This document shows positions 1-64,000 of a stretch of DNA of 64,000 nt, in pieces. The stretch's first letter is position 1. Each line of letters opens with the position of its first letter. Both the position numbers and the translations under genes were made by a program. Source of the DNA: an uncultured Methylophilaceae bacterium (GTDB lineage Bacteria > Pseudomonadota > Gammaproteobacteria > Burkholderiales > Methylophilaceae); assembly GCA_913009235.1 (NCBI GenBank), contig CAJVXS010000001.1, positions 62,001 through 126,000 of the forward strand. Direction: 5' to 3'. The notes under the pieces are model-generated. The model ran no database searches, was not told the DNA's origin, and was given only the letters and a program-made list of their open reading frames with translations.

Positions 1-2
1 CC

Positions 3-38
3 TTGATGAAGGTTAAGCGGCTTTCATCAATTTATTTT
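3..38. terminator. Hairpin at the 3' end of moaC, possible terminator
   Basis: TTGATGAA at 3-10 pairs with TTCATCAA at 23-30, with two further pairs possible inside. On the + strand it is followed by a T-rich run (TTTATTTT, 31-38), so it could end a + strand gene lying left of the window. On the - strand it sits just past the moaC stop but lacks a clear U tract there. Function is inferred from shape only. Confidence 0.4.
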
Positions 39-520
39 GCTAACTGCCAGCGACCTGATTTTCCGCCTTCTTTTTCTAGCAGTTGTATGTCGCTTATGGT
101 CATGCCTCTGTCAACGGCTTTGCACATATCATAAATTGTCAGCAAGCCTATACTTACCGCGCTTAGTGCTTCCATTTCAACGCCTGTTTGGCCAGTTGTT
201 TCTGTCGTAACCGTGCAGCTAATACTATTGTTCTCTTCATCAACATCAAAAGCAACCGCAACCATGCTCAAGCTAATCGGATGACATAATGGAATCAAGT
301 CGGCGGTTTTCTTACTGCCCTGAATGGCTGCAATGCGCGCAATGCCAAGTACGTCACCTTTTTTTGTATTGCCCGATTGAATCAGTGACAGTGTGTTGGC
401 TAGCATGCCGATTTTCCCCGCTGCGATGGCAATGCGACGTGTATGCGCTTTATCACCAACATCAACCATATGTGCTTGGCCTTGACTGTCAAAATGCGTT
501 AATTGTTTCAATTTATCCAT
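32..520 (-). CDS. moaC: Cyclic pyranopterin monophosphate synthase MoaC
   Basis: MoaC works with MoaA in the first step of molybdenum cofactor synthesis, turning the cyclic GTP intermediate into cyclic pyranopterin monophosphate in the cytoplasm. The 162-residue product has the normal family length. It shows the conserved LCHPI segment (residues 78-82), the [11 protein letters not shown] segment with Lys54, and DMCKAVDR (131-138), which carries the Asp and Lys that match the known active-site pair. The ATG start at 520 gives the expected N-terminus. It is divergent from the protease gene at 618, with about 100 bp between them. No other moa genes are in the window. Identification is secure. 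Confidence 0.97.
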
Positions 521-617
521 TTTACTTACCTATTTATTTCATCCCATTATCGATTTGGTGTGAACTTGTGCCCTAAAGACATTATCATAGTAATACTAAC
601 AACATGATAAATTTTAA

Positions 618-2153
618 ATGCTACGCTTATTATTCGTATTATTAACATTGGGCTTGTTTTCTGCTAGCCCTGTTTTTGCTGAAAAGACATTATCTGGCAA
701 GCCTTACACGAAGTCTGCTGATCTAAATACAAAAAAGTTAAGTGCAGGAGATTTGGATGCTAGCCTACTAGGCAGCTTGCATAGTGACTTACCTGAGTTG
801 GGTGACTACTCACAAACCATATTGTCAGCACAAGATGAACAACGTATTGCTGCACAGATTCTACAAGAAGTGGCTGTTAGCGATGAGGTTCTGCAAGATG
901 TTGAGGTGGCCAGCTATTTGCAGATGTTAGGCAATCGCTTGGTTGTGGCAAGTGATGATAAGCAACAGACTTTTAACTTTTTCGTGGTGAAAGATTCATC
1001 CATTAATGCATTTGCGATGCCCGGAGGGGTCATTGGTGTGCATATTGGTTTGTTTTTAGCTTCTCGCTCTGAATCTGAGTTGGCCAGTGTATTAGGTCAT
1101 GAAATTGGTCATGTAACGCAACACCATTTGGCGCGTATGTTAGCAAAACAAAAAACAGATACCTTTAAGAATATTGCAGGAATAGCGTTGGCCTTGCTAG
1201 TTGCGCGGACCAACTCGGAATTGGCTTATGGTGCGCTGAGTGTTTCATCTGCAGCTGCTATACAAAGGCAGCTAGACTATACGCGTGAGCATGAGCGAGA
1301 GGCGGATAGAGTTGGTTTGAGTGTGTTGGAAAATGCAGGATTTGATCCAAGAGGGATGCCAGCATTTTTTGCAACATTGCAGAGAGATTCGCGTTTTGTG
1401 GAAGGTAGCGCGCCAAGCTTTCTACGGACACACCCGCTGACGTCTGAGCGTATTTCTGATGTTGAAAGCCGTGTCGTGAATATGCCATATAAACAAGTGG
1501 TATCGAGTTTGGATTATTACTTTGTTCGTGCAAAGTTACGCGCCAGCCAAGGTTTAGCACAGGTGGCTATCGATCAGTTCCGGCGTAATATTAATGAAGG
1601 GCGCTATTCCAATGAGGTTGCTGAGCATTATGGCTTGGCTGTATCTATGTTGCGACAAAGTGATGTGGCTGGAGCAAGTGCTCAGGTGCAGTGGTTGGAT
1701 GCCCATTCAGTGAAAAGTGCTTTTATAGAAAACTTAAAAGCACGCATAGAAGTTGTACGAGATGACCCAAAAAAGGCGGCTGAGCAATATATTGCTGCGT
1801 TAAAGCGTTATCCAGAAAATAGAGCATTGATTTATGGTTATGCTGAACACTTTTTGGCTATTAAGCAGCCTAGAGAAATGATTGCACTAGTTAAAGAAAA
1901 ACAGAGCCTTTATGTCGCTGACTCTTATTTTTACACATTATTATCGAAAGCTTATTTGTTAGAACACAAAGATTTATTAAGGTTTCAAGCGCAGGGCGAA
2001 GCCTACTATCGGCAGTATAATGTCGATAAAGCGGTAGAGCAGATGGACTTCGCGACTAAGGCAAAAGATGGTTCTTTTTATGAAAAATCGATTGTAGAAG
2101 CGCGGTTAAAAGAGTTGCGCCGACTACAGAAAGCCTCAAAACCGACTAGTTAA
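618..2153 (+). CDS. bepA: BepA-like periplasmic M48 metalloprotease with TPR domain
   Basis: Predicted outer-membrane quality-control protease. The N-terminus (residues 1-21) is a Sec signal peptide ending in SPVFA. An M48 zinc protease domain follows, with HEIGH at 161-165 as the zinc and catalytic motif and a downstream EREADRVG segment supplying the third ligand. The C-terminal half (about 300-500) is helical and repeat-like, as expected for the TPR region that contacts the BAM complex in E. coli BepA. Length (511) fits the BepA/YfgC family. It may be co-transcribed with the SoxYZ-like gene 16 bp downstream, although no functional link is obvious. BepA orthology is by domain layout; other M48-TPR paralogues exist. 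Confidence 0.88.
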   Translation: MLRLLFVLLTLGLFSASPVFAEKTLSGKPYTKSADLNTKKLSAGDLDASLLGSLHSDLPELGDYSQTILSAQDEQRIAAQILQEVAVSDEVLQDVEVASYLQMLGNRLVVASDDKQQTFNFFVVKDSSINAFAMPGGVIGVHIGLFLASRSESELASVLGHEIGHVTQHHLARMLAKQKTDTFKNIAGIALALLVARTNSELAYGALSVSSAAAIQRQLDYTREHEREADRVGLSVLENAGFDPRGMPAFFATLQRDSRFVEGSAPSFLRTHPLTSERISDVESRVVNMPYKQVVSSLDYYFVRAKLRASQGLAQVAIDQFRRNINEGRYSNEVAEHYGLAVSMLRQSDVAGASAQVQWLDAHSVKSAFIENLKARIEVVRDDPKKAAEQYIAALKRYPENRALIYGYAEHFLAIKQPREMIALVKEKQSLYVADSYFYTLLSKAYLLEHKDLLRFQAQGEAYYRQYNVDKAVEQMDFATKAKDGSFYEKSIVEARLKELRRLQKASKPTS

Positions 2154-2169
2154 GATAAAGAGAGATAAC

Positions 2170-2946
2170 GTGAATCGAAGAGAATTTATAGGATTAAGTA
2201 TTGTCTCTGCATTATTAATGCCAGCACGTGCCATTGCTGCCATGTGGAATGCCACAGCTTTTAATGCGGCTGATGTTGAAGCCGCAGGAGATGGTTTATT
2301 GATTGTTGATGAAAGTCCGAGTGACGCGATTGATATAACAGTACCGAGGCGAGCAGAAAATGGCGCTATTGTGCAAGTGGCCGTGAATAGTCGAATTCCA
2401 AATACAGAAGCGATTGCCATATTTGCAGAAAAGAATCCAACGGCGCTACTTGCTAACACGATGTTTAGTCATGGTGCGCAGCCCAACATGGTGACGCGGA
2501 TTAAGATGGCTGAAACTTCGGATGTTAAAATTATTGTAAAAGCGGGCAATCGCTATTTTACGGCGAGTAAAAAAGTGGTCGTGCTTGAAAATGGCTGCGG
2601 TGGGGTTAGTAGTGCAAACGAACAATTTAAGTCGAGTATGAAGATACGGGCAAAACAGTTGAGGCATGAGAAAGCCGTGCAAGTCAAAGCGATTATTACA
2701 CACCCTATGCATACAGGTCGCGGTAGAGATGAGGCGGGTCAATTGATCGCAGCACACTTTATTCAGCACATTACGATTAAGCACCTTAATCAGCCAGCAG
2801 TAGAAATGCAACTTGGTACTGGTATATCTAAAAACCCATATTTAACGTTTCACCTGGCTGAGGCAAAGCTGGGGGATACTGTGGTCGTGGAATGGCAAGA
2901 TAATCTAGGCAAGTCAGGTAGTGCCAGTACGCAAGTCATTGCATAA
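2170..2946 (+). CDS. SoxYZ-like fused sulfur/thiol carrier protein
   Basis: Single 258-residue protein joining a SoxY-like half to a SoxZ-like half. The N-terminus (MNRREFIGLSIVSALLM) is an export signal with twin arginines. The SoxY-like domain ends in NGCGGVSSA with Cys143, equivalent to the substrate-carrying cysteine of SoxY's GGCGG tail. The SoxZ-like domain starts near residue 155 and contains the typical THPMHTGRGRDEAG stretch. Family knowledge: such fusions form a distinct group that co-occurs with PQQ quinoprotein dehydrogenases and not with a thiosulfate-oxidising Sox operon. No soxXA, soxB or soxCD is in the window. The start is GTG, 16 bp after the protease stop. The cargo is unknown. 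Confidence 0.85.
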   Translation: MNRREFIGLSIVSALLMPARAIAAMWNATAFNAADVEAAGDGLLIVDESPSDAIDITVPRRAENGAIVQVAVNSRIPNTEAIAIFAEKNPTALLANTMFSHGAQPNMVTRIKMAETSDVKIIVKAGNRYFTASKKVVVLENGCGGVSSANEQFKSSMKIRAKQLRHEKAVQVKAIITHPMHTGRGRDEAGQLIAAHFIQHITIKHLNQPAVEMQLGTGISKNPYLTFHLAEAKLGDTVVVEWQDNLGKSGSASTQVIA

Positions 2947-3048
2947 TGTCGTCATCGTACAAACATGCAACATGCTAGACGTATAGCTTGTTTAAGATAT
3001 GACTATTTTCCATAAGCTATTCTTATCAAGTTAATAAGAATAATCAAT

Positions 3049-3077
3049 TTTACTTAATTATAGTGAGTCACTATAAT
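3049..3077 (+). promoter_or_regulatory. Predicted ahpC promoter overlapped by a 21-bp palindrome
   Basis: A TTTACT -35 (3049-3054) and a consensus TATAAT -10 (3072-3077) are 17 bp apart, about 53 bp upstream of the ahpC start codon. The span 3057-3077 is a perfect inverted repeat: ATTATAGTGA, a central G at 3067, and the exact complementary arm ending in the -10 box. A symmetric site over the spacer and -10 fits a repressor operator or redox sensor site. Three ATAAG/CTTAT half-sites also lie just upstream at about 3012-3038. The binding protein is not identifiable from sequence alone. Confidence 0.5.
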
Positions 3078-3129
3078 GCTTTAATTAAATTATTTTTTAA
3101 CCGCAACTTAAAAAGAGGAGTGACTAAAT

Positions 3130-3693
3130 ATGTCATTAATTAATACAGAAGTACAACCGTTCAGGGCTGATGCTTTTCATAACGGAGAATTTATCGAAGT
3201 GACAGAGGCAAGCCTAAAAGGAAAATGGACTGTTCTAATTTTTATGCCAGCTGCATTTACATTTAACTGCCCAACTGAAGTAGAAGATGCTGCAGATCAC
3301 TATGCTGAATTCCAAAAAGCAGGTGCTGAAGTGTATATCGTGACAACTGATACACACTTCTCACACAAAGTATGGCACGAGACTTCACCAGCTGTTGGTA
3401 AGGCAAAATTCCCGATAGTGGGTGACCCAACTCACCAGTTAACAAACGCATTTGGCGTGCATATTCCTGAAGCAGGTTTAGCATTGCGCGGTACTTTTGT
3501 GATCAATCCAGAAGGTGTGATTAAAACACTTGAAATTCACGACAATGCAATTGCACGTGATGTGAGCGAAACACTTCGTAAATTAAAGGCAGCAATTTTT
3601 GTTGCTAATAATCCAAGCGACGTATGTCCAGCTAAATGGAATGACGGTGCTGCAACACTAACGCCCTCACTAGACTTGGTAGGCAAGATCTAA
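3130..3693 (+). CDS. ahpC: Alkyl hydroperoxide reductase subunit C (2-Cys peroxiredoxin)
   Basis: AhpC reduces hydrogen peroxide, organic peroxides and peroxynitrite in the cytoplasm, using a peroxidatic and a resolving cysteine. The 187-residue product has peroxidatic Cys47 in FTFNCPTE and resolving Cys166 in DVCPAKW, with the characteristic C-terminus ending SLDLVGKI. A strong Shine-Dalgarno (AGAGGAG) precedes the ATG. No ahpF follows, so the reductant (AhpF elsewhere, or a thioredoxin or glutaredoxin system) is unknown. It has its own promoter with a palindrome and a downstream hairpin, so it is probably monocistronic. The FMPAAF in place of the common YPADF before the active site is a mild variation. 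Confidence 0.95.
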   Translation: MSLINTEVQPFRADAFHNGEFIEVTEASLKGKWTVLIFMPAAFTFNCPTEVEDAADHYAEFQKAGAEVYIVTTDTHFSHKVWHETSPAVGKAKFPIVGDPTHQLTNAFGVHIPEAGLALRGTFVINPEGVIKTLEIHDNAIARDVSETLRKLKAAIFVANNPSDVCPAKWNDGAATLTPSLDLVGKI

Positions 3694-3719
3694 GATTTAA
3701 TTAAATCAAGTCAACGTTG

Positions 3720-3746
3720 ATCCGCTAAGGCACAGCCTTAGCGGAT
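3720..3746 (+). terminator. Perfect 12-bp hairpin after ahpC
   Basis: ATCCGCTAAGGC (3720-3731) pairs perfectly with 3735-3746 across a 3-nt loop, 27 bp past the ahpC stop. There is no T run after it, so it may be an inefficient terminator or an mRNA 3'-end stabiliser. Between it and the next gene (3747-3913) I see no supportable gene. Confidence 0.5.
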
Positions 3747-3913
3747 GAGTAATCATGGCATTAGACGCAGCGCCAAAACACAATTACAGCAGCGCCTACA
3801 AATGCTACGTGAGCCCATCCTATCGTATTGGCTGAATCACTGGATGATAGTGTATGCAACAGAGGTGCATGATTTGTTAGTTGAGAGCCGTATTAGGAGC
3901 GTTTGAATATTTA

Positions 3914-5548
3914 TTAGGCGGTAGTTAAACTAATCGCAACAGCTTCAGCCACCTTAATACCATCTACTCCGGCAGAAAGAATGCCACCTGCATAGCCAGC
4001 GCCTTCGCCACAGGGAAATAAACCCTTGGTATTAATGCTTTCAAACGTGTCACCATCCCGTTTAATTCTAATTGGGGCAGACGTCCGTGTTTCTACACCA
4101 GTTAGAATGGCATCATGCAAATCAAAGCTATCTATTTTTTTTGCAAATTCAGGAATGGCCTCACGTATGGCGTTAATTGCAAATTCAGGTAACGCATCAG
4201 CTAAGTTAGTGAGTGTCACACCGGGTGTGTAAGATGGGGTGACTTCACCCAGCCGCGTTGAAGCTTTGTTGGCTAAGAAATCACCAACCAATTGCCCCGG
4301 TGCATTGTAATTACTACCACCCATAATGTAAGCATTACTTTCTAATTGGCGCTGTAATTCCATACCCGCCAGCGGATGACCTGGGAAGTCTTCTTCTGGT
4401 GTAATGCCGACTACAATACCTGCATTGGCATTACGTTCGTTACGGCTGTATTGGCTCATGCCATTAGTGACGACTCGCCCAGGCTCAGAAGCCGCTGCCA
4501 CTACAGTGCCACCGGGGCACATACAAAAGCTATACACACTACGACCATTTTTAGCATGGTGCACGAGCTTATAATCTGCTGCACCTAGTTTTGTGAGCAA
4601 GTCTTCACTATGGCTATTTCCATAGCGTGAACGGTCAATTAAGCCTTGAGGATGTTCTATTCTAAAACCAATCGAAAATGCTTTTGGTTCGACAAAAATA
4701 CCGTTCTTATGCACCATCTCAAACGTATCGCGAGCGCTATGCCCAACGGCTAAGACGAGGTGATTGGTTTCGAGGTGCTCACCAGTTTGCAAGGTAACAC
4801 CTTTTACTTCACCATCTTCAATAACAATATTATCAACCCGCTTTTCAAAGAAAATCTCACCGCCCAGCTCAGTAATGGTTTGGCGCATCTTCTCAACCAT
4901 ACCTACTAATTTAAACGTACCAATATGTGGATGGCTGACGTATTGAATTTCTTCTGGCGCACCAGCAATCACAAACTCTTTAATCACCTTGCGACCATAA
5001 TGTTTCGGGTCTTTAATTTGGCTGTACAGTTTGCCATCAGAAAACGTTCCAGCGCCACCTTCACCAAACTGCACATTAGATTCAGGGTTCAACTCATTCT
5101 TGCGCCATAAGCCCCAAGTGTCTTGGGTGCGTTTACGGACTTCTTTACCACGCTCTAATACGATGGGCTTAAAACCTGATTGCGCAAGAATTAGCGCGGC
5201 AAAAATACCAGCAGGGCCGAAGCCAGCAATGATTGGTCTGGGTTTGGTCGTATTTTCATTTTGAGCGACAAAGTGATAGCTCGTATCAGGCGCAGGCTTA
5301 ATATGCTTACCTCTTCTCAACTTGGAGAGTAGATTGGCCTCATTCTTCACCTCAACATCCAAGCTATACACATACAAAATCGCATGCGATTTACGTGCAT
5401 CTACACCACGTTTAAAAATGTTGAAGTTGATTAAATCATTTTCAGGAATCACTAAGCGCTTGAGCAGCGCAGCTTTAATTTGATCGTCTTGATGTTTGAG
5501 AGTGTCAGCTTGCTCAATCGGGAGTTTAACTTCGTTAATACGTAACAT
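3914..5548 (-). CDS. FAD-dependent oxidoreductase (COG2509-type dehydrogenase)
   Basis: Large (544-residue) flavoprotein of a widely conserved, poorly characterised family. An N-terminal domain of about 100 residues precedes the dinucleotide-binding motif AGFGPAG (108-114). The FAD-family segment NVQFGEGGAGTFSDGKL follows, and the C-terminal GLFPCGEGAGYAGGI motif closes the FAD site. It resembles COG2509 proteins annotated as uncharacterised FAD-dependent dehydrogenases; the substrate is unknown. The gene is alone, convergent with ahpC, with about 220 bp to the ahpC stop. The fold is secure, the function is not. Confidence 0.85.
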   Translation of the reverse strand: MLRINEVKLPIEQADTLKHQDDQIKAALLKRLVIPENDLINFNIFKRGVDARKSHAILYVYSLDVEVKNEANLLSKLRRGKHIKPAPDTSYHFVAQNENTTKPRPIIAGFGPAGIFAALILAQSGFKPIVLERGKEVRKRTQDTWGLWRKNELNPESNVQFGEGGAGTFSDGKLYSQIKDPKHYGRKVIKEFVIAGAPEEIQYVSHPHIGTFKLVGMVEKMRQTITELGGEIFFEKRVDNIVIEDGEVKGVTLQTGEHLETNHLVLAVGHSARDTFEMVHKNGIFVEPKAFSIGFRIEHPQGLIDRSRYGNSHSEDLLTKLGAADYKLVHHAKNGRSVYSFCMCPGGTVVAAASEPGRVVTNGMSQYSRNERNANAGIVVGITPEEDFPGHPLAGMELQRQLESNAYIMGGSNYNAPGQLVGDFLANKASTRLGEVTPSYTPGVTLTNLADALPEFAINAIREAIPEFAKKIDSFDLHDAILTGVETRTSAPIRIKRDGDTFESINTKGLFPCGEGAGYAGGILSAGVDGIKVAEAVAISLTTA

Positions 5549-5706
5549 GTTTACCTTTGGATAGTAGTTATCTATCAGAAGTGGTTATTTTACATTAAAC
5601 GATATGCAACAAGTTCCACTTTAAGTGGGATTGCTTTATTTGCATGGCTGGCATGTTAGTGTTGGCTGCGTATTCCAGATACCTATCGTAATGATTCCAC
5701 CCAATG

Positions 5707-5733
5707 AAAAAAGCTTCAGGTATTCAGGAAGCC
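5707..5733 (-). terminator. Predicted terminator of the perM-hda transcript
   Basis: Read on the - strand, GGCTTC (5733-5728 side) pairs with GAAGC (5717-5713) across a 10-nt loop and is followed at once by six T (5712-5707). It lies about 65 bp past the hda stop. The stem is short, so confidence is moderate. The rest of 5549-5798 shows no gene. Confidence 0.5.
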
Positions 5734-5798
5734 TGTTTATATGTGACACATAAATGAGTCATATTACAGCTGAGACTATTGCCGCTAAACCTGCAGGC

Positions 5799-6404
5799 CT
5801 AAACACCTAAATCCAATCGTAGTAATTTTTTCAGCATAGGTACGGTTACTGGTTTTTTCTCAGTTAATGACCATTCATCCAAAGCACTAAGTACAGACAT
5901 AAGCGTGGGTAAATCTCGTCTTAGATAGCGCAAACAGTAAGCAATCACTTCGTCTGGCAGGCATATTCCGCGTTCGGTAGCGTGATTTTTCAATGCCTCA
6001 GTTTTTTCGACATCAGATAACGACTGTAGTTGGTAGACTAAACCCCACGCTAAGCGAGTGGCCAAATCATCACGCAGATTCATCTGTGTTGGCGCATGTA
6101 ACCCAGCGGTAATGAGTTTTTCGTTGGCAGCTTTGAGTTGGTTGTAGGTATTAAACAACTCAATTTGTGCTTCGTTATCGAGTAAGTGAACATTATCTGC
6201 AATATGAGCACCTAGATTTCTCGCTGCATTGAGTAGATGACTTTTCCCACTACCAGCTGGCCCCCATAAGTAAATGAAAGAGGCGTCGACTGAGTCATCT
6301 AGCAAGCTTTTAATGTTAGCCAATGCTTCTGCGTTATGACCAATCACAAAATTATCTAGCGTTTGTGGCGGCACAGGTTGGATATCAAGAATGAGTTGTT
6401 TCAT
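5799..6404 (-). CDS. hda: DnaA regulatory inactivator Hda homologue
   Basis: Hda stimulates hydrolysis of ATP bound to DnaA when docked on the beta clamp, which prevents re-initiation of replication. The 201-residue protein has a QLILDI-type clamp-binding segment at the extreme N-terminus and Walker A GPAGSGKS (48-55), followed by a DnaA-like AAA+ domain. It lacks the DnaA DNA-binding domain, as expected. It lies 2 bp downstream of the perM-like gene in the usual betaproteobacterial pair divergent from purM. Hda and other short DnaA paralogues are hard to separate on sequence alone, but the gene order supports Hda. Confidence 0.9.
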   Translation of the reverse strand: MKQLILDIQPVPPQTLDNFVIGHNAEALANIKSLLDDSVDASFIYLWGPAGSGKSHLLNAARNLGAHIADNVHLLDNEAQIELFNTYNQLKAANEKLITAGLHAPTQMNLRDDLATRLAWGLVYQLQSLSDVEKTEALKNHATERGICLPDEVIAYCLRYLRRDLPTLMSVLSALDEWSLTEKKPVTVPMLKKLLRLDLGV

Positions 6405-6406
6405 AC

Positions 6407-7504
6407 TTACTTCAGGTACGCATCACTAGTTAAATAGCTTTGTTTAGAATGGCGCAGTCCTACAGCAACTGCAGCGCCAACAGGCAGGGCCAACAGCACT
6501 CCTGCAAAACCAAATAGCTGCCAGCCAGCCAGTAAGGCAATAATCACCACAACAGGATGCAAACCAATACGGCCACCCACTAAATACGGGGTTAGGATAT
6601 AGCTTTCAATGATTTGCCCAATACCAAATACCATTAGCACTGGAACAACGGCGGATAATGAGCCAAATTGTAATAAGGCGAGTAATAGCGCCATGATAAA
6701 GGCGATGGCAAAGCCTAAGAAAGGCACAAAGCTAAGGATGCCTGCAAGTAGGCCAATCGAAAGTGCCATTTCTAAGTCTGCTAGCCATAAGCCAATGCTG
6801 TAAAATACGCAGAGTGCTGCCATCACAGAAAGTTGCCCGCGTAGGAACTCAGCTAGTACTTGGTCTATTTCTTTGATAACCGTAGTTGCTTTGGTTAGCC
6901 ACAGTCTAGGAATGAGTTCGGCAATTTTTTCGACGAGATTATCCCAGTCACGTAACAGGTAGAATAAAAAGACGGGTAATAGCAGTAGATTGGCCGCGAC
7001 GCCAGTCAGCGCGAAGCCTTTGCTGCCAGCTGTGTTAAGAATATGTTTTAGCACGTTGCCAGTATCTTGCCAGTGTTCGGTAAAGATTTGCTGAATCTGT
7101 CTGATATCAATGGCGAAGCTCTTGCCTAGGTTTTTTTGCAACCAAGGCTCGGCATAACCGCGAAAGTTTTCGATGAGCGTCGGTAAGCGCTCAGCAATCA
7201 GCAGTGATTGTTTTTGTAAAAGCGGTATCAAAATTAATATAATTAGCATCATACCAGTAAATAATCCAGCAATGACTAAGATGGTGGCGAGCACTCGGCC
7301 AATTTTTATTTTGTTAAAACCAGCCACGCTCACCTTGTCGACTAATGGGTCGCAAATGTAAGCCAGAATTGCCGCTGCGATGAACGGCGTGGCAACTGGC
7401 CCCAGCTGATAAAGAATCAAGGCTAGCAGTAGCGCAAATATGGGCCAACGATTCTCGCTAAGAATTCGGGTAATTGGGTCTTTGTCTTTTGGTTGTTTAG
7501 CCAT
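6407..7504 (-). CDS. AI-2E/PerM family membrane transporter
   Basis: A 365-residue inner-membrane protein with seven to eight hydrophobic segments: two near the N-terminus (about 18-45 and 70-95), a central soluble stretch, and a cluster of helices after residue 200. This is the layout of the AI-2E transporter family (PerM/TqsA). The cytoplasmic N-terminus is charged (MAKQPKDKD). Family members export small molecules or act as antiporters; substrates are mostly unproven. It forms an operon with hda and is divergent from purM, a conserved arrangement. No substrate can be assigned from sequence. Confidence 0.88.
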   Translation of the reverse strand: MAKQPKDKDPITRILSENRWPIFALLLALILYQLGPVATPFIAAAILAYICDPLVDKVSVAGFNKIKIGRVLATILVIAGLFTGMMLIILILIPLLQKQSLLIAERLPTLIENFRGYAEPWLQKNLGKSFAIDIRQIQQIFTEHWQDTGNVLKHILNTAGSKGFALTGVAANLLLLPVFLFYLLRDWDNLVEKIAELIPRLWLTKATTVIKEIDQVLAEFLRGQLSVMAALCVFYSIGLWLADLEMALSIGLLAGILSFVPFLGFAIAFIMALLLALLQFGSLSAVVPVLMVFGIGQIIESYILTPYLVGGRIGLHPVVVIIALLAGWQLFGFAGVLLALPVGAAVAVGLRHSKQSYLTSDAYLK

Positions 7505-7520
7505 ATTTGAGTAAAAATGA

Positions 7521-7546
7521 GTTAAAATGTGCGCTTAAATTAAGCG
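7521..7546 (+). promoter_or_regulatory. Palindrome and promoter-like motif between perM and purM
   Basis: GTTAAAATG (7521-7529) is followed by TG and CGCTTAAAT (7532-7540). The right part belongs to a perfect 15-bp palindrome, CGCTTAA-A-TTAAGCG (7532-7546). Almost the same string occurs before hisB at 39801-39818. TAAAAT followed by GCGC looks like a -10 box with a GC-rich discriminator for purM. No convincing -35 is present. Confidence 0.35.
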
Positions 7547-7654
7547 TTTAGCAAAATTATACTTAAGTTAACCGTGCTTAATGTAATTTTTTAAAAAGTA
7601 CTTGCTAAAACAATACTTAAACACCTTACAAGACCTTATTGAAACGAGACTATT

Positions 7655-8701
7655 TTGAGCGCAAATTCCAACAATACTCCAGCTACCTATCGTGATGCAG
7701 GCGTCGATATTGAAGCTGGTGATGAGCTGGTTAATCAAATCAAACCATTTGCAAAACGAACCATGCGCCCAGAGGTGATGAGTGCGATTGGCGGCTTTGG
7801 TTCTATGTTTGCAATGCCAACAAAGTTTAAAGAGCCTGTGTTGGTTTCTGGCACAGATGGCGTTGGTACGAAACTAAAATTGGCATTTGAATTGAATCAG
7901 CACGATACCGTGGGTATTGATTTGGTGGCGATGAGTGTGAACGATATTTTAGTACAAGGTGCTGAACCATTATTTTTCTTAGATTATTTTGCATGCGGTA
8001 AATTAGATGTAGGTACAGCGGCGGACGTTGTTAAAGGCATTGCTGCAGGCTGTGAGGAGTCTGGTTGTGCTTTAGTCGGTGGCGAAACAGCAGAAATGCC
8101 AGGTATGTATCCAGCAGGTGAGTATGATTTAGCTGGCTTTGTGGTTGGCTGTGTCGATAAAGCGAACATTATTGACGGTGCAACGATTACAAAAGGTGAT
8201 GTGGTGCTGGGCTTGGCTTCAAGCGGCGCACACTCCAATGGTTATTCATTGATTCGTAAACTGATTGAAAAATCAGGTGTCGATATGGAATCAGATTTTG
8301 AAGGTCGCAAGTTTAAAGATGTTGTGATGACGCCAACTAAGCTCTATGTTAAATCGATTTTAGCGTTGCTAGAGGCGCTGCCAGTGAAAGGTATGGCCCA
8401 TATTACAGGCGGCGGTATTACTGAGAATATTCCACGTGTATTACCAGTAGGTTTAACGGCAGAAATCAGTTCAAACAGCTGGGAATTACCACCATTATTT
8501 CAATGGTTAAAAGCACAAGGTAATATTACGGATCTTGAGATGTATAAAACGTTTAACTGTGGTGTTGGTATGGTCATCATTATGTCAGCAGATAATGCGG
8601 CGGAAGCGATGAAGGTGTTGGCAGCTAAAGGCGAAACGGTTTATCAAATTGGACAGATTCGTACACAAGGTGACGGTGAAGCGCCAACGGTTGTTGTTTA
8701 A
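7655..8701 (+). CDS. purM: Phosphoribosylformylglycinamidine cyclo-ligase (AIR synthetase)
   Basis: PurM catalyses the ATP-dependent ring closure of FGAM to aminoimidazole ribonucleotide in purine synthesis. The 348-residue product shows the family N-terminus ([16 protein letters not shown]), the nucleotide-binding [11 protein letters not shown] and the [11 protein letters not shown] loop, and ends with the C-terminal GEAP segment. The start codon is TTG; no good ATG lies upstream and the protein starts where the family does. It is divergent from perM-hda. In many betaproteobacteria purN follows directly; here a hairpin and then a DUF3108 gene follow. Confidence 0.98.
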
Positions 8702-8715
8702 TATTCAACCATTTA

Positions 8716-8748
8716 ATATAACGCATCAAATCTCTTGGTGCGTTATAT
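8716..8748 (+). terminator. Hairpin after purM
   Basis: A 14-bp stem (8716-8729 with 8735-8748, one G-U pair) has a 5-nt loop and starts 14 bp after the purM stop. It is not followed by a T tract, so termination is likely but not certain. Confidence 0.45.
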
Positions 8749-8775
8749 AGACATCACACCAAAAAGAAAGCATTT

Positions 8776-9468
8776 ATGTTAACGCTACTTAAAACCGCTC
8801 CTCTGTTTGGTTTGTTATTGGTCAATGTTGCGTTTGCACAGCCAACCAACATACAGTTGGAATATGACGTCAGTCGTAATGACAGCTCTTTCGGGACAGT
8901 TAAAGATAGCTACGAGCAAGAAGGAGGTCAATATCACATTGTTTCTACAACCGAAGGTAAGGGTTTGTATGCCTTGCTAGGTAAGCGCGTGTTGATGAGT
9001 GATGGGCAAGTGACGGTGAAAGGGTTGGTGCCGGCTAAGTTTCAGTTGAAACGAGGCAGTACGGGAAAATCATTTTCTGCCATGTTTGATTGGGCGGGTA
9101 ATCAGCTCAAAATGTTGGTTAAAGGTGAAAATAGAACTGCAACCCTAGTAGCAGGCGCATTAGACTTGGCTAGCTATCCGTATCAGTTTATGTTTGCACC
9201 ACCAGCAGGGGAACAGGTGGAAATGACACTGACAACAGGTAAGAAGTTAGACAAGTATGTTTACAATATTGTGGATAATCATGCTGTGCTGGAGGTGGGT
9301 GGTGTTTCATATGAAACCATTCATTTAGCGAGTGCTGAAGTGGATGGGAAAAAGAAAAAGGAACTGTGGTTGGCAAAATCGAAACACTATATTCCTGTGA
9401 AATATTTAGTGGTTGATAAACACGGCGACAAGATTGAACAGACCCTAACAAACATGCGTATTAATTAA
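8776..9468 (+). CDS. DUF3108 domain periplasmic protein
   Basis: A 230-residue protein with a Sec signal peptide (LLVNVAFA, cleavage near residue 21). The mature part is predicted to be beta-rich and matches the DUF3108 family as I recognise it, including the C-terminal KELWLAKSKHYIPVKY and a closing DKIEQTL strand. Family function is unknown; members are secreted and often sit next to purM/purN in betaproteobacteria. It ends before a strong terminator at 9562. No catalytic residues can be assigned. Confidence 0.82.
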   Translation: MLTLLKTAPLFGLLLVNVAFAQPTNIQLEYDVSRNDSSFGTVKDSYEQEGGQYHIVSTTEGKGLYALLGKRVLMSDGQVTVKGLVPAKFQLKRGSTGKSFSAMFDWAGNQLKMLVKGENRTATLVAGALDLASYPYQFMFAPPAGEQVEMTLTTGKKLDKYVYNIVDNHAVLEVGGVSYETIHLASAEVDGKKKKELWLAKSKHYIPVKYLVVDKHGDKIEQTLTNMRIN

Positions 9469-9561
9469 TAATAATCTAAAAACCATTAAGTAATAACTAC
9501 ACTATCAGTTCATACCTTAGAGTGACTAGTGCTCAGTTATTAACCAAGTAAGCTACAATAG

Positions 9562-9603
9562 GATGGCCAGTGATAGCATTATCACTGGCCATCGTCATTT
9601 TTA
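9562..9603 (+). terminator. Strong rho-independent terminator after the DUF3108 gene
   Basis: A perfect 14-bp stem (GATGGCCAGTGATA, 9562-9575, with 9580-9593), GCAT loop, then GTCATTTTT. It lies about 95 bp past the DUF3108 stop. An alternative start of the next gene at 9570 would fall inside this hairpin, which argues for the ATG at 9639. Confidence 0.75.
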
Positions 9604-9638
9604 AAATTAATGCACTCACGATAAAGAAAATAGTCAAA

Positions 9639-10988
9639 ATGAATGAAAACTTAATTCGCCAAGCCGCTATATTGCTGACAGATATGTTGGGCTTTGAAAA
9701 GCCAGCAGACGCCATCATGAGAGCATTTTTTCGCAACAATCGCGACCTTGGTAACAAGGATAGATCGTTTATTGCAGAAAGTGCATATGGTGTCATTCGC
9801 CGTTTACGTTTTTTAAGCACGATTATTGCGACTGAAAACAATGACCCTGATGATGCGCGCAAGCTGATTGTCGCTTGGTTGTTGCGCGTGCAAGGCCGTA
9901 GCTTAAGAGATTTAGGTGATGTGCTGACTGAGCAACAAAAAGAGTGGGCCATTGCCATTAAAGCCAAGTCAACAGATGATATGCCGGTTGCTGCAAAAGC
10001 AGACGTTAGAGATTGGTTGTGGGAAAAATTGAAGAAACAATATGGCGAAGAGCAAGCACTGACGATTTGCCGTAGCATGTTTGAGCAAGCTACTTTAGAT
10101 TTGCGGGTGAACACCATTAAAGGCACGGCTGAAGAGGTGTTGGCCAAGATGATTGCCGAGAACATCAATAATGAAAATATCATCGCCGCTATGCCGCTAT
10201 CGCCAGTTGGTATTCGCATGCCAAACCGTGTGGGGATTAGTAAGCATGTGTTGTTTACTGAAGGAAAAATTGAAGTGCAAGACGAAGGTAGCCAGTTGCT
10301 TAGCTATTTAGTTGCGCCGAAGCGTGGCCAAATGGTGGCTGACCTATGTGCTGGTGCAGGTGGTAAAGCGTTGGCATTAGGTGCGTTAATGCGTAACACT
10401 GGCCGTTTATATGCTTTTGATGTAAATGAAAGACGGTTGAATAATTTAGGTAAGCGTCTTAAGCGTTCGGGTTTATCTAATCTGAATGCACAGCTGATTA
10501 ATAACGAAAATGATTTAAAACTCAAACGCCTCAACGGTAAGTTTGATCGTGTATTGGTTGATGCGCCGTGTAGTGGTTTAGGAACTTTGCGCCGCAATCC
10601 TGATTTGAAATGGCGTCAAACCGAACAAGATGTGATTGAGTTGAATGCGAAGCAAAAAAACATTTTGACACGTGCTGCTAAGCTGACCAAAACAGGTGGG
10701 CGCGTGGTGTATGCCACCTGTAGCTTGTTGGCTGAAGAAAATGAAATGATTGCTGAGCACTTTTTAGAAAAACATCCAGACTTCAGTTTGGTCCCTGCTA
10801 ATGAAATATTAGCGTTACAGAAAATCGACCTAGATACGGGTAAATACTTAAACCTGTTGCCACACTTGCATAATACTGACGGCTTTTTTGCCGCCGTGTT
10901 TGAGAGAAAAGCAGACTCTGAAAAAGAAAAAGCAGTTAAACTAAAGGCAGAGAAAGAGAAATCAAAAGCTAAAGAAGAAAAGTCATAA
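9639..10988 (+). CDS. RsmB/NOP2-type RNA (cytosine-C5) methyltransferase
   Basis: Predicted SAM-dependent m5C methyltransferase acting on rRNA, related to RsmB (C967 of 16S rRNA). From the ATG at 9639 the product has about 449 residues. The order is an N-terminal helical NusB-like region, a SAM-binding site in VADLCAGAGGKAL, then two catalytic cysteines in DAPCSGLGTLRR and VYATCSLLAEENE. The C-terminus is a Lys/Glu-rich tail (KEKEKAVKLKAEKEK style) not needed by the family. An upstream in-frame start (9570) lies in a terminator hairpin and is rejected. The exact target base is inferred; it differs from E. coli RsmB, so an RsmB paralogue is possible. Confidence 0.88.
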   Translation: MNENLIRQAAILLTDMLGFEKPADAIMRAFFRNNRDLGNKDRSFIAESAYGVIRRLRFLSTIIATENNDPDDARKLIVAWLLRVQGRSLRDLGDVLTEQQKEWAIAIKAKSTDDMPVAAKADVRDWLWEKLKKQYGEEQALTICRSMFEQATLDLRVNTIKGTAEEVLAKMIAENINNENIIAAMPLSPVGIRMPNRVGISKHVLFTEGKIEVQDEGSQLLSYLVAPKRGQMVADLCAGAGGKALALGALMRNTGRLYAFDVNERRLNNLGKRLKRSGLSNLNAQLINNENDLKLKRLNGKFDRVLVDAPCSGLGTLRRNPDLKWRQTEQDVIELNAKQKNILTRAAKLTKTGGRVVYATCSLLAEENEMIAEHFLEKHPDFSLVPANEILALQKIDLDTGKYLNLLPHLHNTDGFFAAVFERKADSEKEKAVKLKAEKEKSKAKEEKS

Positions 10989-10992
10989 ACGG

Positions 10993-11955
10993 ATGGCATT
11001 AGATCTTTCAAATACATTAGTTGTCGGTATATCAGCCACTGCACTGTTTGATCTAGGTGAGGCGGATAAGCTGTTCCGTGAACAATTGAAAGTCGATGCC
11101 GAAACGGCCGTAGTGGAATATCGCCAGTATATGCTAGCCAGAGAAAATGAGCTTCTACTTGACGGTACGGGCATGCCACTCGTGAAGGCATTGCTAGAGC
11201 TTAATCAATTTCAAGGGGATCAGAAAAGTGAGTCCCCACTAGTTGAGGTGGTTGTGATGTCAAGAAACAGCCCTGAAACAGGTGTGCGCGTTTTTAATAC
11301 CATTCGTGCGCTAGACTTGAAAATTAGTCGACATGCTTTTACGGGTGGTGAATCTGTCGCTGATTATATTGAAGCATTTGATGTCGATTTATTCTTAACG
11401 ACGAATATTGACGATGCGCAAAAAGTGATGGATGCAGGCAAGTGCGCAGTGGCCTTATTGAAAGAGCCGCCTAAAGAAGTTGAACAATTGCCTAGTGATC
11501 AAGTCCGAATTGCTTTTGATGGTGATGCTGTTCTGTTTGATGAGAGCAGTGAGTTGCTTTACAAATCTAAAGGTTTGGATGAGTTCCAGCAGAGTGAGGA
11601 TATGCAGCAACATGTGCCCATGTTAAAAGGGCCTTACGCTTCTTTTTTACAGAAGCTTGCCAAGCTGCAAAGCCGCTTGCCATTTGGTGTGGAAATGTCG
11701 CCAGTACGTTTGGCGATTGTGACCGCAAGAAGCGCCCCAGCCGAGATGCGTGTGATTAATACACTGCGACATTGGGGAGTTTATGTAAATGAAGTATTCT
11801 TTTTAGGTGGCTTGAATAAGGCCGCGATCCTAAAAGCATTTAAACCCCATATATTTTTTGATGATCAAGATTTGCATATCGACAATGCTTCTAAAGTTGT
11901 GCCAGCAGGTAAAGTCCCTTATAAAACGGATTCTCCATTGAATAAAGTAAAATAG
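10993..11955 (+). CDS. Cytosolic 5'-nucleotidase (PF06189-type)
   Basis: A 320-residue protein of the bacterial 5'-nucleotidase family related to animal cytosolic 5'-nucleotidase I, which dephosphorylates nucleoside 5'-monophosphates. Typical segments are VVGISATALFDL near the N-terminus, AFDGDAVLFDE (haloacid-dehalogenase-like aspartates), IVTARSAPAEMR (Thr/Arg motif) and HIFFDDQDLH (metal-binding acidic motif). It follows the RsmB-like gene by 4 bp, so it is probably co-transcribed. Substrate preference cannot be read from sequence. Confidence 0.87.
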   Translation: MALDLSNTLVVGISATALFDLGEADKLFREQLKVDAETAVVEYRQYMLARENELLLDGTGMPLVKALLELNQFQGDQKSESPLVEVVVMSRNSPETGVRVFNTIRALDLKISRHAFTGGESVADYIEAFDVDLFLTTNIDDAQKVMDAGKCAVALLKEPPKEVEQLPSDQVRIAFDGDAVLFDESSELLYKSKGLDEFQQSEDMQQHVPMLKGPYASFLQKLAKLQSRLPFGVEMSPVRLAIVTARSAPAEMRVINTLRHWGVYVNEVFFLGGLNKAAILKAFKPHIFFDDQDLHIDNASKVVPAGKVPYKTDSPLNKVK

Positions 11956-12001
11956 ACTCACAAATTAAGTAAACCTTAATCATGATTAAGAATGCTGACT
12001 A

Positions 12002-13231
12002 ATGAAACTCCCTAGTTTAAACGTACAAATATTACTCGGTGCCGTATTTGGTATCTTGGTCGGATTGTTATTTCAGAATGCAGGCACAGAGGGTGATATC
12101 GCTTCAGGCAGTTTATATGCCGCTGGTCTTATCGGTACACTGTTTATCGATCTATTAAAAATGATTCTGATTCCACTAGTATTTTGCAGCATCGTGGTTG
12201 GGATTGCGAATTTGCGCCAGCATAGTGAGATGCATAAAGTATGGATTACCACACTCACCTTCTTTACGTTGACTATGGGTATTGCCATGATCGTTGGTAT
12301 GGCAGCGAGTCTTTACTTTAAGCCGGGCACAGGGCTAGAAGTGAGTCTGTTCGATGGCGCGATGCAAAGCTTCCAAGCCAAGCAAATGCCATTGCCTGAG
12401 TTCTTCGCACACTTCTTACATAATCTATTTGTAAATCCATTCCATGCATTGGCAGAGAGTAAAGTGCTATCAGTCGTTATCTTTGCTTTGTTCTTAGGTA
12501 TTGCGCTGGTGATGGGTGGTGACCGCTATAAAAACATTTTAGTCCTGCTAGAAGAAGGGCTAGAAATTGCCATGCGTGTGGTGAATTGGATTATGGTGTT
12601 AGCCCCTTATGGTGTCGCTGCTTTATTGATTAAACTCGTTGCAACGCAAGATGTCGCGATGTTAGGCACACTTGCTCACTTTGTGGCTGTTGTCGCAGGG
12701 ACGTTACTCTTCCACGGTATTGTCGTGTTGCCGCTGGTTTTGTTCTTGTTCACAAGCAAGACACCTTTTTGGTTTTGGGGTGGTGCACGTCAGGCGTTAA
12801 TCACAGCGTTTGCCACAAGCTCTAGCTCTGCCACACTGCCGATTACCATGCGTTGCGCAACGAAACACTTAAATGTGAAGTCTGAGATTGCTGGTTTTGT
12901 TATTCCGCTAGGCGCGACACTCAATATGGATGGCACAGCACTCTATGAAGCCGCAGCAGCCTTGTTTGTCGCTAACCTAATTGGCGTAGAGCTGAGCTTA
13001 GCACAGCAAATGATTGTATTCTTTACAGCCATGCTGGCTTCTATAGGCGCACCAGGCATCCCAAGTGCGGGCATGGTGACCATGGTGTTGGTATTACAAT
13101 CTGTTGGCCTACCTGCTGAAGCTATTGCCATTCTTTTGCCTGTTGACCGTATGCTCGATACATTAAGAACGACGGTTAATGTAGAAGGCGATATGGCGGC
13201 AAGCTTAGTCGTTCAAAAAATCGTCTCCTAA
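12002..13231 (+). CDS. Dicarboxylate/amino acid:cation symporter (DAACS family)
   Basis: A 409-residue inner-membrane symporter related to GltP and DctA, which import glutamate, aspartate or C4-dicarboxylates with protons or sodium. Eight hydrophobic segments are visible. The family hairpin motif ATSSSSATLPITM, the NMDGTALYEA motif (cation and substrate site) and GIPSAGMV are all present. Whether the substrate is glutamate/aspartate or a dicarboxylate is not clear. For an obligate methylotroph, a multicarbon uptake system would be of nutritional interest. It is followed 15 bp later by a GNAT gene. Confidence 0.92.
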   Translation: MKLPSLNVQILLGAVFGILVGLLFQNAGTEGDIASGSLYAAGLIGTLFIDLLKMILIPLVFCSIVVGIANLRQHSEMHKVWITTLTFFTLTMGIAMIVGMAASLYFKPGTGLEVSLFDGAMQSFQAKQMPLPEFFAHFLHNLFVNPFHALAESKVLSVVIFALFLGIALVMGGDRYKNILVLLEEGLEIAMRVVNWIMVLAPYGVAALLIKLVATQDVAMLGTLAHFVAVVAGTLLFHGIVVLPLVLFLFTSKTPFWFWGGARQALITAFATSSSSATLPITMRCATKHLNVKSEIAGFVIPLGATLNMDGTALYEAAAALFVANLIGVELSLAQQMIVFFTAMLASIGAPGIPSAGMVTMVLVLQSVGLPAEAIAILLPVDRMLDTLRTTVNVEGDMAASLVVQKIVS

Positions 13232-13246
13232 GGCACATAACTTCAT

Positions 13247-13792
13247 ATGTTACATTTCTTTAAAGCAGATCTTGTTGATGCAGAAGCCATTGCAAAGCTA
13301 ATTAATACGTCATACCGTGGTGAAACCAGCCGCAAGGGATGGACAACTGAAGCTGATATTTTAGATGGCTTACGCACCATGACGGCTGAGGTGGCTAGCA
13401 TCACTAAACGAAATGATGCTTTTATGCTCATGGGTGTTGAGAATAATGAAGTGGTCGCAACAATTTGTTGTGAGCTACAGGTTATCGCCTTTAAATACAC
13501 TGTGCATTTCAGCATGATTGCTGTTAAACCTACTTTGCAAAATAAAGGTTACGGCAAGGATATCATTACCGCTGCCGAAACGATGACCAAACGTGAATGG
13601 CGTGTGGCGGGTTTCCATATGACAGTCATTTCTCATAGGACTGAACTGATTAAATTTTTTGAACGTTTGGGTTATGAGTGTACAGGCGAGTTTCAAGATT
13701 TCCCTGCGGACTCTCCGATTTTGAAACCTAAAGTCAGTGGGCTCACTTTGCAATATTTGGCGAAGTTGTCAGGGCTAGCCATTAAAAAGTAA
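13247..13792 (+). CDS. GNAT-family N-acetyltransferase
   Basis: A 181-residue protein with the layout of GCN5-related acetyltransferases: N-terminal substrate region with NTSYRGETSRKGWTTE, a central VATICCELQV strand, then the acetyl-CoA-binding strand and loop FSMIAVKPTLQNKGYGKDII (Q/RxxGxG/A form), and a C-terminal LIKFFERLGYE helix that is usual in the family. The acceptor is unknown. It lies 15 bp downstream of the symporter and may be in its operon. Its 3' end overlaps by 18 bp a relic reading frame on the other strand. Confidence 0.78.
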   Translation: MLHFFKADLVDAEAIAKLINTSYRGETSRKGWTTEADILDGLRTMTAEVASITKRNDAFMLMGVENNEVVATICCELQVIAFKYTVHFSMIAVKPTLQNKGYGKDIITAAETMTKREWRVAGFHMTVISHRTELIKFFERLGYECTGEFQDFPADSPILKPKVSGLTLQYLAKLSGLAIKK

Positions 13793-13983
13793 CTTGACCT
13801 GAAGTGAACCAGTGGCACTTTGTGTGATTTCGATAGTTTGGCTTTTGACAGTAGCTTCGGCGATCAAGGAGGTTCTAGCATCACGTTTATTGCCAATACT
13901 TTTAGTGTCAGTATCACTATTACCGCAAGCATGTAAAACAGCGCATTGCAAAAAATAAATAGTGTTAATAGTGCTTTATGCAT
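13775..13983 (-). pseudogene. Relic of a lipoprotein gene, probably an RND efflux adaptor
   Basis: Starting 14 bp after the ampD stop on the same strand, an ATG (13983) opens MHKALLTLFIF, a signal-peptide-like start. At a T6 run (13950-13955) the frame breaks. In the next frame LQCAVLHACGNSD continues, giving a complete lipoprotein signal with lipobox LHAC. It goes on through KRDARTSLIAEATVKSQT and IEITQSATGSLQV, then stops (TAG, 13775-13777) where the GNAT gene ends. One extra T would restore the frame. The ATVKSQTIEITQSATGSL stretch looks like the N-terminal beta region of membrane-fusion proteins. Only about 70 codons survive. The identification is from motif style, not alignment. Confidence 0.5.
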
Positions 13984-13997
13984 AAGGCGTATTCAGA

Positions 13998-14576
13998 TTA
14001 ATTACTCTGTTTTTCAGCAACCTTGCTCCAGTGAAAAAAAGGCCCTGGGTCTGTTTTACGACCTGGCGCAATGTCTGAATGTCCAACGACATATTGAATA
14101 GGGTAGGTGTTTTTCAGTGATTGTAATAGTGCATTAAGCACTTTGTATTGTACAGCTTCAAATTCTTCAAAGTCACACCCTTCAAGCTCTATTCCGATAG
14201 AAAAATCGTTACACCGTTCACGGTTTTTCCATTTGGAAACACCAGCATGCCAAGCGCGTTTCGCACAGGGAACAAACTGAATCAGCGCACCATCACGACG
14301 AATGAGAAAATGCGAAGAGACTTTCGCCGTATAAATATCAGCGTAATATGGATGCTCATCAGGGTTAAGTTGATTTGTGAATAGTTCTGTTATCCCATTA
14401 CCACCGTACTGTTTTGGTGGTAGGCTGATGTTGTGAATCACGACCATATCAATCGCAGCACGATTAACATCGCATTGATTAGGCCTGTCATCTTGGTTGG
14501 GCGAGGCTACTTGTGCCGCACAAGGAATGATGCCTATCGCATTGATTTCGTATAGCTGGCTATCTCTTTTTTTCAT
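13998..14576 (-). CDS. ampD: 1,6-anhydro-N-acetylmuramyl-L-alanine amidase AmpD
   Basis: AmpD removes the peptide from anhydromuropeptides during cytoplasmic cell-wall recycling and so controls the AmpR signal in bacteria that have it. About 192 residues from the ATG at 14576; a longer TTG start at 14615 is less likely. Zinc ligands are visible: His in MVVIHNISLPP, His in KRAWHAGVSKW and Asp in GRKTDPGPFF. VSSHFLIRRDG and GIELEG are also typical. A relic gene follows on the same strand, suggesting a lost operon partner. Confidence 0.95.
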   Translation of the reverse strand: MKKRDSQLYEINAIGIIPCAAQVASPNQDDRPNQCDVNRAAIDMVVIHNISLPPKQYGGNGITELFTNQLNPDEHPYYADIYTAKVSSHFLIRRDGALIQFVPCAKRAWHAGVSKWKNRERCNDFSIGIELEGCDFEEFEAVQYKVLNALLQSLKNTYPIQYVVGHSDIAPGRKTDPGPFFHWSKVAEKQSN

Positions 14577-14739
14577 ATCGCTTATTTTATGTGAGATTAA
14601 AGAATAGGTAGCCAAGCGGTATTCTTAATTAGGCATTGCTGACCAATGCTTTATTAAAAAAGTAAAGCATAACTAAATAAAAGGCTAATGATGTATCTTA
14701 AAGAGGTTACTATAACTCTATATAGATTGCTTGTTTAGA

Positions 14740-14902
14740 CTAATTTAAGTGTCTTTAGATTATCATTTCAAATACAAGGCCCATAAATAAGGGTATTGTA
14801 AATTTAAAGAGATTATTTATTGAAGTTCAGCGTACTTGAGGTAGAGTAGTCTGTTATTGATTCGTACTAATCAAAAGCCCACATAGTTTAGTGGGGTTTT
14901 TT
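14740..14902 (+). ncRNA. Candidate small RNA ending in an orphan terminator
   Basis: The 14616-14937 gap (322 bp) between divergent ampD and the RDD gene holds no convincing protein gene, yet contains a rho-independent terminator on the + strand with no + strand gene upstream of it. Just before it, CAAATAC (about 14771-14777) can pair with GTATTG (about 14793-14798) around an inner CCC/GGG stem, which suggests structure. A 5' end near 14740 is a guess. It could also be a decayed transcript end. Confidence 0.25.
14878..14902 (+). terminator. Orphan rho-independent terminator
   Basis: CCCAC (14878-14882) pairs with GTGGG (14891-14895) across an 8-nt loop and is followed by G and six T (14897-14902). 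It lies 36 bp before the RDD gene, so it would stop upstream transcription from entering it. Confidence 0.55.
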
Positions 14903-14937
14903 ATAACTATTTTGAATGAAGTCTTTGGACCAAATCG

Positions 14938-15351
14938 ATGCACTATGATGTTGGCTTACTAAAGTGCTTAGCAGCTTGCCTGTATGAGTTATTATCGCTC
15001 GTGGCTATTTGGCTGCTGTGTACAGCTATTTTTTTGGGTTTGTTTGGGCATGAAGATACGGCGCTAAAGCATCTATGTTTGCAGCTTGTCTTATGGGTGA
15101 TGACAGGTGCATATTTTATAATTTGTTGGGGGCGAACGGGGCAAACACTCGCGGCACAGGCTTGGAATATTCGGCTAGTTGATTCAGGTGGCGCAACGCT
15201 AGGCGCTTCTCAGGCGGCAATCAGATACGTGTTGGCATCGATTTCTTTATTGGTGTTTGGTCTCGGTTATTTATGGGTTTTAGTTGATAAAGAGCATTTG
15301 TTTTTGCACGATAGAATGCTAAAAACGCATTTTATTAAAGCGGATAAATAG
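14938..15351 (+). CDS. RDD family membrane protein
   Basis: A 137-residue integral membrane protein with three to four hydrophobic segments. After helix 2, GRTGQTLAAQAWNIRLVD matches the RDD-family pattern (conserved Arg and Asp), followed by the RYVLASISLLVFGLGYL helix and a C-terminal LHDRMLKTHFI, the usual RDD ending. Function is unknown; some family members have been linked to ion transport. It is convergent with lptG, 8 bp apart, and has no clear promoter. Confidence 0.85.
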   Translation: MHYDVGLLKCLAACLYELLSLVAIWLLCTAIFLGLFGHEDTALKHLCLQLVLWVMTGAYFIICWGRTGQTLAAQAWNIRLVDSGGATLGASQAAIRYVLASISLLVFGLGYLWVLVDKEHLFLHDRMLKTHFIKADK

Positions 15352-15359
15352 TAGCAGCA

Positions 15360-16448
15360 CTAACGCCGTTCAATCTTGGAAAGAAGGCTTAACCCTATGA
15401 TTAAGAAGAGTATCGTAGGTGTGATAGCGCTCAATAAAGGCGGCCAATCGTTAAGGACGCCTAGGTGAATAAAAACCCGATTCATAATTTGATAGGTGAC
15501 GCCAAATAAAATACCGATAAATATTTTTGCGCTAGTGCTAGCATTGCGTTGCTGTAAAAACCCAAATGGCAAAGCTAAAATAACCATTACAATACACGCG
15601 AGTGGATAAATTACCTTTGTCCAAAGCGCTACATCATAACGGGTGGTTTGTTGTTTGTTGTTGGCGAGATGTGTGATAAATCCATATAAGTTCCATGCAG
15701 ACATTTTTTCGGGGTCAACAAGTAAAATGTTGAGTAGCTCAGGGCGGATGCGTGAATCCCAGTTAGCCTTGCTAAAGAACTTTGTTTCAGCATGTTTTTG
15801 GCCTCCTTGGTCAGCTTCGATAATGGTTGTTTGTGTGACATCGGTTAGTTTCCAGCGGCCATCTAGGTGGCCCGCTGTATCTGCAGTGCTAATCGTTTGT
15901 AGGTTGAAGTTTTCATCAAATTCATAAATGTTAACATTTAATAATGTGGCATTTGGTAAAACGGTTCTGACATTAATAAAGCTTTTGTTGTCTTTAACCC
16001 ATAGGCCAGATTTAAAGTTTTGCGCTATGACACCTTCTGTTGATTGAACTCGCAAGCGTTGCGCTGCTTTTTCAGTGACGGGCATGATGAATTCGCCGAC
16101 TACAACAGTGGTGATGGTCAGTAGCAAACCAACTTTAATCAGCGTTAAGCCTAACGATGTGATTGATAAGCCACTGACGCGCATGATCGTGAGTTCAGAG
16201 CCACGCCCTAATGCCCCCAAGCTAATCATCATCCCGATTAAAACTGCGACGGGGGCGACATCATAAATATGCCCTGGAATTCTGAGAAGTACGAAAGTCA
16301 GTATATTGCTTAGATTGTAAGTGCCTACACCAAGGCTGTCGAGTTCCTCAATTAAATCAAAGAACGAAAACATTGCAAGCAAGCCCAGCGCGACCGTTAG
16401 TATACTGAGTGTGGTTTCTTTCCATAAGTAGTGGTTAAGAGTTCGCAT
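15360..16448 (-). CDS. lptG: LPS export ABC transporter permease LptG
   Basis: LptG and LptF form the transmembrane part of the LptB2FG extractor, which pulls lipopolysaccharide out of the inner membrane and feeds it to the LptC/A/D bridge. The 362-residue protein has the YjgP/YjgQ layout: helices near residues 12-32, 55-80 and 100-120, a periplasmic beta-jellyroll in the middle, and three C-terminal helices. It begins 6 bp after the lptF stop, so the two are co-transcribed. Confidence 0.95.
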   Translation of the reverse strand: MRTLNHYLWKETTLSILTVALGLLAMFSFFDLIEELDSLGVGTYNLSNILTFVLLRIPGHIYDVAPVAVLIGMMISLGALGRGSELTIMRVSGLSITSLGLTLIKVGLLLTITTVVVGEFIMPVTEKAAQRLRVQSTEGVIAQNFKSGLWVKDNKSFINVRTVLPNATLLNVNIYEFDENFNLQTISTADTAGHLDGRWKLTDVTQTTIIEADQGGQKHAETKFFSKANWDSRIRPELLNILLVDPEKMSAWNLYGFITHLANNKQQTTRYDVALWTKVIYPLACIVMVILALPFGFLQQRNASTSAKIFIGILFGVTYQIMNRVFIHLGVLNDWPPLLSAITPTILFLIIGLSLLSKIERR

Positions 16449-16454
16449 CGCTAA

Positions 16455-17594
16455 TTAGCCACCTTTTTTTATGAGCGTAGCAAAATTAGGGATTAACTTA
16501 AATCCCGATGGGATGATGGGCAATAGCTGGTTGCGACGATGGAATAAATAAACCGTTAGAAGTGCAAATGCGAAGTGTACAGGCCATAAACCCACGAAGG
16601 CAGGTATCTTGCTTTGTGTGACCCACGCTTCAAAAATATTTAAAATATTGCTGTAAATAATAAAAATAAAAATGGCAAGCATCAGGTTTAGAGAGCGGCC
16701 TGCACGCGGATCAACAAAGCTCAAAGGAACAGCTAATAATGCAAGGATAATAGCCGAGATAGGAATGGCCAGGCGCGACTGTAATTCCGCTTGCTCTTTA
16801 GGGTTAGTGCTTGCAAAGAGTTCTACTGACGGGATGGTGCCCACTTTTTCTGGCTTTTCAGCGACTTCTTTTGTTTCCAAGCGAATTGCATGGCGTTCAA
16901 ATTCTGTTGTTGATATTTCTGCCGTATTGAGTTCACCTTGATATCGACGGCCATTTTCTAGCACAATAAACAGATCTCCATTCTTAGCTGTAAATCGACT
17001 CCCTCTAGAGGCCACCATAATGCCAGTTTTTTGATGCTGTATTGATTGAATAAACACATTCTTAAAAACATTGCCGAGCTCGTTAAAACTTTCTACAAAG
17101 TAAACACGTTCAGGCTCATCAGCCCCCTTAGTGTCAGCCTCATTAAATACACCAGGACTTAATGAGGCTGATTGATCACGGGATTCAATTTCCACACGGT
17201 AATCTTCTGTTTTCTGTGTGGCCCAAGGCATGACAAAAAAGCTGAGTAAAGCAATAACAATCACGATGGGGAGTGCAAAACTCATGATTGGTCGTATCCA
17301 CTTAGTAATCCCTAAGCCAGCTGTAAACCAGATCACCATTTCAGAATCACGATACCATCGAGATAGCGTCATTAATACTGCCAAGAAGGTGGCGAGTGAC
17401 ATGATAATCGGTAGGTAGCGAACCAAACTAAAGCCAAGCATTGTCATCACGGCATCATTAGGAATCCGGCCTTTGGCCGCACTACCCACAAGAAACCCTG
17501 CACGCTGAGCGACGATGATGCCAATTAGAATCAAGAACGATGCAGTAGCTGTATAGACGAGCTCATGAGATAGTGATTTTTTAAAAATTTTCAA
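16455..17594 (-). CDS. lptF: LPS export ABC transporter permease LptF
   Basis: Partner of LptG in the LptB2FG complex. The 379-residue product has an N-terminal KSLSHELVYTATASFLILIG helix, two further helices, a large periplasmic domain and C-terminal helices including RLAIPISAIILALLAVPLSF and DPRAGRS, a typical LptF segment. The start at 17594 is a TTG codon. Divergent from pepA, 81 bp away, the standard proteobacterial arrangement. Confidence 0.95.
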   Translation of the reverse strand: MKIFKKSLSHELVYTATASFLILIGIIVAQRAGFLVGSAAKGRIPNDAVMTMLGFSLVRYLPIIMSLATFLAVLMTLSRWYRDSEMVIWFTAGLGITKWIRPIMSFALPIVIVIALLSFFVMPWATQKTEDYRVEIESRDQSASLSPGVFNEADTKGADEPERVYFVESFNELGNVFKNVFIQSIQHQKTGIMVASRGSRFTAKNGDLFIVLENGRRYQGELNTAEISTTEFERHAIRLETKEVAEKPEKVGTIPSVELFASTNPKEQAELQSRLAIPISAIILALLAVPLSFVDPRAGRSLNLMLAIFIFIIYSNILNIFEAWVTQSKIPAFVGLWPVHFAFALLTVYLFHRRNQLLPIIPSGFKLIPNFATLIKKGG

Positions 17595-17675
17595 TTTATA
17601 TATTACGCTTTGATTTCATATCAAAACACTGGATAATTAACAAAATGTTCAGATAACAAGTATAAGGTTTAACAG

Positions 17676-19154
17676 ATGGAATTTAGCATAAAAAGCGGCA
17701 ATCCTGCAAAACAACAGTGTGATTGTTTGATTATAGGTGTATTTGAAGGCAACAAACTATCGGCTTCTGCCCATCTGTTAGATGAGGTGGCTGAAAAAGC
17801 TATTAGTTCCGTTGTTGAATCTGGTGATATGAATGGCAAGCTAGGCTCAAGCTTATTAATCCATCAATTGCCACATGTAATGGCAAAACGTGTGTTGTTG
17901 GTTGGACTTGGCAAGGTGAGTGAGTTTGGCATTAAACAATATTTGAAGGTGACGCGTGCTGCGGTGAAGGCTATCCCGACAGTAGCGAAAGATGTTGGGT
18001 TTTATTTAACTGAGCTAGCGCCAGCAATAACGGTATACCAAAAAGCTGCGCAAATCGTAGAAGTTTTTTCAGATGCTACTTATCAAGTCAATGCATTAAA
18101 GTCAAAAAAACCAGATGCTGTTGCATTGAAGAAAGTGGCAGTATTCGTTGAGAAGTCGGAAGAGGTGGAAGCGAAAAGTGCTTTAGTACAAGGCTTGGCC
18201 ATTTCTGATGGTGTGAAGTTAGCAAAAGATTTGGGCAACTTGCCAGGTAATGTCTGTACGCCGACTTATTTAGGTGAGCAGGCAAAACAGTTGGCGAAAG
18301 ATTATGGCTTTAAAGTTGAGGTGTTAGATAGAGCACAAATCGAAAAACTAGGCATGGGAGCATTTTTAGGTGTTGCTCAAGGAAGTGAAGAGCCGATGCG
18401 CTTAATTGTATTGCAGCACAAAAAAGGAAAAAAAGATCAAAAGCCAGTGGCGTTAGTGGGTAAAGGCATTACCTTCGATACTGGTGGCATTTCGCTTAAG
18501 GGCGGTTCTGAGATGGATGAAATGAAATATGACATGTGCGGCGCAGCCAGCGTGTTGGGTACATTTAAAGCCATTGGTGAATTGGATTTACCGATCAATG
18601 TAGTTGGCATTATTCCAACCTGCGATAATATGCCAAGTGGAAAAGCGCTAAAACCAGGTGATATTGTGACGAGCATGTCAGGGCAAACCATTGAAGTGCT
18701 AAATACTGATGCTGAAGGTCGTTTAGTTTTGTGTGATGCATTAACGTACGCAGAAAAATTTGATCCAAGCACAGTGGTAGATGTTGCTACATTAACTGGT
18801 GCGTGTGTAGTTGCACTCGGACAACATGCATCAGCTGTTTATAGTAACAAAGATGTAGTTGCGGCTGAGCTAATTGCCGCAGGAGAAGCAGCACATGATC
18901 GCGCTTGGCACATGCCGCTTTGGGACGACTACCAGCCGCAGTTAGATAGTAATTTCGCCGATATGGCTAATATTGGAGGGCGTGCTGCTGGTAGTATCAC
19001 GGCAGCTTGTTTCTTGTCGCGGTTCGCTAAACAATATGATTGGGCGCACTTAGATATCGCAGGCACTGCTTGGAAATCCGGCAAGGCTAAAGGCGGGACA
19101 GGTCGCCCAGTGCCGTTACTGGCAACATTTTTAATTAAACGCGCATTGGGATAA
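17676..19154 (+). CDS. pepA: Leucyl aminopeptidase PepA (M17)
   Basis: Cytoplasmic dizinc aminopeptidase that releases N-terminal residues, and in E. coli also a DNA-binding cofactor in site-specific recombination. 492 residues, normal length. The catalytic domain shows VGKGITFDTGGISLKGG, the metal-binding MKYDMCGAASVLG and the family signature NTDAEGRLVL, with the expected Lys, Asp and Glu ligands. Divergent from lptFG and followed by holC 24 bp later. Confidence 0.98.
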   Translation: MEFSIKSGNPAKQQCDCLIIGVFEGNKLSASAHLLDEVAEKAISSVVESGDMNGKLGSSLLIHQLPHVMAKRVLLVGLGKVSEFGIKQYLKVTRAAVKAIPTVAKDVGFYLTELAPAITVYQKAAQIVEVFSDATYQVNALKSKKPDAVALKKVAVFVEKSEEVEAKSALVQGLAISDGVKLAKDLGNLPGNVCTPTYLGEQAKQLAKDYGFKVEVLDRAQIEKLGMGAFLGVAQGSEEPMRLIVLQHKKGKKDQKPVALVGKGITFDTGGISLKGGSEMDEMKYDMCGAASVLGTFKAIGELDLPINVVGIIPTCDNMPSGKALKPGDIVTSMSGQTIEVLNTDAEGRLVLCDALTYAEKFDPSTVVDVATLTGACVVALGQHASAVYSNKDVVAAELIAAGEAAHDRAWHMPLWDDYQPQLDSNFADMANIGGRAAGSITAACFLSRFAKQYDWAHLDIAGTAWKSGKAKGGTGRPVPLLATFLIKRALG

Positions 19155-19178
19155 TAGTTAGCACCAATACCTTAAATT

Positions 19179-19613
19179 ATGACCCGTATCCTTTTTTACT
19201 CTAACATCAGGAATAAGCAGGCTGCCTTGACGGTTTTAGTGCGTAAAGTATTGGAGAAAGGCCACTTGATTACGTTGTTCACTGAAGATGAGTCGGCAGC
19301 AAAGGCGTATAGTAATGTTTTATGGGGAAATGATAAAACGAGTTTTTTACCTAATGTGCTTGCGTCAGATCTGCAGATGAGAGAAACGCCGGTTGTGATC
19401 GATTGGCAAGTCAAACAGCTGTATCAGGATGATATTTTGGTTAACCTGACGCAGCAACAATTAACGGTTTTTAGTCGTTTTAGGCAGCTTGTTGAATTGG
19501 TTGGGGTAGATGAAAAAGACAAAGCTTTAGCACGGCAGCGCTTTAAATTTTACCGTGATCGAGGGTATGAGATTAATCATTTTGATGAGCATGTTTTGGT
19601 GGGGTCAGTTTGA
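19179..19613 (+). CDS. holC: DNA polymerase III chi subunit
   Basis: HolC links the clamp loader to single-stranded DNA-binding protein during replication. The 144-residue product has the chi layout: N-terminal ILFYSNIRNKQAALTVLVRKV, then the LWGNDKTSFLPNVLA segment and the C-terminal RQRFKFYRDRGYEINHFD. The pepA-holC order is conserved in proteobacteria. Identification rests on both motifs and position. Confidence 0.92.
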   Translation: MTRILFYSNIRNKQAALTVLVRKVLEKGHLITLFTEDESAAKAYSNVLWGNDKTSFLPNVLASDLQMRETPVVIDWQVKQLYQDDILVNLTQQQLTVFSRFRQLVELVGVDEKDKALARQRFKFYRDRGYEINHFDEHVLVGSV

Positions 19614-19667
19614 GAGCACTGGCTTGACTCGTTAAAGGATCATTTTTTAAGATAGGTAGCATACATT

Positions 19668-20330
19668 TTGGCAGAAGATAAAATACCAGTATTAACTGAG
19701 GTTTATAAACCAAAAGCGGGAGTAAAAGCTAAATCAACGGAAGCGGCTGCACTTGATGTGACAGCTGATTTGATTGCTCAAGTAACGGCAAAAGTTAAAC
19801 CAAGGCTGGAGTCTGAGATTGCCGACTTTGTTTTAGGTGAGCTTAGAACGGAAATCAAGAAGGCACGCAATGAAGTCATTACATCAACTAAAGATTTCGC
19901 TGATAAAACCAGAGCCGATTTAAAAACTGAACTGCCAAAAATGTATCAAGAAAGCGTGAGCTTGTCGCAAGTTGATATTGATAACTTAAAAGAAACGGTA
20001 TTGGCTGAGGCCTCTATGGCCGCACGTAAAGAGGTGCTGAATTTCCAAAACAAGGTTATTTTAGAGCATCAACAACAAATTAATGAGGCTTTTGCCAATC
20101 TTCGCGAGGAGTTGGCCGTAGAAAAATGCATGATGGTTAATACTGCAACAGCTGAAGTAAGGGCGATCTTTACGACTCAAATGTCGGAAGTGCTAGGTTT
20201 GTTAAAGCAGAATATAGAGGAAATGTTGAATAAAGCCATTCCAGATTTAGAAAGTCGTGTGTGTAGTCAGTTAACCCTAGAGTTGCAAGAATTATTGCTT
20301 AAAGTTAAATTTATTCTGCCTGATCGCTAA
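19668..20330 (+). CDS. DUF2486-type protein of unknown function
   Basis: A 220-residue protein starting at TTG (SD-like GATAGG upstream). The N-terminus DKIPVLTEVYKP is the recognisable signature of the DUF2486 family of betaproteobacteria. The rest is strongly helical and rich in Glu, Lys, Ala and Leu with heptad-like spacing, suggesting a long coiled coil. No signal peptide or membrane segment is visible. In related genomes this gene often lies between holC and valS; here the next gene is gcvH on the other strand. Function unknown. Confidence 0.78.
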   Translation: MAEDKIPVLTEVYKPKAGVKAKSTEAAALDVTADLIAQVTAKVKPRLESEIADFVLGELRTEIKKARNEVITSTKDFADKTRADLKTELPKMYQESVSLSQVDIDNLKETVLAEASMAARKEVLNFQNKVILEHQQQINEAFANLREELAVEKCMMVNTATAEVRAIFTTQMSEVLGLLKQNIEEMLNKAIPDLESRVCSQLTLELQELLLKVKFILPDR

Positions 20331-20331
20331 T

Positions 20332-20712
20332 TTAATCGATTAAAGCTTGATAGGCTTCAGCCGAAAGCAATTGCTTGATATCGGCTGGTTTAGCAGGTTT
20401 GAATTTGAATATCCATGCTTGATATGGGTTGTCATTAATATCTTCTGGCATGTCGACTAATGCTTCATTAATCTCCGTTACCACGCCATTCATAGGCGCA
20501 TGTAAATCAGAACCTGTTTTGACTGATTCCACCAACCCGCAAGACGTATCCTTCAATAGCGAGACCTCTACTGTAGGTGGTTCAAGATACACAATATCAC
20601 CAAGCAAATCTTGCGCATAGTCAGTGATGCCAGCAAGCCAGTTGCCATCATCAGTTTCTTGCACCCATAAGTGCTCGGCAGTGTAATGTAGTGTGGGTGG
20701 TAAATTCATCAT
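20332..20712 (-). CDS. gcvH: Glycine cleavage system H protein (lipoyl carrier)
   Basis: GcvH carries the aminomethyl group on a lipoyl-lysine between the P, T and L proteins. The 126-residue product contains the lipoylation segment GLVESVKTGSDLHAP with the modified Lys, plus the family ITDYAQDLLGDIVYLEPP and the C-terminal NPYQAWIFKFK. Start may be either of two adjacent ATG codons (20712 or 20709). No gcvT or gcvP is in the window, so it is an isolated copy here. Convergent with the DUF2486 gene, 1 bp apart. Confidence 0.93.
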   Translation of the reverse strand: MMNLPPTLHYTAEHLWVQETDDGNWLAGITDYAQDLLGDIVYLEPPTVEVSLLKDTSCGLVESVKTGSDLHAPMNGVVTEINEALVDMPEDINDNPYQAWIFKFKPAKPADIKQLLSAEAYQALID

Positions 20713-20833
20713 GTAAACTCAACAGAGTCGTTTGTGGATAGTGTTGCTATTTTCTCATAATATTGGTGCTGAGCAGTAGTACCTTAGAAAGCTAGACTTT
20801 TTTAAGATAACTAAGATTTCTTTAGTATTTTTC

Positions 20834-23395
20834 TTATTCAGCTTCTTTCACAGGGCCTTTTAAAGAAACTGCCTTCTTAGCAGGTGCCTTTTTCTTCTTA
20901 GCAGGTGCCTTTTTCTTCTTAGCAGGTGCCTTTTTCTTCTTAGCAGGCGTGGCCTTAGCTTCTTTCTCAGCTAATAAGACAATCGCCTCTTCAAAGCTTA
21001 ACTCTTCAGGCGCGATGCTTTTTGGCAATGTCGCACGAACCTTCTTGTGCTGTACATAAGGCCCATAGCGGCCATCAAACACTTCAACACGACCTTCGCG
21101 AGAAGGGTGCTCGCCTAAGTCTGCAAGTGGCGCCGGGCCCGTGTGTGCTTGTGCAATTAACTCCACAGCACCAGTGTTATCAATTTCAAACACGTTGAGT
21201 GTTTTAGGAATCGATTTAAATTTACCATCGTGATTCACATAGGGGCCAAAGCGACCAATATTCGCCACAATCTTTTTATTCGTCTCAGGGTGCAGTCCTA
21301 AATCACGTGGCAATGACAACAGCATATTTGCCACACCAAGATCGATATCCGCGATTGGAATATTTTTAGGCACGCTCACACGTTTCGGTTTTTTCTTTTC
21401 ACCCTCAATCACATTGCCTAATTGAACGTAAGGGCCATAAGGGCCATTCATCAAGAAGATGTCTTTTTCTGTCGCTTCATCTTGACCTATTAGTACAGGG
21501 TCAGAACCCGCCTCAGGAGCACCATTAGCATTACGTTTGTAATCGCACTTAGGTTCATTATTGTAACCAGTGCAGCCAATGAATGTTCCGTAACGGCTCA
21601 ATTGTTTCTGTAGTTGCTCGCCACACTTAGGACACTTTTCATCAATTAACTCATTGCCAGGGCGGTCAACATCAGCCTTGTTAATCACTTGTGTATTGAA
21701 GCCTGTCCAGAATTCATCCATGAGTGGAATCCACTCACGTGAGCCTTCTGCCACTTCATCCAACGCGCTTTCTAAGTTAGCGGTAAAGTCGTAATCTACA
21801 TATTTAGTAAAGTGTTGCGTTAAGAACTTAGTCACCACACGGCCAACATCGGTCGGTGTAAAGCGTTTCTTATCGAGCAATACATATTCACGATCTTGCA
21901 GTGTGCTAATAATGCTAGCGTAAGTAGAAGGGCGGCCAATGCCATGCTCTTCTAATGTTTTCACCAAGCTCGCTTCGCTGTATCTTGGCGGAGGGTCAGT
22001 AAAGTGTTGGTCGCCATAAACTTTATCGATATGCAGTATTTCACCTGTCTCTAATACAGGTAACTTAGCCTCAGCATCAGTATCGATTACACCATCAGTG
22101 CCTTCTTTATATACGCCGATAAAGCCAGGGAATACCAGTGTTTGACCACTCGCGCGGAATAGATTCGCTTCAGAGCCAACACTCAAATCAACACTCACCG
22201 CATCGAAAATCGCGGGGGACATTTGGCTTGCGACAGTACGTTTCCAAATCAACTCATAAAGCTTAAATTGCTCATCGCTTAAATATTGGCGTACCTTCGT
22301 TGGCGTACGCATCACGTCCGTTGGGCGCACAGCCTCATGTGCTTCTTGCGCATTCTTTGCTTTGGTTTTGTAGAAGTTAGGTGTTTTAGGCACATGATCC
22401 GCATCAAAATTATTTTTCACATAATCGCGAATTTGCATTAATGCTTCTTGCGCCAAGCTCACGCCGTCCGTACGCATGTAGGTGATTAAACCAACCGTAC
22501 CGTTACCAACGTCGACACCTTCATATAACTGCTGTGCAATACGCATGGCACGGCTCGTAGTGAAGCCCAACTTACGCACTGCCTCCTGTTGTAGCGTAGA
22601 AGTAGTGAACGGCGCCGCAGGGCTACGTTTACGTTGTTTCTTCTCGACACGAGAAACCGTTGTTTTACCCGCGCTCGCTAATAATAATTTGCCAACAATC
22701 TCAGCTTGTTGGTCTTGGTTAGTAACAGTGAATTGTTCAACCTTTTCACCATTTAGCTTGATTAACTTTGATTTAAAATCCTGGTTCTGTTTTAACGCAT
22801 CTAGGTGGATGCTCCAGTACTCTTTGCTATCAAATGCTTCAATCTCTAATTCACGCTCAATAATTAAACGTAAAGCAGGGCTTTGCACACGCCCAGCTGA
22901 TAAGCCTCGTCGGATTTTTTTCCAAAGCAATGGCGATAAGTTGTAACCCACCAAGTAATCCAGCGCACGACGTGCTTGCTGCGCATTCACTAAATTCATT
23001 GCGATATCGCGCGGATGATCAATTGCGTGTTGCACCGCTGTCTTGGTCACCTCGTTAAACTCAATGCGTTTCACCGTCTTGTTTTTCAGTATTTTTTTAT
23101 CAGCTAGCAACTCAGCAATGTGCCAAGAAATTGCCTCGCCCTCACGGTCTGGGTCGGTCGCGAGATAGATGCTGTCAGCAGCCTTGGCTGCTTTCGAGAT
23201 TGCGGCGACGTGTTTACTATTGCGCTCAATGATGCCGTACTTCATTGCAAACTGATTTTCAGTGTCGACCGAGCCATTCTTCGGGATGAGGTCGCGGACA
23301 TGCCCATAAGTAGCCAATACTTCAAAATCGCTACCAAGATACTTCTTGAGAGTTTTTGCTTTAGAAGGTGATTCTACAATGAGTAATTTAGACAT
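20834..23395 (-). CDS. topA: DNA topoisomerase I
   Basis: Type IA topoisomerase that relaxes negative supercoils. 853 residues. The order is the Toprim domain at the N-terminus (LLIVESPSKAKTL; acidic DPDREGEAIS), the active-site tyrosine in LITYMRTDGVSL, one C4 zinc ribbon (CPKCG...GCTGYNNEPKC), then several topoisomerase C-terminal repeats containing GRFGPYV and GRYGPYVQ. The protein ends in a Lys/Ala/Pro-rich tail coded by a 21-bp tandem repeat. Monocistronic by appearance. Confidence 0.98.
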   Translation of the reverse strand: MSKLLIVESPSKAKTLKKYLGSDFEVLATYGHVRDLIPKNGSVDTENQFAMKYGIIERNSKHVAAISKAAKAADSIYLATDPDREGEAISWHIAELLADKKILKNKTVKRIEFNEVTKTAVQHAIDHPRDIAMNLVNAQQARRALDYLVGYNLSPLLWKKIRRGLSAGRVQSPALRLIIERELEIEAFDSKEYWSIHLDALKQNQDFKSKLIKLNGEKVEQFTVTNQDQQAEIVGKLLLASAGKTTVSRVEKKQRKRSPAAPFTTSTLQQEAVRKLGFTTSRAMRIAQQLYEGVDVGNGTVGLITYMRTDGVSLAQEALMQIRDYVKNNFDADHVPKTPNFYKTKAKNAQEAHEAVRPTDVMRTPTKVRQYLSDEQFKLYELIWKRTVASQMSPAIFDAVSVDLSVGSEANLFRASGQTLVFPGFIGVYKEGTDGVIDTDAEAKLPVLETGEILHIDKVYGDQHFTDPPPRYSEASLVKTLEEHGIGRPSTYASIISTLQDREYVLLDKKRFTPTDVGRVVTKFLTQHFTKYVDYDFTANLESALDEVAEGSREWIPLMDEFWTGFNTQVINKADVDRPGNELIDEKCPKCGEQLQKQLSRYGTFIGCTGYNNEPKCDYKRNANGAPEAGSDPVLIGQDEATEKDIFLMNGPYGPYVQLGNVIEGEKKKPKRVSVPKNIPIADIDLGVANMLLSLPRDLGLHPETNKKIVANIGRFGPYVNHDGKFKSIPKTLNVFEIDNTGAVELIAQAHTGPAPLADLGEHPSREGRVEVFDGRYGPYVQHKKVRATLPKSIAPEELSFEEAIVLLAEKEAKATPAKKKKAPAKKKKAPAKKKKAPAKKAVSLKGPVKEAE
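20879..20941 (-). repeat. Three perfect 21-bp tandem repeats inside topA
   Basis: Units at 20879-20899, 20900-20920 and 20921-20941 are identical and in frame, each coding a KKKKAPA-type heptapeptide in the basic tail of topoisomerase I. A partial fourth unit follows. The tail probably aids DNA binding, and the copy number is likely to vary between strains. Confidence 0.95.
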
Positions 23396-23500
23396 TTAGA
23401 TAAATTGTGTGTACATGTAAGTTATTTAGAAAATATGCAGATAATAGCAAGCAAAAGTGGAATTACACAGCATAACCATCGAAAAGACTGATAAATAGTG

Positions 23501-24424
23501 TTAATTTCTTGTAAATTCAATCCGCTTTCCGTCATCACTAGCGATATTCAGTGCAGCACCCTCGTTCGCAATGTCGCCAAATAATGGATCTTCATCGGCT
23601 TTTGTGGCTTGGCTTAGGCTTTTAAAGTCATATAAATTCGTATCAGCCAAATGTGAAGGCTCCACATTCGTAATCGCGCGGAAGATATTATTGACCCGTC
23701 CCGGCTGCTCGCGTTCCCAAGCATGCAACATGTTTTTAATGTTCTGACGCTGTAAGTTCTCTTGGCTGCCACATAAATTACACGGGATAATCGGAAATCC
23801 CATCCCGCGTGCATATGCCGCAATATCCCTCTCGCCGCAATAAGCCAATGGGCGAATCACAACATTCTGCTTATCATTCGTCGCCAGCTTAGGTGGCATT
23901 GACTTCATCTTGGCACCAAAAAACATATTTAAGAACAATGTTTCCACAATGTCATCCCGATGATGGCCCAAAGCGATTTTGGTTGCGCCTAGCTTTTTCG
24001 CAGCAGTATAAATAATGCCGCGGCGTAAACGAGAGCAAAGTGAACAAGTCGTCTTGCCTTCAGGAATCTTCTCTTTCACTACAGAGTAAGTGTCTGCCTC
24101 CACAATGCGATATTCAACACCTAGCTTCTCAAGGTAAGTAGGCAATATATCTTCAGGAAAGCCAGGCTGCTTTTGATCCAAGTTCATCGCAATAATCTTA
24201 AAGGTAATCGGCGCACGCTCCTGCAAAGCCAACATCATCATCAGCATCGTATAGCTATCCTTGCCTCCGCTCATGCAAACAAGCACCGTATCGCCATCTT
24301 CAACCATATTGTAATCACCAATAGCCTTGCCCGTCGCGCTAATCAATCGATTCCGCAACTTCAGGAAGTTGTTGCTGGTATTGTTTGGGTTGCTGGTATT
24401 GTTTGGATGGTGCTGGGTTTTCAT
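23501..24424 (-). CDS. ttcA: tRNA 2-thiocytidine(32) synthetase TtcA
   Basis: TtcA uses ATP and an iron-sulfur cluster to thiolate cytidine 32 of several tRNAs. About 307 residues from the ATG at 24424. The PP-loop [13 protein letters not shown] binds ATP. Cysteines in [12 protein letters not shown] and [10 protein letters not shown] are the family cluster-related pairs, and the [14 protein letters not shown] motif follows. The extra upstream codons from 24481 have no support. The N-terminus carries a short tandem repeat (PNNTSN). Confidence 0.96.
24371..24406 (-). repeat. Two perfect 18-bp tandem repeats at the ttcA 5' end
   Basis: 24371-24388 and 24389-24406 are identical and in frame, coding a repeated six-residue Asn/Pro-rich unit (NPNNTS) in a segment outside the conserved enzyme fold. 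Copy-number change would not alter the frame. Confidence 0.9.
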
Positions 24425-24596
24425 GGGGTGGATTATAGCGTAAAAGCGGTAAGTATCTGAATAGAATAGTGAAAAAATCAATAGCTAAAACTTGACCTTT
24501 TAATTTATGAGGAGGTAATCAGGGAGGTGTTTTCTGGGCCAGGGTTTTGGGGAAAGAGCCCATTACTTATCAGCTTATCATTATTTTATAGTGCAC

Positions 24597-25349
24597 CTAT
24601 AAATTGACCGATCTTCCACCATCTACAGCCAATACATGCCCAGTAATAAATGGCGCATCGGCCGCTAGAAATTTCACTGCTTTTGCAATGTCAGTTGGGT
24701 CGCCTAAGCGTTTCAGTAGGGTTTGATCGATAACGCCTTGGCGATAGGCTTCGTCAAGTTCTTGATTGTTGTCCGACCACAGCACTGGGCCGGGAGCGAC
24801 GGCGTTGACGCGGACTGCTGGGCTGAGTTCTTGTGCGAGTGATTTAGTGAGTGTGACCAGGCCTGCTTTAGCGACGCTATACACCAAGTATCCTTTTTTC
24901 GGGGTTTCGATATGCATGTCGGTAATATTGATGATGCAGCCATGGTTTTTTTTAAGGTCTTTTGCAGCAGCTTGCGATAAGAAGGTCGGCGCTTTTAGGT
25001 TGCTGCCGATGAGGTCATGCCAATTATTTTCATTGATATTTCCGACTTCTGTTGGTGTATACGTGGAGGCGTTGTTGATGAGTATGTCGAGTTGTCCAAA
25101 GCGTTTGGTTGTTTCGCTTACAAGTTTTGGTGCAATAGCGACATTCAATAAGTCACCTTGCACAATGCTGACGCTACCAGGGCGTTGCAGATTCAACTCT
25201 ACCCGCAACGCTTCTGCTTCTTGTTTTGAAGTGTTGTAGTGAATCATCAAGTTGGCGCCATGCGCATGTAGTTCGCGCGAGATGGCTGCGCCAACGCGTT
25301 TTGCGCCGCCTGTGATGAGGATGGCTTTGTTTTGTAGGGCTGTGGTCAT
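24597..25349 (-). CDS. Pteridine reductase / FolM-like short-chain dehydrogenase
   Basis: A 250-residue SDR protein with TGGAKRVGAAIS (NADP-binding glycine motif with a following basic residue), LINNAS, and the YSVAKAG catalytic Tyr/Lys. The TGGAKRVG signature and the C-terminal ITGHVLAVDGGRS fit the pteridine reductase (FolM) subgroup, which reduces dihydro- or biopterins. Its place beside a MidA-like methyltransferase gene and ttcA is common in betaproteobacteria. SDR subgroup calls from sequence are only moderately sure. Confidence 0.85.
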   Translation of the reverse strand: MTTALQNKAILITGGAKRVGAAISRELHAHGANLMIHYNTSKQEAEALRVELNLQRPGSVSIVQGDLLNVAIAPKLVSETTKRFGQLDILINNASTYTPTEVGNINENNWHDLIGSNLKAPTFLSQAAAKDLKKNHGCIINITDMHIETPKKGYLVYSVAKAGLVTLTKSLAQELSPAVRVNAVAPGPVLWSDNNQELDEAYRQGVIDQTLLKRLGDPTDIAKAVKFLAADAPFITGHVLAVDGGRSVNL

Positions 25350-25416
25350 AAGGTGGTAATCTTAACTTTGCTTAATTGCTTGTCTGAGTTTGTTTGAAAC
25401 AATATTATAATGAGTG

Positions 25417-26616
25417 ATGACAGCTTTATCTAATTCATCTTTACCTAAGCCATCAGCCGAATCCCTACACTATAGCCAACAGTTAAGTGATTTAGTTCAA
25501 CAAAAAATGGCCGATGCAGGCGGCTGGCTATCGTTTGCGGACTTTATGCGCATGGCGCTATATACGCCAGCACTTGGTTATTATAGCGGAGGGTTGACTA
25601 AGTTTGGCGGTAATGAAAATGGTGGGGGCGACTTTGTCACCGCGCCGCAAATTTCAGCCCTCTTTGCGCAGTCGCTTGCGCGGCAAGTGGGTCAAGTAAT
25701 CTCGGCAATATCAGGCGATGGTGTCCCTGCTAATGTATTAGAGCTGGGTGCAGGAACAGGGAAACTCGCAGCTGATTTATTGTTGGCTTTGGAAGAATCA
25801 GGTCAATTACCGAGTCAGTATTGCATTTTGGAGGTGAGTGGTCACTTGCGCCAGGTTCAGTGTGATACTTTGCAAGAGGAATTACCACCAGCTTTATTTG
25901 AGAGAATAGTCTGGTTAGATATGTTACCCAATGACTTTGTTGGAATGATATTGGGGAATGAAGTGTTGGATGCGATTCCTGTCCATCTGCTGGTAAAGAA
26001 AGAGGATGGCTTTTATGAGCGAGGCATCGTGTATGACGGTGTTTTTCAATGGCAGGATCGTGCCTTAGTCGATGAGCGGTTAACCGGACCGTTTGCTGTT
26101 GATCAATTGCCCAATGACTATGTAACAGAGGTCTGCCCTGTGGCGAATGGTCTCATTCAGAGTTTAGGTGCGGCTCTCAAGGCGGGTGTGATTTTGATGA
26201 TTGATTATGGCTTCGCGGCTAGTGAGTATTATCATCCGCAACGGAATGAGGGCACGTTGATGTGTCACTATCAACATTACGCACATAGCGACCCGTTAAT
26301 TTATGTTGGTTTGCAAGATATTACGGCGCATGTTAATTTTACGGCGATTGCGCAAGCTGGCTTGGATGGCGGTTTAGATTTTTATGGTTATTGTTCGCAA
26401 GCGCAGTTCTTGCTGAATTGTGGTTTATTGGATTTGTTGGCCAAAGAGTCGTCAGATGATATTGAGCGCTATACGCCAATCGTGGCGGCGGTGCAGAAAT
26501 TGTTGTCACCCGCGGAAATGGGCGATGTGTTTAAAGTCATTGCCTTTACTAAGGGTTTAGATGAAACGGTAGCATTGATTGGTTTTGTGGATGGCGATAA
26601 GTCGCACACTCTCTAG
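25417..26616 (+). CDS. MidA/NDUFAF7-like SAM-dependent methyltransferase
   Basis: About 399 residues, starting at GTG 25414 or, more likely, ATG 25417. Segments typical of the COG1565 family are visible: [21 protein letters not shown] at the N-terminus, [19 protein letters not shown], the SAM-binding [15 protein letters not shown], and [12 protein letters not shown]. The mitochondrial relative methylates an arginine in respiratory complex I assembly; whether the bacterial protein does the same is unproven. It is divergent from the pteridine reductase and followed by trmB 13 bp later. Confidence 0.88.
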
Positions 26617-26629
26617 TATAATCACGGCG

Positions 26630-27385
26630 ATGAAAGATAAAACCATAACAGACAAAGACTTGGCCGATAAAAATCCTATTTACCAACGACGCGTATTTGA
26701 AGAAAGCGAAGACCCTGCTAAGCGTAAGATTCGTAGCTTTGTGTTGCGTCAAGGCCGCTTAACCCCCGCACAAGAGCGTGCATTTGAATCTGGCTGGCCT
26801 GTGTACGGGCTTGAGTATCAGAAGTCACTTATTGACATTAACCAAACATTTGACCGTCCGGAGACGAAGAAGGTGCTGGAAATTGGCTTTGGCATGGGTG
26901 ATGCGACGGCAAAAATCGCACAGACTTTGCCTAACCATGATTTTTTGGCGGTGGAAGTGCATGCGCCAGGCGTGGGTGCTTTGTTGAAGTTAATACAAGA
27001 GGCTGCCATTGATAATATTCGGATTATTCAGCACGATGCGGTTGAGGTGCTTAATAATATGTTAGCGGATGCTTCTTTGGATGGCGTGCATATTTTCTTC
27101 CCCGATCCTTGGCATAAAAAGCGTCACAATAAACGTCGCTTGATTCAGGCTGAGTTTGTGAAGCTGTTGTGTAGCAAATTGAAAGTGGGTGCTTACCTTC
27201 ATGTGGCAACTGACTGGGAAGAGTACGCTGAATGGGTGTTGGAAGTGTTGCAGGCTGAGCCGTTATTGAAAAATACAGCGGAAACGTATGCAGACAAGCC
27301 GAGCTACAGGCCTCTAACCAAGTTTGAAAATCGCGGTATTAAACTCGGTCATGGTGTTTGGGATTTGTTTTACGCTAAGATTTAA
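26630..27385 (+). CDS. trmB: tRNA (guanine-N7-)-methyltransferase TrmB
   Basis: Methylates G46 in the variable loop of tRNA with SAM. About 251 residues from the ATG at 26630; the longer frame from 26579 overlaps the previous gene and is not supported. Motifs: [14 protein letters not shown] at the N-terminus, the SAM site [12 protein letters not shown], and the signature [16 protein letters not shown]. The C-terminus has [17 protein letters not shown] as in the family. It abuts engB on the other strand with no gap. Confidence 0.97.
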
Positions 27386-28024
27386 TTAATCACCTTTTGC
27401 CATTGACTCTTCGCCCGCTGGCGTTAACCAGCTGCCAATCATTTTCTCGGTTTCTTTAACGCCTTCTCTTTTCAGGCTGGAAAATAGTTGGACGGTAACA
27501 TTGCCCCCCCACCCTTCTGTGAGTGCTTTCCTAGTTTTGAATAAAGCTTGCTTGGCTTCGTTGCGTGATAATTTGTCTGATTTAGTCAGTAATACATGCA
27601 CTGGTTTGCCGGTGTAGCAAAACCAATCTAGCATTTGAATATCGAGTGGCGTTAATGGGCGGCGGCTATCCATTACTAACACTAAGCCAGCTAAGCTCAT
27701 TCTTTCTGTTAGGTAAGCTGATAGTACTCCTTGCCAATGCTTACGGATACTTTCAGGTACTTTTGCATAGCCATAACCCGGTAAATCGACCAAAAACTTG
27801 TCGTCCCCTCTTTCAGGATTTAAGCAGAAAAAGTTAATCAGCTGTGTACGGCCCGGCTGTTTACTGACGTAAGCCAGACGGTTGTGGTTGGCGAGCGTGT
27901 TTAGCGCGCTAGACTTACCTGCATTTGAACGCCCGGCAAACGCAATCTCAACGCCGATAGGCGGCGGCAAATCGGCCATTTTATTAGCGGAGATATAAAA
28001 GGCTGCGTTTTGAAATAGAGACAT
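27386..28024 (-). CDS. engB: Ribosome biogenesis GTPase EngB/YihA/YsxC
   Basis: Essential GTPase in large-subunit assembly. About 212 residues from ATG 28024; the 18 residues from the upstream frame start look spurious. P-loop [15 protein letters not shown]2 region [13 protein letters not shown]3 [10 protein letters not shown] and G4 LTKSDKL are all present. Its stop codon lies directly next to the trmB stop, so the two transcripts converge. Divergent from the cytochrome c4 gene. Confidence 0.97.
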
Positions 28025-28123
28025 GGTGTACTTGTGCTCGTAAATGGCTGGTATGCCTAAGGTAGCAAATGCTATCACGAACAGGCTAACTTTGATAAAA
28101 TTAAGAGACTTAATTTACTTAGA

Positions 28124-28753
28124 ATGGTTGGAGCATGTATGTGTATCAGGGCTTTATTTTTATTCATCTCATTGCTAATGGCCTCTTTTGTTGTTAGTGC
28201 TCAAGAAAAGCAAGCATCCAATTTAAGTGCCGCTAAGGATGTGGCGGAAACCGTTTGTGCTGCTTGCCATGGCGTAGATGGTAATAGTGCAATTACTCTT
28301 AATCCAAGGTTGGCTGGCCAACATCCAGGTTACTTAGTTAAGCAATTGAATGACTTTAAAGCAGGTAAGCGCTCGAATGCTGTGATGGCAGGTATGGTTG
28401 CCAATTTGACGGATGAGGATATAAAAGGCTTGGCTGACTATTTTGCTGCTCAACTTTCTAAGTTAGGTAAAGCAAAAATAAACGGTAAAGGTTCGTTAGG
28501 AGAGAGAATCTACCGAGGCGGTATTGCTAGTTCTCAATTGCCTGCCTGCGCTGCTTGTCATGGTGCGAATGGTGAGGGCTTGCCTAAACGCTTCCCACGT
28601 CTATCTGGGCAGCATGCCGAATATACAGTGCAACAGTTGAACGCATTTAGAAAAGGCGCACGCGCTAATGGTCCGATGATGCAGGTGATTGCGGCAAAAA
28701 TGACGGAGGTTGAAATGCGAGCGGTTGCTGATTATATTCAAGGTTTGAGGTAG
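28124..28753 (+). CDS. Dihaem cytochrome c4
   Basis: Periplasmic or membrane-associated electron carrier between the bc1 complex and terminal oxidases. 209 residues with a signal peptide (cleavage after VVSA) and two class I haem domains, each with a CAACH site (45-49 and 142-146) and a following PRLAGQ or PRLSGQ segment. Met ligands are likely in VMAGM and the second GPMMQ region. The start may be the second in-frame ATG (28139). The adjacent engB pairing is common in betaproteobacteria. Confidence 0.93.
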   Translation: MVGACMCIRALFLFISLLMASFVVSAQEKQASNLSAAKDVAETVCAACHGVDGNSAITLNPRLAGQHPGYLVKQLNDFKAGKRSNAVMAGMVANLTDEDIKGLADYFAAQLSKLGKAKINGKGSLGERIYRGGIASSQLPACAACHGANGEGLPKRFPRLSGQHAEYTVQQLNAFRKGARANGPMMQVIAAKMTEVEMRAVADYIQGLR

Positions 28754-28786
28754 TTAATCACTACATGAAATTAGGAGGAGATATCT

Positions 28787-28873
28787 ATGGGTAATGGGGG
28801 TGAGCCCTGTGCTGTCTGGCCTTGTCGTTTTCAATTCACCCTGATTTATAATAAAATGAACTTTATAGTATAA
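28787..28873 (+). CDS. Candidate 28-codon small ORF
   Basis: An ATG at 28787 is preceded at the right distance by a very strong Shine-Dalgarno (AGGAGGAG). The frame codes MGNGGEPCAVWPCRFQF and continues to a TAA at 28871-28873. It contains two cysteines spaced C-x4-C and no obvious homology. It overlaps a possible -10 (TATAAT, 28847-28852) for the mla operon. It could be a real small protein, a leader, or a chance match. Confidence 0.3.
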   Translation: MGNGGEPCAVWPCRFQFTLIYNKMNFIV

Positions 28874-28902
28874 AGTGCAAGATTAAGAGTTATTAATAAA
28901 CA

Positions 28903-29706
28903 ATGATTCAAAACATCGTAGAAATAGACAGCCTATCATTTGGCTACAAAAACCGTACGCTACATAAAGGTATTTCAATGTCTTTTCCGCGTGGAAAAGT
29001 TGTGGCTGTTATGGGTGGAAGTGGCAGTGGAAAAACAACGCTATTACGCTTGATTGGCGGGCAGTTGAAACCGTCCGATGGTGAAGTGCGTGTGGATGGG
29101 CAGGTGGTGCATCAGCAGAACCGTGAAGGGCTTTATCAGTTACGCCGTAGAATGGGCATGTTGTTTCAACAGGGTGCCTTGTTTACTGATTTGTCTGTTT
29201 ATGACAATGTGGCCTTTCCAATGCGAGAGCTGACGGATTTATCAGAAGGCATGATTCGTGATTTGGTGCTATTGAAGCTCAATGCCGTTGGTTTGCGCGG
29301 CGCACATCAGTTGATGCCAACAGAACTATCTGGCGGTATGGCACGACGAGTGGCGTTAGCTCGAGCGATTGCACTTGATCCAGATGTTATGATGTATGAC
29401 GAACCCTTTGCTGGTTTGGATCCAATTTCGATGGCGGTGACTTGCGATTTAATTCGCACACTAAACGATGCGCTTGGCACCACATCTATTGTGGTGACGC
29501 ATGATGTGGAAGAAGCCTTCTCATTTGCAGATTATATTTATTTTGTCGCAGATGGCGTGGTAGCAGCAGAAGGTACGCCAGATGATTTGCGTCAATCTGC
29601 CTTGCCGTTTGTTCATCAGTTTGTGCATGGTGAAATAGATGGGCCTATACCCTTCCATTACCCAGCCACTGATTACAAGCAAGATTTGTTGGGACATAAA
29701 GGATGA
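28903..29706 (+). CDS. mlaF: Mla ABC transporter ATP-binding protein MlaF
   Basis: ATPase of the MlaFEDB complex, which moves phospholipids between the inner membrane and the periplasmic carrier MlaC to keep outer-membrane lipid asymmetry. 267 residues with Walker A GGSGSGKTT (38-46), signature ELSGGMARRVALAR and Walker B VMMYDEPFAGLDP. The C-terminus has the extended form seen in MlaF (ends FHYPATDYKQDLLGHKG). First gene of the mlaFEDCB operon, overlapping mlaE by 4 bp. Confidence 0.95.
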   Translation: MIQNIVEIDSLSFGYKNRTLHKGISMSFPRGKVVAVMGGSGSGKTTLLRLIGGQLKPSDGEVRVDGQVVHQQNREGLYQLRRRMGMLFQQGALFTDLSVYDNVAFPMRELTDLSEGMIRDLVLLKLNAVGLRGAHQLMPTELSGGMARRVALARAIALDPDVMMYDEPFAGLDPISMAVTCDLIRTLNDALGTTSIVVTHDVEEAFSFADYIYFVADGVVAAEGTPDDLRQSALPFVHQFVHGEIDGPIPFHYPATDYKQDLLGHKG

Positions 29707-30506
29707 TACGCTCTAAAGTATTACTTGGCTTGGTGCGTTTCTTACGTAAGCTAGGCAGGGATTCTATCTACCAACTTGGGCGCTTAGGCGCAGGCGCACG
29801 TTTGTTTGGCTTGATGATGATGTCTTCTGGAGAGAGTTTTAGACGTTTTCGTTTGGTCATCCGTGAAGTTTATTTTACGGGCGTTAATTCCTTAATCATC
29901 ATTTCTGTTTCTGCCTTTTTTGTCGGGATGGTGTTGGCATTGCAGGGTTACCATACCTTGGAAAAGTATGGTTCATCAGAGGCGATTGGGGTGTTGGTTG
30001 CATTGGCTCTCGTGCGTGAGTTGGGGCCAGTCGTCACCGCCTTGTTATTTGCAGGTCGAGCAGGCACTGCTATTACAGCAGAAATTGGACTAATGAAAGC
30101 AACAGAGCAGCTATCGGCAATGGAAATGATGGCGGTTAGCCCTATTTCACGTGTGATTGCGCCCAGATTCTGGGCTGGTGTGATTTCGCTGCCTATTTTA
30201 GCGGCGCTATTTTCCATGATTGGTATTCTAGGTGGGTATTTAGTCGCTGTACCATTAATCGGTGTAGATGCAGGTGCTTTTTGGTCGCAAATGCAGGCGA
30301 ATGTGGATTGGCAATTTGATATTTTGAATGGCGTGATAAAGAGTGTTGTATTTGGTGTTGCGTGTACTATGATTGCTTTGTTCGAGGGGTATGATGCACC
30401 GCCGACTGCCGAAGGGGTTAGTCGTGCAACAACAAGAACGGTAGTTACCTCATCATTAGTGGTATTGGCGCTGGATTTTGTATTAACCTCGTTTATGATT
30501 ATTTAG
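29703..30506 (+). CDS. mlaE: Mla ABC transporter permease MlaE
   Basis: Permease of the MlaFEDB complex. 267 residues with about five hydrophobic helices and the family segments FVGMVLALQGYHTLEKYG, VRELGPVVTALLFAGRAGTA (coupling helix) and AEIGLMKATEQLSAMEMM. Overlaps mlaF by 4 bp (ATGA) and is 16 bp from mlaD. Confidence 0.95.
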   Translation: MIRSKVLLGLVRFLRKLGRDSIYQLGRLGAGARLFGLMMMSSGESFRRFRLVIREVYFTGVNSLIIISVSAFFVGMVLALQGYHTLEKYGSSEAIGVLVALALVRELGPVVTALLFAGRAGTAITAEIGLMKATEQLSAMEMMAVSPISRVIAPRFWAGVISLPILAALFSMIGILGGYLVAVPLIGVDAGAFWSQMQANVDWQFDILNGVIKSVVFGVACTMIALFEGYDAPPTAEGVSRATTRTVVTSSLVVLALDFVLTSFMII

Positions 30507-30522
30507 GTGTAAGGGTAGAGTT

Positions 30523-31062
30523 ATGGAGAGAGCAACAATGGATTTGTGGGTTGGCATATTTGTCGCCTTAGGCGTTTCTGCATTGCTTGGTTTAGCAATG
30601 AAGGTGGGTAATTTGACCACGAGTAACATTGGCGATACGTATACAGTAAGCGCTGCATTTGAGAATGTTGGCGGTTTAAAGCCACGTGCACCTGTGAAAA
30701 GTGCAGGCGTGGTGGTTGGGCGTGTTGGTAATATTCATTTCGATGGAACGACTTATGAGGCGATTGTTAGCTTGAACATTGATAAGAATTATACATTTCC
30801 TGCAGATACCTTTGCTAATATTTATACAGCAGGTTTGTTGGGGGAGCAGTATGTCGGCCTAGAGGTTGGTGGCGATGAAGTTAATCTTGAGGAAGGGGAT
30901 AGGATTATACAAACGCAAGATGCTGTGGTGCTTGAGAAAATGATTAGTCAGTTCTTGTATAATAAGGCGTCAGAAGAGCCGGCTGTTACTACACCTGTAG
31001 AATCAACCAAAACAGGTGATGATGCGTTAGCTAATAGCTCTTTGGATGATTTGCTTAATTAG
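30523..31062 (+). CDS. mlaD: Mla MCE-domain protein MlaD
   Basis: Inner-membrane-anchored MCE protein that forms the hexameric lipid channel on top of MlaE. 179 residues: one N-terminal helix (about 8-28) followed by one MCE domain with AAFENVGGLKPRAPVKSAGV. The C-terminal acidic tail after residue 145 (PAVTTPVESTKTGDD) is disordered-looking. There is no outer-membrane mlaA gene between it and mlaC. A second in-frame ATG six codons in is possible. Confidence 0.93.
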   Translation: MERATMDLWVGIFVALGVSALLGLAMKVGNLTTSNIGDTYTVSAAFENVGGLKPRAPVKSAGVVVGRVGNIHFDGTTYEAIVSLNIDKNYTFPADTFANIYTAGLLGEQYVGLEVGGDEVNLEEGDRIIQTQDAVVLEKMISQFLYNKASEEPAVTTPVESTKTGDDALANSSLDDLLN

Positions 31063-31094
31063 AAGCTTCCCAAGGGTTCCAATAGAATGAGGAT

Positions 31095-31712
31095 GTGAAC
31101 ATGATTAAAAAGTTTGTTGTTGTTTTAAGTGTAGTTTTTTTTAGCAGCACTGCTTTTGCTATTGCTATTGAAGCACCTGATGTGCTTGTGAAACGCACCA
31201 CGGAGGATGTATTGGCTGTTGTTAAAGCTGATGCTGACATCCAAGCGGGAAGCCGCGCGAAGATTTACGCTTTAGCAGAAGAGGCGATTTTACCGAACTT
31301 TAACTTTGCACGTGTATCGCGTTTGGTTCTAGGCAAAAATTGGACGAAAGCAACACCAGATCAGCGTGCTGACTTTCAAAAAGAATTTCACACATTGTTG
31401 TTGCGTACTTACGCGACTGCTTTGTTTAAATATAAAGATCAGAAAATTAAGATTTTACCATTGCGTATGGTTGATGGTGCTAGAACAGCCTCAGTAAAAA
31501 CGAGGATTATACAAAGCGGTGGCCAGCCAATCTCGGTGAACTATTCTTTAGCGCGTGAAAGTGATGCATGGAAAGTTTACGATATTGTGATTGAAGGCGT
31601 TAGCTTGGTGACTAATTATCGAGGCCAGTTTTCACAAGAAGTGCGTCGAAATGGCTTGGATAGTTTGATACAGAAATTAAACAAAAAGAATGCTAGTGTG
31701 GCAGCTAGGTAA
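31095..31712 (+). CDS. mlaC: Periplasmic phospholipid carrier MlaC
   Basis: Soluble shuttle between outer-membrane MlaA and the inner-membrane complex. 205 residues with signal peptide (STAFA) and the family stretches FNFARVSRLVLGKNWTKATPDQ and SVNYSLARESDAWKVYDIVIEGVSL. A good SD (GAGGATG) precedes the ATG. Fourth gene of the mla operon. Confidence 0.93.
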   Translation: MNMIKKFVVVLSVVFFSSTAFAIAIEAPDVLVKRTTEDVLAVVKADADIQAGSRAKIYALAEEAILPNFNFARVSRLVLGKNWTKATPDQRADFQKEFHTLLLRTYATALFKYKDQKIKILPLRMVDGARTASVKTRIIQSGGQPISVNYSLARESDAWKVYDIVIEGVSLVTNYRGQFSQEVRRNGLDSLIQKLNKKNASVAAR

Positions 31713-31732
31713 GACACCTTAAAGATATCGCG

Positions 31733-32014
31733 ATGATAGCAATTACACAAAACGAAAATCGTTGGGATGTCGCTGGTGACATTGAGTTGGACAACATCAA
31801 TGCTTTACTTAAGATAAGTAAAGCATTGATGTTGGCTGACCATACGGTGGTTGATTTTGCAAAAGCCGCTGAAGTTGATACTTCTGCGGTGAGTTTGATA
31901 TTAGAGTGGCAACGAAGAGCAGCGGTAGAAAGTAAGCAAATATCGTTTGTGAACTTGCCTAAAAATCTCATAAGCCTGACCGCTTTATATGGGGTTGCTG
32001 ACCTGATTAGTTAG
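31733..32014 (+). CDS. mlaB: STAS-domain protein MlaB
   Basis: Small cytoplasmic STAS-domain subunit (93 residues) that stabilises the MlaFE ATPase complex. Sequence is divergent, as usual for MlaB, but has the STAS pattern of alternating strands and helices, including VDFAKAAEVDTSAVSLILEWQ where a Ser/Thr lies in the STAS loop. Identification leans on operon position after mlaC. A terminator follows. Confidence 0.82.
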   Translation: MIAITQNENRWDVAGDIELDNINALLKISKALMLADHTVVDFAKAAEVDTSAVSLILEWQRRAAVESKQISFVNLPKNLISLTALYGVADLIS

Positions 32015-32055
32015 TAGTAATCGCATGCTCAGTTTGGTTTGATTAATTAATTTCT

Positions 32056-32088
32056 GCCCCATCTACGTAGGTGGGGCTTTCGTTTTTT
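32056..32088 (+). terminator. Rho-independent terminator after mlaB
   Basis: GCCCCATCT (32056-32064) pairs with AGGTGGGGC (32069-32077, one G-U) over an ACGT loop, then a T-rich run (TTTCGTTTTTT) follows. It ends the mla operon before the YadGH-type ABC genes. Confidence 0.75.
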
Positions 32089-32118
32089 ATTAGTATTTAT
32101 TTTTAGATTAAGGATGTT

Positions 32119-33024
32119 TTGGTGATTCCAGCAATAAAAATTGAGAATCTACATAAGCACTTTGGTGGTTTGCATGTCTTAAAGGGGCTTGATTTAACAG
32201 TAAACAAAGGTGAGTTCTTTGGTCTGCTGGGACCCAATGGTGCTGGAAAGTCGACATTAATCAACATCCTTGCAGGCTTACTAAAGCCAAGTGAGGGTAG
32301 TGTTGAGGTGATGGGTCACGATGTCGTTAATGATTATCAAGCAGCGCGTATGGCATTAGGTGTGGTGCCACAGGAGTTGGTGATTGATCCATTCTTCAAT
32401 GTGCGTGAAATGCTGCGTTTTCAAGCAGGTTATTTTGGTCGTGGCAAAGAAAACGATGTTTGGGTTGATGAGATTATTGAATCCTTAGGTTTGACCGATA
32501 AAGCGCATACGAATATGCGCAAGCTGTCTGGTGGTATGAAGCGCCGTGCATTAATCGCACAAGCGTTAGTGCATAAGCCACCAGTCATCGTGTTGGATGA
32601 GCCGACAGCTGGTGTTGATGTTGAGCTTAGGCAACTGATGTGGGCATTTATTCGACGACTAAATAATGAAGGCCATACGATTGTGTTGACCACGCATTAT
32701 TTGGAAGAGGCAGAAGAGCTGTGCTCGCGCGTAGCAATGGTGAAGCAAGGTGAAGTGGTTGCCTTAGATACGCCGGCTAATCTATTGCATAAATTTCCCA
32801 CTAAAAACTTATGTGTGAAGTTAAGCGCTGGTAGCATGCCTGTTAGTTTGTCTGCGATGGTGAAGCAACAAGAAGGCAATGCTTATGTCTTAGCGTTGAC
32901 TAAATTGAGTCAGGTAGAGTTTGCTCTGAGCGAATTACGAAAAGCCAATGCCGTGGTTGAGGATATGCAGTTAAAGGAAGCGGATTTAGAAGATGTATTT
33001 TTATCGTTAGTAGGTGGCGCATGA
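32119..33024 (+). CDS. ABC transporter ATP-binding protein (YadG-like)
   Basis: 301-residue ATPase of an ABC-2 type exporter. Walker A GPNGAGKST, signature LSGGMKRRALIA, Walker B IVLDEPTAGVD and the H-loop TTHYLEEAEEL are all present. The first codon may be TTG 32119 or GTG 32122; an AAGGA sits just upstream. It overlaps the permease gene by 4 bp. Homologous YadG/YadH pairs are widespread; substrate unknown. It lies between mla and bolA-grx-murA in the usual betaproteobacterial order. Confidence 0.88.
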   Translation: MVIPAIKIENLHKHFGGLHVLKGLDLTVNKGEFFGLLGPNGAGKSTLINILAGLLKPSEGSVEVMGHDVVNDYQAARMALGVVPQELVIDPFFNVREMLRFQAGYFGRGKENDVWVDEIIESLGLTDKAHTNMRKLSGGMKRRALIAQALVHKPPVIVLDEPTAGVDVELRQLMWAFIRRLNNEGHTIVLTTHYLEEAEELCSRVAMVKQGEVVALDTPANLLHKFPTKNLCVKLSAGSMPVSLSAMVKQQEGNAYVLALTKLSQVEFALSELRKANAVVEDMQLKEADLEDVFLSLVGGA

Positions 33025-33797
33025 GTCTGATTAATGAACAAACAAGAGGTGTTTACACCTTATTTAAAAAAGAAGTATTACGCTTTTGGCGGGTCTCTTT
33101 TCAAACCATAGTCTCTCCGATGATTACTGCTTTGTTGTATTTGTTGATTTTTTCGCACGTGCTTGAAGGTCGTGTGCAGGTCTATGACAACGTTCCTTAT
33201 ACTGCATTCTTGATTCCTGGTTTGATTATGATGTCATTGCTACAAAACTCATTTGCAAACACCTCTTCTAGTTTGGTGCAGTCTAAGGTGATGGGGAATA
33301 TAGTTTTTGTACTGCTCACACCGTTAACTCACCTGCAATTTTTCACGGCATTTTTAGCTGCTGCTGTCGTTCGAGGCTTTGTTGTTGGTTTGAGTATTCT
33401 TTTAGTGGCGCTTTGTTTTGTTGAGCTGCCAATTGTGTATATCGGCTGGGTATTGGTGTTCTCAGTTTTGGGCGGCGCCTTATTGGGGACCTTCGGTATT
33501 ATTGCGGGTATTTGGTCAGATCGCTTTGATCAAATGGCAGTGTTCCAAAATTTTGTCATTATGCCGCTGACATTTTTATCCGGTGTTTTTTATTCAATCC
33601 ACTCGTTGCCACCTATTTGGCAGGCTATTTCTAAGTTCAACCCATTCTTTTATATGATTGATGGGTTTAGGTATGGTTTTTTTGGACAAGGGGATATTTC
33701 CCCTTGGGTGAGTTTGGGCGTTGTTATAACGTTTTTGGCGCTATTGGTTGTGTTGAGCTTAAAAATGTTAAAATCGGGATATAAGTTACGCGAATAG
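33021..33797 (+). CDS. ABC-2 type permease (YadH-like)
   Basis: 258-residue membrane partner of the preceding ATPase. Six predicted helices and the ABC-2 features FLIPGLIMMSLLQNSFANTSSS and the C-terminal LSGVFYSIHSLPPIWQAISKFNPFFYMIDGFRYG, split by the lipid interface. Exported substrate unknown. Confidence 0.88.
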   Translation: MSLINEQTRGVYTLFKKEVLRFWRVSFQTIVSPMITALLYLLIFSHVLEGRVQVYDNVPYTAFLIPGLIMMSLLQNSFANTSSSLVQSKVMGNIVFVLLTPLTHLQFFTAFLAAAVVRGFVVGLSILLVALCFVELPIVYIGWVLVFSVLGGALLGTFGIIAGIWSDRFDQMAVFQNFVIMPLTFLSGVFYSIHSLPPIWQAISKFNPFFYMIDGFRYGFFGQGDISPWVSLGVVITFLALLVVLSLKMLKSGYKLRE

Positions 33798-33868
33798 AAT
33801 TGCAGTAATTAAATAAACCATATTAAAGATAAACTAAAGAGTCGAAATGACTTGGTAAGAAGGTGAAT

Positions 33869-34090
33869 ATGCTCAGTGCATCACAGTTGGAAGGTTATAT
33901 CACGGCTAATTTAACCTGTGATTATATTAAAGTGCTCGGCGATGACGGAACGCATTTTGAAGCTGTAATTGTGAGCCCGGAATTTGTAGGGAAAAGCATG
34001 ATACAACAGCATCAATTGGTTTATGCAGCGTTAGGTAGTCGTATGCGTGCGGAAATACATGCATTATCGATGCAGACAATGACCCCGTAA
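33869..34090 (+). CDS. BolA-family protein (IbaG-like)
   Basis: 73 residues from the ATG at 33869, with SD AAGAAGG. Shows the BolA fold pattern: an N-terminal helix ending in YITANLTCDYIKV, GDDGTHFEAVIVSPEF, and the HQLVYAALGSRMR helix with a conserved His. It is close to IbaG/YrbA. BolA proteins bind 2Fe-2S clusters with monothiol glutaredoxins; the next gene codes one, which supports a joint role in iron-sulfur trafficking. The alternative GTG start at 33863 is less likely. Confidence 0.88.
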   Translation: MLSASQLEGYITANLTCDYIKVLGDDGTHFEAVIVSPEFVGKSMIQQHQLVYAALGSRMRAEIHALSMQTMTP

Positions 34091-34133
34091 AAATGGCCAT
34101 AGGTAAACAAATAATTATTGATTAGGAATGAAA

Positions 34134-34445
34134 ATGGATACACAAGCAAAGATTAAGGAAGCCGTTACCGGCAATTCAGTTGTACTTTACATGAAAGGCA
34201 GCCCGAAATTCCCACAGTGTGGATTTTCAAATTTGGCAACACAAGTATTAGATGCCTGCGGAGCACAATACACTGCAATCGACGTATTACAAGATCCAGC
34301 CATCCGTGAAGGGATTAAGGTTTTTGCTAACTGGCCAACGATTCCTCAACTTTATGTCAAAGGTGAGTTTGTTGGTGGTTCTGACATCATCAAAGCGATG
34401 TATGACAATGGCGAATTAAAATCGCTACTTGACGGGGCAAAGTAA
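34134..34445 (+). CDS. grxD: Monothiol glutaredoxin Grx4
   Basis: CGFS-type glutaredoxin (103 residues from ATG 34134, SD TAGGA). KGSPKFPQCGFSNLA is the active-site and glutathione-binding loop, with the family WPTIPQLYVKGEFVGGSDI. These proteins coordinate a bridging 2Fe-2S cluster with glutathione and hand clusters to targets. The first ATG (34128) is too close to the SD. The murA start follows with no gap. Neighbouring bolA-like gene forms a known functional pair. Confidence 0.96.
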   Translation: MDTQAKIKEAVTGNSVVLYMKGSPKFPQCGFSNLATQVLDACGAQYTAIDVLQDPAIREGIKVFANWPTIPQLYVKGEFVGGSDIIKAMYDNGELKSLLDGAK

Positions 34446-35711
34446 TTGGATAAATTGATTGTTGAGGGTGGCGTACCGCTAAATGGCGAAGTCACTATTT
34501 CAGGTGCTAAAAATGCAGCATTACCTATCTTATGTGCATCGTTGTTGGCTGAAACGCCATTGCAGTTAAGTAGTGTTGCTGCATTAAAAGATATAGGCAC
34601 TACGCTAAAACTACTTGAAACCATGGGTGTTAAGGTGGGTAGGAATGCCAGCACTGTGAGCTTGGATGCAAGCGATGTGACTTCATTTGAAGCGACCTAT
34701 GACATGGTGAAAACTATGCGTGCTTCTATTTTGGTATTAGGTCCATTATTGGCTCGATTTGGTAGTGCGCGCGTTTCACTGCCGGGTGGTTGTGCCATTG
34801 GTTCGCGTCCTGTTGATTTGCATATCAAAGGTTTGCAAGCCATGGGTGCGGCAATTCATATTACACATGGGTATATTCAAGCGAGCACCTTGCACTTGCC
34901 AAACCGTCGTCTACAAGGTGCGCACTACCATATGGATTTGGTTACGGTAACAGGGACTGAAAACCTGATGATGGCTGCAGCTTTAGCTGAAGGCGTGACT
35001 ATATTGGAAAATGCAGCTAAAGAACCTGAAGTGGTTGATTTGGCTGAATGTTTGAATAAAATGGGCGCCAAGATTACTGGCGTTGGTACGGATGTAATCA
35101 GCATAGAAGGGGTAGAAAAACTCAGCGGCACGAATCATAATATTGTGTGTGATCGTATCGAAGCGGGTACTTATATGGTGGCTGCAGCCATGACTGGCGG
35201 TGAAGTGACGCTGAATAATGTGCGCGCTGATTTGCTAGATGCGGTGATTGATAAGCTACGTGAAGCTGGTGCTGAAGTGATTGTAAATGGCGAAAGCATT
35301 ACCGTGAAAAGTGATGGTAAGTTAAAAGCGGTGAATGTACGCACCGCGCCACACCCTGCGTTTCCAACGGATATGCAGGCACAATTCATGGCAATGAATG
35401 TTATTGCTGAAGGCGTGTCAACGGTGACAGAAACCATCTTTGAGAATCGGTTTATGCATGTGCAAGAGTTGCAACGCTTAGGGGCAGACGTTAGTGTTAA
35501 TGGACACACCGCATTAGTTAAAGGTGTTTCACATCTGGATGGTGCGACAGTGATGGCGACCGATTTGCGTGCTTCTGCAAGTTTGGTGCTGGCTGGCTTG
35601 GTGGCTAGAAATGAAACGGTGATTGAACGTATCTACCACTTAGACCGTGGTTATGAGTTGTTAGAAGAAAAATTTACTGCGCTAGGCGCAAAAGTGAAAA
35701 GAGCGAACTGA
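34446..35711 (+). CDS. murA: UDP-N-acetylglucosamine 1-carboxyvinyltransferase
   Basis: First committed step of peptidoglycan synthesis: transfers enolpyruvate from PEP to UDP-GlcNAc. 421 residues. N-terminal [20 protein letters not shown] and the catalytic loop [14 protein letters not shown] with Cys116, the residue alkylated by fosfomycin, so the target should be sensitive. C-terminal [13 protein letters not shown] matches. The start is TTG, directly after the grxD stop; the last base of its stop is shared with hisG's ATG. Heads the murA-his cluster. Confidence 0.98.
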
Positions 35712-36358
35712 TGATTACTATTGCTTTATCTAAAGGCAGAATATTTGATGAGACTTCACCACTGCTGGCTGCAGCAGGCATTCAGGCAGAGGAAGAGCCG
35801 GGATCTTCTAGAAAACTGATTTTAGAAACGAATCGTCCAGATGTGCGTCTCATTATTGTGCGTGCTTCTGATGTGCCAACTTATGTGCAATATGGTGCGG
35901 CTGATATTGGTATTGCAGGTAAAGATATATTGGATGAGCATGGTGGTGATGGCTTGTATCAGCCGCTTGATTTGAAAATCGCGAAATGTAAGATGATGGT
36001 TGCTGTGCGAAAGGGTTTTAATTATGACGTAGTGATTCGGCAAGGGGCACGATTGAAAGTGGCCACGAAATATGTTGAAACGGCACGTGAGCATTTCGCT
36101 GAAAAGGGCATGCACGTTGATTTAATCAAGCTGTATGGTTCTATGGAGTTAGGCCCTTTGGTTGGGCTGGCCGATGCGATTGTAGATTTAGTGAGTACGG
36201 GGAATACGCTGAAAGCGAACAACTTGGAAGCGGTTGAGCATGTCGGTGATATCAGCTCGCGTTTAATTGTGAATCAGGCTTCTTTGAAATTAAACCGTTC
36301 TGCATTGCAGCCAATCATTGATGACTTTACGCGTGCAGTGACTGTGGATAATAAATAG
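35711..36358 (+). CDS. hisG: ATP phosphoribosyltransferase, short form
   Basis: First enzyme of histidine synthesis; joins ATP and PRPP. 215 residues, the short form that lacks the C-terminal regulatory domain and needs HisZ for activity and feedback control. Motifs [10 protein letters not shown] at the N-terminus and [16 protein letters not shown] (PRPP loop) are clear. hisZ is not in the window. Overlaps murA by 1 bp. Confidence 0.97.
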
Positions 36359-36365
36359 GCTAAGT

Positions 36366-37664
36366 ATGGATATTCGACGTTTATCGACAACAGATGAGAA
36401 TTTTGATGAGGCCTTAAAGGCCTTGTTGGCTTTTGAAACAGCGCAAGATGACAAAATTGATGTCGTTGTGGCTGATATTTTAAAAGATGTGAAAACACGT
36501 GGCGATGCCGCTGTGTTGGAGTATACCAACCGTTTTGATAATACCTATGCGAGCAGTCTATCTGAACTTGAAGTGAGCCAAGCAGAGTTGCGAGCAGCGT
36601 TAACTGAGTTGCCTGAAGATCAGCGAGCAGCCTTGCAAGCGGCTGCCGACCGTGTGCGTAGCTATCATGAGAAGCAAGTGATGCCATCATGGAACTATAC
36701 AGAAGATGATGGCACCTTGCTCGGTCAACAGGTTACCGCATTAGACCGTGTTGGCTTATATGTGCCAGGTGGTAAAGCGGCTTATCCTTCAAGTGTATTG
36801 ATGAATGCGATTCCAGCTAAAGTGGCTGGCGTGCAAGAACTAATCATGGCCGTACCAACACCAAGTGGCGAGAAAAATGCCTTGGTACTAGCAGCGGCGG
36901 CAATTGCAGGTGTTGACCGTGTTTTTTGTATTGGTGGAGCACAAGCCGTTGGCGCACTGGCTTACGGTACAGAAACAGTGCCGCCAGTCGATAAAGTAAC
37001 TGGCCCAGGTAATGCCTATGTAGCTGCGGCAAAACGTCGTGTGTTTGGCATTGTTGGTATTGATATGGTGGCAGGTCCATCAGAGATTTTAGTGATTTGC
37101 GATGGCAAAACCAATCCTGACTGGATTGCTATGGACTTGTTTAGCCAAGCTGAGCATGATGAATTAGCACAATCGATTTTACTGTGCCCAGATGCGGACT
37201 TCTTAGATAAAGTGGCTGCGAGTATGCAGAAGCTAATAGAAGAGATGCCACGTAAAGATATTATCAGCACGTCGATTGCTGATCGAGGTGCGCTTATCTT
37301 AGTGAAAGACCTAGAAGAGGCGATTGGAATCAGTAACTATATTGCACCAGAACATTTAGAGCTTTCAATCGAAGACCCCTTGGAAATAAGCAAGAAGGTC
37401 AAGCATGCAGGTGCCATCTTTATGGGACGCGACACCTGTGAGGCATTGGGCGATTACTGTGCGGGTCCAAATCATGTATTACCAACTTCACGCACAGCGC
37501 GCTTTAGTTCGCCTCTAGGTGTCTATGACTTTCAGAAACGCTCAAGTTTAATTATGGTGTCAAATACAGGTGCGAGCAAGCTAGGTAAGATTGCTTCAAC
37601 TTTGGCGAATGGCGAGAGCTTGCAAGCGCATGCCCGATCAGCAGAATATAGGTTTAAGAAGTAA
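36366..37664 (+). CDS. hisD: Histidinol dehydrogenase
   Basis: Zinc- and NAD-dependent four-electron oxidation of histidinol to histidine, last step of the pathway. 432 residues. [38 protein letters not shown], the zinc-binding [14 protein letters not shown] and [15 protein letters not shown] are diagnostic. Starts 7 bp after hisG. Confidence 0.98.
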
Positions 37665-37668
37665 AAGG

Positions 37669-38733
37669 ATGAGCCAGTTCTGGAGCGATATCGTTCATGA
37701 TTTGACGCCTTATGTCCCGGGTGAGCAGCCCAAGGTGCAAGATTTAATTAAGCTGAACACCAATGAAAACCCTTATGGTCCCAGCCCTAAAGTGCTGGAA
37801 GCGCTTAAGGCTGAAGTGGCAGATAGTTTAAGACTTTACCCAGATCCCAGTTCAGATAGGTTGAGAAACGCGACTGCTAACTATTATGGCTTAAATGCCA
37901 GTCAAGTATTTGTTGGCAACGGATCGGATGAGGTGTTAGCACATATTTTCCAAGGCTTGCTAAATCACTCAAGACCGCTGCTTTTCCCTGACATCACTTA
38001 TAGTTTTTATCCGGTGTATTGTGGCTTGTATGGAATTGAACATGATACGATTCCACTTGATCGCCATTTTGAAATTAATATCCATAATTATGATCGACCT
38101 AATGGCGGTATTATTTTCCCTAATCCTAATGCGCCAACAGGTATTCCACTTGAGCTGACACGAATAGAAGCTCTGCTGCAGAAAAATCGACATTCCGTTG
38201 TCGTTATCGATGAGGCCTATGTCGACTTTGGTACGGAATCAGCCGTTAAGTTGATTAATGCTTACCCTAATTTATTGGTGACGCAAACCTTATCTAAGGC
38301 ACGTTCGCTAGCTGGTTTACGCGTTGGATTTGCGATGGGGCATCCAGATTTAATTGAAGCCTTGACAAGGGTAAAAGATAGCTTTAACTCTTACCCAATT
38401 GACCGTTTGGCGGAAGCGGGCGCTATTGCAGCAATTGAAGACGTCGATTATTTTGATGGCACTTGTCAAAAAGTCATTGCAACACGTGAATCTTTAGTCA
38501 AGCGGCTTGAGGGTATGGCGTTTGTTGTATTGCCTTCAGGTGGGAACTTCATTTTTGCTAAGCATGCAACAGTGGATGGAAAAAAATTATCAGAAAAACT
38601 GCGTGAGAAAAAAGTGATTGTGCGACACTTTAAAAAGCCTGAACGCATTACTCCATTTATACGCATCACAATAGGAACAGAGCCGCAAATGGAGCAGTTG
38701 GTCAGTGCGTTAACATTAATACTGAGTCAGTAG
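37669..38733 (+). CDS. hisC: Histidinol-phosphate aminotransferase
   Basis: PLP enzyme making histidinol phosphate. 355 residues from the ATG at 37669 (SD AAAAGG, 4 bp after hisD stop); an upstream start inside hisD is rejected. [20 protein letters not shown], the [11 protein letters not shown] segment and the PLP lysine in [14 protein letters not shown] are visible. A gap of 177 bp with hps-specific signals follows. Confidence 0.97.
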
Positions 38734-38778
38734 ATGAGCTCAAAAGCGCCTATTTTGTATTTAAATAACGCGATGTTG

Positions 38779-38808
38779 TTGAAATAATCAGCCAATTGAG
38801 GTTATGAT
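38779..38808 (+). promoter_or_regulatory. Predicted hps promoter
   Basis: TTGAAA (38779-38784) and TATGAT (38803-38808) with an 18-bp spacer lie in the 177-bp gap between hisC and hps, about 100 bp before the hps start. This would allow expression independent of the his operon. The leader has a possible CACTTA/TAAGTG stem (38831-38856). Confidence 0.5.
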
Positions 38809-38869
38809 GTCGGATTGTGCACTTGCGACTCACTTAACAGAGTTGATGGCTAAGTGGACACAAAATTAA
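38807..38869 (+). CDS. Candidate 20-codon small ORF upstream of hps
   Basis: ATG at 38807 with GAGG 5 bp upstream opens MSDCALATHLTELMAKWTQN and stops at TAA 38867-38869. It overlaps the predicted hps -10 box, so it could only be translated from transcripts read through from hisC. It may be a leader peptide or chance. A 17-codon frame also starts directly after the hisC stop (38734-38787). Confidence 0.2.
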   Translation: MSDCALATHLTELMAKWTQN

Positions 38870-38910
38870 TTTAATTGTTTTAATCGAGTAAATTCGGAGG
38901 AAGACTTATC

Positions 38911-39720
38911 ATGGCACAAACCCAGATGGCATTAGATTCACAAGACTTTGACGCAACAGTTGCTCTAGCAGCTACAGTTGCACCACACGTTGATATTTTA
39001 GAAATCGGCACACCATGCATTAAGCATAACGGCATTGAGTTACTAAAAACATTACGTGAAAAATTCCCAAACAACAAAATCTTAGTTGATTTAAAAACAA
39101 TGGATGCTGGCTTCTACGAAGCTGAGCCTTTCTACGCAGCCGGTGCAGATATCTGTACAGTGCTAGGTACTGCTGATATCGGTACAATTAAAGGTTTTAT
39201 TGATGTTGCTAATAAATACAACAAAATGGCACAGGTTGATTTGATCAACGTTGCTGACAAAAAAGCACGTACATTAGAGGTGGCTAAATTAGGTGCGCAT
39301 ATCATCGGTGTTCACACAGGTTTAGACCAGCAAGCTGCAGGCCAAACACCATTTACTGATTTAGCATTAGTAACTAGCTTGAACACAGGTGCTAAAGTAT
39401 CAGTTGCTGGTGGTGTTAAAGCGAATACAGCTGCTCAAGTAGTTGCCGCTGGCGCTGATATCGTTGTTGCTGGTGCAGCTATTTACGGTGCTGAAGATCC
39501 AGCTGCTTCTGCAGCTGAGATTACAGGTATCGTACATGCTGGTAATGCTAGTTCTAGTTGTAAGAAATTGTTGCCATGGGCAATTCTCGTTGGTGTAGTA
39601 TTGTTAGGTTTTTATGCGTTTAACGGCGACACAGTGGATGTTGCAGCAACAGACGCTACTGCAACAACGGAGCAAGCTGTTGAGGTTGTATCTGATGTAG
39701 TTGAAGCTGCGACTGAGTAA
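38911..39720 (+). CDS. hps: 3-Hexulose-6-phosphate synthase with C-terminal membrane tail
   Basis: HPS condenses formaldehyde with ribulose 5-phosphate, the entry step of the ribulose monophosphate cycle. Residues 1-210 form the usual soluble barrel of the OMP decarboxylase superfamily: EIGTPCIKHNG, the DLKTMD motif (60-65) with its metal/catalytic acids and Lys, GVHTGLDQQ around His135, and VAGGVK. The family normally ends near 210 residues; here 59 more follow. SSSCKK precedes a hydrophobic segment (about 220-237, LLPWAILVGVVLLGFYAF), then an acidic tail rich in Ala, Thr, Asp and Glu. Basic-before, acidic-after predicts the tail outside. Strong SD (GGAGGAA). No isomerase (phi) gene is nearby. 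Confidence 0.95.
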   Translation: MAQTQMALDSQDFDATVALAATVAPHVDILEIGTPCIKHNGIELLKTLREKFPNNKILVDLKTMDAGFYEAEPFYAAGADICTVLGTADIGTIKGFIDVANKYNKMAQVDLINVADKKARTLEVAKLGAHIIGVHTGLDQQAAGQTPFTDLALVTSLNTGAKVSVAGGVKANTAAQVVAAGADIVVAGAAIYGAEDPAASAAEITGIVHAGNASSSCKKLLPWAILVGVVLLGFYAFNGDTVDVAATDATATTEQAVEVVSDVVEAATE

Positions 39721-39740
39721 TTTTAGTTAGCACTCGTTAT

Positions 39741-39768
39741 AAAAGCCGGCCTTTTGGTCGGCTTTTTT
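39741..39768 (+). terminator. Rho-independent terminator after hps
   Basis: AAAAGCCGGCC (39741-39751) pairs with GGTCGGCTTTT around a TTTT loop (one G-U), and the stem runs into a T6 tract (39763-39768). It lies 20 bp past the hps stop and confirms that the long reading frame, tail included, is the natural gene end. Confidence 0.8.
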
Positions 39769-39778
39769 ATTACACTTT

Positions 39779-39818
39779 TTGCGCAACTGGTTAAGATTGG
39801 GTTAAAATGCGCTTAAAT
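39779..39818 (+). promoter_or_regulatory. Predicted promoter of hisB and the distal his genes
   Basis: TTGCGC (39779-39784) and TAAAAT (39803-39808), 18 bp apart, then GCGC as a GC-rich discriminator. This lies after the hps terminator and about 40 bp before hisB, and would restart transcription of hisBHAFIE. The string GTTAAAATG-CGCTTAAAT (39801-39818) is nearly the same as that before purM. Confidence 0.5.
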
Positions 39819-39845
39819 CATTGAAATTACATGTAGATTATTCCT

Positions 39846-40433
39846 ATGCGTCAAGCTGAAGTCACCCGCGACACCCTTGAAACACAAATTACAGTCTCTA
39901 TTAATATAGACGGTACTGGCCAATCACAATTTAAAACTGGGATTGGGTTTTTAGACCATATGCTAGATCAAGTGGCCCGTCACGGCATGATGGATATTAA
40001 TGTGTATGCAAAAGGTGATTTACACATTGATGCACACCATACGGTTGAAGATATTGGTATTACGCTTGGACAGGCTTTCTTTAAGGCGCTCGGCGATAAA
40101 CAAGGCATTAATCGTTATGGGCATGCTTACGTGCCATTAGATGAGGCGCTTTCTCGTGTTGTTCTTGATTTGTCTGGGCGACCAGGTATGTCATTTAATT
40201 GCGAGTTCACGCGTGCTGCTATTGGTGAGTTTGATGTTGATTTGATCCACGAATTTTTCCAAGGTTTTACCAACCATGCGTTGGTGACCTTGCATGTGGA
40301 CAATTTAAAAGGGCATAACTCGCATCATCAAGCAGAAACGATTTTTAAAGCGTTTGGCCGCGCATTACGCATGGCAGTGACACGCGATGAACGTATGACC
40401 GGTGTTATGCCTTCTACAAAAGGCGTATTATAG
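39846..40433 (+). CDS. hisB: Imidazoleglycerol-phosphate dehydratase
   Basis: Manganese-dependent dehydratase of histidine synthesis. 195 residues, single domain with no histidinol-phosphatase fusion, so a separate phosphatase is needed. Metal-binding [26 protein letters not shown] and the second [19 protein letters not shown] are clear. First gene of the distal his block. Confidence 0.98.
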
Positions 40434-40458
40434 CGCCAACATTTCAGCCGTAAATTAA

Positions 40459-41106
40459 ATGAAAAAAATAGATATTGCCATTGTTGATTATGGCATGGGT
40501 AATTTAAGATCCGTATCCAAAGCAATTGAACACGTTGCATCCGATAAGTCGGTACTAGTGACTAGCAACCCTGAAGCAATTCATGCGGCTGGCCGTGTCG
40601 TATTCCCAGGGCAGGGCGCCATGCCAGAATGTATGCAGGAGTTGGATGAGCGAGGTCTACACGAAGCAGTGGTTGGCGCTGCTAAAACCAAACCTTTTTT
40701 GGGTGTTTGTATTGGTTTGCAAATGTTATTTGATTATTCCGAAGAAGGGGGTGTTAAAGGACTAGGTTTGTTGAAGGGCAGTGTTGAAAAGTTTATGCTT
40801 GAGAATCTATCTGATGCTACAGGTGCTAAACTTAAAGTGCCGCATATGGGTTGGAATCAAGTCTATCAACATGGAGAGCCGCACCCAATGTGGCAGGGCA
40901 TTACAAATGGCGAGCGCTTTTATTTTGTACACAGCTATTATGTGAATCCAAAAGATGAAGCTTGCTCTATGGGCTATAGCGAATACCCTAATCAATTTAC
41001 TTGTGCAGTAGCACGAGATAATATTTTTGCTGTGCAGTTTCATCCAGAAAAAAGTGCACAGGCAGGATTGCAATTTCTGAGCAATTTTGCAAACTGGAAA
41101 CCTTAA
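40459..41106 (+). CDS. hisH: Imidazole glycerol phosphate synthase, glutaminase subunit
   Basis: Class I glutamine amidotransferase subunit that supplies ammonia to HisF. 215 residues. Nucleophile Cys84 in LGVCIGLQML, and the His/Glu pair in VQFHPEKSA; DYGMGNLRSV at the N-terminus. 25 bp after hisB. Confidence 0.97.
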   Translation: MKKIDIAIVDYGMGNLRSVSKAIEHVASDKSVLVTSNPEAIHAAGRVVFPGQGAMPECMQELDERGLHEAVVGAAKTKPFLGVCIGLQMLFDYSEEGGVKGLGLLKGSVEKFMLENLSDATGAKLKVPHMGWNQVYQHGEPHPMWQGITNGERFYFVHSYYVNPKDEACSMGYSEYPNQFTCAVARDNIFAVQFHPEKSAQAGLQFLSNFANWKP

Positions 41107-41168
41107 AACTATTTCAAATCTACCAATCTATTTTTACCGGCAAACCCAACTAAATACTATTTACAATT

Positions 41169-41918
41169 ATGTTAATTATTCCCGCAATTGATCTTAAAGA
41201 TGGGCACTGTGTCCGTTTAAAACAAGGTGACATGGAAGCCTCCACTGTCTTTTCTGAAGACCCTGGTGCTACGGCTAAGCATTGGCTAGACCAAGGATGT
41301 AAGCGTTTGCATTTGGTTGACTTAAATGGCGCGTTTGCAGGCAAGCCTGTGAATGAAGGTGCGGTTAAATCAATTGTTAGCGCTATTGGTGGTAAGGCCC
41401 CTATTCAGTTGGGTGGCGGCATTCGTGATTTGGGTACGATTGAGCGCTATTTAAATAACGGTATTGATTACGTTATTCTTGGTACCGCCGCAGTCAAAGA
41501 TCCAGGATTTTTACACGACGCTTGCGATGCCTTCCCTGGGCAAGTGATTGTTGGCCTTGATGCTAAAGATGGCAAAGTTGCTGTTGATGGGTGGTCAAAA
41601 TTGACTGGCCATGATGTGATTGATATTGGTAAAAAATACGAAGACTATGGTGTTAGCTCTATTATTTATACGGATATTGGTCGTGATGGCATGATGACTG
41701 GCGTTAATATTGAAGCGACTGTTGCTCTAGCGCATGCATTGACAATCCCCGTGATTGCCTCAGGTGGAGTGACTAACTTAGATGATATCCATAAACTTTG
41801 TGCTGTTGAAAGCGAAGGTGTGATTGGTACGATTACAGGTCGTGCAATCTATGAAGGCTCTTTAGACTTCGCTGCTGCTCAAGCCTTAGCGGATGAATTG
41901 TCACCTAATGCTAGCTAA
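41169..41918 (+). CDS. hisA: ProFAR isomerase (phosphoribosylformimino-AICAR ribotide isomerase)
   Basis: TIM-barrel isomerase of histidine synthesis. 249 residues with [19 protein letters not shown] (catalytic Asp and substrate loop), IQLGGGIRD and [14 protein letters not shown] with the second catalytic Asp. The 3' end overlaps hisF by 11 bp. Confidence 0.98.
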
Positions 41919-42672
41919 ACGTATTATTCCTTGTATGGATGTCACGTCGGGCCGTGTCGTTAAAGGGGTTAACTTTTTAGAGCTGCGTGATGCAGGCGAC
42001 CCAGTAGAAATTGCAAAGCGCTATGACGACCAAGGTGCAGACGAGCTCACCTTTCTAGATATTACCGCCACATCTGATGATAGAGGTCTAATCCTGAATA
42101 TCATTGAAGATGTTGCTAGCCAAGTTTTTATCCCGCTAACGGTTGGTGGTGGTGTGCGTGAGGTGGACGATGTGCGCAGGCTACTTAATGCTGGCGCTGA
42201 TAAAGTGAGTATTAATACAACCGCCATTTACAACCCGCAGGTAGTTGCTGATGCCACGGCACGTTTTGGCTCACAATGTATCGTCGTTGCGATTGATGCT
42301 AAAAAAGTGGAAGGTCAACCATTTGAGTGGGAAGTGTTTACCCATGGAGGCCGAAAGCCAACAGGGTTGAATGCTGTTGAGTGGGCGAAAAAGATGGTAG
42401 ATTTAGGTGCTGGTGAGTTGTTAGTTACCAGCATGGATAGGGATGGAACGAAAATCGGGTTTAACAACCGGCTTAATCGTGCGATTTCAGATGCGGTCAC
42501 CGTTCCTTTGATTGCTTCAGGTGGCGTGGGTAATTTGCAACACTTGGTTGATGGCGTCAAAGTTGGCGGTGCCGATGCGGTGCTGGCTGCAAGTATTTTT
42601 CATTATGGGGAATATACGGTAGAGCAAGCAAAAAACTACATGCAAGTACACAACATCGAAGTAAGGCTGTAG
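41908..42672 (+). CDS. hisF: Imidazole glycerol phosphate synthase, cyclase subunit
   Basis: Cyclase forming IGP and AICAR, the latter feeding back to purine synthesis. 254 residues from the ATG at 41908, which overlaps hisA; the frame's earlier start (41893) adds nothing conserved. [43 protein letters not shown] and IASGGVGN are diagnostic. Confidence 0.98.
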
Positions 42673-42682
42673 AATTCATTAA

Positions 42683-43072
42683 ATGAATTGGTTAGATAAA
42701 ATACAGTGGGATGAAAATGGGCTTGTCCCCGTTATTGCACAAGAACACAAAACTGGAAAAGTCTTGATGTTTGCATGGATGAACCGTGAAGCATTGACAC
42801 TAACCAACAAAAACAAGCGTGCTGTTTATTGGTCGCGCTCGCGACAAAAGCTATGGCGCAAAGGAGAAGAGTCGGGCCATACGCAATTAGTACATGAGAT
42901 CCGTTTAGATTGTGATGAAGACGTTGTATTGATTGATGTCGAACAAACCGGTGATGTCGCTTGCCATACAGGAAGACACAATTGTTTTTATAAAAAACTA
43001 GAAGATGGGCAGTGGGAAATAGATCAGCCTATTATTAAGAGCCCTGAAGATATTTATAAGCCGATGACATGA
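42683..43072 (+). CDS. hisI: Phosphoribosyl-AMP cyclohydrolase
   Basis: Opens the adenine ring of phosphoribosyl-AMP. 129 residues, a stand-alone HisI (not fused to HisE). [28 protein letters not shown] and the zinc/magnesium residues in LDCDEDVVL and [10 protein letters not shown] are present. Overlaps hisE by 4 bp. Confidence 0.97.
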
Positions 43073-43401
43073 GTGATGACATGAGTGATATTTTAGACCG
43101 ATTATCGGTACTTTTGGAACAGCGTAAAGCGGCTAACCCAAGCTCGTCATACGTAGCTAAGCTCTATGCAAAAGGCATGGACAGCATCCTTAAAAAAGTC
43201 GGTGAAGAAGCGACAGAGGTGGTGATTGCTGCAAAAGGCGGCAATAAAGACGAGATTATTTATGAGACGGCAGATTTGTGGTTTCATACATTGGTGATGT
43301 TGGCAGAGGCCGATTTAAAGCCGCAGGATATATTGGGTGAGCTTGCCAGACGAGAGGGTTTGTCAGGCATTGATGAAAAGAATGCGCGAACAAAAAATTA
43401 A
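43069..43401 (+). CDS. hisE: Phosphoribosyl-ATP pyrophosphohydrolase
   Basis: Removes pyrophosphate from phosphoribosyl-ATP. 110 residues. [30 protein letters not shown] and the [14 protein letters not shown] helix carry the MazG-like metal-binding acids. ATGA overlap with hisI; a second in-frame start (43081) is possible. Last his gene of the cluster. Confidence 0.96.
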
Positions 43402-43441
43402 TGGTTGATTAAAGCGTGATGCTTTATTGAGGTGAAACACA

Positions 43442-43768
43442 ATGACTACAGATTGTCTTTTTTGTAAAATTATTGCTAGCGATATTCCTTCTACCCTCAT
43501 CTATGAAGATGATGATGTGATTGTGTTTAATGACATTAAACCAATGGCGAAAGTCCATTTCTTAATCGTACCTAAATTACACATAGAGAGCTTAAAGAGC
43601 TGTGATGAAGCGCATCAAGCATTGTTAGGAAAGATGTTATTGCTCGCACCAAAGCTAGCGGAAGAGCAGGGTTTGAATGGCTTTAAAACACTAATCAATA
43701 CTGGGCGCGAAGGCGGGCAGGAAGTGTTTCATATACATGTACATGTGTTTGGTGGTGCTGCAGGATGA
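43442..43768 (+). CDS. hinT: HIT-family nucleotide hydrolase (HinT-like)
   Basis: Hydrolyses nucleoside phosphoramidates. 108 residues with N-terminal DCLFCKIIASDIPS (zinc-like Cys pair) and the histidine triad in EVFHIHVHVFGG. Lies between hisE and tatA, as in many betaproteobacteria. A short TAAAGC/GCTTTA hairpin precedes it. Confidence 0.95.
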   Translation: MTTDCLFCKIIASDIPSTLIYEDDDVIVFNDIKPMAKVHFLIVPKLHIESLKSCDEAHQALLGKMLLLAPKLAEEQGLNGFKTLINTGREGGQEVFHIHVHVFGGAAG

Positions 43769-43804
43769 AAACAGTGCCAACTGTTTAAATATTAGGAGAT
43801 TGTA

Positions 43805-44014
43805 ATGGGTCCATTTGGTTTGTGGGAGTGGTTGATTATATTGTTAGTCGTTATTTTGGTTTTTGGAACTAAAAAGCTTAAAAATATGGGCGGTGATGTT
43901 GGTGGCGCAGTGAAGGAGTTCAAGAAAGCCATGAAAGACAATGAGGTGGAAGATACCTCCGAAGGCACGGACACAACCATTAAAGGTGAAGCAACAAAAA
44001 AGACTAAGCAGTAA
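43805..44014 (+). CDS. tatA: Twin-arginine translocase subunit TatA
   Basis: Forms the translocation pore for folded Tat substrates. 69 residues: N-terminal helix (about 8-22), the hinge with Phe-Gly ([21 protein letters not shown]) and amphipathic helix, then a charged tail. First gene of tatABC; strong SD (TTAGGAG). Confidence 0.95.
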
Positions 44015-44029
44015 TGTTGGACATGACAC

Positions 44030-44458
44030 GTGTTTGATATTTCTTTTGCGGAACTTATGATGGTAGCGGTTGTTGCGCTATTGGTTGTTGGTCCAGATAA
44101 GCTGCCGAAAGTTGCACGGACTGTTGGTGCTTTTGTTGGACGTTTGAAACGCTATGTGGCGCAGGTTAAAGAGGAAGTGAACCGTGATGCTCGGTTCGAA
44201 GAGTTGCGTAAGCTTCAGCAAGAAATTAAACAAGGCGCTGATCAAGTTGAATCAACGGTGATGACTGGTGCAAGTGAAGTGAAAGCAGCAGCGATAGTAG
44301 AAAAAAGCGTCAAACCAGAAATAAAATCTACTCTAAAGGCCTCTGCTAAAAAATCAAAGTCTCCAAACAAGAAGCCCGTAATAAAGAAAACTGCAGTAAA
44401 AAAGCCGGGGACACAAAAGACAAAGCTTAAGAAAACTAAAGTCGACGTGACGATATGA
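44030..44458 (+). CDS. tatB: Twin-arginine translocase subunit TatB
   Basis: Substrate-receptor partner of TatC. 142 residues, GTG start. N-terminal FDISFAELMMVAVVALLVVGPDKLP is the TatB helix and Gly-Pro hinge, then an amphipathic helix and a Lys-rich tail. Overlaps tatC by 4 bp. Confidence 0.95.
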   Translation: MFDISFAELMMVAVVALLVVGPDKLPKVARTVGAFVGRLKRYVAQVKEEVNRDARFEELRKLQQEIKQGADQVESTVMTGASEVKAAAIVEKSVKPEIKSTLKASAKKSKSPNKKPVIKKTAVKKPGTQKTKLKKTKVDVTI

Positions 44459-45180
44459 CGCCTACCGAATCTTTAGTATCGCACTTAATTGAATTGCGTA
44501 ATCGATTGTTAAAAATCGTGGTGGGCATGCTGGTGGTATTTTCAGGTTTATTTCCATTTGCGAATGAAGTCTATGCATTGTTAGCCGCACCGATGTTGGA
44601 CAAATTGCCAGAAGGCACGCAAATGATTGCCACGGCGGTAGTGGCACCTTTCTTTGTTCCGATGAAAGTGGCGATGATGGCTGCTTTTGTGATTGCATTG
44701 CCGCATACCTTATATCAACTGTGGATGTTTGTTGCTCCTGGCTTGTATGCTCATGAAAAGAAAATGATGTTGCCAGCTATTGCTGTCAGTAGCCTTTTAT
44801 TTTTATGTGGGATGGCATTTGCTTACTTCCTTGTTTTTCCCGTTGTATTTGCTTTTATTGTGGGTAGTGCGCCAGAGGGTGTGGCGGTGATGACGGATAT
44901 TGCAGAGTATTTGGATTTTGTGATGACGTTATTCTTGGCGTTTGGTTTTGCATTTGAAGTGCCGATTGCTGTTGTGCTGATGGCGAATTTTGGATGGGTG
45001 AATGTTGCGCAGCTAAAAGAAGCGCGAAGCTATGTCATCGTGGGTGCGTTTATATTGGCGGCTATTTTCACGCCACCAGATATTATTTCTCAGTTAATGT
45101 TGGCGATTCCATTATGGCTGCTCTATGAAGCGGGCATCTTGCTCGTACATATGGCGCAACGCAAAGAAAAACAGTATTAA
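44455..45180 (+). CDS. tatC: Twin-arginine translocase subunit TatC
   Basis: Signal-peptide receptor of the Tat system. 241 residues with six helices and family segments SLVSHLIELRNRLLK, FVAPGLYAHEK and the conserved FAFGFEVP-like FLAFGFAFEVPI. Convergent with the DegS-like protease. Likely needed for export of the Rieske protein encoded 2 kb downstream. Confidence 0.97.
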   Translation: MTPTESLVSHLIELRNRLLKIVVGMLVVFSGLFPFANEVYALLAAPMLDKLPEGTQMIATAVVAPFFVPMKVAMMAAFVIALPHTLYQLWMFVAPGLYAHEKKMMLPAIAVSSLLFLCGMAFAYFLVFPVVFAFIVGSAPEGVAVMTDIAEYLDFVMTLFLAFGFAFEVPIAVVLMANFGWVNVAQLKEARSYVIVGAFILAAIFTPPDIISQLMLAIPLWLLYEAGILLVHMAQRKEKQY

Positions 45181-45200
45181 AACAGGCCTTTAATTAGCAC

Positions 45201-46361
45201 CTAATCCTTATCAACCGTAGGTGTAGGCCTTTTGCCAATGAGAGTGTCGATATCCATTTGTTTGCCAGCACGCATGATTGTTAACACTGCATTTTTATTC
45301 GGCTCTAACACCGCTATTAAATTAAGCATGGTGGCGCTATTAGTTACTTCTGTTTTATTAATGGCAATCAGCACATCTCCCGCTTTTAAGCCCGCATAAT
45401 CAGCAGGGCTTTCTCCTAGCACCCCTGCAATTAACGCACCTGATGCAGAAGGCAACCCAAATGATTCTGCAAGCTTTGATGTTAGATTTTGCGCCTCTAC
45501 ACCTACCCAGCCACGTGTGACTGCTCCTTCTTTAGCAATTTGCTCTATTACTTGCTTGGCAAGACTGGCTGGGATGGCAAAACCAATACCCATGCTACCA
45601 CCATGGCGAGAGTAAATAGCACTGTTAATACCAACAAGGTTGCCTGCAGTATCGATTAGTGCGCCGCCAGAATTTCCGGGGTTAATGGATGCATCCGTTT
45701 GGATGAAGTTTTCGTAAGTATTGATACCTAAATGATTTCGTCCTAGCGCACTCACAATGCCTTGCGTAATAGTTTGACCAACACCAAAAGGGTTGCCGAT
45801 AGCGAGCACAACATCACCAACATCTAGTTGACCTGAGGGGGCGAAAGCAATAGAAGATAGGTTGCTAGCCTCTATTTTGAGTAATGCCAAGTCAGATTCA
45901 GGGTCGGTGCCGACAACAGTGGCAGGTAGTTTTCTGCCATCAGAGAGTGCTACCTCGATTGTATCGGCTGATGAAATGACATGGTGGTTAGTTAAAATTA
46001 GCCCTTGCTCGCTCACAATTACGCCACTACCGAGGCTGTTGTCAGCAGGGTCATTTTCTTCATCTTGGTCACTAAAGAAGCGCTTGAATAATGGATCATC
46101 CATAAACTGCTGACGCAGATTAGACGTGTTTTTGCTAGATGTGAAAATATTGACCACGGAGGGCATGGCTTTTTTCGCGGCATTTTTATATGAACTGACA
46201 GGCTGGGTCGATTGTGGGGGGGTTGCCTTTTTAATTACTATTATTTTTTTTAGCGGCTTTTGGTGAGGCGCAAGTAACCCAGGTTCCAAGGTCTGCAGCA
46301 CGAACAATATACCAAAGCATACGGTGACTGTTTGGGAAAAAATAAGCCAAATTTTTTGCAT
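45201..46361 (-). CDS. DegS/AlgW-like S1C serine protease with one PDZ domain
   Basis: Inner-membrane-anchored periplasmic protease. 386 residues: N-terminal helix (about 7-28), a Pro/Lys linker, then the chymotrypsin-like domain with His in LTNHHVISSADT, Asp in DPESDLALLKIE and Ser in INPGNSGGALID, and a single PDZ domain (about 285-370). One PDZ plus anchor is the DegS/AlgW layout, which senses misfolded porins and starts RseA cleavage. DegQ-type function cannot be ruled out. Divergent from the Nif3-like gene. Confidence 0.9.
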   Translation of the reverse strand: MQKIWLIFSQTVTVCFGILFVLQTLEPGLLAPHQKPLKKIIVIKKATPPQSTQPVSSYKNAAKKAMPSVVNIFTSSKNTSNLRQQFMDDPLFKRFFSDQDEENDPADNSLGSGVIVSEQGLILTNHHVISSADTIEVALSDGRKLPATVVGTDPESDLALLKIEASNLSSIAFAPSGQLDVGDVVLAIGNPFGVGQTITQGIVSALGRNHLGINTYENFIQTDASINPGNSGGALIDTAGNLVGINSAIYSRHGGSMGIGFAIPASLAKQVIEQIAKEGAVTRGWVGVEAQNLTSKLAESFGLPSASGALIAGVLGESPADYAGLKAGDVLIAINKTEVTNSATMLNLIAVLEPNKNAVLTIMRAGKQMDIDTLIGKRPTPTVDKD

Positions 46362-46437
46362 AGATTTCGTTTTTAATCTGATAATTGTTTAGTATAGGCG
46401 AAACTAGGTAATTGTTAACAATTAAAGGGCGCTTCTC

Positions 46438-47187
46438 ATGCAGTTAAATGAATTAAATCAATATTTAACGGAATACTTACAGCCGGCGAGTTTTAGTGAT
46501 TATTGCCCGAACGGCTTGCAAGTTGAAGGTAAGCCAGAAGTGCGAAAAATCGTGACAGGGGTGACGGCAAGTTTGGAGTTGTTGCAGCAAGCTCAAGCAG
46601 CCGATGCTGATGCGATTCTTGTGCACCATGGTTATTTCTGGCGTGGTGAATCAGAGCCGATTACTGGTATTAAAATGCGACGCCTTAAATTTTTGTTGGC
46701 GAATGAAATCAGCCTTTTTGCTTACCATTTGCCATTGGACGCACATGTGGATATTGGTAATAATGTCATGCTTGGCAATGTGCTCGATTTGGAGATTACA
46801 GGCTGGCTAGATGGTGGAAAGAATATGATTGCTTGGTCGGAGCTAAAGCAAACCAAGCTATTACAAACAATTGCCGATGAATGTAGTGCCAAGTTAAATA
46901 GAGAAGTGCAATTGGTTGGGAATGGGAGTAAGCCAGTGCGAACCATTGCATGGTGCACAGGTGCAGCGCAAGGCTATATTGAGCAGGCGATAACCGCTGA
47001 TATTGATGTTTTTATCAGCGGAGAAATTTCTGAGCAAACTGTGCATCAGGTGCGAGAGTCTAATACGGCCTATATCGCGGCGGGCCACCACGCGACAGAG
47101 CGTTACGGAGTACAAGCGCTTGGCGAGCATCTTGCCAAGCAGTTTGATTTTCAACATGAGTTTATAGATATACATAATCCAGTTTAG
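46438..47187 (+). CDS. Nif3-like dinuclear metal centre protein
   Basis: 249-residue member of the NIF3/YbgI family, which forms toroidal hexamers with a di-metal site; sometimes annotated GTP cyclohydrolase I type 2, with the real role uncertain. VHHGYFWRGE, LPLDAHVDIGNN and the C-terminal GHHATERYG carry the metal ligands. Stands between the DegS-like gene and petA, a common betaproteobacterial position. Confidence 0.92.
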   Translation: MQLNELNQYLTEYLQPASFSDYCPNGLQVEGKPEVRKIVTGVTASLELLQQAQAADADAILVHHGYFWRGESEPITGIKMRRLKFLLANEISLFAYHLPLDAHVDIGNNVMLGNVLDLEITGWLDGGKNMIAWSELKQTKLLQTIADECSAKLNREVQLVGNGSKPVRTIAWCTGAAQGYIEQAITADIDVFISGEISEQTVHQVRESNTAYIAAGHHATERYGVQALGEHLAKQFDFQHEFIDIHNPV

Positions 47188-47295
47188 TTGATTAATATCA
47201 ATAGCTTAGTAAATAAAACTTGGTTTAATTGATTCAAAAATGTATAATCCCTTGTTATGATTAACGACCCTTTAAAGGGGCGAGGAAGGGAACTC

Positions 47296-47943
47296 ATGTC
47301 AGGCTCAGGAAAAGCGAAACCAGAAAAAAATAATAAGTTATCCTTTCAAGAACCTTCCCAGGTTGATAAAGAAAAAAGACAGTTTTTAGTTATCGCTACT
47401 GCAGCAGTTGGCGCTGCTGGTGCAGCAACTGCTGCTATTCCCTTTATTGGCAGTATGTTGCCAAGTGAGCGTGCAAAAGCAGCAGGCGCGCCGGTGGAGG
47501 TTGATATCAGCGATATCGCACCAGGTCAAATTAAGACAGCGGAGTGGCGCGGCAAGCCGGTATGGATTATTAATCGTACTGATGAGATGACCGCCGAGCT
47601 GCCAAAGCATAATGCGCAGTTGTCAGATCCAAAATGTGAGGTGACGTCGCAGCAGCCATCTTATTGCAAAAATGCAGATCGCTCAATCAAACCAAATATT
47701 GGCGTTATTGTTGGGATTTGTACACATTTGGGTTGTTCCCCATCAGCTAAATTGGAAGCGGGTGGGGATATGGGTGAGAATTGGGTAGGTGGTTTTTATT
47801 GCCCTTGTCATGGCTCGAAGTTTGATTTAGCAGGTCGTGTATTTAAAGGTTCTCCGGCGCCAACTAATTTAGTCGTGCCGCCGCATTCGTATGTTGATGA
47901 TAATACTTTGATTCTTGGTGTTGCAACTGAGATGGAGGCGTAA
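47296..47943 (+). CDS. petA: Ubiquinol-cytochrome c reductase Rieske iron-sulfur subunit
   Basis: Carries the high-potential 2Fe-2S cluster of complex III. 215 residues from ATG 47296, preceded by a strong SD (GGAAGGG); the frame's ATG at 47257 lacks one. Cluster ligands in CTHLGCSP and CPCHGSKF are intact. The N-terminal anchor is a Tat-type signal, but the motif reads KRQFL (27-31), with Lys-Arg in place of Arg-Arg. First gene of petABC, just after tatABC-degS-nif3. Confidence 0.97.
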   Translation: MSGSGKAKPEKNNKLSFQEPSQVDKEKRQFLVIATAAVGAAGAATAAIPFIGSMLPSERAKAAGAPVEVDISDIAPGQIKTAEWRGKPVWIINRTDEMTAELPKHNAQLSDPKCEVTSQQPSYCKNADRSIKPNIGVIVGICTHLGCSPSAKLEAGGDMGENWVGGFYCPCHGSKFDLAGRVFKGSPAPTNLVVPPHSYVDDNTLILGVATEMEA

Positions 47944-47947
47944 CAGC

Positions 47948-49243
47948 ATGGCCGATAGCAAGCAAACTATAAATACAGCAATCACAAGCCTAGTTAGTTG
48001 GGTCGACCGCCGTTTTCCATTGACTAGCATGGTAAAGGCGCACCTTACGGAATACTATGCACCTAAGAATTTTAATTTTTGGTATTTCTTTGGTTCGTTG
48101 GCGATGATAGTTTTAGTAATGCAGATTTTGACCGGCATCTTTTTAACTATGCATTATAAGCCGTCGGCAGCTGAAGCATTTGCTTCGGTCGAGTATATTA
48201 TGCGCGATGTGTTTGGTGGCAATATCATTCGGTATATGCATTCCACTGGCGCATCTATGTTTTTTGTTGTGGTGTATTTGCATATGTTTCGCGGTATTAT
48301 TTATGGGTCGTATAAAACGCCACGCGAGTTGGTTTGGTTGTTTGGTGTTGGTATCTTTTTGGTATTAATGGGAGAAGCATTCTTTGGTTACTTATTGCCG
48401 TGGGGGCAGATGTCATACTGGGGTGCGCAGGTAATTACCAGCTTGTTTGGTACGGTTCCGTTTATCGGGCCTGATTTAATGGAGTGGTTGCGTGGAGATT
48501 ACCTAACGGCTGACGCAACATTAAATCGATTCTTTGCTTTCCATGTGATTGCTTTGCCGATGGTGTTGCTGGGTTTAGTGGCTGTGCATTTGGTCGCATT
48601 GCACGAAGTTGGATCCAATAATCCAGATGGTGTCGAGATTAAAGATAAGAAAGATAAGAAAACGGGTATACCATTAGATGGCATTCCATTTCATCCGTAT
48701 TACACGGTGAAAGATATTGTGGGCGTGGTGGTGTTTTTGATGGTGTTTGCTGCAATCGTGTTCTTTTCGCCAGAAATGGGCGGTTATTTTTTGGAGCATA
48801 ACAACTTTATTCCTGCTGACCCAATGAAAACACCTGAGCATATTGCGCCAGTTTGGTACTTTACGCCTTACTACTCTATTCTTCGTGCAATCCCCCCAGT
48901 GCTGAACTCTCAGTTCCCAGGTGTTGCGGCAATGGGTTTGTCTGTGATGGTGTTTGCTTTATTGCCATGGATTGATAAAAGTCCTGTTAAGTCCATTCGC
49001 TATCGTGGGATGTTGTATAAGAGTTGGTTGGCTGCTTTTGTGGTGAGTTTCCTAATGTTGGGTTATTTGGGAACAGAGCCTTCAAATGTATGGGGTCAAT
49101 TCGGTGGGTGGGCGGGTAGTGCAGATCGCGCGACCGTTATTGCACGCATCTTTACGGCAGTTTACTTTTTATTCTTCTTGCTGATGCCTTGGTATACCTC
49201 ACGTGACAAAACAAAACCTGTGCCAGAAAGGGTGACGTATTGA
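47948..49243 (+). CDS. petB: Cytochrome b of the bc1 complex
   Basis: Dihaem membrane core of complex III. About 431 residues from ATG 47948. Haem-binding His residues lie in RYMHSTGASMFFVVVYLHMFRG and AFHVIALPMVLLGLVAVHLVALHEVG, and the quinol-site PEWY equivalent reads PVWYFTPYYSILRA. Eight or more helices. 4 bp after petA. Confidence 0.98.
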   Translation: MADSKQTINTAITSLVSWVDRRFPLTSMVKAHLTEYYAPKNFNFWYFFGSLAMIVLVMQILTGIFLTMHYKPSAAEAFASVEYIMRDVFGGNIIRYMHSTGASMFFVVVYLHMFRGIIYGSYKTPRELVWLFGVGIFLVLMGEAFFGYLLPWGQMSYWGAQVITSLFGTVPFIGPDLMEWLRGDYLTADATLNRFFAFHVIALPMVLLGLVAVHLVALHEVGSNNPDGVEIKDKKDKKTGIPLDGIPFHPYYTVKDIVGVVVFLMVFAAIVFFSPEMGGYFLEHNNFIPADPMKTPEHIAPVWYFTPYYSILRAIPPVLNSQFPGVAAMGLSVMVFALLPWIDKSPVKSIRYRGMLYKSWLAAFVVSFLMLGYLGTEPSNVWGQFGGWAGSADRATVIARIFTAVYFLFFLLMPWYTSRDKTKPVPERVTY

Positions 49244-49244
49244 G

Positions 49245-49937
49245 ATGAAAAAGCTATTAGTTATTATTGCGCTGTTGCCAATGGTAGCATTTGCAGCTAC
49301 AGCAGGTATTACAGAGTCGGCCCCGATAGATCCGTCCGATAAGGCTTCATTGCAACGCGGTGCACGTACGTTTGTTAATAATTGCTTGAATTGCCACAGT
49401 GCAAACTATATGCGATATAACCGTTTGGTGGATATTGGATTAACAGAAAAAGAAATTAAAGAGAATCTACTGTTCGCCGGTAAAAAAATTGGTGACACTA
49501 TGACGGTTGCCATGAGCCCCAAAGATGCAAAAAAATGGTTTGGTGTGGCGCCACCCGATTTGACGGTAGAAACAAGGGCGCGTGGCGTTGACTGGCTTTA
49601 TGCTTATATGCGTGGTTTCTATAAAGATGAATCAACGTCGACTGGCTGGAATAACATTGTCTTTGATAAGGTGGCGATGCCACACGTGCTGTATCAGCTT
49701 CAGGGTGAGCAAGTGCTTAATCATGAGATGCATGCGTTAGAGCTTGTTAAGCCTGGAAAGTTAAATCCTGAAGAGTACAGTGCATTTGTTGCAGATTTAA
49801 CGAACTATATGGCATTCATGGCTGAGCCTGCAAAGGCTGAGCGGAAAAGCTTGGGTATCTGGGTGCTATTGTTTTTGGGTGTGCTGCTTGTCTTAGCTCA
49901 AAAAGTAAAAGCAGCATACTGGAAAGATATTAAATAA
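49245..49937 (+). CDS. petC: Cytochrome c1
   Basis: 230 residues with a signal peptide (AFAA), one CxxCH in NNCLNCHSANYMRYN, the Met-ligand region (KVAMPHVL) and a C-terminal anchor (LGIWVLLFLGVLLVLAQ). Passes electrons to soluble or anchored cytochromes such as the c4 encoded at 28 kb. Starts 1 bp after the petB stop. Confidence 0.97.
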   Translation: MKKLLVIIALLPMVAFAATAGITESAPIDPSDKASLQRGARTFVNNCLNCHSANYMRYNRLVDIGLTEKEIKENLLFAGKKIGDTMTVAMSPKDAKKWFGVAPPDLTVETRARGVDWLYAYMRGFYKDESTSTGWNNIVFDKVAMPHVLYQLQGEQVLNHEMHALELVKPGKLNPEEYSAFVADLTNYMAFMAEPAKAERKSLGIWVLLFLGVLLVLAQKVKAAYWKDIK

Positions 49938-49995
49938 CATTAATTATGAACGCTTACAGTTAAATAAGAGATAGGCGAATTGAAGGGTAAGAATT

Positions 49996-50595
49996 ATGAT
50001 GAAATTATATTCGGGGTCCGTTGACCCTTTTAGTCACCGCTGCCGCATTGTGCTGTTTGAGAAAGGCATGGATTTTGAAGTAATTGATGTGGACTTGGCA
50101 AATAAGACGGAAGACCTTGCTATCTTGAACCCATATGGAGACGCGCCAGTATTGGTTGAGCGCGATTTGGTGTTGACAGAAGCGAATATTATTAATGAGT
50201 ATATTGATGAGCGTTTTCCGCACCCACAATTGATGCCAGCTGACCCAGTGATGCGCGCACGAGCAAGACTGTTTCTTTATAGCTTTGAGCAGGATTTGTA
50301 CGGCCATATTAAAGATCTAGAATCGTCAGATGAAGCCACTGTTGTTAAAGCGCGCAAAACGGTTCGTGATAACTTGACGAAGCTTGTCCCTATCTTTAGT
50401 CGACAAGAGTATTTGTTGGGTGATGAGTACTCAATGCTGGATGTTGCGGTAACACCGTTGCTATGGCGCTTGGAGCATTATGGCATTCAAATGCCAATTC
50501 AGGCGGCTCCATTGCTGAAATATGCTGAACGCTTATTCGCGCGACCTTTGTATGCGGAAGCTATGACGCCATCAGAAAAGGTGATGCGTAAATAA
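49996..50595 (+). CDS. sspA: Stringent starvation protein A
   Basis: RNA-polymerase-associated protein with a glutathione-transferase fold and no GST activity. 199 residues; N-terminal LYSGSVDPFSHRCRIVLFEKG and the NPYGDAPVLVERDLVLTEANIINEYIDERFPHP segment are typical of SspA. In E. coli it affects sigma-S-linked and phage transcription. The petABC-sspAB order is common in betaproteobacteria. Confidence 0.94.
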   Translation: MMKLYSGSVDPFSHRCRIVLFEKGMDFEVIDVDLANKTEDLAILNPYGDAPVLVERDLVLTEANIINEYIDERFPHPQLMPADPVMRARARLFLYSFEQDLYGHIKDLESSDEATVVKARKTVRDNLTKLVPIFSRQEYLLGDEYSMLDVAVTPLLWRLEHYGIQMPIQAAPLLKYAERLFARPLYAEAMTPSEKVMRK

Positions 50596-50596
50596 G

Positions 50597-51022
50597 GTGG
50601 CTGATACATTAACTTCAACAAAGCCATATATGGTGCGCGCCATTCATGAGTGGTGTATGGATAATAGTATGACGCCGCATTTGTTAGTTGTGGTTAATGT
50701 GCAGACAAGGGTGCCACGTGCTTTTGTAAAGGATGGTGAGATTGTGCTTAATCTCAGTGATTCGGCAACTAAAGATTTGCATATTGATAATGATGCAGTT
50801 GTTTTCTCTGCTCGGTTTGGTGGTGCTGCGCAGAATTTGTATGTGCCAATGGATGCCATTCGAGGCATCTTTGCGCGTGAGAATGGGCAAGGTATGTTTT
50901 TCGATCTGGATGAGCAAAGAGAGCCTGCTTCATCAGGCCAGGAGTCCGTGGAGGATTTTTCTGATAGCCAATTTAAAGATAAAGCAGGTAAAAGAAAGCC
51001 AACGTTAACAGTAGTCAAATAA
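50597..51022 (+). CDS. sspB: ClpXP adaptor SspB
   Basis: Delivers ssrA-tagged proteins to ClpXP. 141 residues with GTG start 1 bp after sspA. Dimer/peptide-binding core KPYMVRAIHEWCMDNSMTPHLLV, and C-terminal KPTLTVVK, the ClpX-binding tail. The middle acidic linker (DLDEQREPASSGQ) is flexible. Confidence 0.95.
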   Translation: MADTLTSTKPYMVRAIHEWCMDNSMTPHLLVVVNVQTRVPRAFVKDGEIVLNLSDSATKDLHIDNDAVVFSARFGGAAQNLYVPMDAIRGIFARENGQGMFFDLDEQREPASSGQESVEDFSDSQFKDKAGKRKPTLTVVK

Positions 51023-51061
51023 TTTTTTTCACAATTGCATCAATTTTCTTAAAATATGCTA

Positions 51062-51090
51062 TTGCATAAAAGTTAAAATATGACTATAGT
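51062..51090 (+). promoter_or_regulatory. Predicted promoter of the first tRNA-Thr gene
   Basis: TTGCAT (51062-51067) and TATAGT (51085-51090) are separated by exactly 17 bp; the expected start site lies about 12 bp before the tRNA at 51109. Confidence 0.7.
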
Positions 51091-51108
51091 CACGCCTCAA
51101 ATAAAAAA

Positions 51109-51184
51109 GCCGGATTAGCTCAGATGGTAGAGCAGCGCACTTGTAATGCGAAGGTCATCAGTTCGATTCCGATATCCGGCACCA
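51109..51184 (+). tRNA. tRNA-Thr (anticodon TGT)
   Basis: 76 nt including encoded CCA. Acceptor GCCGGAT pairs with ATCCGGC; anticodon TGT at 51142-51144 reads ACA. First of a Thr-Tyr-Gly-Thr-tuf array that matches the E. coli thrU-tyrU-glyT-thrT-tufB order. A terminator follows, so it is probably transcribed alone. Confidence 0.97.
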
Positions 51185-51211
51185 AATATCTTAAAAGAAT
51201 CATTGTAGTAG

Positions 51212-51234
51212 AAGCCACTTAAAGTGGCTTTTTT
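51212..51234 (+). terminator. Terminator between tRNA-Thr(TGT) and tRNA-Tyr
   Basis: AAGCCAC (51212-51218) pairs with GTGGCTT (51224-51230) over TTAAA, then T-run to 51234. It separates the first tRNA-Thr from the rest of the array. Confidence 0.75.
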
Positions 51235-51247
51235 ATACTCGATTTGT

Positions 51248-51287
51248 TTGACAGTAGGTTGAAAATTAAGCATAATCGCGGGTTCGG
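51248..51287 (+). promoter_or_regulatory. Strong promoter of the tRNA-Tyr-Gly-Thr-tuf unit
   Basis: Consensus TTGACA (51248-51253) and CATAAT (51271-51276) with a 17-bp spacer, then a GC-rich discriminator (CGCGGGTTCGG, 51277-51287) of the type tied to stringent control of stable RNA. Start is expected a few bases before the tRNA at 51291. Confidence 0.8.
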
Positions 51288-51290
51288 TTA

Positions 51291-51375
51291 GGAGGGATGG
51301 CCGAGTGGTTAAAGGCGACGGACTGTAAATCCGTTCTCTCTGAGTACGTAGGTTCGAATCCTACTCCCTCCACCA
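51291..51375 (+). tRNA. tRNA-Tyr (anticodon GTA)
   Basis: 85 nt class II tRNA with encoded CCA and a long variable arm. Acceptor GGAGGGA pairs with TCCCTCC. Anticodon GTA at 51325-51327. Confidence 0.97.
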
Positions 51376-51422
51376 CAAGTATTTTGGTTGTAAGTGTTAA
51401 GAGAAGGTTAGATGAACTGTAT

Positions 51423-51498
51423 GCGGGAGTAGCTCAGTTGGTAGAGCTTCAGTTTTCCAAACTGAATGTCGCGAGTTCGAGTCTCGTCTCCCGCTCCA
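51423..51498 (+). tRNA. tRNA-Gly (anticodon TCC)
   Basis: 76 nt with encoded CCA. Acceptor GCGGGAG pairs with CTCCCGC. Anticodon TCC at 51456-51458 reads GGA and GGG. Confidence 0.97.
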
Positions 51499-51526
51499 AG
51501 CATGGCGTTCGTTTGGGTAGTTAGCA

Positions 51527-51601
<75 letters not shown>

Positions 51602-51729
51602 TGAACTGCAGTAGGTTTGTTAAGTATTGAAGGGTTAAAGTTTTATTAAGTTAAATAAAACTTTTATAAAGCAACATAATTAAGTTAATAAAATTTTAGT
51701 TTAAACTAATTTAAGTAAAGGATTGAATC

Positions 51730-52920
51730 ATGGCAAAAGGAAAGTTTGAACGGACCAAGCCGCACGTTAACGTGGGAACAATTGGTCACGTGGATCACGG
51801 TAAGACAACATTAACAGCAGCTATTTCTACGGTATTGACTAAGAAATTCGGTGGCGATAAGCGTGATTTTGCTGAAATTGATTCGGCGCCAGAAGAAAAA
51901 GCACGTGGTATTACTATTAATACTTCACACGTTGAGTATGAGACAGAGACACGCCACTACGCACACGTTGACTGTCCAGGCCATGCTGATTATGTGAAAA
52001 ACATGATTACTGGTGCTGCACAAATGGACGGCGCTATTTTGGTTGTTTCAGCTGCTGATGGTCCTATGCCACAAACACGTGAGCACATCCTGCTTGGTCG
52101 CCAAGTTGGTGTTCCTTACATTATTGTATTCCTAAACAAAGCAGACATGGTTGACGACGCAGAGTTGTTAGAGCTTGTTGAAATGGAAGTGCGTGAGCTG
52201 TTAGACAAATATGACTTCCCAGGTGATGACACACCAATCATTACGGGTTCAGCTAAGCTAGCGATTGAAGGCGATCAGTCTGAAATGGGCGAAGCATCAA
52301 TCTTACGATTGGCTGAAGCGCTAGATACATACATTCCATTGCCAGAGCGTGCGGTTGACGGTACATTCCTAATGCCTGTTGAGGACGTATTCTCAATCTC
52401 AGGTCGCGGTACTGTAGTAACAGGCCGTATTGAGCGTGGTATCGTAAACATTGGTGACGAGATCGAAATTGTTGGTATTAAAGCAACACAATCATCAACA
52501 TGTACTGGTGTTGAGATGTTCCGTAAATTGTTAGACCAAGGTCAAGCAGGCGATAACGTTGGTGTATTGCTGCGTGGTACTAAGCGTGAAGATGTTGAAC
52601 GTGGTCAAGTGCTTTCAAAAGCAGGTACAATCACACCACATACAAAATTCACAGCAGAGATTTATGTGTTGGGTAAAGACGAAGGTGGCCGTCATACACC
52701 ATTCTTCCAAGGTTACCGTCCGCAGTTCTACTTCCGTACTACTGACGTAACTGGAGCTGTTGAGTTGCCGGCTGGTACAGAAATGGTAATGCCTGGTGAT
52801 AACGTATCAATCACTGTTGAGTTAATTGCGCCGATTGCGATGGAAGAAGGTTTGCGCTTCGCTATTCGTGAAGGTGGCCGTACTGTTGGTGCGGGTGTTG
52901 TGGCTAAGGTTATTGCTTAG
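51730..52920 (+). CDS. tuf: Elongation factor Tu
   Basis: Delivers aminoacyl-tRNA to the ribosome. 396 residues. G1 [15 protein letters not shown]2 RGITIN, G3 [12 protein letters not shown] and G4 NKADMVDD are intact; domains 2 and 3 follow. Lies directly after the tRNA-Thr(GGT) gene as in tufB operons. Upstream AT-rich 51602-51729 holds no other feature. Many betaproteobacteria have a second tuf elsewhere. Confidence 0.99.
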
Positions 52921-52986
52921 TTAGTCGTAAAAAAGCTGCGCTAATTTAGCGTGGCTTTATGTAGTATGTGTTTTTGTTTTTCCTGC

Positions 52987-53062
52987 AGGCCAATAGCTCA
53001 ATTGGTAGAGTATCGGTCTCCAAAACCGAGGGTTGGGGGTTCGAAGCCCTCTTGGCCTGCCA
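52987..53062 (+). tRNA. tRNA-Trp (anticodon CCA)
   Basis: 76 nt with encoded CCA between tuf and secE. Acceptor AGGCCAA pairs with TTGGCCT. Anticodon CCA at 53020-53022. Position before secE-nusG is widely conserved in betaproteobacteria. Confidence 0.97.
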
Positions 53063-53118
53063 AATAATAATGGTGCAATTCAATATTTGAATTGCCGTAA
53101 AAGTTTAAGTGATTAATT

Positions 53119-53466
53119 ATGGTGGATAAAATTAAACTGGTGTTGTCTGTGTTGCTTGTTGCAGCAGGCGTCGCTGGCTTTTATCTTTTGGCAGATAAGG
53201 CGCTAGTGTTACGTATTCTTGCAGTTATTGCAGGTGTTGTAGCAGGTGCTGTGTTGTTTAGAACGATACCAGTTGGCCAGCAGGCTTTTAGCTTTTTTGG
53301 CAACGCTGTTGCAGAAGCAAAGCGTGTCGTTTGGCCAACACGTAAAGAAACGATACAAACAACAATGATTGTATTTGTGTTGGTTGTGGTAATAGCTGCC
53401 TTTTTGGCGGTTGTTGATGCCGGTTTTTCACAAATGATTCAATTTGTATTAGGGCGGGGTGCTTAA
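53119..53466 (+). CDS. secE: Preprotein translocase subunit SecE
   Basis: Essential clamp of the SecYEG channel. 115 residues with three helices; the conserved cytoplasmic segment [20 protein letters not shown] precedes the last helix. Overlaps nusG by 1 bp. Confidence 0.97.
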
Positions 53467-54002
53467 TGGATATGCATTGGTATGCAGTTCAGGTTTTTTC
53501 AAGCATGGAAAAGTCCGTTAAAGCTGCTATAGAAGAGCGCATTGAGCGTTCTGAATTTCAAGATCACTTTGAGGAGATTTTAGTCCCAATTGAAGAGGTT
53601 GTTGAAATGAAAGCAGGTGTTAAAAAGATTTCTGAGCGTCGCTTGTATCCGGGCTATGTGCTAGTAAAAATGGCGATGTCTGATGGTAGTTGGCATCTAA
53701 TTAAAAGCACGCCGCGTGTGACAGCCTTTATTGGTGGTACAGCGCAAAAGCCAACTCCAATTAAAGACAAGGAAGTTGAGATTATTTTACAGCGTATGGA
53801 TGATAGCAAATCCAACCCAACGCAGAAAATGACTTATGAAAAAGGTGAGGCTGTTCGTGTGATTGACGGTCCGTTTAAAGACTTCACTGGCAATATTGAA
53901 GAGGTTAATTATGAGAAAAGTAAAGTTAAAGTATCAGTTTCGATCTTTGGTCGAGCAACGGGTGTTGAGTTGAGTTTTGGACAAATCGATAAAGACGTCT
54001 AG
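53466..54002 (+). CDS. nusG: Transcription termination/antitermination factor NusG
   Basis: Binds RNA polymerase to suppress pausing and couple transcription to Rho or the ribosome. 178 residues: NGN domain ([32 protein letters not shown]) and C-terminal KOW domain ([18 protein letters not shown]). Shares a base with the secE stop. Confidence 0.98.
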
Positions 54003-54103
54003 ATTCTAGGTGTTCAGTTTTTAAGTATTTGTAGTAGTAAGTATTGTTAACGGGGGAGCTTTAATTTAATCTAAAGCGTTTGCACCCAATTTAGGAGTAT
54101 AGC

Positions 54104-54535
54104 ATGGCAAAAAAAGTCATTGGTTACATTAAGCTGCAGATTCCTGCAGGTAAAGCAAATCCAAGTCCGCCAGTGGGCCCAGCATTGGGTCAACGTGGCC
54201 TTAATATTATGGAATTTTGTAAAGCGTTTAACGCAGCAACACAGGGTGTAGAGCCTGGGTTGCCAATTCCTGTTGTGATTACTGCATTTGCAGATAAGAG
54301 CTTCACGTTCATAATGAAAACGCCACCAGCATCAATTTTGCTGAAAAAAGCGGCGAAAATTACAAGTGGTTCAGCACGTCCTCATTTGGACAAAGTTGCA
54401 ACCATTACGCGTAAGCAAGCAGAAGAAATTGCAACAACTAAAATGGCAGACTTAACAGCAGCTGATATGGATGCTGCAGTACGTACAATCGCAGGTAGTG
54501 CGCGTAGTATGGGTATTATTGTGGAGGGGGAATAA
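54104..54535 (+). CDS. rplK: 50S ribosomal protein L11
   Basis: 143 residues. Binds the 23S rRNA GTPase centre. [26 protein letters not shown] and the C-terminal [12 protein letters not shown] are characteristic. SD TAGGAG. One base separates it from rplA. The 101-bp leader may hold the L1 regulatory site. Confidence 0.98.
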
Positions 54536-54536
54536 G

Positions 54537-55223
54537 ATGGCTAAAAGAATAGATGCACTACGTGCAACAGTTGACCGTAATAAGGCTTACCCAGCGCAAG
54601 ATGCTTTAACCATGGTTAAAGATGCTGCAAAAGTTAAATTTGATGAGTCTGTTGACATCTCAATTAACTTGGGCATTGATGCAAAAAAATCAGACCAATT
54701 AGTACGTGGTTCTATCGTGTTGCCTAACGGTACAGGCAAAGCAACTCGCGTTGCCGTTTTCGCACAGGGTGCGCAAGCGGAAGCTGCGAAAGAAGCTGGT
54801 GCTGATATCGTTGGTTTTGAAGAGTTGGCTGCAGAGGTTAAAGGCGGCATGATGGATTTTGACATTGTGATTGCAACGCCTGATGCCATGCGTATTGTTG
54901 GTACATTAGGTCAAGTATTGGGCCCTCGCGGTTTGATGCCTAACCCTAAAGTCGGTACGGTAACGCCAGATGCTGCTAAAGCGGTTAAAAATGCAAAAGC
55001 AGGTCAAGTGCAATACCGTACAGATAAGGGCGGCATTATTCATTGCACTATTGGTCGTGCGTCATTTACGGTTGAGCAGCTATCAGGTAACTTGGTTGCA
55101 TTGGTTGATGCTATTAATAAAGCAAAACCAACTGCAACTAAAGGTGTATTTTTTAAGAAGCTATCTATTTCTAGCACCATGGGTCCAGGTGTGCGCGTGG
55201 ATCAAGCAACCGTAGTATCGTAA
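54537..55223 (+). CDS. rplA: 50S ribosomal protein L1
   Basis: 228 residues from ATG 54537 (SD GGAGGGGGAA); the frame's start at 54471 lies inside rplK and is rejected. [12 protein letters not shown] and [15 protein letters not shown] are diagnostic. L1 in E. coli represses its own operon by binding the rplK leader. Confidence 0.98.
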
Positions 55224-55499
55224 TTAGCTGGTCGAGCATAGTCTCGGCTTGAAAGAACTTTGGGCTTGCTGCTTTGAAACTGAGGTGGCAAGAGCATCAA
55301 AGACCGCTGGAGCCCATTAGGGCTTAATTGAAGATGAAGAATAATGGGTGAGTGAAGTGATTTAGTCCTCTGTTGTTGATATTCAGATTCCAGCGCAGAT
55401 GGCGAACCCGATACAGGATTTGTAAGCCCTGAATCAAGGACGCCGTGAGTGGTGCAACATTTTTTGTTGTACTTTACATTAACGGAAGGAGAAAAGACC
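55224..55499 (+). promoter_or_regulatory. rplJ leader, likely L10 autoregulatory region
   Basis: 276 bp between rplA and rplJ hold no gene. The position matches the L10 leader, where the L10-L12 complex binds and blocks translation of rplJL. Several short complementary stretches are visible, such as GGGCTT/AAGCCC around 55320-55430. A promoter for rplJL-rpoBC may also lie here. Regulation is inferred from the family. Confidence 0.5.
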
Positions 55500-56024
55500 T
55501 TGAGTCTCAATCTAACAGAGAAAAAAGCAAAAGTTGCTGAAGTCAGCGAGCAAGTAGCGTCGGCGCAAGCAGTTGTTCTTGCTGAGTATCGTGGTCTAAC
55601 AGTGACAGAAATTACGTCACTAAGGGCGGAAGCTAGAAAATCTGGTGTTTATTTGCGTGTGTTGAAAAACACATTGGTACGTCGTGCCGTTGCTGATACC
55701 CCATTTTCTGGTTTAGCAAGCGATATAGTTGGTCCACTGATGTTCGGCATTTCAGCTGACCCAGTGGCAGCAGCAAAAGTAATGAACAGTTTTGCGAAAG
55801 ACAACGATAAGTTTGTGATTAAAGTGGGTGCAATGCCAGATGTGGTGTTAGACGCTGCAGGTGTTAAAGCCTTGGCAAGTATGCCTAGTCGTGAAGAGTT
55901 GCTGTCGAAATTGCTCGGTACGATGCAAGCTCCAGCTGCTAAATTTGTGCAGACACTTAACGAAGTGCCTACCAAATTTGTACGTGGCCTTGCAGCAGTA
56001 CGCGATCAACAAGAAGCAGCATAA
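55500..56024 (+). CDS. rplJ: 50S ribosomal protein L10
   Basis: 174 residues from a TTG start at 55500, set by a good SD (GGAAGGAG) and by the family N-terminus [15 protein letters not shown]. The frame's earlier ATG (55449) adds 17 non-conserved residues. LAEYRGLTV and [10 protein letters not shown] are typical. Base of the L7/L12 stalk; translational repressor of its own operon in E. coli. Confidence 0.97.
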
Positions 56025-56064
56025 TCTTACGCTAACTTATATTTAAATTTTAGGAGTTTTACAA

Positions 56065-56445
56065 ATGGCAATTTCAAAAGAAGATATTTTAGAAGCAATT
56101 GGTTCAATGTCAGTATTGGATCTATCTACATTAATTACTGAGATGGAAGAAAAATTTGGTGTTTCTGCAGCAGCTGCTGCAGTAGCGGTAGCTGCACCTG
56201 CAGCAGACGGCGCAGCAAGCGGCGCAGCAGACAAAACAGAGTTTGACCTTGTGTTGACTGGTGTAGGCGAGCAAAAAGTAAGCGTTATTAAGGCTGTTCG
56301 TGGATTAACTGGTCTTGGATTAAAAGAAGCTAAAGACTTAGTTGATGGTGCTCCAAAAACAATTAAAGAAGGCTTATCTAAAGCTGATGCTGATGAAGGA
56401 TTGAAAAAATTAATCGAAGCAGGCGCTACTGGCGAACTTAAATAA
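56065..56445 (+). CDS. rplL: 50S ribosomal protein L7/L12
   Basis: 126 residues. N-terminal dimerisation helix ([18 protein letters not shown]), Ala-rich hinge (about 34-55) and C-terminal factor-binding domain ([38 protein letters not shown]). SD TAGGAG. Followed by a hairpin, then rpoB. Confidence 0.98.
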
Positions 56446-56467
56446 TTTATTTAAGTGATTAAGTAAT

Positions 56468-56495
56468 TTAGGCTGACGGGAGACCGTCAGCCTAA
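56468..56495 (+). promoter_or_regulatory. 12-bp hairpin between rplL and rpoB
   Basis: TTAGGCTGACGG (56468-56479) pairs perfectly with 56484-56495 around a GAGA (GNRA-type) loop. There is no T tract. Its position matches the E. coli rplL-rpoB attenuator and RNase III region, so partial termination or processing that lowers rpoBC output is likely. Confidence 0.7.
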
Positions 56496-56619
56496 GCTGT
56501 TTATAGGCAGCATAAAATGTAACAAATTGTAACGCATAATATTTAACCAATGAAGTTATAAATCAAAGCATTAATTTGGCAGTGTTTTGTTTTCTACCCT
56601 TAAAATATCAGGAGACGCT

Positions 56620-59600
56620 ATGAGCTATTCCTTTACCGAAAAAAAACGTATTCGTAAGAGTTTCGCAAAAAGAGAAAGTGTACAAGAAGTCCCTTACTTG
56701 CTTGCGATGCAATTGGAATCCTATAAAGCCTTTTTGCAGGCTGATACATCACAGGGCGAGCGTAAAAACACTGGCCTTGAGTCAGCTTTTAGCTCAGTTT
56801 TTCCAATAGAAAGTCATTCAGGTAATGCTCGTTTGGATTTTGTAAGCTATCAATTAGGCGATGAGCCGTTTAATGTCAAAGAGTGTCAGCAACGTGGTTT
56901 GACGTATGCGGCACCTATTCGTGTAAAAGTCCGTTTGACCATTATGGATAAAGAGGCTTCAAAGCCTACGGTAAAGGAAGTTAAAGAGCAGGAAGTCTAC
57001 ATGGGTGAATTGCCTTTGATGACAGAAAACGGCTCGTTCGTGATTAACGGTACTGAGCGTGTGATTGTTTCTCAATTGCATCGTAGCCCAGGCGTGTTTT
57101 TTGAGCATGATAGAGGTAAAACGCATAGCTCTGGTAAGCTGCTATTTTCAGCACGTGTGATTCCTTACCGTGGTTCATGGTTGGATTTCGAATTCGATCC
57201 TAAGGATTACTTGTATTTCCGCGTCGATCGTCGTCGTAAGATGCCAGTCACTATTTTACTTAAAGCACTTGGTTTTACACCAGAGCAAATCTTAGCAATA
57301 TTTGGCGATACCGATACATTTCATATCGGCCCTAAGGGTGCTGAGTTCACTTTAGTGTCTGAGCGTATGCGCGGCGAGACTGCGAAATTCGATATTGCAG
57401 ACAGCAAAGGAAATATTGTTGTAGCAAAAGATAAGCGTATTACTGTTAAGCATATTCGTGAGATTGAAAAAGCGGGTATTAAAAAGATTGCAGTGCCAAT
57501 GGACTTTGTTCTAGGTCGCGCGATTGTAAAAGACATTATTGATACCGAGACTGGTGAAGTCGTTGCGAAGGCAAATGATGAAATCACAGAAGAGTTACTT
57601 GAGAAGCTAGCTGAGGCAAAAGTAACGAGTGTCAATACACTTTACTCTGATGATTTAGATCATGGAGACTATATTTCACAAACCTTACGTATTGATGAAG
57701 TGCCAGATCAATATGCAGCACGTACAGCGATTTATCGCATGATGCGCCCAGGTGAACCGCCAACTGAAGATTCAGTTGAAGCATTGTTCCAAGGTTTGTT
57801 CTTCAATCCTGATCGTTATGACTTGTCTGTTGTTGGACGTATGAAATTTAATCGCCGTGCTTACCCAGCAAAAATGGAAGATCGTACAGCCGATTGGATG
57901 AAGAGATTCTATGAGCGTGTTGGCGAAAAAAGTGATACTGGTGAAAATACCCTTTCAACTGATGATATTGTATCGGTAATTGGTGTATTGCTGGAATTGC
58001 GTAACGGTCACGGTGAAATTGATGACATTGACCATTTGGGTAATCGTCGTATTCGTTCAGTTGGCGAATTAGCTGAAAATCAATTCCGTGCAGGTTTGGT
58101 TCGTGTGGAGCGGGCTGTAAAGGAGCGTTTAAGTCAGGCTGAGTCAGACAACTTGATGCCACATGATTTGATTAATGCGAAGCCAGTTTCTAGTGCGATT
58201 CGTGAATTCTTTGGTTCAAGCCAATTGTCACAATTTATGGATCAAACCAACCCATTGTCAGAGATTACGCATAAACGTCGTATTTCAGCTTTAGGCCCTG
58301 GTGGTTTGACACGTGAACGTGCTGGTTTTGAGGTGCGTGATGTACATACAACCCATTACGGCCGTGTTTGCCCAATTGAAACGCCAGAGGGCCCAAACAT
58401 TGGTCTGATTAACTCGCTTGCTTTGTTTGCGCGTACCAATAAGTATGGCTTCTTAGAAACGCCATATCGTCGTGTCACTAATAATAAAGTAACGAAAGAT
58501 ATTGATTTTCTTTCGGCTATTGAAGAAAGTGAATTCATGATTGCTCAGGCCAACACGGAGTTGGATAAAAAAGGCGCTTTCCAAGAAGAGATTATTTCTT
58601 CACGTTATCAAAATGAATTTACAATGACGGAACCTGGTAGTGTGCAATATATGGACGTTGCGCCAGGCCAGATTGTTTCTGTTGCGGCTTCGCTGATTCC
58701 ATTCTTGGAGCATGATGATGCTAACCGTGCTTTGATGGGAGCCAACATGCAGCGTCAAGCGGTACCATGCTTGCGAGCTGAAAAAGCAGTAGTCGGTACT
58801 GGTATTGAGCGTACGGTAGCAATTGATTCAGGTACGATCGTGCAAGCACGTCGTGGCGGTAAAGTTGATTATGTTGATTCGGGCCGTATTGTTGTGCGTG
58901 TGCACGATGATGAGGCAAAAGCGGGCGAAGTTGGCGTTGATATTTACAACCTAACTAAGTATACGCGTTCTAATCAAAATACAAATATTAACCAACGTCC
59001 ATTGGTTAAGGTCGGTGACAGTTTGACACGCGGTGATGTGATTGCTGATGGCGCTTCAACCGACAAGGGTGAATTGGCATTGGGTCAAAATATGTTGATT
59101 GGCTTTATGCCATGGAATGGCTTTAACTTTGAGGATTCTATTTTAATCTCAGAGCGTGTTGTTTCAGATGATCGTTACACTTCAATCCATATTGAAGAGA
59201 TGACAGTGGTTGCACGTGATACGAAATTAGGTGCTGAAGAAATCACACAAGATATTTCTAACTTATCAGAGCGAATGTTAGGTCGTTTAGATGAGTCAGG
59301 TATTATTTATATTGGTGCTGAAGTTGAGGCAGGTGATGTTTTAGTTGGGAAAGTGACGCCAAAAGGTGAAACACAACTGACACCAGAAGAAAAATTGCTG
59401 CGCGCAATTTTCGGTGAAAAAGCGTTAGACGTAAAAGATACGAGTTTGCGTGTGCCTTCAGGTACGATTGGTACTGTGATTGATGTGCAAGTATTTACAC
59501 GTGAAGGTATCGACCGTGATGCACGTGCACAGCAAATTATTGATGATCAATTGGCCCATTATAAGCAAGATTTGGGTGATCAAATGCGTATTGTTGAAGA

Positions 59601-60792
59601 AGATACTTTCGGCCGTATTAGCCGTTTAATCGAAGGTAAAGTGGCTGTCGGCGGTCCAAATAAACTGAAAAAAGGCGACAAGTTAACGGCTGAGTATTTG
59701 GAGGAAGTGGGTCGCTACGATTGGTTTGATATTCGATTAGCTGATGAAGATACTGCGCGACAGCTCGAGCAATTGAAAGAAGGCTTAATAACAGCTCGCA
59801 CTGACTTTGATAGTCAGTATGAAGAGAAAAGACGCAAATTAACACAAGGTGACGAACTGCAGCCTGGCGTACAAAAAATGGTTAAAGTGTATTTGGCTGT
59901 TAAACGTCGCATTCAGCCTGGTGATAAAATGGCTGGACGTCATGGTAACAAGGGTGTTATTTCGAAAATTGCACCAGTTGAAGATATGCCACATATGGCA
60001 GATGGTACCCCAGTGGACATTGTATTAAATCCATTAGGCGTTCCTTCTCGTATGAATATTGGTCAAATTTTAGAGGTCCATTTAGGTTGGGCAGCTAGAG
60101 GCTTGGGCGTGCGCATTACTGAGATGCTAGAAGCTGAGGCTAAAGTGGCTGAAGTCCGTAAATTCTTAGATAAAGTGTACAACGATAGCACTGGTAAGAA
60201 AGAGGACATCAAGGCGTTAAGTGAGGCTGAGGTGATTGAATTAGCGCACAACTTAAAACGTGGCGTTCCCTTCGCAACACCAGTGTTTGATGGTGCGGCT
60301 GAGTCTGACATTAAAGAGATGCTTGATTTAGCTTACCCAGATGACGATGTGCGTACAGAGCAGCTACAGTTCCATGCGGGTAAAACGCAGGTGAGCTTAT
60401 TTGACGGTCGTACCGGTGACAAATTTGAGCGTCCAGTGACTGTTGGTTATATGCACGTATTGAAGCTACATCACTTGGTTGATGACAAGATGCATGCACG
60501 TTCAACTGGCCCTTACAGCTTGGTAACGCAACAACCATTGGGTGGTAAAGCACAGTTTGGTGGTCAACGTTTCGGTGAGATGGAGGTCTGGGCACTAGAG
60601 GCTTACGGTGCGGCATATACCTTGCAAGAGATGCTGACTGTTAAGTCTGATGATGTTAACGGACGTACCAAAGTGTATGAGAATATTGTAAAAGGCGAAC
60701 ATAAGATCGAAGCTGGTATGCCAGAGTCATTTAATGTGTTGGTGAAAGAAATTCGTTCGCTCGCTATCGACATCGATTTAGATCGCAACTAA
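56620..60792 (+). CDS. rpoB: RNA polymerase beta subunit
   Basis: 1390 residues from ATG 56620 with SD AGGAGA (the frame begins 11 codons earlier without support). Starts [18 protein letters not shown]. The rifampicin region is [15 protein letters not shown] then [12 protein letters not shown], with the sensitive-type Gln, Asp, His and Ser residues; Thr replaces an Asn seen in E. coli (MDQTN). Slightly longer than the 1342 of E. coli. Confidence 0.99.
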
Positions 60793-60870
60793 CTTAATAT
60801 TTATGCACCTTTAATTAGGCGCATTAGTTTTTATTCATGCATTTTTGGAATGCATTAGAGGAGAAGTCAA

Positions 60871-63800
60871 ATGAAAGCGTTATTAGACTTATTTAAACAG
60901 GTGACGCAAGAAGAAGAGTTTGATGCGATTAAGGTCGCGTTGGCCTCGCCTGAAAAAATCCGCTCATGGTCGTTTGGTGAAGTTAAAAAGCCAGAAACCA
61001 TTAACTACCGTACGTTCAAACCTGAGCGCGACGGTTTGTTCTGTGCAAAAATATTTGGTCCAACTAAAGATTATGAGTGTTTGTGTGGCAAATACAAACG
61101 TCTAAAACACCGTGGTGTAATTTGTGAAAAATGTGGCGTTGAAGTGACGCTATCTAAAGTGCGTAGAGAGCGCATGGGTCATATTGACCTTGCATCACCA
61201 GTCGCACATATTTGGTTCTTAAAATCACTACCTAGTCGCTTAGGTATGGTGCTAGATATCGCGTTACGTGATATTGAGCGTGTATTGTACTTCGAGGCAT
61301 TCATTGTTGTTGACCCTGGCATGACGCCATTAACACGTGGACAGTTACTCACTGAAGATGACTACTTGTCTAAAGTGGAAGAATATGGCGACGAGTTTAG
61401 TGCTGTGATGGGTGCTGAAGCGGTACGTGAGTTATTGCGTACGCTAGACATCAATCAAGAGATTGAAATATTACGTACGGACTTGTCGGAAACCGGGTCA
61501 GAAGCGAAGATCAAGAAAATTGCAAAACGTTTGAAAGTATTAGAAGCCTTCCAAAAATCTGGTATTAAGCCAGAATGGATGATTCTAGAAATCTTACCTG
61601 TGTTGCCACCAGAGCTACGTCCATTAGTGCCATTGGATGGCGGGCGTTTCGCAACATCAGATTTGAACGATTTATATCGTCGTGTGATTAACCGTAACAA
61701 CCGTTTGAGAAGGTTGCTAGAGCTGCGTGCGCCAGAAATCATCTGCCGTAACGAGAAGCGTATGTTGCAAGAAGCAGTTGACTCATTATTAGACAATGGT
61801 CGTCGCGGCAAGGTAATGACAGGTGCTAATAAGCGTCCGCTGAAATCGTTAGCTGACATGATTAAAGGTAAAGGCGGTCGTTTCCGCCAAAACTTGCTTG
61901 GTAAGCGTGTTGATTACTCAGGTCGTTCAGTAATTGTGGTTGGTCCGCAATTGAAACTACATCAGTGTGGTTTGCCTAAGAAAATGGCACTTGAGTTATT
62001 CAAGCCATTCATCTTCCATAAGTTGGAAGTGTTAGGTTTAGCAACAACGATTAAAGCCGCTAAGAAAAAAGTGGAAGAAGAAGGGCCGGAAGTTTGGGAC
62101 ATCTTGGAGGATGTGATTCGTGAACATCCAGTGATGCTAAACCGTGCGCCAACATTGCATAGGTTAGGTATTCAAGCATTTGAGCCGGTATTGATTGAAG
62201 GTAAAGCGATTCAGCTTCATCCTTTAGTTTGTGCCGCGTTTAACGCCGACTTTGATGGTGACCAAATGGCTGTTCACGTTCCATTGAGCTTAGAAGCGCA
62301 AATGGAAGCACGTACGCTGATGTTGGCTTCGAACAATGTGTTGTCGCCAGCGAATGGTGAACCAATTATTGTGCCTTCACAAGATATCGTGTTGGGCCTT
62401 TACTATATGACGCGTGAGAAAGTCAGCGCGCGTGGTGAAGGTATGATCTTCAGTGATGTGAATGAAGTGGAGCGTGTTTACGATCAAGGCTTAATTGACT
62501 TGCATGCAAAAGTAACCGTACGTATTAGAGAGTATGAGTTAGATGTTGCGGGCACCAAAACAGAGAAAGTGAACCGTTATGAAACGACGGTTGGCCGTGC
62601 GCTACTTTCACAAATCTTACCGCCAGGTCTGCCGTTCACTAACATTACAACGGCGTTAAAGAAGAAAGAGATTTCTAGACTAATTAACGCGTCCTTCCGC
62701 CAGGTAGGCATCCGCGAAACGGTTATTTTTGCTGATAAGTTGATGAGTACTGGTTATAAGTTCGCGACAAAAGCAGGTATTTCAATTTCAGTGAATGATA
62801 TGTTGGTGCCACCTCAAAAAGAAGAGTTGATTAGTGCAGCTGATGCGGAGGTGCGTGAAATTCATGATCAATATGTTTCAGGTTTGGTGACCCAAGGTGA
62901 GCGCTACAATAAAGTAGTGGATATCTGGGGCCGTACTGGCGACAAAGTTGCTGACGCGATGATGAAGCAGTTGAAAGAAGAAAAAGTCATTGGTGCTAAT
63001 GGTAAGCAAGCCAAAGATAAAAAAGGCAAGCCAGTGATGCAAGAATCGTTTAATGCGATTTACATGATGGCTGACTCTGGTGCGCGTGGTTCTGCAGCGC
63101 AGGTAAGACAGTTGTCTGGTATGCGTGGTTTGATGGCGAAACCAGATGGTTCGATTATTGAAACGCCAATTAAGGCTAACTTCAGGGAAGGCCTAAACGT
63201 GTTGCAGTACTTTATTTCTACTCACGGAGCACGTAAAGGTCTTGCTGATACGGCGCTTAAAACAGCTAACTCTGGTTACTTAACTCGACGTTTAGTTGAT
63301 GTTACACAAGATTTGGTTGTGACTGAATTAGATTGTGGTACAGAGTCAGGCTTAGTGACTAAAGCCTTGGTTAAAGGTGGTGAGATTGTTGAGCCATTAC
63401 ATGATCGCATCTTGGGCCGCACAGCAACACTAGATGTGATTCATCCAGAAACACAAAAAGTCATTTACCCAGCGGGTACATTGCTAGGTGAAGATGAAGT
63501 TGAAAATATTGATGCATTAGGTGTCGATGAAGTAAAAGTACGTACAGCATTGACCTGTGATACCCGTCACGGCATCTGTTCGACTTGTTATGGCCGTGAC
63601 TTAGGTCGTGGTAAATTAATCAGTATGGGTGAGGCTGTTGGTGTGATTGCGGCGCAATCTATCGGCGAGCCTGGTACTCAGTTAACTATGCGTACCTTCC
63701 ATATTGGTGGTGCGGTATCGCGTGCTGCGACGATTAGTCAAGTTGAATGTAAGTCTAACGGTACGTTAAGCTTCACCTCTACGATGCGTTATGTGACTAA

Positions 63801-64000
63801 TTTACGTGGTGAGAAAGTGGTGATTTCACGTAATGGTGAAGTGATTATTTCTGATGATGCGACTAAGCGTGAGCGTGAGCGTCATAAAGTACCTTACGGT
63901 GCAATACTGTCTATGAGCGATGGTAAAACCGTTAAAGCAGGTCAAGCATTAGCCTCTTGGGATCCACATACCCGTCCAATTATTATTGAGTACTCCGGCA
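60871..64000 (+). CDS. rpoC: RNA polymerase beta' subunit (3' end outside window)
   Basis: Starts at ATG 60871 (SD AGGAGAAG) 78 bp after rpoB and is open to the window edge, about 1043 of some 1400 codons. The N-terminal zinc site [20 protein letters not shown] and the catalytic [10 protein letters not shown] are present; the motif starts at residue 458, giving the metal-binding Asp residues at 460, 462 and 464, the same numbers as in E. coli. A short ATGCATT hairpin (60837-60855) lies just before its SD. Confidence 0.98.

Follow-up and report, generated by a model that had tools for sequence, protein, structure and literature searches.

The hps gene in the stretch of DNA analysed here (64,000 nucleotides from an uncultured Methylophilaceae bacterium, hereafter the window) probably encodes the membrane-docked member of a two-isoenzyme system of 3-hexulose-6-phosphate synthase (HPS) that is widespread in the Methylophilaceae. 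Taken as a whole, i.e. as a docked isoenzyme that captures formaldehyde where it enters the cell, this explanation is assigned a probability of roughly 0.68. A cytoplasmic TIM-barrel core would convert formaldehyde and ribulose-5-phosphate into hexulose-6-phosphate, as any HPS would, and the C-terminus would dock the enzyme on the inner membrane, via a MinD-like amphipathic helix (AMP form) in most genera and via a transmembrane helix (TM form) in five. In the TM form, an acidic disordered tail would extend into the periplasm; the bare near-twin encoded beside the hexuloisomerase gene would remain cytosolic. The likeliest benefit would be a pool of HPS at the very place where formaldehyde, released by PQQ methanol dehydrogenases in the periplasm, passes the membrane, so that its fixation would precede its spread. 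The individual elements of this proposal differ in certainty. The sequences directly show the tail, how it is conserved, its association with one of the paralogues, and the existence of two alternative putative anchors. Sequences and models combined make membrane anchoring highly probable, whereas topology and catalysis are predictions from sequence, and for the capture of entering formaldehyde the odds are about even.

The hps gene of the window

The reading frame of hps covers positions 38911–39720 of the plus strand, from ATG to TAA, and encodes 269 residues. The gene lies within a histidine biosynthesis cluster, and the locus comprises the following features.

36366–37664 (+): hisD, upstream in the same cluster (TIGR00069, 529 bits)
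37672–38733 (+): hisC, upstream neighbour (TIGR01141, 301 bits, cut-off 277)
38911–39540 (+): HPS catalytic core, residues 1–210 (TIGR03128, PF00215, 3ajx, D60/K62/D65)
39541–39567 (+): linker, residues 211–219 (GNASSSCKK), with two lysines directly before the membrane helix (sequence, charge counts)
39568–39624 (+): predicted transmembrane helix, residues 220–238, opening with a conserved L-P-W (hydropathy, AlphaFold2, LPW/LPY conservation)
39625–39717 (+): acidic Ala/Thr/Val/Glu tail, residues 239–269, predicted to be disordered and, by the charge rule, periplasmic (charge count, pLDDT)
39741–39766 (+): stem of an intrinsic terminator 3′ of hps (fold −17.8 kcal/mol, z −6.2)
39846–40433 (+): hisB, downstream neighbour (NF002106, 361 bits)

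A preliminary description of the window had read the first 210 or so residues as HPS, and this identification holds. The HxlA model TIGR03128 matches residues 5–207 with 241.3 bits, above its cut-off of 200, which places the protein in the family; PF00215 is matched as well, and the nearest solved structure is 3ajx (E 1.8e-43). D60, K62 and D65, which we take to represent the D-x-K-x-x-D motif of HPS, are invariant across all 25 sequences of alignment A1, in which 24 relatives align over the entire window protein with identities of 70–86%. The same description had noted SSSCKK, one hydrophobic helix and an acidic tail beyond the core. SSSCKK occupies residues 214–219, the hydropathy maximum falls on residues 220–238 (mean 1.96 in a 19-residue Kyte–Doolittle window), and the last 31 residues contain eight acidic and no basic side chains. 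In the AlphaFold2 model (25 sequences), the barrel is joined by a single helix at residues 214–238, with pLDDT values below 50 at residues 214–217 and 239–269.

The claim that a correctly placed terminator follows the stop codon is borne out by the fold at 39741–39766, although this stem was not picked up by a simple consensus scan. With its own terminator, hps may constitute a separate transcription unit within the his cluster. One HPS was found in the window's genome (48% completeness), and two matches each were found in the five other genomes of the genus. The 177-bp gap 5′ of hps (38734–38910) holds a promoter-like site at 38779–38808, the number of such sites being 3 vs. 3.1 in shuffled sequences.

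Tailed and bare HPS occupy different loci

HPS was searched in 187 Methylophilaceae genomes, and the C-terminal ends were read from loci L001–L180. Leaving out one fragment of 149 residues, 189 of the 190 extracted copies were classified; these include duplicate records of the same genome and correspond to 132 distinct proteins (61 TM, 27 AMP and 44 bare). Three types of C-terminus can be distinguished. Bare copies have 209–214 residues, the AMP form has 224–230 residues and terminates in 12 conserved residues of amphipathic character (GGLFGWLKKLFS type), and the TM form carries a helix that opens with LPW, followed by a Pro/Ala/Glu-rich tail, for a total of 268–352 residues in complete proteins. 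The previous assumption that family members end near residue 210 consequently fails for Methylophilaceae HPS encoded in the his cluster: all such copies read were tailed.

The type of C-terminus is tightly linked to the locus. Among the 126 tailed copies, 124 adjoin hisC or hisB and none is found near phi or tal, the genes for hexuloisomerase and transaldolase. The only two read outside the his cluster are L162 (4636) in genome G050 and L166 (4648) in G177. Conversely, all 63 bare copies are located near phi, 58 of them also near the transaldolase gene, and none resides in the his cluster (phi and tal were identified in locus L077). Both gene locations, and an identity of about 90% between the two copies, have been reported for cultured Methylophilaceae from Lake Washington (PMC4109929); the copy in the histidine cluster is the same gene in the same location as the tailed copy described here, and the available part of that paper mentions neither a tail nor membrane association. 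Thus, the second copy is already known, and the two putative membrane tails appear undescribed in the literature found: among the open-licence papers listed, none describes an HPS tail or anchor.

Tailed HPS is widespread in the family

The TM form was scored when the match extended to query residue 238 or beyond without an internal stop. By match reach, it is present in at least 70 of the 187 genomes, and in at least 74 when G071, G134, G154 and G124 are included; in G124, the protein ends at the contig end, inside the helix. The AMP pattern matched in 68 genomes, and 57 remained after 11 matches away from HPS tails had been dropped. Four of the rejected matches were read (G024, G061, G071, G160) and proved to be other sequence, and the other seven are distant from HPS genes and represent a common RimM-like 26-mer; for ten of these 11 genomes, a tailed HPS is documented independently of the pattern (TM form in nine, an AMP variant in G133). 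As a check on the pattern, reading the first 30 loci confirmed an HPS tail in 27, and in the other 30 AMP genomes the match was located at the HPS end by coordinates or read directly (G105, G176). Five variant AMP tails that were read directly (G115, G117, G133, G185, G051) bring the AMP form to 62 genomes. With G045 carrying both forms, tailed HPS is present in 135 genomes, which belong to 22 of the 24 genera.

Two genera with genomes of 0.7–1.4 Mb, g2 (31 genomes) and g15 (16 genomes), were set aside and labelled as small-genome genera from size. Outside these, a tailed HPS is found in 135 of 140 genomes; in the other five, all drafts (G037, G075, G096, G155, G184), the search yielded a bare copy, fragments or no HPS at all in place of a tailed copy. 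In the 47 genomes of g2 and g15, the AMP pattern gave no HPS match; its single match, in G024, falls in an unrelated frame. The HPS matches listed cover 11 of these genomes, with nine bare copies, a fragment in G028 and no real HPS match in G030, and statements on the TM form in g2 and g15 refer to these 11. Five genera use the TM form, including the window's own and, among named records, Methylophilus and Methylotenera, while most genera use the AMP form; Methylophilus methylotrophus (L059) belongs to the former group. A search for the tail among Methylophilaceae, as suggested in the preliminary description, therefore reveals it to be anything but unique to the window.

The predicted transmembrane tail

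In the 61 distinct TM-form proteins from loci L001–L180, the helix starts with LPW in 59 cases and LPY in two, and the residues that come next vary largely within the hydrophobic class; G071, outside this set, shows TPW. In all 60 complete TM tails, the flank preceding the helix is more positively charged than the one following it (mean +1.7 vs. −1.5), and a topology with the N-terminus inside and the C-terminus outside is therefore predicted. Hydropathy, model and charge counts agree on a single N-in, C-out span of about 19 residues with positive-inside flanks. An inner-membrane anchor with the enzyme in the cytoplasm and the tail outside, as originally proposed from charge bias, is well supported by the conservation of the tail, the positive-inside flanks, the predicted helix and the presence of a second membrane-directed tail in relatives. 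The stretch after the helix measures 29–112 residues (median 52.5, n = 60), and 31 in the window protein. Classical C-tail-anchored proteins carry at most some 30 residues beyond the helix, so that assignment to this class was rejected for most TM forms as their stretch is too long, with the window protein as a borderline case.

Seven TM tails (L009, L016, L018, L027, L030, L090, L095) share a DGLVGAAKDATGxAK-like motif at or near the end, after a low-complexity stretch, and this motif may be a periplasmic contact site. The idea of the TM tail as a module common to other proteins was discarded: a profile of 11 TM-tail segments (A3) recovered the HPS tail in eight of eight genomes with E ≤ 2.7e-17, and the next best match, in G045, had an E value of 0.0165. 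Searching the PDB with the tail profile gave a best E value of 0.12, and a Pfam scan of 25 tailed proteins returned no convincing match to the tail (five families with one member each, E 0.008–0.26).

The amphipathic tail

For the 27 distinct AMP proteins, which comprise ten distinct sequences of the last 12 residues, the mean hydrophobic moment of the tail is 0.64 (range 0.61–0.68) and the charge is +1 to +2. Shuffled AMP tails reach a mean of 0.38 and a 95th percentile of 0.62. The lowest AMP moments (0.61) fall slightly below this percentile because the composition of the tail is hydrophobic anyway. The C-termini of 44 bare HPS proteins show a mean moment of 0.33 and a maximum of 0.59, and none of the 49 mechanical open reading frames of the window (≥180 residues) reaches the AMP mean of 0.64.

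The AMP tail resembles the membrane-targeting tail of MinD. E. coli MinD ends in KKGFLKRLFGG, and the comparison of GFLKRLFGG with GWVKKLFGG from the AMP tail of G034 reveals a likeness, homology not being established; the end of G045's own MinD, KPGLLKRLFGGK, resembles the AMP tail as well. With the same simple measure, moments of 0.53 were obtained for E. coli MinD, where the best stretch lies just upstream of the final residues, and 0.84 for FtsA. The carriers differ, MinD being an ATPase with reversible membrane binding, whereas the AMP tail is attached to a metabolic enzyme. A C-terminal amphipathic, cationic helix of the MinD type is thus a trait of the AMP tail in relatives and not of the window protein, and it is modelled at low confidence: AlphaFold2 places a helix at residues 216–224 of L109 with pLDDT values below 50. 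Judging by hydrophobic moment and charge, the AMP tail looks like a membrane-seeking element with putative lipid binding.

HPS beyond the Methylophilaceae

Other families were sampled via f170 (61 genomes), f5 (39 genomes) and a few more of the class sample, and the returned loci were read. Among these, 52 distinct HPS proteins were found, none of which has a tail or anchor; 45 end at residues 211–215, and seven run into PHI and end at 387–403. The HPS proteins and HPS-PHI fusions of f170 and f5, which are probably methanotrophs and relatives of Methylophaga, share the core of the window HPS with 57–65% identity over full matches and lack an anchor. In one f170 genome (G435, contig C1), three hps copies with equal scores are spaced by about 5.2 kb (3513213; 3518402, i.e. 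L226; 3523591), and an HPS-PHI fusion is encoded elsewhere in the same genome. Ordinary HPS has the same whole core and D-x-K-x-x-D motif as the window protein, with bare copies of relatives up to 86% identical to it, but ends at about 207–214 without an anchor where the window protein continues to residue 269.

HPS of the methanotroph Methylococcus capsulatus was reportedly found to be particulate by Ferenci, Strom and Quayle in 1974. This membrane-associated activity can be compared with the anchoring proposed here; none of the 52 outside proteins, which may include that of M. capsulatus, is anchored. A Methylophaga proteome study that covered the soluble fraction and excluded the membrane fraction detected HPS (PMC6548844). 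In Methylotenera mobilis JLW8, hps ranks among the highly expressed genes, with the copies not told apart in the accessible part of the report (PMC3728764).

Selection and history of cores and tails

The ratio pN/pS, computed over pooled pairs, is 0.134 for the AMP tail (11 aligned codons), with 0.160 in the corresponding cores; the TM segment (18 codons) stands at 0.452 and its own cores at 0.102. These values are rough, as synonymous sites are near saturation. By this measure, the AMP tail is under purifying selection and constrained like the enzyme core. The TM segment appears less conserved than the core, as would be expected if hydrophobicity alone matters, and constitutes the weaker evidence. 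The low values for the cores of both tailed forms (0.10–0.16) speak for working enzymes.

Comparison of the two cores in 24 genomes gave a mean identity of 90.3% between the his-cluster copy and the bare copy of the same genome. Between genomes, identities are 88.7% for his–his and 87.4% for his–other pairs. In 21 of the 24 genomes, the his-cluster core is nearer to the his-cluster core of another genome than to its own bare paralogue (reverse in two, one tie), and judging from these identities overwriting of the core is not general. Still, a quick tree built from the DNA of 90 cores pairs the tailed with the bare copy of the same genome in G178 (SH-aLRT 96), G049 (100) and G034 (80), and the two copies of G106 fall into the same group as the G049 pair. 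The sister pairing in G178, G049 and G034 is a pattern that gene conversion would produce. On the core tree, the label tailed or bare requires 18 changes vs. 41 in shuffles.

The clearest case is the his cluster of G045 (L141), which has the order hisC, TM-form HPS, AMP-form HPS, hisB. The two tandem genes (starts 6083 and 4963, minus strand) share 640 identical bases, from −29 to +611 relative to the first aligned codon, with divergence setting in at the onset of the two different tails; a recent duplication with one tail exchanged would look the same. A second type of HPS core, with an end like AREIREL and about 60% identical to that of the window, was observed in L161–L168 (G050, G034, G177, G051, G035), L277 (G033) and L312 (G048), where it is seen in bare genes arrayed in tandem near phi and in combination with an AMP tail. 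The latter combination is found in G034, G035, G050, G051 and G177. From the G045 tandem, the sister cores and the AMP tail on the second core type it follows that a tail can persist while the core is overwritten. Common descent accounts for the link between tail and locus, but by itself it does not account for persistence through core replacement and for two anchors at one place.

Why HPS may be docked at the membrane

PQQ alcohol dehydrogenases act in the periplasm, and formaldehyde must therefore cross the inner membrane. As the C-terminus of a TIM barrel is on the face opposite the active site, a C-terminal anchor leaves the latter open to the cytosol. Docking HPS where formaldehyde enters thus makes mechanistic sense. 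The PQQ alcohol dehydrogenase family scored above cut-off in all 18 genomes checked, 14 with tailed HPS and four small genomes with bare HPS, and because of these four its presence lacks discriminating power for the tail; tethering is not required for having the enzyme, as the small-genome relatives manage without it. Methylamine dehydrogenase scored above cut-off in three of the 18 genomes, all of them among the 14 tailed ones. A link to the tail is thus unsupported, and with so few carriers this enzyme cannot be the general reason for tethering.

These observations lend some weight to the possible, albeit rather unlikely, case that the tail anchors HPS at the membrane for another reason, such as proximity to a membrane complex or transporter, or assignment of the two isoenzymes to different flux branches, assimilation and the dissimilatory RuMP cycle. 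The tailed HPS has no adjoining isomerase, unlike the bare copy, methylamine dehydrogenase is not linked to it, and small-genome relatives combine a PQQ dehydrogenase with bare HPS; its neighbourhood is one of histidine synthesis, however, and suggests no partner. It is improbable that the tail serves protein docking or oligomerisation in place of membrane anchoring: amphipathic helices can bind proteins and the AMP helix is modelled with low confidence, but five genera have, at the same position, an uncharged hydrophobic helix of 19 residues that is flanked in positive-inside fashion and followed by a long, acidic, disordered tail, an arrangement not easily reconciled with a docking helix, and the property common to both tails is membrane affinity.

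Export of HPS or cleavage of the tail, yielding a periplasmic or soluble product, is very improbable. An acidic tail, if outside, would be exposed to trimming, but the barrel begins at the N-terminus and leaves no room for an N-terminal signal, ribulose-5-phosphate is cytosolic, and the positive-inside rule places the core inside. The chance that the extension is an artefact or neutral read-through, whether by frameshift, assembly error or drift, is next to nil, and nothing was found in its favour. In-frame tails are conserved in 22 of 24 genera, single-contig genomes included, the AMP tail is under purifying selection and a terminator follows the stop codon; the artefact reading is refuted by the conservation already, in agreement with the preliminary description, which had argued against an assembly error.

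Docking of an HPS isoenzyme for formaldehyde capture remains the preferred explanation, and the placement of the tailed gene in the his cluster is not accounted for by it. One may go further and envisage a division of labour between membrane entry and cytosolic HPS, with cores homogenised by gene conversion in several lineages and the anchor kept and even swapped, where the acidic tail of the TM form reaches towards the periplasmic methanol dehydrogenase or its cytochrome, forming a trans-membrane assembly for the handover of formaldehyde. This extended version is regarded as doubtful.

Implications

Natural and engineered methanol use alike have HPS as their entry enzyme, and Methylophilus methylotrophus, a TM-form species, has been used commercially for feed protein according to the part of PMC3728764 available. 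The tails could serve as ready-made anchors, of 12 residues or one helix, to place HPS at the membranes of synthetic methylotrophs. For the biology of the family, the finding touches on a basic question of methylotrophy, namely how the RuMP cycle in the cytoplasm can be supplied with formaldehyde generated in the periplasm without toxic effects on the cell. The Methylophilaceae seem to keep a dedicated, membrane-docked HPS beside a soluble twin of similar core.
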